Virus record (IMG/VR): IMGVR_UViG_3300030406_003158
Span: 1 to 30,430 of that record
Strand: one strand, 5' to 3'
Length of the DNA stretch: 30,430 bases
From: a virus
Part shown: in pieces, positions 1 to 30,430 of the stretch
How the letters are laid out: every line of letters starts with the position of its first letter
How positions within the stretch are numbered: the stretch's first letter is position 1
Position numbers and translations under genes: made by a program
The notes under the pieces: model-generated
Databases searched by the model: none
Seen by the model: the letters and a program-made list of their open reading frames with translations, nothing else
Told to the model about the DNA's origin: nothing

Positions 1-534
1 GGTTGTAAGATTACAACTGATATACATGAACCGTGGCAAGCAGACAAGTTAGCTGATGTTGTAGATATTATACAAATACCAGCTTATTTATGTAGACAAA
101 CTGATTTATTAGTCGCAGCAGGCAATACATGGAAGACTGTTAATATTAAAAAAGGACAGTTTATAGATGGTAGTAATATGATACATGCTATTAACAAAGT
201 TAAAAGTACAGATAATAATCAGGTTATGTTAACTGAAAGAGGTAGTATGTTTGGCATGGGTGATCTTGTTGTAGATCCTAGACAAATAGTTGATATGAAA
301 GAATTAGGTGTACCAGTTATAATGGACTGTACTCACTCAACACAAAGACCTAATTCAGGTAATACGACAGCTGGTCAACCTAAATATACCTTACCTATAG
401 CTAAAGTTGCTAAAGCATTAGATGTTGATGGTTACTTTTTTGAAGTACATCCAAATCCTAGTGCTGCTTGGAGTGATGGATCAAACATGGTACAGTTAGA
501 TAAGTTTGAAGATATATTAAAACAATTAGTATGA
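1..534 (+). CDS. kdsA: 3-deoxy-D-manno-octulosonate 8-phosphate synthase (KdsA), 5' truncated by window edge
   Basis: KdsA condenses phosphoenolpyruvate with D-arabinose 5-phosphate to make KDO-8-phosphate, the first committed step to the LPS inner-core sugar Kdo. The frame is open from base 1, giving 177 residues against about 270-280 for the family, so roughly the N-terminal third lies outside the window. Family signatures are visible in order: TDIHEPWQA, QIPAYLCRQTDLLVAA, VNIKKGQF, MLTERGSMFGMGDLVVD, VIMDCTHSTQRP and FFEVHPNPSAAWSDG. These cover the TIM-barrel strands with the substrate- and metal-binding Glu and Asp residues. An ATG at 178 lies inside the barrel and is not the real start. 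The stop overlaps the next gene's ATG (ATGA, 531-534), so the two are probably translationally coupled. A phage copy of a host LPS-precursor gene is unusual and suggests remodelling of host surface sugar. Confidence 0.93.
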   Translation, partial: GCKITTDIHEPWQADKLADVVDIIQIPAYLCRQTDLLVAAGNTWKTVNIKKGQFIDGSNMIHAINKVKSTDNNQVMLTERGSMFGMGDLVVDPRQIVDMKELGVPVIMDCTHSTQRPNSGNTTAGQPKYTLPIAKVAKALDVDGYFFEVHPNPSAAWSDGSNMVQLDKFEDILKQLV

Positions 535-1172
535 AAATATTTATAGGACACGATAGTAAATATCCACAAGCTACAGAAGTTTGTAAAAAATCTATAATAG
601 ATAATGGCTTTACAGGTGATATAGAAATACTAGATAAAGCAAAATTAAAAGCTAAAGGTATATATGGTAGAGAAGATATAAAAGGAGAGTCAACAGAGTT
701 TTCTTTTACTAGATTTTATGTACCATTATTAATGGATTACAAAGGTGTAGCTTTGTTTTGTGATAATGATTTTTTATGGAAGTGTAATCCAGAAGAAACA
801 TTAGAATATTTAGAGGATAATGATGTAGCTGTAGTTAAACATCCAATGTATTCAGCTAAAGGTAAAAAAATGGACGGTGTTAAAAATAAAACATATCCAA
901 GAAAAAACTGGAGTTCACTTATGTTATTTAATTGTGACAACTTAACCTTTGTATCAAAAGAATATTTAGATACCGCACCACCTTCATTACTTCATGAATT
1001 ACGTTGGGCTTACGATATAGGTGAAATACCTATGGAGTATAATTGTTTAGTTGGTTATTATAACTGTGATAATGCAAAAGCTTTACATTATACTAATGGT
1101 GGACCATGGTTTGATAAATATAAAAACGCAGAAAAATCATTAGACTGGTGGAAAGTATACGAGAGTTTGTAA
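531..1172 (+). CDS. GT8-like glycosyltransferase
   Basis: This is a 213-residue cytoplasmic protein with a GT-A-type glycosyltransferase look. It starts MKIFIGHDSKYPQA, a nucleotide-binding first strand. It carries a DXD-type metal/sugar-nucleotide motif in CDND (residues 77-80), the conserved acceptor-side segment WSSLMLFNC, and a C-terminal HYTNGGPWFDKY that matches the 'H-x-x-GGPW' ending of GT8-like and related phage and bacterial enzymes. There is no signal peptide or membrane segment. The start overlaps the kdsA stop by four bases and the end overlaps the GT29 gene by 25 bases, so the three form one unit. The donor and acceptor cannot be told from sequence. Its neighbours suggest it acts on an envelope polysaccharide or lipooligosaccharide. 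Confidence 0.75.
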   Translation: MKIFIGHDSKYPQATEVCKKSIIDNGFTGDIEILDKAKLKAKGIYGREDIKGESTEFSFTRFYVPLLMDYKGVALFCDNDFLWKCNPEETLEYLEDNDVAVVKHPMYSAKGKKMDGVKNKTYPRKNWSSLMLFNCDNLTFVSKEYLDTAPPSLLHELRWAYDIGEIPMEYNCLVGYYNCDNAKALHYTNGGPWFDKYKNAEKSLDWWKVYESL

Positions 1173-1930
1173 AAGGTAAATCAGTACTGTTTGTCGGTAA
1201 TTCAGTTGAGGTTATGGAACATAATCTTGCTAAATTTATAGATGGCTTTGATATTGTAGTTAGGTTTGGTAGAGCTATATCTCTTAATAAAAAACAACAA
1301 AAACGTTTAGGTAGTAAATGTGATATATGGATAACAGGACAATTTAGAGCTCCTGAATATTATAAGAACAAAGAAGAATTTACAACAGGTAAATTTAAAA
1401 ATACTAAGATATTAGTTAATAGATGTAGAGGTAATTTTGTATTGAAAGACTGGAAGTTGGAAGAACATTTACCAGATATGCCATATGAGTTTATGTATTC
1501 AGATCAAGAAATTATAGATCTTATGAAGAATAGGTTTAATAAAGATATGATCGATACTAGTGAGTATAGACCTAGTGCTGGTTTTATAAGCTTAATATGG
1601 TTTATAGAACAAGTAAAGACGTATGATAGTATACATCTTATAGGTTTTGACTTTTTTGCAAAACAAGCAAACATAACACCTATTGATAAAAAAGGTTTTA
1701 AAAGTAATTGTAAACCTCACAGTTGGCATTTACCAGTGTATGTATTAAACAGACCTGCTCATGATAGTGCTATGGAACAAAAGTATGTAAAAAAACTAGT
1801 TAAGAAAAAACTAGTTAATTGGTACGTGTTAAGTGATTTAAAAAAGAAGGAGATAAAATATACAGGTTGGATGAAAGGTGAAAAGATTATATCATCAGTA
1901 CCAAGAAAAACTAAGGTATCAAAAATTTAG
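1148..1930 (+). CDS. GT29-family (sialyltransferase-type) glycosyltransferase
   Basis: This 260-residue protein carries the three sialyltransferase-family motifs in order. The L motif (residues about 13-62) has VLFVGNS, DIVVRFG, and a later G-S-K-C-DIWITG. The S motif (about 141-169) has RPSAGFISLIWF and IHLIGFDFF. A VS-type motif follows, with H205 and E210 in the H-x4-E spacing. GT29 enzymes move a sugar from a CMP-activated nonulosonate or related donor. It starts at GTG 1148 inside the preceding gene; the next in-frame ATG (1214) would cut into the L motif, so GTG is preferred. There is no transmembrane anchor, unlike Golgi relatives. With kdsA two genes upstream, CMP-Kdo is a plausible donor, but that is inference. 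The 3' end overlaps a convergent small gene by 20 bases. Confidence 0.82.
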   Translation: MESIREFVKGKSVLFVGNSVEVMEHNLAKFIDGFDIVVRFGRAISLNKKQQKRLGSKCDIWITGQFRAPEYYKNKEEFTTGKFKNTKILVNRCRGNFVLKDWKLEEHLPDMPYEFMYSDQEIIDLMKNRFNKDMIDTSEYRPSAGFISLIWFIEQVKTYDSIHLIGFDFFAKQANITPIDKKGFKSNCKPHSWHLPVYVLNRPAHDSAMEQKYVKKLVKKKLVNWYVLSDLKKKEIKYTGWMKGEKIISSVPRKTKVSKI

Positions 1931-2033
1931 CAATAACTTCAGCTATAACTTCAATAACTAATAACATTATAATAGGTAGTATATATTCCCACCAATCGTA
2001 TTTACCGTTATTATTTAAGTCAAAGAACTTCAC
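1911..2033 (-). CDS. 40-aa membrane micropeptide with EF-hand-like loop
   Basis: This 40-residue frame starts at GTG 2033, overlapping the TGA of the upstream gene in a GTGA junction, and stops at 1911 inside the end of the convergent GT29 gene. The N-terminus contains D5-L-N7-N-N9-G-K11-Y-D13-W-W-E16. Its acidic or amide residues fall at EF-hand loop positions 1, 3, 5, 9 and 12, with Gly at position 6. A hydrophobic segment follows (about residues 18-39, ILPIIMLLVIEVIAEVIA), long enough to span a membrane. No family is recognised. It is the last gene of the small-gene array and may act with the holin-like gene next to it. Support is the perfect overlap junction and the organised composition; its size keeps confidence moderate. 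Confidence 0.5.
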   Translation of the reverse strand: MKFFDLNNNGKYDWWEYILPIIMLLVIEVIAEVIAKFLIP

Positions 2034-2248
2034 TTAGACTTTTTTTCAAAAGCAGATATTCCAAAGCAACCTAATGTAACCCATACAAATGAGTTATATA
2101 TTACTTCATTAATTGCTAATCCACCATCTACATATATAATACTTGTTACAAGATCTGCAATAGCAAATAAAGTCATTACTACAAATGATGCAAAACCTAT
2201 AATATTCTTTTCGTTAATATTATTTTTATCTTCAAATAATTTCCACAT
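2030..2248 (-). CDS. small two-helix membrane protein, holin candidate
   Basis: This 72-residue protein has two hydrophobic segments, roughly residues 17-38 (IIGFASFVVMTLFAIADLVTSI) and 45-64 (INEVIYNSFVWVTLGCFGI). They are separated by a short polar turn, and the protein ends in a charged EKKSK tail. Size, topology and location in an array with an M15 endolysin and spanin-like genes fit a class II-type holin, though no conserved holin motif is visible. Its first residues (MWKL) and the 16 bases around its start are shared with the 46-residue gene at 4593. It starts two bases after the lipoprotein stop and is followed by a GTGA overlap with the 40-aa membrane peptide. It could instead be an antiholin or a general membrane protein. 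Confidence 0.6.
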   Translation of the reverse strand: MWKLFEDKNNINEKNIIGFASFVVMTLFAIADLVTSIIYVDGGLAINEVIYNSFVWVTLGCFGISAFEKKSK

Positions 2249-2250
2249 AA

Positions 2251-2682
2251 TTAATTTTTTCTAGGATTAACTGGAGTTGGAGGAGGTGTTATCACCGATC
2301 CTGACGGTTTGATCGCAGGTGGCGTACTAATTGGCGTATTGTTAGAACTGTTATTATTATAGTTGCTATTACCATTATATGAAGGTTTAGGTGGGTTGTA
2401 CAAACGCGGGTGATAATAAGGTTGAGCCCATCTAGTGTAATAACCACTATAAGGTCTATACCAATCATATCCCACTACATTATATATTACATTTGGTTTA
2501 ATATCTTTAATAGGTATTTTTAATGTATCACCTTCTTCTGTTAAAGCTAATACATGTGTAACTTTTGGTCCTTTACTTTGATAGTAATACGGTGAACAAC
2601 TAGTAAGCATAGCTATTAGTATTATCAATAATAATATTGATACTGATATTACTCTACCTAAATCTCTTTCTTTATCTGTCAT
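2251..2682 (-). CDS. proline-rich lipoprotein, possible outer-membrane spanin
   Basis: From ATG 2682 the product is 143 residues. Its N-terminal hydrophobic stretch ends in a lipobox LTSC, with the lipidated Cys at residue 29. The mature part begins SPYYYQ, includes a compact segment (VTHVLALTEEGDTLKIPI) and an aromatic YDWYRPYSGYYTRW region. It ends in a low-complexity Asn/Ser- and Pro-rich tail (NNNSSNN, then TPPAIKP and ITPPPTP). A start four codons earlier (2694) is possible, but ATG 2682 forms the TAATG overlap used throughout this array and is preferred. Small proline-rich lipoproteins in lysis regions are often outer-membrane spanin subunits (Rz1-like). The likely inner-membrane partner is the TM plus coiled-coil protein at 5057-5341, though the two genes are not adjacent. 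It could also be an unrelated host-envelope lipoprotein. Confidence 0.65.
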   Translation of the reverse strand: MTDKERDLGRVISVSILLLIILIAMLTSCSPYYYQSKGPKVTHVLALTEEGDTLKIPIKDIKPNVIYNVVGYDWYRPYSGYYTRWAQPYYHPRLYNPPKPSYNGNSNYNNNSSNNTPISTPPAIKPSGSVITPPPTPVNPRKN

Positions 2683-2954
2683 TAGCATTTCCATCTACGT
2701 CTAGCAGCTCTACCTCTTTCGCCTGTCCAACCTTTTGATCTTGCACAAAATGATTTTCTACGCTTAGCAGCTTTACTACCAGGTTTAACTTTACCGGTTA
2801 CAGCGGTTTTTAATTTACTACCAGGATTTTTACGTCTATAAGCCGCAACACCCTTTTTAGTCATACCAGCACCTTCTTTAGTTGTTCTAAAGTTTCTGTT
2901 CTTACCTTTAGTAGTTTTACGAACGTCTGGTTTTCTTTTTCTTTTAGCAGGCAT
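2682..2954 (-). CDS. highly basic 90-aa phage protein (DUF6321-like)
   Basis: This 90-residue protein is dominated by Lys and Arg, with the core MTKKGVAAYRRKNPGS, then LKTAVTGKVKPGSKAAKRR, KSFCARSKGW and a terminal RRRWKC. The pattern 'G-x-x-A-Y-R-R..PGSKLKTAVT..RRKSFCAR' resembles a small protein family common in marine phages; I associate it with DUF6321 from memory. No enzyme motif is present. Both ends use TAATG junctions (2954 and 2682), tying it tightly to its neighbours. The charge suggests nucleic-acid binding, perhaps a virion-associated DNA-compacting protein, but this is inference. Confidence 0.8.
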   Translation of the reverse strand: MPAKRKRKPDVRKTTKGKNRNFRTTKEGAGMTKKGVAAYRRKNPGSKLKTAVTGKVKPGSKAAKRRKSFCARSKGWTGERGRAARRRWKC

Positions 2955-3070
2955 TAGTACTTCTTTTTCTTTTTAAGTGCTTTAAAATCAGCACCAGTAA
3001 TTTTATTAAATGGAGGAGCCATTTTAGCTATCTTCATTTGTTTAGCCGATAATTTTTTATGCTTAGCCAT
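2954..3070 (-). CDS. 38-aa basic microprotein (KITGADFKAL type)
   Basis: This frame has 38 codons plus stop. It reads MAKHKKLSAKQMKIAKMAPP, then FNKITGADFKALKKKKKY. The A-x-x-APP..KIT-x-x-DFKAL core matches very small proteins I recall in many marine phages, where they lie among late genes and have no assigned function. It ends in a run of five lysines before the last Tyr. Its stop TAA shares its last A with the ATG of the next gene (TAATG at 2954), and its own ATG shares a base with the preceding stop (3070). Function unknown. Confidence 0.72.
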   Translation of the reverse strand: MAKHKKLSAKQMKIAKMAPPFNKITGADFKALKKKKKY

Positions 3071-3186
3071 TATTTTCTTTTTTTACGTTTAACTTTTCTT
3101 TTTTTCTTACGGTTAGGATTACCCTTACCGCCGTCTTTTTTACTTGCCCAAACTGCTTTACGTTGAGCTGCACTTGCGTATCCCAT
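3070..3186 (-). CDS. 38-aa basic microprotein (AAQRKAVWASK type)
   Basis: This 38-residue frame starts MGYASAAQRKAVWASKKDGG and ends in a cluster of Lys and Arg (KKKRKVKRKKRK). The 'S-A-A-Q-R-K-A-V-W-A-S' opening followed by a basic tail is typical of short phage proteins of unknown role. The tail also resembles a nucleic-acid-binding or localisation tail. It is linked at both ends by TAATG overlaps (3186, 3070). Confidence 0.72.
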   Translation of the reverse strand: MGYASAAQRKAVWASKKDGGKGNPNRKKKRKVKRKKRK

Positions 3187-3359
3187 TATTTTTTCATTTT
3201 AAATTGCTTGTTATAAGGTACTAAATTATTTAAAGCTTGTCTTCTGCCTTCACAACCACAAGGTATATTTAATCCTTGTGATACTTTGTCAACAACAGTT
3301 TTAATACCAGTTGCTTTAGTAAATTTATGTACTGTATCTCCTAAACCTCTTGATTTCAT
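3186..3359 (-). CDS. 57-aa protein with CGC motif
   Basis: This 57-residue frame has an amphipathic first half (GLGDTVHKFTKATGIKTVVDKV) and a second half with C34-G-C36-E-x-R-R followed by ALNNLVPYN and a basic end. The 'GLGDT..K.TKATGIK..V..V....CGC..R...LN...PY' layout recurs in phages of marine bacteria and flavobacteria as far as I recall. The C-G-C pair might bind a metal, but only two Cys are present, so dimerisation would be needed. The start overlaps the upstream stop (ATGA at 3359-3356) and the stop overlaps the next ATG (TAATG at 3186). Function unknown. Confidence 0.75.
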   Translation of the reverse strand: MKSRGLGDTVHKFTKATGIKTVVDKVSQGLNIPCGCEGRRQALNNLVPYNKQFKMKK

Positions 3360-3463
3360 TTTCTTTTTTTAATTTTTCTACAACTACCTGGGCTATAAGG
3401 TTTTTTACCTTTTACAGGTGCATAACCTGGCCAGCATCTACCTTTTTTCTTTTTATTTTTCAC
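3356..3463 (-). CDS. 35-aa basic Cys-containing microprotein (RCWPGY type)
   Basis: This 35-residue frame starts at GTG 3463 within the last codons of the preceding gene (11-base overlap) and ends in an ATGA overlap with the next. It reads MKNKKKKGRCWPGYAPVKGK, then KPYSPGSCRKIKKRK. The C-W-P-G-Y..P..GK-x-PYS-x-GSC core is seen in many small marine phage proteins. It has two Cys (positions 10 and 28) framed by Lys/Arg blocks. No ATG alternative exists in the frame, so the GTG start rests on the overlap logic. Confidence 0.62.
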   Translation of the reverse strand: MKNKKKKGRCWPGYAPVKGKKPYSPGSCRKIKKRK

Positions 3464-3710
3464 CGCACTTCTTTTTTGGATTACCTACTTGTACCCAGTT
3501 TTCTTTTTGAAACCAGTCACGTAACGTAGCGCCTTTTCTTCTAGCCCCTTTAACATTTGACTTACTAGATCTTTTATACTTACCACCTTTAGCAGCTGTA
3601 CGTTTAGCTCTAACTACTTTAGCTCTTTCAGCTTTACTCATAGATCTAACCTTAGCTGCAGGTAAGCATACTTTTCTAGTTCCGCCTCCTTTTGTTTTTT
3701 TCTTAGGCAT
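3453..3710 (-). CDS. 85-aa basic protein with C-terminal LRDWFQKENW motif
   Basis: This 85-residue, Lys/Arg-rich protein begins MPKKKTKGGGTRKVCLPAAK. A helical SMSKAERAKVVRAKRTAA segment and a basic linker follow. The C-terminus is compact: LRDWFQKENWVQVGNPKKKCG. The two parts look like two small phage motifs joined together: a 'CLP..K...S..ER..VV..KR' unit, and a 'LRDWF..ENWV.......CG' unit that also occurs alone or fused in phage proteins of unknown function. It is joined to its upstream neighbour by TAATG (3710). Possible nucleic-acid or ribosome association is only an inference from charge. Confidence 0.75.
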   Translation of the reverse strand: MPKKKTKGGGTRKVCLPAAKVRSMSKAERAKVVRAKRTAAKGGKYKRSSKSNVKGARRKGATLRDWFQKENWVQVGNPKKKCGEK

Positions 3711-3847
3711 TACTTCTTTTTTATAGGTTTATGACCACAACCTTTTTTCTTAAAAGCTAAATGTAACTCATAGGTTTTAGCGTTTTTAACGCTGCCATCT
3801 TTGCAATACATTTTATGTGGCTTAAACTTTTTATCTTTATGTTTCAT
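3710..3847 (-). CDS. 45-aa basic microprotein with Cys/His residues
   Basis: This 45-residue frame reads MKHKDKKFKPHKMYCKDGSV, then KNAKTYELHLAFKKKGCGHK and PIKKK. The order 'KPHKMY...G....AKTYE-x-HL.....GC-x-HKP-x-KK' is a pattern I know from small phage proteins. Residues H11, C15, H29, C37 and H39 could form a Cys/His metal site, but this is untested. It starts one base after the upstream stop and ends in a TAATG overlap (3710). Confidence 0.7.
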   Translation of the reverse strand: MKHKDKKFKPHKMYCKDGSVKNAKTYELHLAFKKKGCGHKPIKKK

Positions 3848-3848
3848 A

Positions 3849-3992
3849 TTATTTTTTCTTTTTGCCGCCACCAAATTTAGCAGGTCCACCAGCTTTAGTA
3901 CATCTTACGCCCCAACCAGAAGCATAAGCGCTAGGCCATACCTTAAATTTTCTTTTTGCAGCAGCTTTACAAGCCGAACTTATTTTTCCCAT
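3849..3992 (-). CDS. 47-aa basic microprotein (VWPSAYASGW type)
   Basis: This 47-residue frame reads MGKISSACKAAAKRKFKVWP, then SAYASGWGVRCTKAGGPAKF, ending in a Gly/Lys tail (GGGKKKK). The 'KRKFKV-W/Y-PSAYA-x-GW' core is widespread in small marine phage proteins of unknown role. It has two Cys (8 and 31). It overlaps the upstream endolysin stop by a TAATG junction (3992). It is too short for an enzyme; a structural or nucleic-acid-associated role is a guess. Confidence 0.72.
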   Translation of the reverse strand: MGKISSACKAAAKRKFKVWPSAYASGWGVRCTKAGGPAKFGGGKKKK

Positions 3993-4453
3993 TATATTAC
4001 CATGTATTTAGTTTTACCGCCTTCGCGATAAGCTTTTAAACATCTATTTCTATTTTCGTCTGGATGCACATAACTAACATGTACCCAGTCAGGATTAAGA
4101 TCTGAACCAAATTCCCATATCATTTGATCAAAGTCTAAGTTTTCTTTAATAAACTTATACATATCAGCATTAGACATGTTGCCATATGAGTCATCAATAT
4201 CCATTGCTTGACCGTGACAATGTTGTGATTTGGCCGATCCACCGATAGCTTTATTAAGTTCTGGTCCACGATAAAACGAATTTATCTTTATAGGACCACC
4301 CACGTGCATTCTAAGAGGTTCAAATACCTTTTCTGATATAAGCCTCATATTTGCAAGATGAACATCAGAGGGATCATTTTTTAATCCAAGCCTCAAAGCA
4401 GTTATGCTATACACACCTTCTTTGTAACTCACGTGTTTACTTAATTTTTCCAT
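3992..4453 (-). CDS. M15-family peptidase, probable endolysin
   Basis: This 153-residue zinc peptidase is of the D-Ala-D-Ala carboxypeptidase / L-Ala-D-Glu endopeptidase type (M15). The SxHxxGxAxD motif is complete (S76, H78, G81, A83, D85). The third zinc ligand region is WVHVSY (H125), and the catalytic Glu is probably E114 in MIWEFG. An upstream NSFYRGPELNKAIGG segment is the usual substrate-side element. There is no signal peptide, so export would depend on a holin, in line with the membrane proteins nearby. The predicted role is cutting peptidoglycan cross-links or stems at lysis. The length is normal for a single-domain phage M15 enzyme with no separate cell-wall-binding domain. It has TAATG junctions at both ends. 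Confidence 0.92.
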   Translation of the reverse strand: MEKLSKHVSYKEGVYSITALRLGLKNDPSDVHLANMRLISEKVFEPLRMHVGGPIKINSFYRGPELNKAIGGSAKSQHCHGQAMDIDDSYGNMSNADMYKFIKENLDFDQMIWEFGSDLNPDWVHVSYVHPDENRNRCLKAYREGGKTKYMVI

Positions 4454-4593
4454 TATTTTTTAATTACTTCTTTGATCTCTTTAGCTTTAGCTTTAATTTC
4501 TTCAGCTTTAGCTATTATAATATCATCAACAGTAGTTTTACTCCATAGGTATGTCCATACATCTATGAAGTACTGTTTAGTTAATTTCCACAT
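4453..4593 (-). CDS. 46-aa amphipathic helical protein
   Basis: This 46-residue frame starts MWKLTKQYFIDVWTYLW, an aromatic amphipathic N-terminus that could lie on a membrane. The rest is a Lys/Glu/Ala/Ile helix (IIIAKAEEIKAKAKEIKE) with a heptad-like pattern. Its start context (16 bases around the ATG, including MWKL) is identical to that of the holin-like gene at 2248. It lies directly upstream of the endolysin, with a TAATG overlap at 4453. It may be a membrane-active lysis accessory, but no family is recognised. Confidence 0.6.
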   Translation of the reverse strand: MWKLTKQYFIDVWTYLWSKTTVDDIIIAKAEEIKAKAKEIKEVIKK

Positions 4594-4596
4594 AAT

Positions 4597-4635
4597 TTAT
4601 TTTTTACATATACATATTGGGCAAAATGGGCACAT
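4597..4635 (-). CDS. putative 12-residue Cys-rich peptide
   Basis: This is a minimal frame, MCPFCPICICKK, filling the gap between the thioredoxin-like gene (stop 4647) and the 46-aa gene (start 4593). It has four Cys in 12 residues (C2, C5, C8, C10), closing with two Lys as many neighbours do. The A/T-rich leader before its ATG looks like those of neighbouring genes, and its stop lies three bases before the next ATG. The arrangement fits a translated micro-gene, but a frame this short could arise by chance. A single-metal Cys4 site or a membrane-inserted peptide is conceivable. Confidence 0.35.
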   Translation of the reverse strand: MCPFCPICICKK

Positions 4636-4646
4636 AATATATTAAT

Positions 4647-5057
4647 TTAAAATTTAGAAGCCTGATTGACTTCATTTATACTTTCTTGAATTTCTTTTAA
4701 ATCTGCAGGTAATTCAAGGTCTAATCCTGCTTTAAATGTTGTTTCTTTTATACCACCTTTAAATATAATAATTGTAGGTGCCATACGAACTCTATATTTC
4801 TTTTTAGCTTCAGGAGCTTTAGCTATATCAACTCTATAGTATACAGCATCTTTTAATTGTTCCCACTCAGCAAAGCAATTAGCTTCATTAAACTTAGCCC
4901 AAAACTCTACCACTACAGGTAGTGATTCATCATCACCAAAGGCTTTATGTTCTTTTATTTTATCTTCAAAGTTACTATCATCTATCCAATATTCTTCTGG
5001 TACGTCTGATTGACTAAAAGATATAAAGGGGAATAGAATTAGAATTAAGTATTTCAT
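4647..5057 (-). CDS. secreted thioredoxin-fold protein lacking the CXXC
   Basis: This 136-residue protein has a signal peptide (MKYLILILFPFISFSQ) of flavobacterial style, so it is probably periplasmic. The mature part has a thioredoxin layout. The VVVEFWAKF strand (48-56) is followed by N57-E-A-N60-C61 where the active CXXC would be. A cis-Pro loop RMAPT (P94), a beta strand TIIIFKGG and a C-terminal helix complete it. Both active-site Cys positions appear to be Asn, with one Cys just after; with a one-residue shift a single resolving-type Cys remains. It therefore cannot run a normal dithiol cycle. It may act as a binding or chaperone domain, or form a mixed disulfide through C61. It overlaps the spanin-like gene by TAATG (5057). 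Confidence 0.72.
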   Translation of the reverse strand: MKYLILILFPFISFSQSDVPEEYWIDDSNFEDKIKEHKAFGDDESLPVVVEFWAKFNEANCFAEWEQLKDAVYYRVDIAKAPEAKKKYRVRMAPTIIIFKGGIKETTFKAGLDLELPADLKEIQESINEVNQASKF

Positions 5058-5341
5058 TATTTATTTCTTTGTATTTCATATAATCTTTCATCGATTTTAT
5101 CTAGTTGTTCTCTCATAGCTTCAACATCTTCTTGCGTGTCCATTATTGTCTGACGTATCAACTCGTCTTTTAGATCATATTCTATTCTATCAATAACAGG
5201 CTCAGGTAACTCTTTTGCTAAAGCTATATCTGCTTGTAAAGCAAACCACATAGCTGCAAGACTAAAAACGCCTGCTCCTATCAGTCCTAATGTTTTTAAA
5301 TCTAGTGTTACTTTGGTTTCTTCGCCTATTTGTTTTGCCAT
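5057..5341 (-). CDS. membrane-anchored coiled-coil protein, inner-membrane spanin candidate
   Basis: This 94-residue protein has one membrane segment, about residues 19-40 (LGLIGAGVFSLAAMWFALQADI). A charged helix with heptad-like spacing follows (about 55-94: LKDELIRQTIMDTQEDVEAM, then REQLDKIDERLYEIQRNK). One N-terminal TM plus a periplasmic coiled coil is the plan of inner-membrane spanins (Rz-like). Its place next to a secreted protein and near the M15 endolysin and proline-rich lipoprotein fits that role. Other phage TM/coiled-coil proteins, such as pinholins or virion-anchored proteins, cannot be excluded. It is linked by TAATG to the thioredoxin-like gene. Confidence 0.6.
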   Translation of the reverse strand: MAKQIGEETKVTLDLKTLGLIGAGVFSLAAMWFALQADIALAKELPEPVIDRIEYDLKDELIRQTIMDTQEDVEAMREQLDKIDERLYEIQRNK

Positions 5342-5343
5342 GA

Positions 5344-6522
5344 TTATCTGAATGTGTAGTTAATTCCAAAATTTGAGTTAAACATTTCTGAGTCCCAGAA
5401 CTTAGTATATTCACCTTCAACAAACAAACCGATTGATTTGCTAACTTTAACTCCAAATACTAAACCAGCTTGATAATCACTCCATTGCTCACCATCAAGC
5501 AAATCGTTGTGTCCACCTTTACCCCAGCTATTTCTGTGTAGGTAACTAAAATCTTCATTACCTTGTACGTATTTATGGTATGGTAATATCCAGCTACCAT
5601 ACGCATGAAGCCAGAAGTTATTTTTATAATGATAGAAGTCAAAACCGACAATAGGTGCGATCTCAGCGAAAGCATCTAGTTCAGCCCATGCTTCTTGATT
5701 AAATCTATTTAACAGTCTAGGCATTATAAGATCTCTAAACTGTTGATCTGTCCAAGCTACAATATCACCTTGAGGATTAGTCCAATACCAATCATAAAAT
5801 GAATCACCATTTTCATCATTAGACGCATAATACCAGTCATCGTAACCATATTCAAAACCTAATGTATACCATGGGTTTGCTGCATTACCATCTTCGTCCA
5901 TTTCATTTAACCATATTTCTACAGGGTTGTAACCATAAGGACGTTGATGAGTTCTATATATTGCACCTGCAGATAAACTAAATTTCTTACCAATAGGTAA
6001 TCTAGCTCTTAATTCACCAGACATGTATTCAAAATCTATTTTACCAGTTTCTCTAGCTTCAAACTTAGCTATATGATAATCACCAGTATGTCTAATAAAT
6101 AATCTTTTATTATCAAACTCATTACCATTATGTCTTTCTTTTTCCCAGTGTAACAAATATTCTAAACCTTGTACAGCTGATGTAGGTGCTGATAAACCAA
6201 CTTGCTTTTCAACTTTATTGTTACCTGTCCAAAAGTTACCTGGTTTTACCTCGTAATCAAATCTAGCTAATTTACGTATACCAAAACCATATCTATAATT
6301 AAAAGGGTGGTATTGAGCTCTGTCTTCTACTTGAGGTATGCCATAAAAGTCTTCAGGATCTGTACGTATAAAATAGTTTGGTTGTACTGCTTGTGCATTT
6401 TCTATATTACCAGCAGCATAGAACGTACCGTACTTTAAAAAGTCTTTATATAATTCCTTAAAAAATTGTGCTTCAGCATTGCTAGATATTAGCAATGTAA
6501 TGATTAATAGTAGTTTTTTCAT
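5344..6522 (-). CDS. secreted outer-membrane beta-barrel-like protein
   Basis: This 392-residue protein has a clear signal peptide (MKKLLLIITLLISSNAEA, cleaved about residue 18). The rest is rich in alternating aromatic/polar strands with Tyr and Trp at likely membrane girdles, for example FEARETGKIDFEYMSGELRA, FSLSAGAIYRTHQRP and WYTLGFEYGYDDWYY. The last strand ends GINYTFR, close to the C-terminal aromatic signature used for outer-membrane insertion. No enzymatic motif is seen. A negatively charged DENGDSFYDWYW region may be an extracellular loop. It lies between the giant virion protein gene and the lysis array, so it is expected to be expressed late. A phage-made outer-membrane protein could block superinfection or alter the envelope; a virion location is less likely given the signal peptide. 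Confidence 0.65.
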   Translation of the reverse strand: MKKLLLIITLLISSNAEAQFFKELYKDFLKYGTFYAAGNIENAQAVQPNYFIRTDPEDFYGIPQVEDRAQYHPFNYRYGFGIRKLARFDYEVKPGNFWTGNNKVEKQVGLSAPTSAVQGLEYLLHWEKERHNGNEFDNKRLFIRHTGDYHIAKFEARETGKIDFEYMSGELRARLPIGKKFSLSAGAIYRTHQRPYGYNPVEIWLNEMDEDGNAANPWYTLGFEYGYDDWYYASNDENGDSFYDWYWTNPQGDIVAWTDQQFRDLIMPRLLNRFNQEAWAELDAFAEIAPIVGFDFYHYKNNFWLHAYGSWILPYHKYVQGNEDFSYLHRNSWGKGGHNDLLDGEQWSDYQAGLVFGVKVSKSIGLFVEGEYTKFWDSEMFNSNFGINYTFR

Positions 6523-6555
6523 AGTTAAGTCTTATCTTTTAAATATCACTTGTTT

Positions 6556-9500
6556 TTACTTTCTTTTAAATTCTATTGGTTTATAATTATCGTTACCTAT
6601 TGGTGCGTTAATAATAGTTCTTGGTTTTTTAAATCTTTCGTTTTCAACACCAAGCTGCCAGTCTCTCCAACCTAATGCTATAAATATTCTTTGCCAGCTT
6701 TCTAACTCACTGTTCATAATTTGTTTTACACTGTTTACTTTATGATAAGCTCTATCTAATGGAGCATTTGTACCAACTGAAATTAAATTAGCCATAGCTT
6801 CATAAGCTGGATTAGTTATATCTAAAAGTCCCTTTTCAACCATTTCATCATAATTAAACTTGTAATTTTGAAAAGCTGCATAAAACCTTCTAGCTTTACT
6901 ACCCATTGGTGGAGATAAATTTATAGCTTCTATAAGCACCTGAGCGTAATCAGCTCTGTTAGCAGGTTTATTTCTTTGTTCATTAAACTTAATAACCATA
7001 TTTTTTAACGTAGCAAGGATAGCAGCTTTATAACCCATACCTCTTAGTATTGAATCAGCCATACCATTACCTATTCTAAAATATTTATCTTGTTCATCTT
7101 CAGGCGTTTCATCATCAAATATCATAGCAAACAATGCTTGTTGCAACGAGTTAAACAATAAGTTTTGAACACCAAAGTAATAAACAGCTTGTGATAAATT
7201 ACTTAAATCACTACCTCTACGGTTTATTAAATTTTTAACAGACTTAATACCTCGTCTATTATACTGCATTGTAACGTTTTGGAAAGCAAGTATTAACCTA
7301 CCTATTGGGCTAGCTTGTTGTTGAGATATAAGATCTGGTCTACTTGATTGCTGTGTTTTTTCTGCTATTTCTTGAAAATCAACAAATGCTTTAGCTTCAG
7401 CTTCTTGTTGATTTAAACCTTGTTGTTTATAACTGTTTATTCTATTTCTAAAGAAACTAGCACCACCTAAAGCAATAGCAAAACTATCCATCATTTGTGT
7501 TGGTAAAAATCCTTTTTGTAACATCCAATGTATTGCTGCTTTTGTTTTATTCTTAGACTTCTTAACGTGATCTGCTATTTCTTGCCAGTTTACATCTTGT
7601 CTTAAACCAGATCTTCTTTGTTTTAAAAAGTCAGAATTAAATAATGTAGAAAAATCTTCCCAAAACTGTGGTTGATTAGCAAATGCTTGTCCTGCTTTTA
7701 ACATGTTGTTATCAGTCCAGTTAACAAAGTTTACAAAAGATATACTCTGTAGTACTGCTGATCTAGTGTTAAAGAACATAACTACACCAACACTACCATT
7801 AACCCAGTCCATAAATTCATTTACAAATTTATTTTGACCAAAGTTTCTGTTAGTACCGTTTTCCATACGATATAATATATCTTCTAAAGCTTCTCTAAAA
7901 TCAGTACCATACTCGGCTTCTATTTTATTCAAATTATCTTTTGAAAATATAATATTTTTATTTGTAATCCACTCAGCTAAATACTCAGATCTTTTAACTG
8001 TATGGTTTATCTCTTGCATATCTAAACCTATAGTACCAGCTAGCCAACTTTCTGTTGGTGCCCAGTTATTTTCAGCTTTTGTTATTTTCATTAACGTATC
8101 AGCAAAGGTTGTCATATCAGCATCTTTTTTAACAATATCTGTTAAAGCTTTTGTATCTCTTTTTGATAAACCAGGAACATCAACACCTATTTTATTCCAT
8201 ATATAAACTCTTACAGCTTGATCAAAAGTAAAATCATTATAACCAGAATCTTTTCTTAATTTTTTATGTACTTCTGGCATAGCTTTTTTCAATGCTTTAT
8301 AGTCATTTTGCATAACTTGTTTCTGTCTATTCATAGCATCATGACCTCTAGCAAATGGCTTAAATAAAAAGTCTTCAAAAAACTTCATATGTTCTTCACC
8401 CTGCTTACCTTTACCCATAAATGAATACATAAGACCTTCAAAGTCTTCAGCTGAATATGGCATGAAAAAGCTTTCTTTCTTTGTTCTACCTCTCATTTTA
8501 GCAGCAGCATCAGAGTATGTAGCATCTTTGCTTATACCTTTAACTTCTTCTAATATTTCGTTAAATCTAACACCAGGATCAAATGCTTTGCTGTATTTAG
8601 CAACTTGTACGTCGTTTCTAACTTTAAGTTTTTCTAATATATCTTTTACAGCTTTTACATTTTTAATAGCATCATCAGCAAAATAGAAGTTATTATAACC
8701 TTCTGCAACTTTACCAGCTATCCATTTAGCTTTTGCTTCTGGTCTACCATCTTCTAAACCTGTTATGTTTTTATATGGTATATATAATCCTAATTTCTGT
8801 GCAAACTTTTGTATAGCTCTTGCAGAAGCTTGTGGTCTTGCAGTTAAAACGTAAATATCTTTGTTACCAAACTTCTGTTGTCTTTTTAATGCTAAATCAA
8901 ACATAGGACCTTTTCTACCCTTTTTAACATCATTAAATTCACTAAAATCAAACTTAGCACCTAATCTTTCTAGTTCAGCGGCATCTGTTGCAAACTGAGC
9001 TGGTGTTATTGTTTTAGTAGTACCATCTGGCATATTTACTATAACATTACTTTCACTAAACGCTAAAGTGTCATCAAAGTCTAGTACAGTAATACCTCTG
9101 TCTTCAGCAAAAGGTTTATTTAGTTTTTCAAAAGCTTGATCAAATATTCTAGCATCTTTTAATTTTTTATCAAATGTTTTAACAGACATTTGTTTAGCTC
9201 TATATTCTCTAAAAGGTACTCCATCAAAAGTAAATATATTATTTATCGCTGCTCTACCCATTTTGTTTATACGATCTATATTTAACTCTGGGTTAGCTCT
9301 ACCTAAGTCTTTATCTAATTGTTTTGTATAATCAGCAAAGGTTGTTAGTTGAGTAAAACCTATCATAGCATCTTGCATTTCAGCCATAACATCAATATCA
9401 CCAGGTTGTATTACTGTTTTAGCAATGTGACCCATCATAACAACATTAGCTAGTAAATGTTCACCATAAGATCTTGGCATACCTAATCCTTGTAATTCTT

Positions 9501-12500
9501 TAGCTGATCGTTTTTTACCATCTAAATGTAATAGGTTCCAGGTACTTATACCTCTAAAACCATCTTTTATATTAGTTTGTGCTTGTAAAACACCAAGTAA
9601 ATAATTAGTATCTATTTTTCCATTTTGATATAAATCTCTTAATGTTTCTATAACATGACCTAAAACTATAGTGTTAGCTTTGTTTGCTTTATTAATTTCT
9701 TCAGAATAAGTTTTAGCTTTTGCTTTTTGATTATCTACGCCTTCTACAGAATATATATCTTCGTTGATCTCTTTCATTCTACCACTTTGAGAATTATATA
9801 AAACAACATCTTTAATAGCATCTTCTATTTTTGCTACATAAGCTTTTTTATCATTTTCTTTTACAAAGCTAGGAATATATACATTACCTTTGTTTTCTGC
9901 TACAGCATTTTGTACATTACTAAAATTATTGAAATAAGAACCTGTTACTATTTTACCATTTTTATCTGTAACTAAAACTCTTTTAGGTCTAGGTTGTTTG
10001 TTCTTTTTAGCCTCTTTCTCTGCTTTTAATGTAGCTTTTTTATCTACTTTAGTAGCAGCAGGATCTAAAACTCTTGCATCATAACCTAATATTTCAATAC
10101 CAATTACATCTAAAACAGGTGCTAAAGCAGGTGCAACAACGTCAAGGTTTAGTTTTGCCACATGCTCTCTTTCTGTTGTTGTTATTCCTTTTACTTTCTT
10201 TGAACCTATATTTGTAATGTTTTGAAACTCTGTTATAAGACCTTTATCTACACCAAGTCTTCTTAGCATGTTAATAAAACCAAGATTTTGATAAACACCT
10301 ATATCCATTATTTCTTTAGCAAACATTGGAGCCCAAGCTGGATATAATTTATTTAAGTCTTGATTTTTAAAATTACCATCTTCATCAATAACTTTATCAA
10401 CAATACCATTATAATCTTTATCTATTAAATCCATTAAGTCAAGTATTGTATCTGTAAACGTTTGACCCATGATACCTTGAGGTAATTTAGCAACAGCTTC
10501 ATCACTAAATGCTTTATTTTGTTTTTCAAACTCACCCATGTCTAACTGCATACCTAACTCAGCAACATAGTTTTCTTTTAGTAAAACATCTTTTAGCTCC
10601 ATGTTAATTTTAAAAGCATCTAACAGTTTACCTTTGTCTAACTGAGCTTGACCTCTAAACATATCAAAACCAACTTTAAAAGCTATTTGCTTTGCTATTG
10701 ACTCTTTTTTCATGCCTAAAGCTTTACCATTTTTAATGAATATGTTAATCCAGTCTTGATCACTTATTTCAAAGTTAGGATCTTTTTTCATTATTTGGTG
10801 TTGTGCTGTTCTACCGTGAACTGCAGCTATTTCTTTATCTATTTTAGTACCTTTTTTACCCCATACACTATGTGGAACATAATTAGGTATAAAACCTACA
10901 ACCTTACCATCTTCAATAACTTTTCTACCTCCAACAGATTTTAAAACTGCTTCAGGTAAAAATTTAGATAAATATGTTTTTGTAGAGTTATCTAGTATAG
11001 TTTGCTTATGTTTTTTAAGAAAAGTTTCGTAAGATTTATCTGACATTTTACCCATAGCTTTTCTAACTATAATATCAGCTTGTTTTTGTAAAGATTTTTT
11101 AAGTTCACCAACAAATGGGTTTACTTTTTTATTCTTGCTATAGTCTTGATATATTTGATTTTTAGCAACTGTTATTTCTCTTGCTGTTACGTTTTGAATT
11201 TCTTGTAGTACAGCATCGTCAAATAAATCACTTGTTAACTTTACATTACCTTTATCATCTAATGTAACTTCTACATAAGTAGCAACGTCTTCCATTATTT
11301 CTGACAAATCAAATGTATTTACATCTGTTGCTACCATGTTACCAAAAACAGGATCAGTTATATCAGCTTCAAACTTAGGTTTAATTGCTACATTTTTCTT
11401 TCTAACAACATTTAAACCTTTAAAACGTTTAGATCCCATAAGCCAACCAAAGAAACTATCATTAGTATTTGAGTCAAAGTTTAAAGCATGTGGTAATAAC
11501 TCTTCATACATACTTTGTTTAAAATCTTCTGTAGCTTTACTATCAATACCTGGTAGATCTTGTACTTTTCTAAACTCAGTATCTATAGCATTATCTAGCA
11601 AACCTAACTCAAAAGCCTCATCAAATGCTTTTTTATTTCTATCCTTGTCTATACCTTGAGTACCCTCTGTTGTGTTAAATATATTATCTACAGGTACTTT
11701 ATTAACCTCAAAAGCTTTTTGTTGTTTTGTTATTTCATCTTCTTCTTCAGGAGCTAATTGAACTTGAGCTACTGATTTAGCAGATCTTTCAAACTGTCTT
11801 ATAAACCTAAATACATTATCAGGTGAGTTAAGTTCATACATAAAAAACGCATCACCCATTATGTTAGACACTAGGTCTCTAACATAATTACCTATGCTTG
11901 GATTTTCTATTAAATCAGATGGTTTTAAAACACCTAATAAAGCAGCATTGTTCATTTGAGCTAGTATCTCTTCATAATCTGTTCTAGCATATTTTCTTTT
12001 ACCCTCATAAAGCTTAAATCTATTTATTAAAGCTTCATATTCTTTTTTACTTACTTTAGGTAAAAGACCAGCTTTAAATTTCTTTTCAAAAGCTTTTCTA
12101 GCATCTTTTACAGCTTTAACACCAGCTTTATTTAATCTACCTTTTTTATCTACTATATTAGCACCTATGTTTCTTAAATGAAATAGTTCTTCTAGCGGAG
12201 CAGCTGCAGCATATCTTGATTCTTCAATAGAAGCTAAACCTAATTTATTTGCTTTAAATAAACTTTCTACAACAGCTTGCTCATTAATAACTATAGTATT
12301 ATTTCCTAGTATAGTTCCTCTTGCTTGTAATATAGTTAATACGTCTTTACCATTTATTTTCTTTTGTAATTTTGACTGTACTTCAGCTATTTCAGCTTCT
12401 GTTAATCCTTGATCCTGCAACTCTTTAACCATATTTTTAGGATCTTTTACAACAATATATCTACCATTTTTAGGTAACATAGCTTGAGCAGCATCTGCAA

Positions 12501-15500
12501 AAGCGTGATACAAACCATAATCATACATTAAGTCTACATCTATATCTTTATCATCTTGTATACCTAATTTTTCTTTATATTCGTTTAATTCTTTTTGGTT
12601 TCTTACTTTTATAGCACCTAAAGCATTATCTTCTTCCATAGCTGCTTTAGCTTTTCTATATCTATCTTGAAGTTCTTTTTTAGTTTTTTGATCCGACTCA
12701 TTTATACCCATGCCTCTACCTAAGCTTTCACCACTTCTTAAAGCTTCTCTAGCTTCAGTAGCAGCATCAGCAGCAGCAAGTATATTACCAGGTTTATCTT
12801 TTAATCTATTAAGTTTTGTTACACTATAAAAATCAGCAAGTGCTAATTCTTTAAATAACTGTCTTCTTCTTTTTAATGCTTCTTTTCTTTTGTTACCAGT
12901 TAACTTTTTAAGATCCATGTTTATTTGATCTAACTCTTGAGCATTTCTACTGTTTCTTAAAGCCTCTTCTCTTAATCTAAATTCATTTTTAACAGAGTTA
13001 ACTATATTTACACCAGCTGTTGGAGTACCAATACCTAATATTGTAACAGCGTTGTTAGCAAAGAAGTCTGCATCAATACCTTCTAACATACTTTGTTTTT
13101 CACCTAAAACAGTTATATCAAAAAAGTTATGTGATAATTGAGTACCTAGCTCTTCAAACTGTTCTATAGTCATACCTTTACCAAGTATAGGTAAAACACC
13201 TTTAGCAGTATTAAACGTCATTGTTCTAGCAAAGTTAGGTAAACTTCTATATATATTACCTCTAAACTCATTATAACCAACTCTCATTGCAGCTTCACTA
13301 GCATCTTGCACCCATTTCATAGATCCAAACCTTTCAAACAAAGCAGCTGTAGTACCGTAAGCATATGATGTAAATGCTTTTTGAGCAAAGTTATAATCAG
13401 CCACATGCTCTAGGTTACGTATCTCTTCTTCCATTAACCTATGCTCTATAGTACCTGGTTTTAATTTATCTAATTTATTGTATATATTATTTTCTTTTGT
13501 AAGATCTAGTTCTGATATTGCATACTTTTGATGCTGTTGTAAATCACCTATTTTACTACCAGACTCTGTTAAGAAAAACATTGTACCAGCTGTATTTGCT
13601 GTATATATTCTAGCATTTTTAGCTTTTCGTAATACTTGAGCTCTTGTGCCGTATTTTTTAATAGCAGCTTCTGTACCTTTTTTAGCTGCAAGTTTTGAAA
13701 AGCCAGATTTTATAGCACCAGCATATAAACCACCACCACCTGGAATAAATCCTGTAAGTATTGAAGGTGAGTTATTAGCAATAGCCTCACCAAACCAATC
13801 ACCAAAACTAACATTATTATCACCAATATCAGCAAGTTTTAAATCTTGTGGTAATACAGCTTTTCTTTTAGCATCCATTTTTTTATTGTAGTCTATAGCA
13901 GACTCCCATATTATAGATGCTTGCGCGTCTAACATTTTTCTACCAGTTTCACCTAAAAATAAAGCAGCAATACCTTGACCACTTAATCTCATACCTGTTT
14001 CTTGTAACAAAGCACCAAAGTTGTGATATATATCACCAACAATAAAATCTTCTAAAGCTATAGAAGCTCTAGTTGTAAATGAATAATCTTTAGCAGCGGC
14101 TTGTTCAAATAAACTTGCGTTTTGTATATCTTTAACATTTTGTCTCCATTGGTTTAACATCATTGTATGGTTGTTAACATTGGAAATTATGTCTTCATAC
14201 ATTTTTACAAGACCTTTTTCATCTACTAACTGCATAATATCTTCTTGCTCTTTTGCAAGTTCAATTATCTTATCAAGATCATCTATGTCTTTTATATTAC
14301 CTTGATCATCTAAATAAGATGCTATTTTTTGATTTATTGAAGCAAGTTTATCTTGATATGGTTTTATTGCTAGTTCATACTCATCTTTTTGCTCATATAT
14401 CTTAGCACCTTCTGTTTCTAAAAAATTAAAAACACTGTCTTCGCTTCTATCTTCTAAATAATTTAAAGCTGCATCTTTGTTTTTAAAGTTAGTTTTATCC
14501 CATATTCTTTTTTGTATTTCAGCTTGTACATCTTCGTCGTCAACACCACGCATCATTTTTTCCATAAGATTATACTTATACGCGTGTTGATTTTCGTATG
14601 ATATGTTTTTAAAATCTTGATTGTTGGGGAGTGATCCGTCTTCTTGATACTTTTTGTATTCTGTGTATTTCTCTGGATCGTTTTTGAAGTGGACGTTTTT
14701 TAAATAATCGTCATATTGTTTATCTGATGTAAACTTTGTGTCTTTATTATTTTTTAGTCTTATAAACTCAGGATCTTCTTGTATTTCTTTACTAGTAAGA
14801 CCTTCTCTAACTTTACTATTATAATATTCTCTTATTTTTTTAACTCGATTTAAATGCTCTGGTCTATCTTTTTTATTTATATCTAACTTAGCATCTCTGG
14901 ATAAATAACCTGTTTCTTCAATAAAACCAAAGTATCTGTTAATATCCATGTCATTAACAGCATCGTAGTCATCTTCTGTTAAGTTGTTTACTCTGTCAAA
15001 TATATTATCCATGTGATAATTTGCAGACTCAACATCTTTTGGTTGAACTAATTCTCTGTTTTTAACAAACTCTTTTACATCAGCTATGTATAATTCTTGA
15101 TCATAAAAGTCTGCATTATTACCTCTATACTTTTCACCTCTTTGTCTGGTAAATTTATTTCTTTCCTGGTATGATAATGATGATAATAAGCTTTTAGCTT
15201 GATCATAATCTAACTCATCAATTGTTGGTTGTTGTACACCAGTTAGTATTTGACCTCTACTTGGCATTGCCGGAGGTGACTCCGATAAACCAGGATCCGA
15301 TGCTGATTCCGTATCTATTGGTGCTTGGCTCTGAGGTGCCTCGTTCGCACCTACATTCGCGACACCTGTCTGAAAATTTTGATTTGAGCTCTCATCTGTT
15401 TCAGCGGCATTTGCTAAATCCCACTCTTGAAGTTTTTCTTCAATCTCTTCTGGAGTCAAACCAGAATCTATCAAACTGTTGATATATTCCAGTCTTGTCA

Positions 15501-15501
15501 T
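6556..15501 (-). CDS. giant 2981-aa phage protein with internal HAD-like domain, probably ejected virion protein
   Basis: This single frame takes up nearly 30% of the window. The N-terminus (LEYINSLIDSGLTPEEIEEKLQEWD) is a small helical unit, followed by a Pro/Ser-rich linker. Most of the chain is helical and charged. Near residue 580 there is a Gly-rich hydrophobic stretch (TGFIPGGGGLYAGAI), and near 1103 an EELFHL motif. At about 2135-2310 sits a HAD-type domain with DFDDTLA (nucleophile), VLTARPQAS (motif II), a Lys region and YFADDAIKN (acidic motif). The C-terminal 450 residues (NTRSAVLQSISFVNFVNW, RLILAFQNVTMQYNRRG, hydrophobic VYYFGVQNLLFNSLQQALFA) resemble the end domains of large phage 'polyvalent' internal proteins (LPD38-like). 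The position after tail genes suggests it is packaged and ejected. No RNA polymerase DxDGD motif is seen. Confidence 0.75.
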   Translation of the reverse strand: MTRLEYINSLIDSGLTPEEIEEKLQEWDLANAAETDESSNQNFQTGVANVGANEAPQSQAPIDTESASDPGLSESPPAMPSRGQILTGVQQPTIDELDYDQAKSLLSSLSYQERNKFTRQRGEKYRGNNADFYDQELYIADVKEFVKNRELVQPKDVESANYHMDNIFDRVNNLTEDDYDAVNDMDINRYFGFIEETGYLSRDAKLDINKKDRPEHLNRVKKIREYYNSKVREGLTSKEIQEDPEFIRLKNNKDTKFTSDKQYDDYLKNVHFKNDPEKYTEYKKYQEDGSLPNNQDFKNISYENQHAYKYNLMEKMMRGVDDEDVQAEIQKRIWDKTNFKNKDAALNYLEDRSEDSVFNFLETEGAKIYEQKDEYELAIKPYQDKLASINQKIASYLDDQGNIKDIDDLDKIIELAKEQEDIMQLVDEKGLVKMYEDIISNVNNHTMMLNQWRQNVKDIQNASLFEQAAAKDYSFTTRASIALEDFIVGDIYHNFGALLQETGMRLSGQGIAALFLGETGRKMLDAQASIIWESAIDYNKKMDAKRKAVLPQDLKLADIGDNNVSFGDWFGEAIANNSPSILTGFIPGGGGLYAGAIKSGFSKLAAKKGTEAAIKKYGTRAQVLRKAKNARIYTANTAGTMFFLTESGSKIGDLQQHQKYAISELDLTKENNIYNKLDKLKPGTIEHRLMEEEIRNLEHVADYNFAQKAFTSYAYGTTAALFERFGSMKWVQDASEAAMRVGYNEFRGNIYRSLPNFARTMTFNTAKGVLPILGKGMTIEQFEELGTQLSHNFFDITVLGEKQSMLEGIDADFFANNAVTILGIGTPTAGVNIVNSVKNEFRLREEALRNSRNAQELDQINMDLKKLTGNKRKEALKRRRQLFKELALADFYSVTKLNRLKDKPGNILAAADAATEAREALRSGESLGRGMGINESDQKTKKELQDRYRKAKAAMEEDNALGAIKVRNQKELNEYKEKLGIQDDKDIDVDLMYDYGLYHAFADAAQAMLPKNGRYIVVKDPKNMVKELQDQGLTEAEIAEVQSKLQKKINGKDVLTILQARGTILGNNTIVINEQAVVESLFKANKLGLASIEESRYAAAAPLEELFHLRNIGANIVDKKGRLNKAGVKAVKDARKAFEKKFKAGLLPKVSKKEYEALINRFKLYEGKRKYARTDYEEILAQMNNAALLGVLKPSDLIENPSIGNYVRDLVSNIMGDAFFMYELNSPDNVFRFIRQFERSAKSVAQVQLAPEEEDEITKQQKAFEVNKVPVDNIFNTTEGTQGIDKDRNKKAFDEAFELGLLDNAIDTEFRKVQDLPGIDSKATEDFKQSMYEELLPHALNFDSNTNDSFFGWLMGSKRFKGLNVVRKKNVAIKPKFEADITDPVFGNMVATDVNTFDLSEIMEDVATYVEVTLDDKGNVKLTSDLFDDAVLQEIQNVTAREITVAKNQIYQDYSKNKKVNPFVGELKKSLQKQADIIVRKAMGKMSDKSYETFLKKHKQTILDNSTKTYLSKFLPEAVLKSVGGRKVIEDGKVVGFIPNYVPHSVWGKKGTKIDKEIAAVHGRTAQHQIMKKDPNFEISDQDWINIFIKNGKALGMKKESIAKQIAFKVGFDMFRGQAQLDKGKLLDAFKINMELKDVLLKENYVAELGMQLDMGEFEKQNKAFSDEAVAKLPQGIMGQTFTDTILDLMDLIDKDYNGIVDKVIDEDGNFKNQDLNKLYPAWAPMFAKEIMDIGVYQNLGFINMLRRLGVDKGLITEFQNITNIGSKKVKGITTTEREHVAKLNLDVVAPALAPVLDVIGIEILGYDARVLDPAATKVDKKATLKAEKEAKKNKQPRPKRVLVTDKNGKIVTGSYFNNFSNVQNAVAENKGNVYIPSFVKENDKKAYVAKIEDAIKDVVLYNSQSGRMKEINEDIYSVEGVDNQKAKAKTYSEEINKANKANTIVLGHVIETLRDLYQNGKIDTNYLLGVLQAQTNIKDGFRGISTWNLLHLDGKKRSAKELQGLGMPRSYGEHLLANVVMMGHIAKTVIQPGDIDVMAEMQDAMIGFTQLTTFADYTKQLDKDLGRANPELNIDRINKMGRAAINNIFTFDGVPFREYRAKQMSVKTFDKKLKDARIFDQAFEKLNKPFAEDRGITVLDFDDTLAFSESNVIVNMPDGTTKTITPAQFATDAAELERLGAKFDFSEFNDVKKGRKGPMFDLALKRQQKFGNKDIYVLTARPQASARAIQKFAQKLGLYIPYKNITGLEDGRPEAKAKWIAGKVAEGYNNFYFADDAIKNVKAVKDILEKLKVRNDVQVAKYSKAFDPGVRFNEILEEVKGISKDATYSDAAAKMRGRTKKESFFMPYSAEDFEGLMYSFMGKGKQGEEHMKFFEDFLFKPFARGHDAMNRQKQVMQNDYKALKKAMPEVHKKLRKDSGYNDFTFDQAVRVYIWNKIGVDVPGLSKRDTKALTDIVKKDADMTTFADTLMKITKAENNWAPTESWLAGTIGLDMQEINHTVKRSEYLAEWITNKNIIFSKDNLNKIEAEYGTDFREALEDILYRMENGTNRNFGQNKFVNEFMDWVNGSVGVVMFFNTRSAVLQSISFVNFVNWTDNNMLKAGQAFANQPQFWEDFSTLFNSDFLKQRRSGLRQDVNWQEIADHVKKSKNKTKAAIHWMLQKGFLPTQMMDSFAIALGGASFFRNRINSYKQQGLNQQEAEAKAFVDFQEIAEKTQQSSRPDLISQQQASPIGRLILAFQNVTMQYNRRGIKSVKNLINRRGSDLSNLSQAVYYFGVQNLLFNSLQQALFAMIFDDETPEDEQDKYFRIGNGMADSILRGMGYKAAILATLKNMVIKFNEQRNKPANRADYAQVLIEAINLSPPMGSKARRFYAAFQNYKFNYDEMVEKGLLDITNPAYEAMANLISVGTNAPLDRAYHKVNSVKQIMNSELESWQRIFIALGWRDWQLGVENERFKKPRTIINAPIGNDNYKPIEFKRK

Positions 15502-15507
15502 AATTTG

Positions 15508-17355
15508 TTATTTTTGTTTGTTTAGTTCTTCTTCTAATTTTTCGTATACGAGTTTATGTCTTTTTCTAAGATTTGTGTAATATGCAATTGGTATAGCTCC
15601 TTCACCACTACCAAGTTTCATATCACCTTTAAGTACATGTCTAAATAACTCTTTTGCTAAAAGTGGTTTAGCATTTATCCTAGTTTGCCATTTATCAAAG
15701 TTATTGTTAAATATTTCTTTAGTAACGTTAAGATTACCTACAAATCCTATTTCAGCTTTTACAAGACCTGTAGTAGCATAATCATCTTTTCTAGCTTTTG
15801 AATCTGTACCTAAATCATTATATAGTTTTGCAAAGTCTTTAGGATCATTTAATGAATATGATTTTAATTCTTTTTTCTTTGCTGTTTTACCAGCAACAAA
15901 TTGTCCTTCACCTATTTGCGTAAGTACTGCATCTCCGGCTGAATCTAATATAGCTACTTCACCATCAAACTCGTTTATTTTTAGCTCAAATGATTTAGTA
16001 TCAAACTCAACACCACCTGTTGGTATTTCTTTAGTACTATTACCCACCTTTATTTGCATGTTTTCTAAACCTTGTAAAGGTACTACTGTGCTTAAATTTG
16101 TTACAGGTCCTTGACCTTGATTAAATATTGTAGCGTTAAGACCTTCTATAAAAGTACTTTGTATAGTTTCACTTATTTTTGCAGGATAAAAATCTGGTTT
16201 TGTAGTTGAACCACTACCACCACCACTAGTTATTGTTTTTACTTTTTCTCTTAATGCCATTGCGTCAGGAGCTTGATCTATCATCATGTTGGCATAATAA
16301 TCTAAAACTTTATCTTTATGTAATTTTTCATCATACTTAACACCTACACTACCATTTATATTACCTTTGTCATCTTTCATGAAGTTTGTAAAAACATATT
16401 CATATGATAACTTATCTGCTCCAGTACCTAACATATTAGCAGCTTTTTTTCTAGCTGAATCTATAATACGTTCTAATTGTTGTTCTTCTGTAGGTAAATC
16501 TGTACTACCTTCTTCACCAGTACCAGCTGATTGAAAACTTTTTAACTCACTACCAATTAACTTAGCGTTAGATGCTATAGTTTCCATTACATTATCTTTT
16601 GACTCTTGTGTAGATGTAAATGATCCTGTAGCAGATTGAAGGTTTGCCATTGTAATCATTTTATCTTCACCATCACTACCGACAAAACTTATTACAGGTA
16701 CTGTACTATTACCTGTCTTTGCAAACTCTTTTTTAGTATCTCTATATGCTTTGTTTTTCTTAAATTTAAAAAAACCTCTTTCATCTTTCGCAGCTTGCAT
16801 TGCGGTGTAAGCTTTGTCTGTTTCTTCTTTATTTGGAAAACTCCATTTGTATTTACCATCACCAGAAGATATACTAACTAAAAACTCAGCAACCTCGGGG
16901 TTTGCGTTTGCTTGTAACCAGTTAATATTTTCATCTGTTAAAGGCTCGCCCTGCGCCCACTCATTTATTATGTTTTGAACTTGAGTGCTCATTGCACCCA
17001 TATTTTGTATTCTTGATAAAGCTATTTCTTGTGATTGTTTATCTAAGTCACCAAACTCTGCTGGTGTAGCACCATCTTCACCAAACGTTAAAGCTTCATC
17101 GTAACCCTTTTTTTGATTACCATTAACATCTTTAACTACATTTTCTAGCATATGTGGCTGAACTGCTTCTTTCTCTTTTCTTTGCATGCTACCAAGGTAA
17201 CTAGCCATAGATTTACCAGCTTCAGCTATGTTATCTTGAAGCTGTTCGTTCATTGCAGCATAATCACCATATTGCTGAGTCACTCCCTTTCTATAAGGGC
17301 CCATAGGTGCTGCTTTAGGTGCTTTTATGTTAGGTTTCCATTGTTCTATTGCCAT
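15508..17355 (-). CDS. 615-aa probable internal virion protein
   Basis: No named family is recognised with confidence. The N-terminal 80 residues are polar and helical (YGDYAAMNEQLQDNIAEAGK, then SMASYLGSMQRKEKEAV). The middle mixes helices with Gly/Ser linkers (TSGGGSGSTTKP near residue 385). The C-terminal third has beta-rich segments and a final helical RKRHKLVYEKLEEELNKQK. There is no signal peptide or membrane segment. It lies between the membrane-tipped 226-aa protein and the giant protein, six bases before the latter. That is the position where podovirus-type phages keep proteins carried in the capsid and injected with DNA. A role as an ejection or cargo protein follows from position alone. 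Confidence 0.6.
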   Translation of the reverse strand: MAIEQWKPNIKAPKAAPMGPYRKGVTQQYGDYAAMNEQLQDNIAEAGKSMASYLGSMQRKEKEAVQPHMLENVVKDVNGNQKKGYDEALTFGEDGATPAEFGDLDKQSQEIALSRIQNMGAMSTQVQNIINEWAQGEPLTDENINWLQANANPEVAEFLVSISSGDGKYKWSFPNKEETDKAYTAMQAAKDERGFFKFKKNKAYRDTKKEFAKTGNSTVPVISFVGSDGEDKMITMANLQSATGSFTSTQESKDNVMETIASNAKLIGSELKSFQSAGTGEEGSTDLPTEEQQLERIIDSARKKAANMLGTGADKLSYEYVFTNFMKDDKGNINGSVGVKYDEKLHKDKVLDYYANMMIDQAPDAMALREKVKTITSGGGSGSTTKPDFYPAKISETIQSTFIEGLNATIFNQGQGPVTNLSTVVPLQGLENMQIKVGNSTKEIPTGGVEFDTKSFELKINEFDGEVAILDSAGDAVLTQIGEGQFVAGKTAKKKELKSYSLNDPKDFAKLYNDLGTDSKARKDDYATTGLVKAEIGFVGNLNVTKEIFNNNFDKWQTRINAKPLLAKELFRHVLKGDMKLGSGEGAIPIAYYTNLRKRHKLVYEKLEEELNKQK

Positions 17356-17365
17356 AATATTTTAT

Positions 17366-18046
17366 TTATTCACCAAATGCGTTAGCAGCACCAACACCAG
17401 CACTAACAGCGTTTGGTATTGCGTTAGCCCATATGCTAGTTGACTGCATACTTAATCTGTTTTGATTAGTTCTTTCAGCGGCTGCTTGACCAGCGTATCT
17501 GTCCATAGCCGCATAGTCTCTGTTTTCTTGTACTTCAAACTCATATGCTCTACCTTCAGCTGTCATAGCTTGCATACGTCTAGCTTCACCAACTCTAGCT
17601 TCCATAGCAGCTTGTTCACCTTTTGCTCTTGCTAATTCATTAGCCGCTTCTTGTTTTGCAATATCAGCTGATATACCTCTTTTACTTTGCAATGCTGCTT
17701 GTGCTAAAGCTGTAGCACCACCACCGCCAAAACCAAGTGATCTAGCTAAATCAGCTTGATTAGCTAAAGCAATATCAGCTTGCTCAGCTTGAAACTGTGC
17801 TGCTTCCGTTGATACTTGTAAGTTAGCCATAGGATTATTTATCATACCTGATAAATCAGTCATTTGGTCAAAAGGGTTTATTACACCTCTTGCTTCCATT
17901 GCCGCTTCTCTATCAGCTAATTTTTGCTCAGCTGATTTGGCTCTGTCTCTAGCTTGTTTAGATTTTTTATTAGCAGCACTAGCTGATATAGCGCTACCTG
18001 CTAAAGATGCTGTTGCAATAATCGCTGCTCCTACTATAAATGCCAT
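17366..18046 (-). CDS. 226-aa internal virion / DNA-ejection protein
   Basis: The protein opens with a glycophorin-like small-residue hydrophobic segment, residues 2-24 (AFIVGAAIIATASLAGSAIS). It continues as long Ala/Gln/Glu/Arg-rich helices (KKSKQARDRAKSAEQKLADR; KQEAANELARAKGEQAAMEA). Near residues 114-122 is LGFGGGGATALA. This architecture, a membrane-inserting N-terminus plus a very Ala-rich coiled coil, is that of small phage internal virion proteins (T7 gp14-like in role, not clearly homologous). It lies between tail genes and the larger ejected proteins. The expected function is forming part of a channel across the cell envelope during genome delivery. Confidence 0.68.
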   Translation of the reverse strand: MAFIVGAAIIATASLAGSAISASAANKKSKQARDRAKSAEQKLADREAAMEARGVINPFDQMTDLSGMINNPMANLQVSTEAAQFQAEQADIALANQADLARSLGFGGGGATALAQAALQSKRGISADIAKQEAANELARAKGEQAAMEARVGEARRMQAMTAEGRAYEFEVQENRDYAAMDRYAGQAAAERTNQNRLSMQSTSIWANAIPNAVSAGVGAANAFGE

Positions 18047-18050
18047 AAGT

Positions 18051-18464
18051 TTAAATTTTAATTATTCGTTTTTCTAATTCTTTAATATCTTTTGTATTTG
18101 TTGGGTTTTTATGCACGTTTACAAATATTGAATCTTCAACAGCATATATTACTCTTTTTGATCCTGGATTTGATATTGTATAACAAGGTGCAACATGTTC
18201 TATTTTTTCACCGTTATTATTTATTAACACACGACCAGTCATTAAAAACCATACATGTAAATGCTTGTGTGTTGCTCCAACAACTATTTGACCTGCTTTC
18301 ATATTCATTTGCCTTATATAAATACCATCAGCAAATTTATGAGTTATAGGTATTTCATCTACGACAGGTATGTTTTTACCATCACCGTAAAAACCTTTTT
18401 TATCGTTATTTTGTATAATCAACTGTTGTAATTGATCTACACTTGGTACTTCTTTTAATTTCAT
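18051..18464 (-). CDS. cupin-fold protein
   Basis: This 137-residue protein has a single cupin domain. Motif 1 is GATHKHLHVWFLMTGRV (H66, H68, H70, G77), with the usual Glu of HxHx3-4Ex6G replaced. Motif 2 is ISNPGSKR leading to FVNVHKN (P100, G101, H118, N120). It therefore keeps at least three possible metal-binding His but lacks the standard acidic ligand. It has no signal peptide. Related small cupins occur among structural genes of marine phages, where they are thought to be virion-associated rather than metabolic; this is recollection. It lies between the C-terminal muzzle gene and the ejection protein with gaps of five bases on each side, so it is clearly in the late operon. Its catalytic status is unknown. 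Confidence 0.72.
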   Translation of the reverse strand: MKLKEVPSVDQLQQLIIQNNDKKGFYGDGKNIPVVDEIPITHKFADGIYIRQMNMKAGQIVVGATHKHLHVWFLMTGRVLINNNGEKIEHVAPCYTISNPGSKRVIYAVEDSIFVNVHKNPTNTKDIKELEKRIIKI

Positions 18465-18469
18465 ATAAT

Positions 18470-19843
18470 TTATTTTGAAGATAATAAAACTTCAGATCCT
18501 ACAGAAAATAACTCTTGTTTAGCGCTACTAGCAGAGGCTGTAGGTCCCCAATATTGCATTGTAACATCAACATAATAACCTTTAACACCTGTTGAATTAA
18601 AATGTTTGTTATCGTTAAAAAAGTCTGTAGCTTTATTTCTTATTTCACTAAAGTACTTATCTTCTTTCTTTATAAAACCTATAGCAGTAGTACCATCTAA
18701 AGTACCTTCTTTAGGTATTTTATAAGCTTCTAATACAAGATCAGTTGGTGCTGTTGATCCACTTGCTTTCATATAATCCATTTCCCAACCTGTTGTTCCT
18801 TCGTAGTTTATAGTTGCAAATGTTTTTGTAGTACCTGGTTGCTGATTAAAAACAAATTTAATATAAGATGGATCTGCAAACGTAGCTCCATAAAAAGTAC
18901 CTTTAGCTACACTAGTATCATAATGTTTATATAAATCAACATTATTGTATGTGTAAAATTCATTTTTTAAACTAAGACCAAATGTTGGTTTGTAAGTAAA
19001 AAACGAAGTCCAACCTTGAACTCTATCATCATAGCATAATGTTCTATAACCAGTAGCAGGATCTTGAATACCTGGAACACCACTGTTATCAATTGCTATT
19101 TTACCACCATCTATGCTACTACCTTGTAAAGATATAACATATTTACCTTTTTGCTCATCATAAGCCCCATATATCTTATCACACAAAACTAAGTGATCTT
19201 TAAAAAAGTCTTTCATACCAGCCGCAGATATAGGTGTTAAACCTTGTCCACCACCTTTACCAGCAGATAATCTCATAACAACACCTCTGTTTTTATCAGC
19301 AAAATATTTTCTATTACCAAACACTGCAAAACTTTCAGGGTTTTTGCTTATACCGTATTTACCAGTATATGGTGTTATTTGACTTATAACTCTTTTACCA
19401 GCTGTACTTAAACCAACGCCTTCAGCTGTAAATATTATATCTTTATCTATTAAAGCTCTACTAACTTTATTTTCTTGAAATATATTTAGATTTGTTTCTT
19501 CAGCGTATAATTTTTGTATACTACCATGTGATATATCAACAGCTCTACTAATTTCTTCACCAACAGGAAACTGGTTTAACTCATTAAAATCTGTTCTTGC
19601 ATTAAATATACCACTGTATATCATAGCGTTTGGTCTTTTGTGCGATCTATATTTTTCATTAGTAATATATGCTTTAGCACCATAATCCATTTGCTTTCCG
19701 TTAAACTCACCTTTAATTCTATTTTCTTCAATATGATATACTCCAGGTTTGTGAGTACCTGGACTACCACCATTAGTGTAGTTTAATTGACCACCTGCTA
19801 TTACTATCGAGTTAAAATATGATATTTCTATTGATACTGCCAT
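18470..19843 (-). CDS. C-terminal part of tail stabilization ('muzzle') protein, encoded as a separate gene
   Basis: This 457-residue protein contains segments that in crAss-like and related marine podoviruses form the second half of the large tail muzzle/stabilization protein (P22 gp10-like). They are EISYFNSIVI, ENRIKGEFNGKQMDYGAKAY, MIYSGIFNARTDFNELNQF, DISHGSIQKLYAEETNL, YGISKNPESFAVFGNRKYFA and RLSAGKGGGQGLTPIS. Together they belong to a beta-propeller-like tail hub. In relatives as I remember them these follow directly, in one chain, the FETxPxE..DIFYE region. That region here lies in the upstream 1286-aa gene. The start has its own A/T-rich leader, 17 bases after the upstream stop, and the two frames differ, so a simple read-through would not join them. 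The last 100 residues are beta-rich (YYVDVTMQYWGPTAS). The product probably co-assembles with the upstream one at the tail tip. Confidence 0.72.
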   Translation of the reverse strand: MAVSIEISYFNSIVIAGGQLNYTNGGSPGTHKPGVYHIEENRIKGEFNGKQMDYGAKAYITNEKYRSHKRPNAMIYSGIFNARTDFNELNQFPVGEEISRAVDISHGSIQKLYAEETNLNIFQENKVSRALIDKDIIFTAEGVGLSTAGKRVISQITPYTGKYGISKNPESFAVFGNRKYFADKNRGVVMRLSAGKGGGQGLTPISAAGMKDFFKDHLVLCDKIYGAYDEQKGKYVISLQGSSIDGGKIAIDNSGVPGIQDPATGYRTLCYDDRVQGWTSFFTYKPTFGLSLKNEFYTYNNVDLYKHYDTSVAKGTFYGATFADPSYIKFVFNQQPGTTKTFATINYEGTTGWEMDYMKASGSTAPTDLVLEAYKIPKEGTLDGTTAIGFIKKEDKYFSEIRNKATDFFNDNKHFNSTGVKGYYVDVTMQYWGPTASASSAKQELFSVGSEVLLSSK

Positions 19844-19860
19844 TTATCTATTTTTTATTA

Positions 19861-22800
19861 TTAACATGGACATAATTGAGATGCTGATCCAACAACACCG
19901 TTATTAACTTCATATTCAGCTCCATCACCATCAAAAGCAAACCTACCTGATGTACCAGCAAATAATCTATTTTGTTGTAATGAATCTGTGTATATTATAT
20001 TGTTAGTATATATATTAGAACTAGTAGGTGCATTAGAACCAGATCCTTGAACAGCATAGTAAGTTACAGCATTAGCACCACCACATTTAATAGTACAAGC
20101 AGAACCTGCACTACCACCTGTAATAGCCCAACCTTGTATTGATGTTGATCTCATTATAGTTATATTAAACGTGCTACTAGCTGTTAAACCACCGTTATCA
20201 CTTATATTAAGCGTAACTGACTTAGTAATTGTATTACCTGGGAATAATGAATTTTCATTATAATTAGCATTTGTTTTTAACCTTATATTTCCAGCTGGAC
20301 TTTGATCTAATTCTAAACCAACTATATTTTGACCACCTATTGGTTCTGTTACGTTACCTGGTATTATAAAGTTTTTATTAGAGGATGTTTTTGCAGAACC
20401 ATTTGTAGCTGCAACACTTCCTATAATAGTACCTGAAGAAGCACCTTCTACAACAGGTCCACTACCACTTGCTATGCTAGGATTTGAGTTTGTAACATTA
20501 ACAGAAACATTACCAGTAGTAGATAAACCACCAGTTTGAGTTACTTTTAATGTTAATGTAAATGTATCTCTACCTGAATCATTTCTAAAAACAAAAGTAT
20601 CAGCTGTTCTTAATTGCCAGTTTGAACCAGACAGTATTGCGTTAAAAGCTGTAGTGTAACTATTATTATTACCATCAACAGCATTTAAAACTTGAACATT
20701 AGTTATAGCTGCGGTTGTGATAACAGCCGTTACATTTCCTATAAACGTATTTATAGCTGAATTTTCTGTAAAACTACTATTACTTATTGATATGTTACTA
20801 GGACCAGCAGATGGAGATACTTCTATTATATCGTTTAAGTCTTTTATTAAACCACCTGTTGCTGTTTCATAAAATATATCTATTTTTGACTCAACAGGTT
20901 TTGTTTCAAAAACCATTAAACCACTTGAACTGTATTGTGGACTTTCAGCTACACCTATGTTTGGATCACCAGGTAAACCAAAAGGTAAATCTTGAGCTTC
21001 ATTATTTACGTCAGGAACATTAACATCAATGTTATCAATACCAACAGGTTCTACTTTTAAATTAGGTAATTCTGCAACTAACGGATTAGACTCGTTGTTG
21101 TAAACAAATTTATATATTCTTCTTTTTGCTTTTAGTTCTGTACTACCACCTAAATCACCTTCAGATCCTTGAAATAAACCTTGCTCTACAGCTGTACCTA
21201 TACTTAATACTTTTATATATTCTTGACCAGCCGCCTGATGAACTGACGTTGAAGTTCCAGCTGCATCAATTGGTATTACTTTAGGCCATAATTCTATTTC
21301 AGAACCAGCTAAACCTTCTCTATCAAAGTCATATTCTTTTTCAACATCTCTAGGTACTTTATTTATATTATCACCATGTAATGTTAACCATGATCTTCCA
21401 GCACTACCAGTGTTTACTTGACCATTTATTATTTGTTTGTTTGAAGTACCTTGTTGCGCTGTTCTTGTTGACGATGTATTACTCCAAGAGTTTGCTGTAT
21501 AATTTGTGTATATATTATAATAATCTTGTTCTGTTTGTTTTACAACTATTCTCCAAGAATACCAACCATTTGGATTACTTACTTGGTTATATGCTTTAGC
21601 TGCTTGCACTATATAATCATCTCTAAAAGTTATCTCTAGTGCTTTACCTATAGTTTCTTGATTAGTACTCCAACTGTAATTACCACCAAACTTAGCTTGT
21701 TTGTTTTCTATATCAGCTGGCAATGTAAAAGTATCTGACACATCTGCATTATCTGTATTAGTAGATAATATTACAGGTGATTTTCTACCGTATTTATCAG
21801 ACAAAACAACACCAACCTTGTAAGTTCTTCTTTGTTTTAAATTGTGGTGTTTGTAAACAGTTTTATTATGTTGAAAGTAACCACTGTTTTTGTTATATTC
21901 ATTTTCACTTTTTATTGTACTACCAATTGTATAATCAATACCTTCTCTATTATTTGTATCTAGCGGTAAATCATAGTTTTCTGTTATATTACCATAAACT
22001 AATCTGTTACCTACTATTTCTTGAGCTTTTGCTCTAACAGGTGTTTTATCACTTGTTCTTAATAATTGTTTTTCTGGTAATACTTTATATGGTTTTTCTG
22101 ATCTATATATATACTCTACGTGTTGTCTCCAGTATACCTTTTTCCAAACTAGTGGTGCACCATCAGCAACACTTATACCTTTATTCATTGATATTTGAAC
22201 CTTGTTTGATCCGTTTAATGTAATACCAGTTACATATAAATAACCTTCACTACCAACTACAGCTGTTGATGTATTATCGTGGATCCAACCTGTACCTACA
22301 AAGTTTATAAACCTTAATTCAGCATTATCAGCTCCAATACTAGTATCATTAGCAACTAAATTACCATTAATATCTTCAAGTGTAATAGAGCTATTTCCTG
22401 TGTTTATACTTCTTATTCTTACCTCTTGAGTTGCACCGATACTACCAGATATAACTCTCATACCAGTAGAAAGATCAGATATTGATGGCGAAATATTATC
22501 TATAACAAAAGTGTTACCAGCTTGACCAGCACCGTTTACTTTAGCAGATACTATATGATCTACTACTAAATCTAAATTTGATGTAGAGTTAGCGTTATTT
22601 AAAGCACCATCAACAGTAACTGTATTGTCATCTATTGATTGATAATATGATCCAAAAACAGCACTAGCGTCATCTAATTGTATTTCATCAATTAACTTAA
22701 CAGCTAAACCATCTGATTCTTTTAATAATATTTCTACTTTATCTATACTAAAATCATTAGCGTATGTTGAACCTGGATTTACACCACCAGCAAACTCATC

Positions 22801-23721
22801 TAGTTTTGGTAATGGTATACGCATAGTAATTTTATTATATGCGTTTTGCATTATATCTAATGTTGTTTTTCTAACAACATCAAGTGTGCTTATAGGAACG
22901 TCAGGTTCGTTTGCAGTAGAGTTTCTTTGATCTCTTGTGTGTTTTAGTTGACCATCATTTAACGGTTTAAAAACACTTTGTGTAAATGGTGATATAATAG
23001 AGTATTGACCATTATCATATTTATATCTATAAGCAAAACGTAAAAAACGTTCTTGCATAAAATCTGAGTCAACATTAGCATCTCTTACCAATGTAGTACC
23101 ATCAGCATTGTTTCCGTGTGGAACACCTGAATTACTTTGATTTAACAAAGGACACTCATATGGAGCTACTTTAGCAACTGATATTTTATCTTCACAATTA
23201 TAATAACCAGCACCTGCATAGTTTGGGTGTTGACTATCTGCTTTGTTTATGTCAATATATCTTGGCTGGTTATAATTATCTGTCCAATACAAATAATTAT
23301 CAATAACGTTTACACCTGTTATTAAAAATTTTTTATTAAAATTTAAAAATAAACCACTTACTAATATTTGAGGCTCTTGATCACCATTTTTCATGATAAT
23401 AGCCATTTTTTTATTAGTTGCAGCTCTAGGCATTGATATAATATCAGCTTCTGACTCTTCGCTGTAGTCTGTAGTAAACCAAAATATTCTATTATTAGCT
23501 ACATCTACATAATAACCAATACACTCATCACCAACATTAGCTAAAGCTGTACTATACGCTAATTTATTTCCTAAAACATTTTCAACAGCTCCAACATCAT
23601 CATCTTCACTATTAGATACTTGAATATTTTGACCTTCCCTGTACTCACCTCTAGGCACAAGTCTCTCGTCAAGGTCTTGGTTCATCTTACCTCTAACAAA
23701 AACTTTTTTTATTTCCGGCAT
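19861..23721 (-). CDS. tail stabilization ('muzzle') protein N-terminal part with Ig-like and Cys-flanked C-terminal extension
   Basis: This 1286-residue protein opens with the family signature FVRGKMNQDLDERLVPRGEY, then NIQVSNSEDDDVGAVENVLG. This is the N-terminus of the crAss-like muzzle / P22 gp10-like tail protein. The beta-propeller continues with RIFWFTTDY, KFLITGVNVIDNYLYWTDN, RFLRFAYRYKYDNGQYS, YRSEKPYKVLPEKQLLRTSD, VGVVLSDKYGRKSPVIL and WYSWRIVVKQTEQDYYNIY. The hub part ends with FETKPVESKIDIFYE near residue 940. From about 975 to 1190 two cadherin/Ig-like repeats follow (SSFTENSAINTFIGNVTAVI; VVEGASSGTIIGSVAATNGS). The last 90 residues form a Cys-containing domain (WAITGGSAGSACTIKCGG ... 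SASQLCPC) with a YYAVQ..SNIYTNNIIYTDS pattern, like receptor-binding tips of Bacteroidota phages. The protein should sit at the tail end and contact the host surface. Confidence 0.8.
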   Translation of the reverse strand: MPEIKKVFVRGKMNQDLDERLVPRGEYREGQNIQVSNSEDDDVGAVENVLGNKLAYSTALANVGDECIGYYVDVANNRIFWFTTDYSEESEADIISMPRAATNKKMAIIMKNGDQEPQILVSGLFLNFNKKFLITGVNVIDNYLYWTDNYNQPRYIDINKADSQHPNYAGAGYYNCEDKISVAKVAPYECPLLNQSNSGVPHGNNADGTTLVRDANVDSDFMQERFLRFAYRYKYDNGQYSIISPFTQSVFKPLNDGQLKHTRDQRNSTANEPDVPISTLDVVRKTTLDIMQNAYNKITMRIPLPKLDEFAGGVNPGSTYANDFSIDKVEILLKESDGLAVKLIDEIQLDDASAVFGSYYQSIDDNTVTVDGALNNANSTSNLDLVVDHIVSAKVNGAGQAGNTFVIDNISPSISDLSTGMRVISGSIGATQEVRIRSINTGNSSITLEDINGNLVANDTSIGADNAELRFINFVGTGWIHDNTSTAVVGSEGYLYVTGITLNGSNKVQISMNKGISVADGAPLVWKKVYWRQHVEYIYRSEKPYKVLPEKQLLRTSDKTPVRAKAQEIVGNRLVYGNITENYDLPLDTNNREGIDYTIGSTIKSENEYNKNSGYFQHNKTVYKHHNLKQRRTYKVGVVLSDKYGRKSPVILSTNTDNADVSDTFTLPADIENKQAKFGGNYSWSTNQETIGKALEITFRDDYIVQAAKAYNQVSNPNGWYSWRIVVKQTEQDYYNIYTNYTANSWSNTSSTRTAQQGTSNKQIINGQVNTGSAGRSWLTLHGDNINKVPRDVEKEYDFDREGLAGSEIELWPKVIPIDAAGTSTSVHQAAGQEYIKVLSIGTAVEQGLFQGSEGDLGGSTELKAKRRIYKFVYNNESNPLVAELPNLKVEPVGIDNIDVNVPDVNNEAQDLPFGLPGDPNIGVAESPQYSSSGLMVFETKPVESKIDIFYETATGGLIKDLNDIIEVSPSAGPSNISISNSSFTENSAINTFIGNVTAVITTAAITNVQVLNAVDGNNNSYTTAFNAILSGSNWQLRTADTFVFRNDSGRDTFTLTLKVTQTGGLSTTGNVSVNVTNSNPSIASGSGPVVEGASSGTIIGSVAATNGSAKTSSNKNFIIPGNVTEPIGGQNIVGLELDQSPAGNIRLKTNANYNENSLFPGNTITKSVTLNISDNGGLTASSTFNITIMRSTSIQGWAITGGSAGSACTIKCGGANAVTYYAVQGSGSNAPTSSNIYTNNIIYTDSLQQNRLFAGTSGRFAFDGDGAEYEVNNGVVGSASQLCPC

Positions 23722-23725
23722 TTAA

Positions 23726-24901
23726 TTAGTGTTTTATTTGTTTAGACTTACCTCTCATTACTTGAGTAAGTTCTCCAATTTTTAATTGAGAAAGTCTATG
23801 TTTAGCGTTTCTCATAGCAGCTCTTCTTTCTTTTTTGTATCTATTTATAATATACTCAGGGACAAGAGCTCTAGTTGATAGTATATTATATACTAATGAT
23901 TTATACATACCTTCTTCAGCAAATTTATGTATCTTCATTTCTTTATCAGTGCCTAAACCATCTGATATGTATTTAAGTGTTATTATTTTGTTATTTATAT
24001 TAGAACTAAAACCAAACTTACCATTTAATTCATCTATAGTAAACGTTCCGTTTTCTTGAGCAACTTCAGGATCTAAACCATATCTTAAACCTGGGTTAGC
24101 TATTCTCTCTGAGTGATAATTTTGATTATAAAAATAATCGTCATTATTTACAGTTCCACTTAAATTACTTATAGGAAAATCTTCAAATCTATTTATAGTT
24201 ACAGAGTCGACTGTTATAGTATCTCCTTCATCAGCAAATATATAATTATAATCACTGTCTTGTAATATAGATTCACTAGGTCTTGATGTAAATCTAGCAG
24301 GATAAATTATATGTTCAACACCAGCTGTATCTATCCATGATAATCTAACATAACTTATATAGTCTTGTGGCATTGGAATACTTAAACTTGGTCCAACTTC
24401 TATTTCTTGTATTTTTTCTACTCTACCAATATCATAGTTAAACTCTTGTATACATCTTTTAGCATGAAATAATACTTCAGATCTTTTAACGGTATTTATA
24501 AGTTTTCCATCACCAACATAAGCTATCATAAAGTTATTTACTAAATCTTTTAAAGATATGTATCTATAATCACCTAATACTTGTGTTAGTAATTTAGCTA
24601 TTACAATATCAGTTGTTAATAATTCACCAGCATTTGTTAATGTAGTATCTACATTGTTTGCTGTTATTTTAGTAAATGTTATAGTTTCAGCCGATGCATC
24701 ATATACATAATTATCTCTTGGTTGTTCTTCTCCATTTAATGTTACTATAAAATCAGCTTCTGCCGCTGGAGTATGGGTAAAATCTGTAGGAAACGTATAT
24801 ACAGCTCTAGGTATACTACCATTAGCTGTGCCTTCTGATCCTAACCATTTATGTTGGTTATTATAATATTGAAATGCTGTTGTGCTTCCTAGTAATCCCA
24901 T
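23726..24901 (-). CDS. head-tail ring / tail tubular protein
   Basis: This 391-residue protein has a beta-rich N-terminus (FPTDFTHTPAAEADFIVTLN, DNYVYDASAETITFTK) followed by a helical adaptor core: LKDLVNNFMIAYVGDGKLIN, RSEVLFHAKRCIQEFNYDIG, IEVGPSLSIPMPQDYISYVR, and a C-terminal EEGMYKSLVYNILSTRALVP, YIINRYKKERRAAMRNAKHR. This arrangement matches the adaptor/ring proteins of crAss-like phages, which join portal and tail and are comparable in role to P22 gp4 and T7 gp11. It lies four bases before the muzzle gene and just after another ring protein. The identification rests on remembered family patterns and gene order. Confidence 0.72.
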   Translation of the reverse strand: MGLLGSTTAFQYYNNQHKWLGSEGTANGSIPRAVYTFPTDFTHTPAAEADFIVTLNGEEQPRDNYVYDASAETITFTKITANNVDTTLTNAGELLTTDIVIAKLLTQVLGDYRYISLKDLVNNFMIAYVGDGKLINTVKRSEVLFHAKRCIQEFNYDIGRVEKIQEIEVGPSLSIPMPQDYISYVRLSWIDTAGVEHIIYPARFTSRPSESILQDSDYNYIFADEGDTITVDSVTINRFEDFPISNLSGTVNNDDYFYNQNYHSERIANPGLRYGLDPEVAQENGTFTIDELNGKFGFSSNINNKIITLKYISDGLGTDKEMKIHKFAEEGMYKSLVYNILSTRALVPEYIINRYKKERRAAMRNAKHRLSQLKIGELTQVMRGKSKQIKH

Positions 24902-24903
24902 AT

Positions 24904-25959
24904 TTATTGTTGTTTAATGTTTGCGTTTGATTGTATTGATTGTGAAGCAAGCTGTGTTATTTCTCTGTCTTTAATTATGACACCTGCAAAAGCTAATATT
25001 TGCATTATTAACATAGGCTCTTCTGACGGATGTAATTCAAAATCTGTTGATCCTTGAGTTGTATTTTCAAATATATCATCAGCTGTAACGGTATAAACTA
25101 TATTAGAGTTACCACTTAAAGTACTACCGCCACCTTCATTAGCTAGTCCTGTAGGAAAAGTTATTGTATCACCAACTGCAAAACCAGTTCCAGGTGTTAC
25201 AACAACTAATGACGAAGGTAAGTTGTTACTGTTTGCTATAGTTAATCTAAAAGTACCACCTTTAAAATCAAGTAAATAAGTATCATCGTTATAACCACTA
25301 CCAAGAGTTGTATAACCGGTTGTTGTAGCTAAAGTTTTACCAGTAACTAAACCTGTTGCAGAGTAAACATTTGAATCGTATGTTTGTGTTCCGTAAGTTG
25401 CATTTAATGTAAAACCAAATCTAGGATCTACAGGTACTTTAATATAATCTAGTACCGCGTTTGCAATACTTGTTGGTTTAACTTGTATTGATGTTGCGCC
25501 TGCAGAAGTTGTTGTTTTGTAATATATCGGATAATCAGTACTTGGAGCTGTTAGTGGAGATGATTGTAGATATGCTAAGTCATGCTTATCAACTAGCTCA
25601 AAAGGTAATGTTCTAGTACTATTTGTTAATTCTATTATTTTATAAATGTCACTAGGTAAAGCAACAATACCAGTTGATACTGCTGGGTTACCAGATGTTT
25701 GCATAGTTAAATTACTTGTTTTATAAAATACATCAATTTTTTCTTTTATTTTACTTGGCATATCAGCGTAACCTAAGTTGGTTCTACCAACAGTGTCTAA
25801 ATTAGACATTTTATTATATTCAACAAAAGCAAGATCTAATAAGTTTAATTGAGCTTGCACAGCTATTTTATTGAACTCATCTGGAGTCATAAAACCTCTT
25901 TGTTCTTTGTTTAATATTGATAAAACAGATTTATATACTTTATTTACGTTTATTGCCAT
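24904..25959 (-). CDS. head-tail connector ring protein with beta-domain insert
   Basis: From ATG 25959 the product is 351 residues. The N-terminal helices (VNKVYKSVLSILNKEQRGFM, FNKIAVQAQLNLLDLAFVEY) and middle strand region (GIVALPSDIYKIIELT; VKPTSIANAVLDYIKVPVDP) fit a phage connector/ring subunit. The C-terminal helix has FELHPSEEPMLIMQILAFAG. Near residues 255-305 there is a Gly-rich beta insert with PGTGFAVGDTITFPTG, a small domain often repeated in phage surface proteins. The frame is open upstream to a GTG at 25986, but that start would lie inside a strong hairpin. The ATG has the usual A-rich leader and gives MAINVNKVYK, so it is chosen. It is followed at two bases by the second ring protein. 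Confidence 0.7.
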   Translation of the reverse strand: MAINVNKVYKSVLSILNKEQRGFMTPDEFNKIAVQAQLNLLDLAFVEYNKMSNLDTVGRTNLGYADMPSKIKEKIDVFYKTSNLTMQTSGNPAVSTGIVALPSDIYKIIELTNSTRTLPFELVDKHDLAYLQSSPLTAPSTDYPIYYKTTTSAGATSIQVKPTSIANAVLDYIKVPVDPRFGFTLNATYGTQTYDSNVYSATGLVTGKTLATTTGYTTLGSGYNDDTYLLDFKGGTFRLTIANSNNLPSSLVVVTPGTGFAVGDTITFPTGLANEGGGSTLSGNSNIVYTVTADDIFENTTQGSTDFELHPSEEPMLIMQILAFAGVIIKDREITQLASQSIQSNANIKQQ

Positions 25960-25971
25960 AATTTCTTTTTT

Positions 25972-26008
25972 TATAGTAGTGGTCACCTATAGAGATGACC
26001 ACTCTATA
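25972..26008 (-). promoter_or_regulatory. leader hairpin with two alternative pairings before the ring-protein gene
   Basis: The gap between the 254-aa gene (stop 26017) and the ring-protein ATG (25959) holds an inverted repeat. On the + strand TATAGTAGTGGTCA (25972-25985) pairs with TGACCACTCTATA (25996-26008) as a 13-bp stem with one bulged base and a 10-base loop. A second, shorter 7-bp pairing, TATAGAG (25988-25994) with CTCTATA (26002-26008), uses the same right arm, so the two cannot coexist. It is not followed by a U-tract in the direction of transcription, so it is not an ordinary terminator. It could be an RNA-processing site or a control of translation of the next gene. Confidence 0.55.
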
Positions 26009-26016
26009 AATGATTA

Positions 26017-26781
26017 TTATTTTAATTGTTTTTCAACAGACTTGTATACATCAATACCATCATCTGTTTTAAACCAAGCCGCTAATGCTGAGTATGGGTT
26101 TTCATCAAAAGGTACTTCAATTAATTTTCTACCAGTTGAAGTCCATTTAAATGTTCTTTGATCTTCTGATAAAGTTATAATATTAGCTTCTACAGCTTTT
26201 ATACCTTTGTTTCTAACCTCTAAATTATCGTCATTCGCAAGTTCTAAGAACAATTGTGGGTTTTGCTTAGCAAAGATATATAAATCTCGTTTAAGCTCCT
26301 TAGATTTCATCTCTGATACCTTATTTCCTAACTCTGTTCTTAATACTGCTTCTGCTTGTTCGACTTCCATAGACATAGCTGCTTGTAAAGCATCCATTTC
26401 TACCTCAAACATATCTAACTCGCTTTCAGCTTGTTTTTCATTATCAACCTCAAAATAAAGTTTGTTTAAATCAGGGTGATATATTGATAATAATTTTTGT
26501 AATGTAGTTTTGTTTTTTGGCACAACTAATGTACCATCTCTAAAAACTATTTGACCTAATCTTTGTGGTCCCATCATATCTTCAACAAATACTGTTTTTT
26601 GATTTTCACAGTATTTCATTTCTCTCTCATATCCTTTTTCTTCGTCGAAGTAATATATGTTTCTAGCTTTTAATATTCTTACAACAGGTTTTCTTTTACT
26701 TAATAGTCTATAAATCCTGTCTTTTAACTCCCATTTAGGTGCTTTTACCTCAACGGGTTTTTTGTTTTTCTTTTTTTCCAT
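26017..26781 (-). CDS. conserved 254-aa late phage protein, virion-associated candidate
   Basis: This protein starts with a basic KKKNKKPVEVKAPKWELKDR. A beta-rich part with YYFDEEKGYEREMKYCENQK, GQIVFRDGTLVVPKNKTTLQ and LLSIYHPDLNKLYFEVDNE follows. A helical acidic stretch (ESELDMFEVEMDALQAAMSM; EVEQAEAVLRTELGNKVSEM) and a C-terminal FKWTSTGRKLIEVPFDENPY end the chain. I recall close relatives with the same order of motifs between the capsid and connector genes of other marine phages, but no function. The position just after the capsid gene and its terminator suggests a head-completion or capsid-associated role. Its leader repeats that of the scaffold-like gene at 29536, suggesting shared control. 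Confidence 0.68.
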   Translation of the reverse strand: MEKKKNKKPVEVKAPKWELKDRIYRLLSKRKPVVRILKARNIYYFDEEKGYEREMKYCENQKTVFVEDMMGPQRLGQIVFRDGTLVVPKNKTTLQKLLSIYHPDLNKLYFEVDNEKQAESELDMFEVEMDALQAAMSMEVEQAEAVLRTELGNKVSEMKSKELKRDLYIFAKQNPQLFLELANDDNLEVRNKGIKAVEANIITLSEDQRTFKWTSTGRKLIEVPFDENPYSALAAWFKTDDGIDVYKSVEKQLK

Positions 26782-26803
26782 GATATAATATAATTAAAAA
26801 GTT
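26776..26803 (-). promoter_or_regulatory. A/T-rich start-site leader, copy 1
   Basis: These 28 bases span the leader and first codons (ATGGAA) of the 254-aa gene. They match the leader at 29531-29558 at 26 of 28 positions; the core on the - strand is TTTAATTATATTATAT followed by one base and ATG. The copy lies directly after the capsid-gene terminator, where a new promoter would be useful. It could be a phage promoter close to the start codon or an A/U-rich translation enhancer replacing a Shine-Dalgarno. Confidence 0.4.
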
Positions 26804-26846
26804 TATAAAAATAAAAGGGCTAGGCGCCGAAGCGCCTAACTCTTTT
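26804..26846 (-). terminator. intrinsic terminator after the major capsid gene
   Basis: On the - strand the capsid gene stop (26857) is followed by a hairpin whose central 7-bp GC-rich stem TAGGCGC/GCGCCTA closes a TTCG tetraloop (26828-26831). The stem extends outward by eight more positions with one mismatch and one G-U pair, and is followed by TTTTATTTTT. This is a textbook Rho-independent terminator with the very stable UUCG loop. It would cap the capsid transcript or attenuate read-through to the connector genes. Confidence 0.9.
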
Positions 26847-26856
26847 AAAAAATGTA

Positions 26857-28323
26857 TTATCTCATAATACAGAAGTTGTTAGCAGCTTGTACTACTAAAC
26901 ATCTTTCTGATAGATAATGAACTTCCATGATGTCAGTACCAGAAGTAGCAGCTCCAACAGATCCTGTAATCCAAGATTTCATTTTTCTGTCATCAGCTTC
27001 GCTAGCTCTATATCTAACATGTAAGAAAGGTCTATTGATATTCTTACCAAGTCCTTGATCGTAAACTGTGCTTGTTCCAGCAGGAATAAGTACACCTTCT
27101 ACTTTACCAACAGTAGCACCATTGTTAATTAATCCTCTAGCAGACTTGTTGTTAAGATATTTCCAGTCAGATTTGTAGAAGTCATAAGAACCTCTTCTAA
27201 ATCCGTTGAAACCTAAGTTTAACGCCATATCTTCAGAGTTATTAAATACACCATAGTTAGTACCTTGTGCGTGGTAATTGTTTTGACCAGCTAACATATT
27301 ATCAAAAGCTAAGTTTGCAGATCTATCTAAGAAAAGCATGTTTTCTTCAATAGCACCTTGCTTATCAAGCTCTTTTAATAGGTTATCAAAGTCACCAAGG
27401 TCAGTAGTACCATCAAACATACCAGAATCAGTTACAATTCCTCTATCTTCGATAGCTTCGAAAAGACCTTCAGTACCAGTACCAGTAGCATCAGAAACAG
27501 AACCTGAAGTAGATTTTGTTACACCTTCAATTACTGACATTTCTAGGTAGTCCTCGAATCTTTTTCTTGTATCACCTGCAGCTTTTAAATACCATAGGTA
27601 ACCGTTTTGTCCGTCTTCTCCAGAAATTTCAACCCAACCGATTTGAGAAACATCAGATCCATTGACCTCATATTTATCTTTAATGATGATTGGCTTGTTG
27701 CTGAAAGATTTGAACTCTGGCTCAACAGCTAAATCCATAGCGGCAGAACCTTTAGCAAAATCAGAACCAGTAACGAAAAGTCTAACTACAGCAGCACCAG
27801 CTGTTGCGATAGAAGCATGATCGTCTAAGTTTTGATATTCGTAAGGTTTAATTGTTGCAGTACCTGCACCAGCAGTGTGGTTAGATGCAGCAATAACCTG
27901 ACATGGTATTACAACAACGTCAGACCCAGTAGTTACCTGAGCTAAAACGTTTTGTCCTACTCTTAGTATGTGTGAAATTGCAGAGCCTCCTTCATTATCA
28001 ATATCTCTGAAAGAACCAGCTGTAATTATACCAGTAGCAGTTGCTACAGTAGCTTTATAAGCTACGTGTAATCTACCTTGCTCAGACCAAACAACTTGGT
28101 CAGCTTGCATAGGCATTTCAGCACCTACCATTCTCAAAAAGCTACCGATAGTTCTGTCGCCATATCTTTCGATTTCTGCTTCGTATAATTCTGGTAAGTA
28201 TTGCTGAGCCCAACCTTGATTAGCAGTACTAGCTAAATCTAAATAAGATCCAGCAGTTACTTGCTTTACAACATTAGGACTTACTAATCCGCTCGTACCG
28301 AGCGTAAAATTTGCATTACTCAT
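26857..28323 (-). CDS. major capsid protein
   Basis: This 488-residue protein has an N-terminal segment ANQGWAQQYLPELYEAEIER followed by TIGSFLRMVGAEMPMQADQV and VWSEQGRLHVAY, motifs I recall from crAss-like and related marine phage major capsid proteins with the HK97 fold. Later parts include a beta-rich insertion (VVIPCQVIAASNHTAGAGTA), the E-loop/P-domain-like helical RKRFEDYLEMSVIEGVTKST, then LLKELDKQGAIEENMLFLDR and a C-terminal YLSERCLVVQAANNFCIMR. The location between a scaffold-like gene and head-tail connectors supports the call. Codon use is shifted to C-ending codons (AAC, TTC, GAC, TAC) compared with neighbours, as expected for the most highly expressed late gene. A strong terminator follows at 26804-26846. 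Confidence 0.82.
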   Translation of the reverse strand: MSNANFTLGTSGLVSPNVVKQVTAGSYLDLASTANQGWAQQYLPELYEAEIERYGDRTIGSFLRMVGAEMPMQADQVVWSEQGRLHVAYKATVATATGIITAGSFRDIDNEGGSAISHILRVGQNVLAQVTTGSDVVVIPCQVIAASNHTAGAGTATIKPYEYQNLDDHASIATAGAAVVRLFVTGSDFAKGSAAMDLAVEPEFKSFSNKPIIIKDKYEVNGSDVSQIGWVEISGEDGQNGYLWYLKAAGDTRKRFEDYLEMSVIEGVTKSTSGSVSDATGTGTEGLFEAIEDRGIVTDSGMFDGTTDLGDFDNLLKELDKQGAIEENMLFLDRSANLAFDNMLAGQNNYHAQGTNYGVFNNSEDMALNLGFNGFRRGSYDFYKSDWKYLNNKSARGLINNGATVGKVEGVLIPAGTSTVYDQGLGKNINRPFLHVRYRASEADDRKMKSWITGSVGAATSGTDIMEVHYLSERCLVVQAANNFCIMR

Positions 28324-28345
28324 AATTGTAAGTTTAAAATGTTAA

Positions 28346-29536
28346 TTAATAATTTTTAAGTTTAAATTTAAGCTTAGAACTATCGTCACCGCTAACTAAT
28401 CTTACATTTGATTTAGGTTTAACACTACCAGTATCAGTCTTTCTGTCCATATTAATATTTTTGGCTTCAGAAGTCATGTTTTTAATAGCATCAGCTTTAC
28501 CTTGTTCATAAAAGTGATTAGCTATAGCGTCAGCGTTTGATGCAGCGAAAATTGATTTGTGATAACCTGTCGGATCTTTTATGAAATTATTTTCACCCAT
28601 AAAAGGTCTAAATAAATTCATAACCTCCATTTGGTTTTCTTTTACGCTTTGCGCATCCTTAACGTTGTAACGATATTTTTTGTCCCCAACTTGAAAGTCA
28701 AAACCTTTGAAATTCTCATTAAAAACTTTATCAGTTTCGTTGTTAAAATGTCGCCTTTGATTTTCGGCTAGTTCATTAGCTTGTCCTTGCTCTTTATTAT
28801 AACGGTTAAAAAAGTCTACAGCTTTTTGTTGCTCCTTAGTTAATCTTGAACCTAACTTAAGTTCTTCGAAGTATGTATTCTTAGTAGTTTCCAAAGCGTT
28901 TCGAGCTTCTGCAACAGCTTCTTTATAAGCAAGCTTTTTACGTTTAATGTCCCTTGGATCATCTGCATCTTCGTCGAAATTAAATCTATCTTCAATAAGA
29001 AAGTCAATTTCTTCTCCGCTTAAATGACCTTTGGTTTGTTGATAATAACTTTTTAATAAATCACTATCTTCAAGTTTAGAATAATCCGTATTGAGTTTAA
29101 CGTAATCATCAATCGTTCCACCAGTCTCGTTCATAAACTTCACGAGTTTTTCAACATTTTCTGGTAGTTCCATCTCTGGAGTTTTTTCTTTTGTATTTTC
29201 TACAACGGGTTCTTTCACCTCTTGTTTAACAGGTTCTTCAGAATCCGTGTCAGTAACTTCTTCAAGAACAGGTGAGTCTACTTCTTCTTTTTCTTCGACT
29301 TGCTCTTCTTCTTCATTACTTTTTTTGTCATCTTTGATTTTTTCCCGTAAGGCATCGTTTTCAGTTTTATTAGTTGAACTTTGTTTTAAATCAACCTTAT
29401 AAGAACCATCTTCTTGCAAAGCTGACTCTTTCTTAGGTTTTTCTTCTTTAGTTTCTTTAGCTGGTGCTTTCATATCACCACCTTCAGACAACACTTCTTC
29501 GGTATTTTCTACCTCTTGTTTTTTATTATCTTCCAT
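28346..29536 (-). CDS. probable capsid scaffolding protein
   Basis: This 396-residue protein has an extremely charged, probably disordered first 130 residues, rich in Glu and Lys (EEEEQVEEKEEVDSPVLEEV). A helical core follows (LTKEQQKAVDFFNRYNKEQG; EARNALETTKNTYFEEL), and then a basic C-terminus ending SSKLKFKLKNY. No catalytic motif or transmembrane segment is seen. Acidic helical proteins with a basic C-terminal tail directly upstream of the major capsid gene are usually scaffolds that leave the head during maturation, and the order portal, this gene, capsid agrees. The identity is inferred from position and composition. Confidence 0.65.
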   Translation of the reverse strand: MEDNKKQEVENTEEVLSEGGDMKAPAKETKEEKPKKESALQEDGSYKVDLKQSSTNKTENDALREKIKDDKKSNEEEEQVEEKEEVDSPVLEEVTDTDSEEPVKQEVKEPVVENTKEKTPEMELPENVEKLVKFMNETGGTIDDYVKLNTDYSKLEDSDLLKSYYQQTKGHLSGEEIDFLIEDRFNFDEDADDPRDIKRKKLAYKEAVAEARNALETTKNTYFEELKLGSRLTKEQQKAVDFFNRYNKEQGQANELAENQRRHFNNETDKVFNENFKGFDFQVGDKKYRYNVKDAQSVKENQMEVMNLFRPFMGENNFIKDPTGYHKSIFAASNADAIANHFYEQGKADAIKNMTSEAKNINMDRKTDTGSVKPKSNVRLVSGDDSSKLKFKLKNY

Positions 29537-29558
29537 AATATAATATAATTAAATAGTT
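29531..29558 (-). promoter_or_regulatory. A/T-rich start-site leader, copy 2
   Basis: This leader of the scaffold-like gene is nearly identical (26 of 28 bases, through ATGGAA) to that of the 254-aa gene at 26776-26803. It lies wholly in the 27-base gap after the portal stop plus the first codons. Conservation of non-coding bases between unrelated genes suggests function. Confidence 0.4.
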
Positions 29559-29563
29559 AAAAA

Positions 29564-30430
29564 TTATCTTGGCTCAAATTGCTCAAGACCAAAACCATCT
29601 AAGTTATCAAACCCTGAGGATTCAAAACTTTTAGATGGTAAATCTTTTTTTCTTTGTTCGATCAACTCAGACTGTTGACTAGCTTGTATTCTAGTTCTTT
29701 CATCTTTACGATCTTCTTTATTATTCTCTTTATCTTTAATCACTTGTAATTCTTTGTCTTTAATACGCATGTTCAACATAAATTCTTTTTCCATCAACTC
29801 AAACTTAATTTGAGCTTCTCTTTCCATCTTTTCTATATCAAAACCTTTTTGAGCTTCTGATATTTTAATTTTAGTTTGCGCTAAAGCTTGTTCTTTTTGC
29901 ATTTCAGCTTGAGCAGCTGCTTGAGCTGCTTCTGCGTTAGATCTTGATTGAGCTTGTATATTTTGCATTTGTGTTTGTCTATCAAGTTCTTGTTTTTTAC
30001 GTCTACGTAATTTTAAAAGTTGATTAGCAAGTTTTAAATTTCTTATTTCACGTATATCAATAGCATCATCAAGATTTATTAATTCTTTTTGTAATGCCAT
30101 TTGTATATTATTTTCTAATATTTGTTTTTCTTCTTCATCTGGTGCTAGCTCAATAAATATACCAAAATCATGTAAATGTAATTCTTTTATTTCATCTAAC
30201 GTTGCAACATTAAATCTACCTAAAGAATTAACAAATTGATTTTTAGTATTAGAATATTCTAAAACATCAGATATTCTAAGCGATATACACTCTGCAGTTT
30301 TTAATGTTAAAAACAAACCACCTTGTAATATATGTCTTGTAGCTGTATTACTATTTGCTGCAGCTAGTTTTTGTACACCAACTAAAGCGTTTTTATCTAT
30401 TGAGCCACCATCTCTAGCTTCGTTTAATCC
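29564..30430 (-). CDS. portal protein, 5' truncated by window edge
   Basis: The frame stays open to the last base, giving 288 residues of the C-terminal part. An internal TTG at 30316 is not the start. The visible N-terminal piece, GLNEARDGGSIDKNALVGVQ, then KLAAANSNTATRHILQGGLF and LTLKTAECISLRISDVLEY, matches the C-terminal stem/wing region I recall from crAss-like phage portals. The rest is a long Gln/Glu/Lys-rich coiled coil (residues about 145-260 of the fragment: LRRRKKQELDRQTQMQNIQA, AEMQKEQALAQTKIKISEAQ), which would form the portal barrel. It ends in a short acidic tail (FDNLDGFGLEQFEPR). The position upstream of scaffold and capsid genes supports portal. Confidence 0.75.
   Translation of the reverse strand, partial: GLNEARDGGSIDKNALVGVQKLAAANSNTATRHILQGGLFLTLKTAECISLRISDVLEYSNTKNQFVNSLGRFNVATLDEIKELHLHDFGIFIELAPDEEEKQILENNIQMALQKELINLDDAIDIREIRNLKLANQLLKLRRRKKQELDRQTQMQNIQAQSRSNAEAAQAAAQAEMQKEQALAQTKIKISEAQKGFDIEKMEREAQIKFELMEKEFMLNMRIKDKELQVIKDKENNKEDRKDERTRIQASQQSELIEQRKKDLPSKSFESSGFDNLDGFGLEQFEPR

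Follow-up and report, generated by a model that had tools for sequence, protein, structure and literature searches.

Two adjacent genes in the stretch of viral DNA analyzed here (30,430 nucleotides [nt], all of the given part of IMG/VR record IMGVR_UViG_3300030406_003158; referred to as the window) probably encode a two-chain muzzle whose first chain ends in a tail, a putative adhesin that would be displayed at the distal tip. That the 1286-amino-acid (aa) product (N chain) and the 457-aa product (C chain) together represent one crAss-type muzzle was confirmed by profile matches and predicted structures; these models put the break on the host-facing side, within the insertion between strands G and H of IG2. 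The published accounts consulted describe the muzzle as one chain and as both gatekeeper and conserved hallmark of crAss-like phages; a search of open-access papers, which is less than the full literature, yielded no account of a split form.

Both muzzle open reading frames (ORFs) are on the minus strand and, because of their 17-nt spacing, in different frames (Table 1), in agreement with the original prediction that the rest of the muzzle would be found 17 bases on in another frame. The gene order around the pair was as in Cellulophaga phage phi38:1. The N-terminal hub signatures initially assigned to the N chain were confirmed in part: GKMNQDLDERLVPRGEYREG is indeed at residue 11, whereas FETKPVESKIDIFYE, at residue 938, is the final muzzle strand ahead of the tail rather than an N-terminal hub signature. 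The later motifs attributed to the second gene were found in the 457-aa protein, and homologues with a single chain share them in their second half. Upstream of the muzzle, window positions 24904 to 25986 and 23726 to 24901 probably encode ring proteins (360 and 391 aa, respectively), the phi38:1 counterparts of which are shorter (232 and 283 aa). Directly after the C chain, positions 18051 to 18464 encode a protein of 137 aa with similarity to PHROGs for short tail fibres (phrog_12032, 2.6e-24); in a relative (L013), this slot is occupied by a different protein.

Table 1. Features of the muzzle gene pair (positions in the window) and the basis for each assignment
Feature	Positions	Strand	Basis
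Whole N-chain gene, 1286 aa	19861..23721	-	ORF
N residues 1-260: first propeller blades / ring-joining start (PF25731 N-terminal part)	22942..23721	-	Pfam, PHROGs, L008 model
N residues 261-953: IG1, IG2 strands up to strand G, crass fold	20863..22941	-	L008 alignment to 7QOL/7QOK; domain names from PMC10172136
FETKPVESKIDIFYE, strand G of IG2, final strand of the muzzle part (gp44 about 929-939)	20866..20910	-	Alignment; strand assignment inferred
Cadherin-like repeat 1, residues about 968-1085	20467..20820	-	CELSR1 profile match, L008 865-1086 fold; borders approximate
Cadherin-like repeat 2, residues about 1086-1194	20140..20466	-	Profile and L008 fold; borders approximate
Terminal domain, CxxxC ... 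CxC, most divergent part of N chain	19864..20139	-	Sequence comparison
Intergenic gap, 17 nt, A/T-rich, shifts reading frame	19844..19860	.	Sequence
Whole C-chain gene, 457 aa	18470..19843	-	ORF
C residues 1-65: remaining G-H insertion and IG2 strand H	19649..19843	-	Assignment inferred; mostly low confidence when folded alone
C residues 66-457: remainder of blade 3, blades 4-7 including the gate, end of ring-joining domain	18473..19648	-	Z 18.2, PF25729

The N chain matched PF25731 (crAss_MUZ; 3e-11) and the C chain matched PF25729 (crAss_MUZ_C; 4.6e-10), both above the curated Pfam cut-offs. In PHROGs, both chains matched phrog_14478, the N chain with profile positions 1 to 223 as its best stretch (3.5e-50) and the C chain over positions 919 to 1205 (4.1e-37). 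Searches of PDB sequences with phi38:1 and with the C-chain profile gave no match; the link to muzzle structures runs via predicted models only. The C chain, folded with 62 relatives (pLDDT 76.6), aligned over residues 66 to 454 with residues 1024 to 1371 of crAss001 gp44 (7QOL chain P; Z 18.2, 313 residues, rmsd 3.4), and the next phage nozzle after gp44 scored Z 13.9. The fold of the N chain was taken from a close relative, L008 (1188 aa; pLDDT 78.6), standing in for the 1286-aa chain of the window; residues 53 to 857 of the L008 model aligned with gp44 residues 54 to 934 (7QOL/7QOK; Z 11.6, 503 residues, rmsd 6.9). The propeller, the IG domains, and the crass fold were found in this way, directly in the C chain of the window and via the L008 model for the N chain. 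The family was aligned to gp44 by hmmsearch; global hhalign gave no usable alignment.

The muzzle protein gp44 comprises a seven-bladed propeller, IG1, and IG2, the insertions of IG2 (E-F, residues 453 to 904, and G-H, residues 940 to 1012) making up the crass fold; IG2 ends at residue 1021, and the gate sits in blade 4 (PMC10172136). The structure-aligned halves are complementary on gp44, and the uncovered stretch from 934 to 1024 spans the G-H insertion. Because the C chain corresponds to gp44 residues 1024 to 1371 in the published numbering, blade 4 and the gate fall on the C chain. When folded alone, N residues 1 to 54 (in the L008 model) and most of C residues 1 to 62 were of low confidence, and in gp44 these chain starts adjoin parts that are now on the partner chain. 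Low confidence at these starts is what would be expected if each chain needs its partner, other reasons being possible.

In the two-chain model, the N chain would supply the first blades, IG1, the larger part of IG2, and the crass fold. The C chain would supply what remains of IG2 and of blade 3, then blades 4 to 7, which include the ejection gate, and finally the last part of the ring-joining domain. Each propeller would be completed by one N and one C chain, and six such pairs would form the hexameric tail tip. With the chain broken inside the IG2 G-H insertion, the new C-terminus of the N chain would be left free at the distal tip, where it would display two cadherin-like repeats and a variable Cys domain in six copies for putative host binding. 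An extended module would be hard to hold in a loop with both ends tethered, and a chain end combined with a new subunit would free it. Co-assembly and this stoichiometry are proposed, as are a host-binding role and a break caused by the adhesin.

Both parts are carried on one chain in phi38:1 (1324 aa), Calle_1 (1324 aa), Gundel_1 (1386 aa), and elemo (1493 aa). Aligned to single chains, the muzzle part of the window's N chain ends with ...FETKPVESKIDIFYETATGGLIKDLND and the C chain begins with MAVSIEISYFNS, these two sequences being contiguous there. Likewise, in the single-chain loci L062 to L065 and L297 to L310, ...ESSTSGLIRDLH... continues directly into ...KEIAYFNTFILAGGG.... Single-chain relatives thus run straight across the junction, which is clean, and the added C-terminal module is located precisely where the chain is interrupted. 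Pfam, PHROGs, and structure agree with the proposal that the genes are two halves of a muzzle that homologues carry as one chain. Of the two outcomes that would have refuted the proposal, neither occurred: relatives are not always split (65 of 326 loci are single-chain), and the half absent from the N chain is matched by the 457-aa protein both in sequence and in structure.

Split and single-chain forms were surveyed by IMG/VR scans with six queries, up to 80 loci being taken per query, to which isolates were added, yielding 326 classifiable loci among those listed; the counts describe this sample rather than frequencies, and some contigs occur in more than one locus. The break of the window (site 1) was labelled in 182 loci, a second break (site 2) in 79, and one chain in 65. 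One site-1 label, that of Panino (L003), was rejected: its break lies inside a conserved stretch that continues in another frame, with no added module, most likely reflecting a frameshift or sequence error. This left 181 site-1 loci, and at 90% identity the representatives numbered 135 (site 1), 57 (site 2), and 51 (single chain). The spacing from the N to the C gene at site 1 had a median of 30 nt, with frame offsets of 62, 61, and 58 loci. The two-gene arrangement is neither chance nor assembly error, given 181 loci with the same split and even frame offsets. The muzzle is encoded by two genes in the window and in 181 listed loci altogether; a single chain is a trait of the known members and not what defines the family, and our claim is for a two-chain muzzle. 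A tail of at least 252 aa was present on all measurable site-1 chains (147/147); a different measuring pattern, which starts its count at another point, gave a minimum of 244 aa on 125 chains.

At site 2 (Cellulophaga phage phi19:3, Podoviridae isolate ctfjg026, and 77 further loci), the break lies between C-chain residues about 242 and 267 and is followed by 98 to 1259 aa; in many cases entire genes, as much as 3.8 kb, separate the two parts. These 79 loci include L007:7010-12580, L005:7001-13021, and L053:8001-16501. The small end piece at site 2 (241 to 275 aa in the loci inspected) corresponds to PHROG families of unknown function, and phrog_18548 matches the corresponding region of the window's C chain. 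Muzzles encoded by three genes were found in L214:1934-11096 (IMG/VR) and L378:1587-10278 (a Bacteroidetes MAG), in which the breaks after pieces one and two fall within the first part of the propeller, each of these pieces having an extension of about 470 to 1240 aa. These cases show that breaking at loops beside an added module is a repeated pattern, the chain usually ending where the module was attached. An added module does not force a break, because L210 to L212 carry about 1000 aa inside one unbroken chain at site 2 (between C1 and C2) and some single-chain relatives have extensions of 418 to 1587 aa at the natural C-terminus.

Several loci deviated in their details. ORFs between the site-2 halves of L219:4206-7079, L248:5474-7989, and L254:5460-7989 matched the model of the window-type tail, which may thus have turned into a gene of its own there; L248 and L254 have three similar-looking genes in a row. 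In L032:8001-14463, a 394-aa gene between the N and C chains resembles the remaining tail, either a further break or a frameshift. Muzzle genes were also present on contigs of cultured Flavobacteriia, possibly as integrated phages: L390 (Aquimarina longa, on an 837-kb contig), L387 (A. algiphila), and L388 (Allomuricauda nanhaiensis).

A tree of 46 rows and 745 columns was rooted on phi38:1 and the site-2 groups; with gp44, a very long branch, the root fell inside the split clade, so the phi38:1-type group was used. The site-1 split arises at the base of a clade of 37 rows (99/99). The tree indicates an old break common to the whole clade, not a gain in this phage. Within the site-1 clade, single chains recur in two groups of the whole tree. 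The first (L062 to L065 and L297 to L310) is nested beside the split loci L313 and L314 (100/99), a placement recovered by separate trees of the N half and the C half (97 each). For the second (L136, L141, and L143), nesting in the whole tree and the C-half tree is not supported by the N-half tree, and its reading as another re-joining is uncertain. Forcing the split rows into one clade without the re-joined groups was rejected (delta lnL 226). The tail of the split sister L313, which was outside the set from which the window-type tail model was built, matched that model (6.8e-15), and no tail was found in the re-joined chains of the first group; loss of the tail with re-joining is thus the simplest reading for this group. 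Overall, on the tree the site-1 split arises once and is lost at least once, by scarless re-joining into chains that lack the tail. The crass domain had median lengths of 439 and about 300 aa in the re-joined groups, compared with 141 aa in split chains, which suggests a trade-off, seen in two groups, with the split sisters of the first group also at 302 to 342 aa.

Because split and tail coincide at every measurable site-1 locus, their cause and order are inseparable at this site. A less favored but still plausible history is that the split came first, by neutral fission in a tolerant loop, and that the free end acquired its cadherin tail afterwards, with the chains co-assembling all the same. 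Breaks at several other loops of the same propeller indicate that cuts are tolerated, and tails vary widely among lineages, the window's tail model missing many deep site-1 lineages. Such a history is at odds with the lack of any tailless chain among the 147 measurable at site 1 and with a re-joined group that is nested in the clade and has no tail.

The nature of the tail was assessed from profiles and folds. The clade tail profile matched CELSR1 (4.9e-13), and residues 865 to 1086 of the L008 model gave Z values of about 10.5 to 11.5 against many cadherins; the two cadherin/Ig-like repeats foreseen before the end are thus specifically cadherin-like. PF00028 matched the L071 tail slightly below the cut-off (1.7e-5), and the window tail by itself had no Pfam match above the cut-off. 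The Cys-flanked terminal domain that had been noticed does carry its CxxxC and CxC pair; four Cys in two pairs (window positions 19864 to 20139) are likewise present in L008, L009, and L012, possibly as a metal site or two disulfides. An origin of the tail from the C-terminal extension of the sister group L149 to L162 was rejected, as those extensions do not match the tail model. Identity between the window and L008 was 75% in the first half of the C chain and 64 to 67% in conserved N-chain regions, compared with 41 to 43% in the repeats and 34% in the terminal domain. The terminal domain of the window is closest to that of L012 (56%), whereas the core is closest to L008. This pattern of divergence fits a module under host-driven change, perhaps exchanged. 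Judged by position, fold type, and variability, the tail is most likely the host-binding tip. It is unlikely, though conceivable, that it serves instead as a spacer, either structural or for penetrating a capsule: repeats of the cadherin type are generic stalks and any ligand would be hypothetical, while the distal terminal domain is more variable than the stalk and ranks the relatives differently than the core does.

Two further alternatives concern the C chain. Propeller folds are common, and the 457-aa protein could be a separate tail protein that shares the fold without completing the muzzle; this is very improbable given that it aligns specifically with the half that the N chain lacks, up to gp44 residue 1371, and has gp44 as its top match (Z 18.2 versus 13.9), and given an N chain without a second copy of the C half, and re-joined relatives with both halves in one chain and no scar. 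Production of the two ORFs as one protein by frameshifting or read-through, which a short gap (17 nt here) and a conserved gene order might suggest, is hardly credible, because the evenly spread frame offsets (62/61/58 over 181 loci) rule it out as a common mechanism, entire genes lie between the halves in L024, L101, and site-2 loci (there up to 3.8 kb), and the C chain has a conserved start (M..IE..YFN). By eye, the small ORFs between the muzzle genes of the former two (L024:11859-12395 and L101:8495-8974) are nucleotidyltransferase-like.

If the two-chain muzzle is real, the predicted receptor-facing part and the gate are separate subunits. Two chains are usual in a large, mostly environmental clade, and annotation pipelines can miss half of the muzzle. 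The nested re-joined lineage offers a natural experiment on how a multidomain machine gains a binding module and keeps its fold. More broadly, the muzzle propeller may be a general cut-and-graft scaffold, with at least four loops at which the chain is cut, a host-facing module is added, and the rest is resupplied as a subunit, reversibly through scarless re-joining; phages could then change their tail-tip adhesin and leave the ejection gate, which has its own gene, as it is. We consider this reading as apt to be wrong as right. The loops in question would be two inside the first blades (as in L214 and L378), that between strands G and H of IG2, and another in a late blade.

Among known systems, crAss001 gp44 (PDB 7QOL/7QOK; PF25731 and PF25729) shares the domain content and arrangement (propeller, IG1, IG2, crass fold, and ring-joining domain) and has a gene likewise positioned after ring proteins, but it is one 1371-aa chain without a cadherin tail, whereas the muzzle of the window is broken in the IG2 G-H insertion and its N part is tailed. 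The closest cultured comparison, phi38:1 gp097 (Pervagoviridae), is syntenic and alignable over both halves; it is one 1324-aa chain with no cadherin tail, in contrast to the two chains with a tail in the window. The nozzle proteins T7 gp12 and P22 gp10 match the window C chain in their propeller and ring-joining domain but are more distant (Z about 10 to 12.6) and are single chains without the crass fold. A two-gene muzzle in which an extension ends the first chain is also present in phi19:3 (gp120 and gp121) and in ctfjg026, but these are broken elsewhere, later in the propeller (C-chain residues about 242 to 267).
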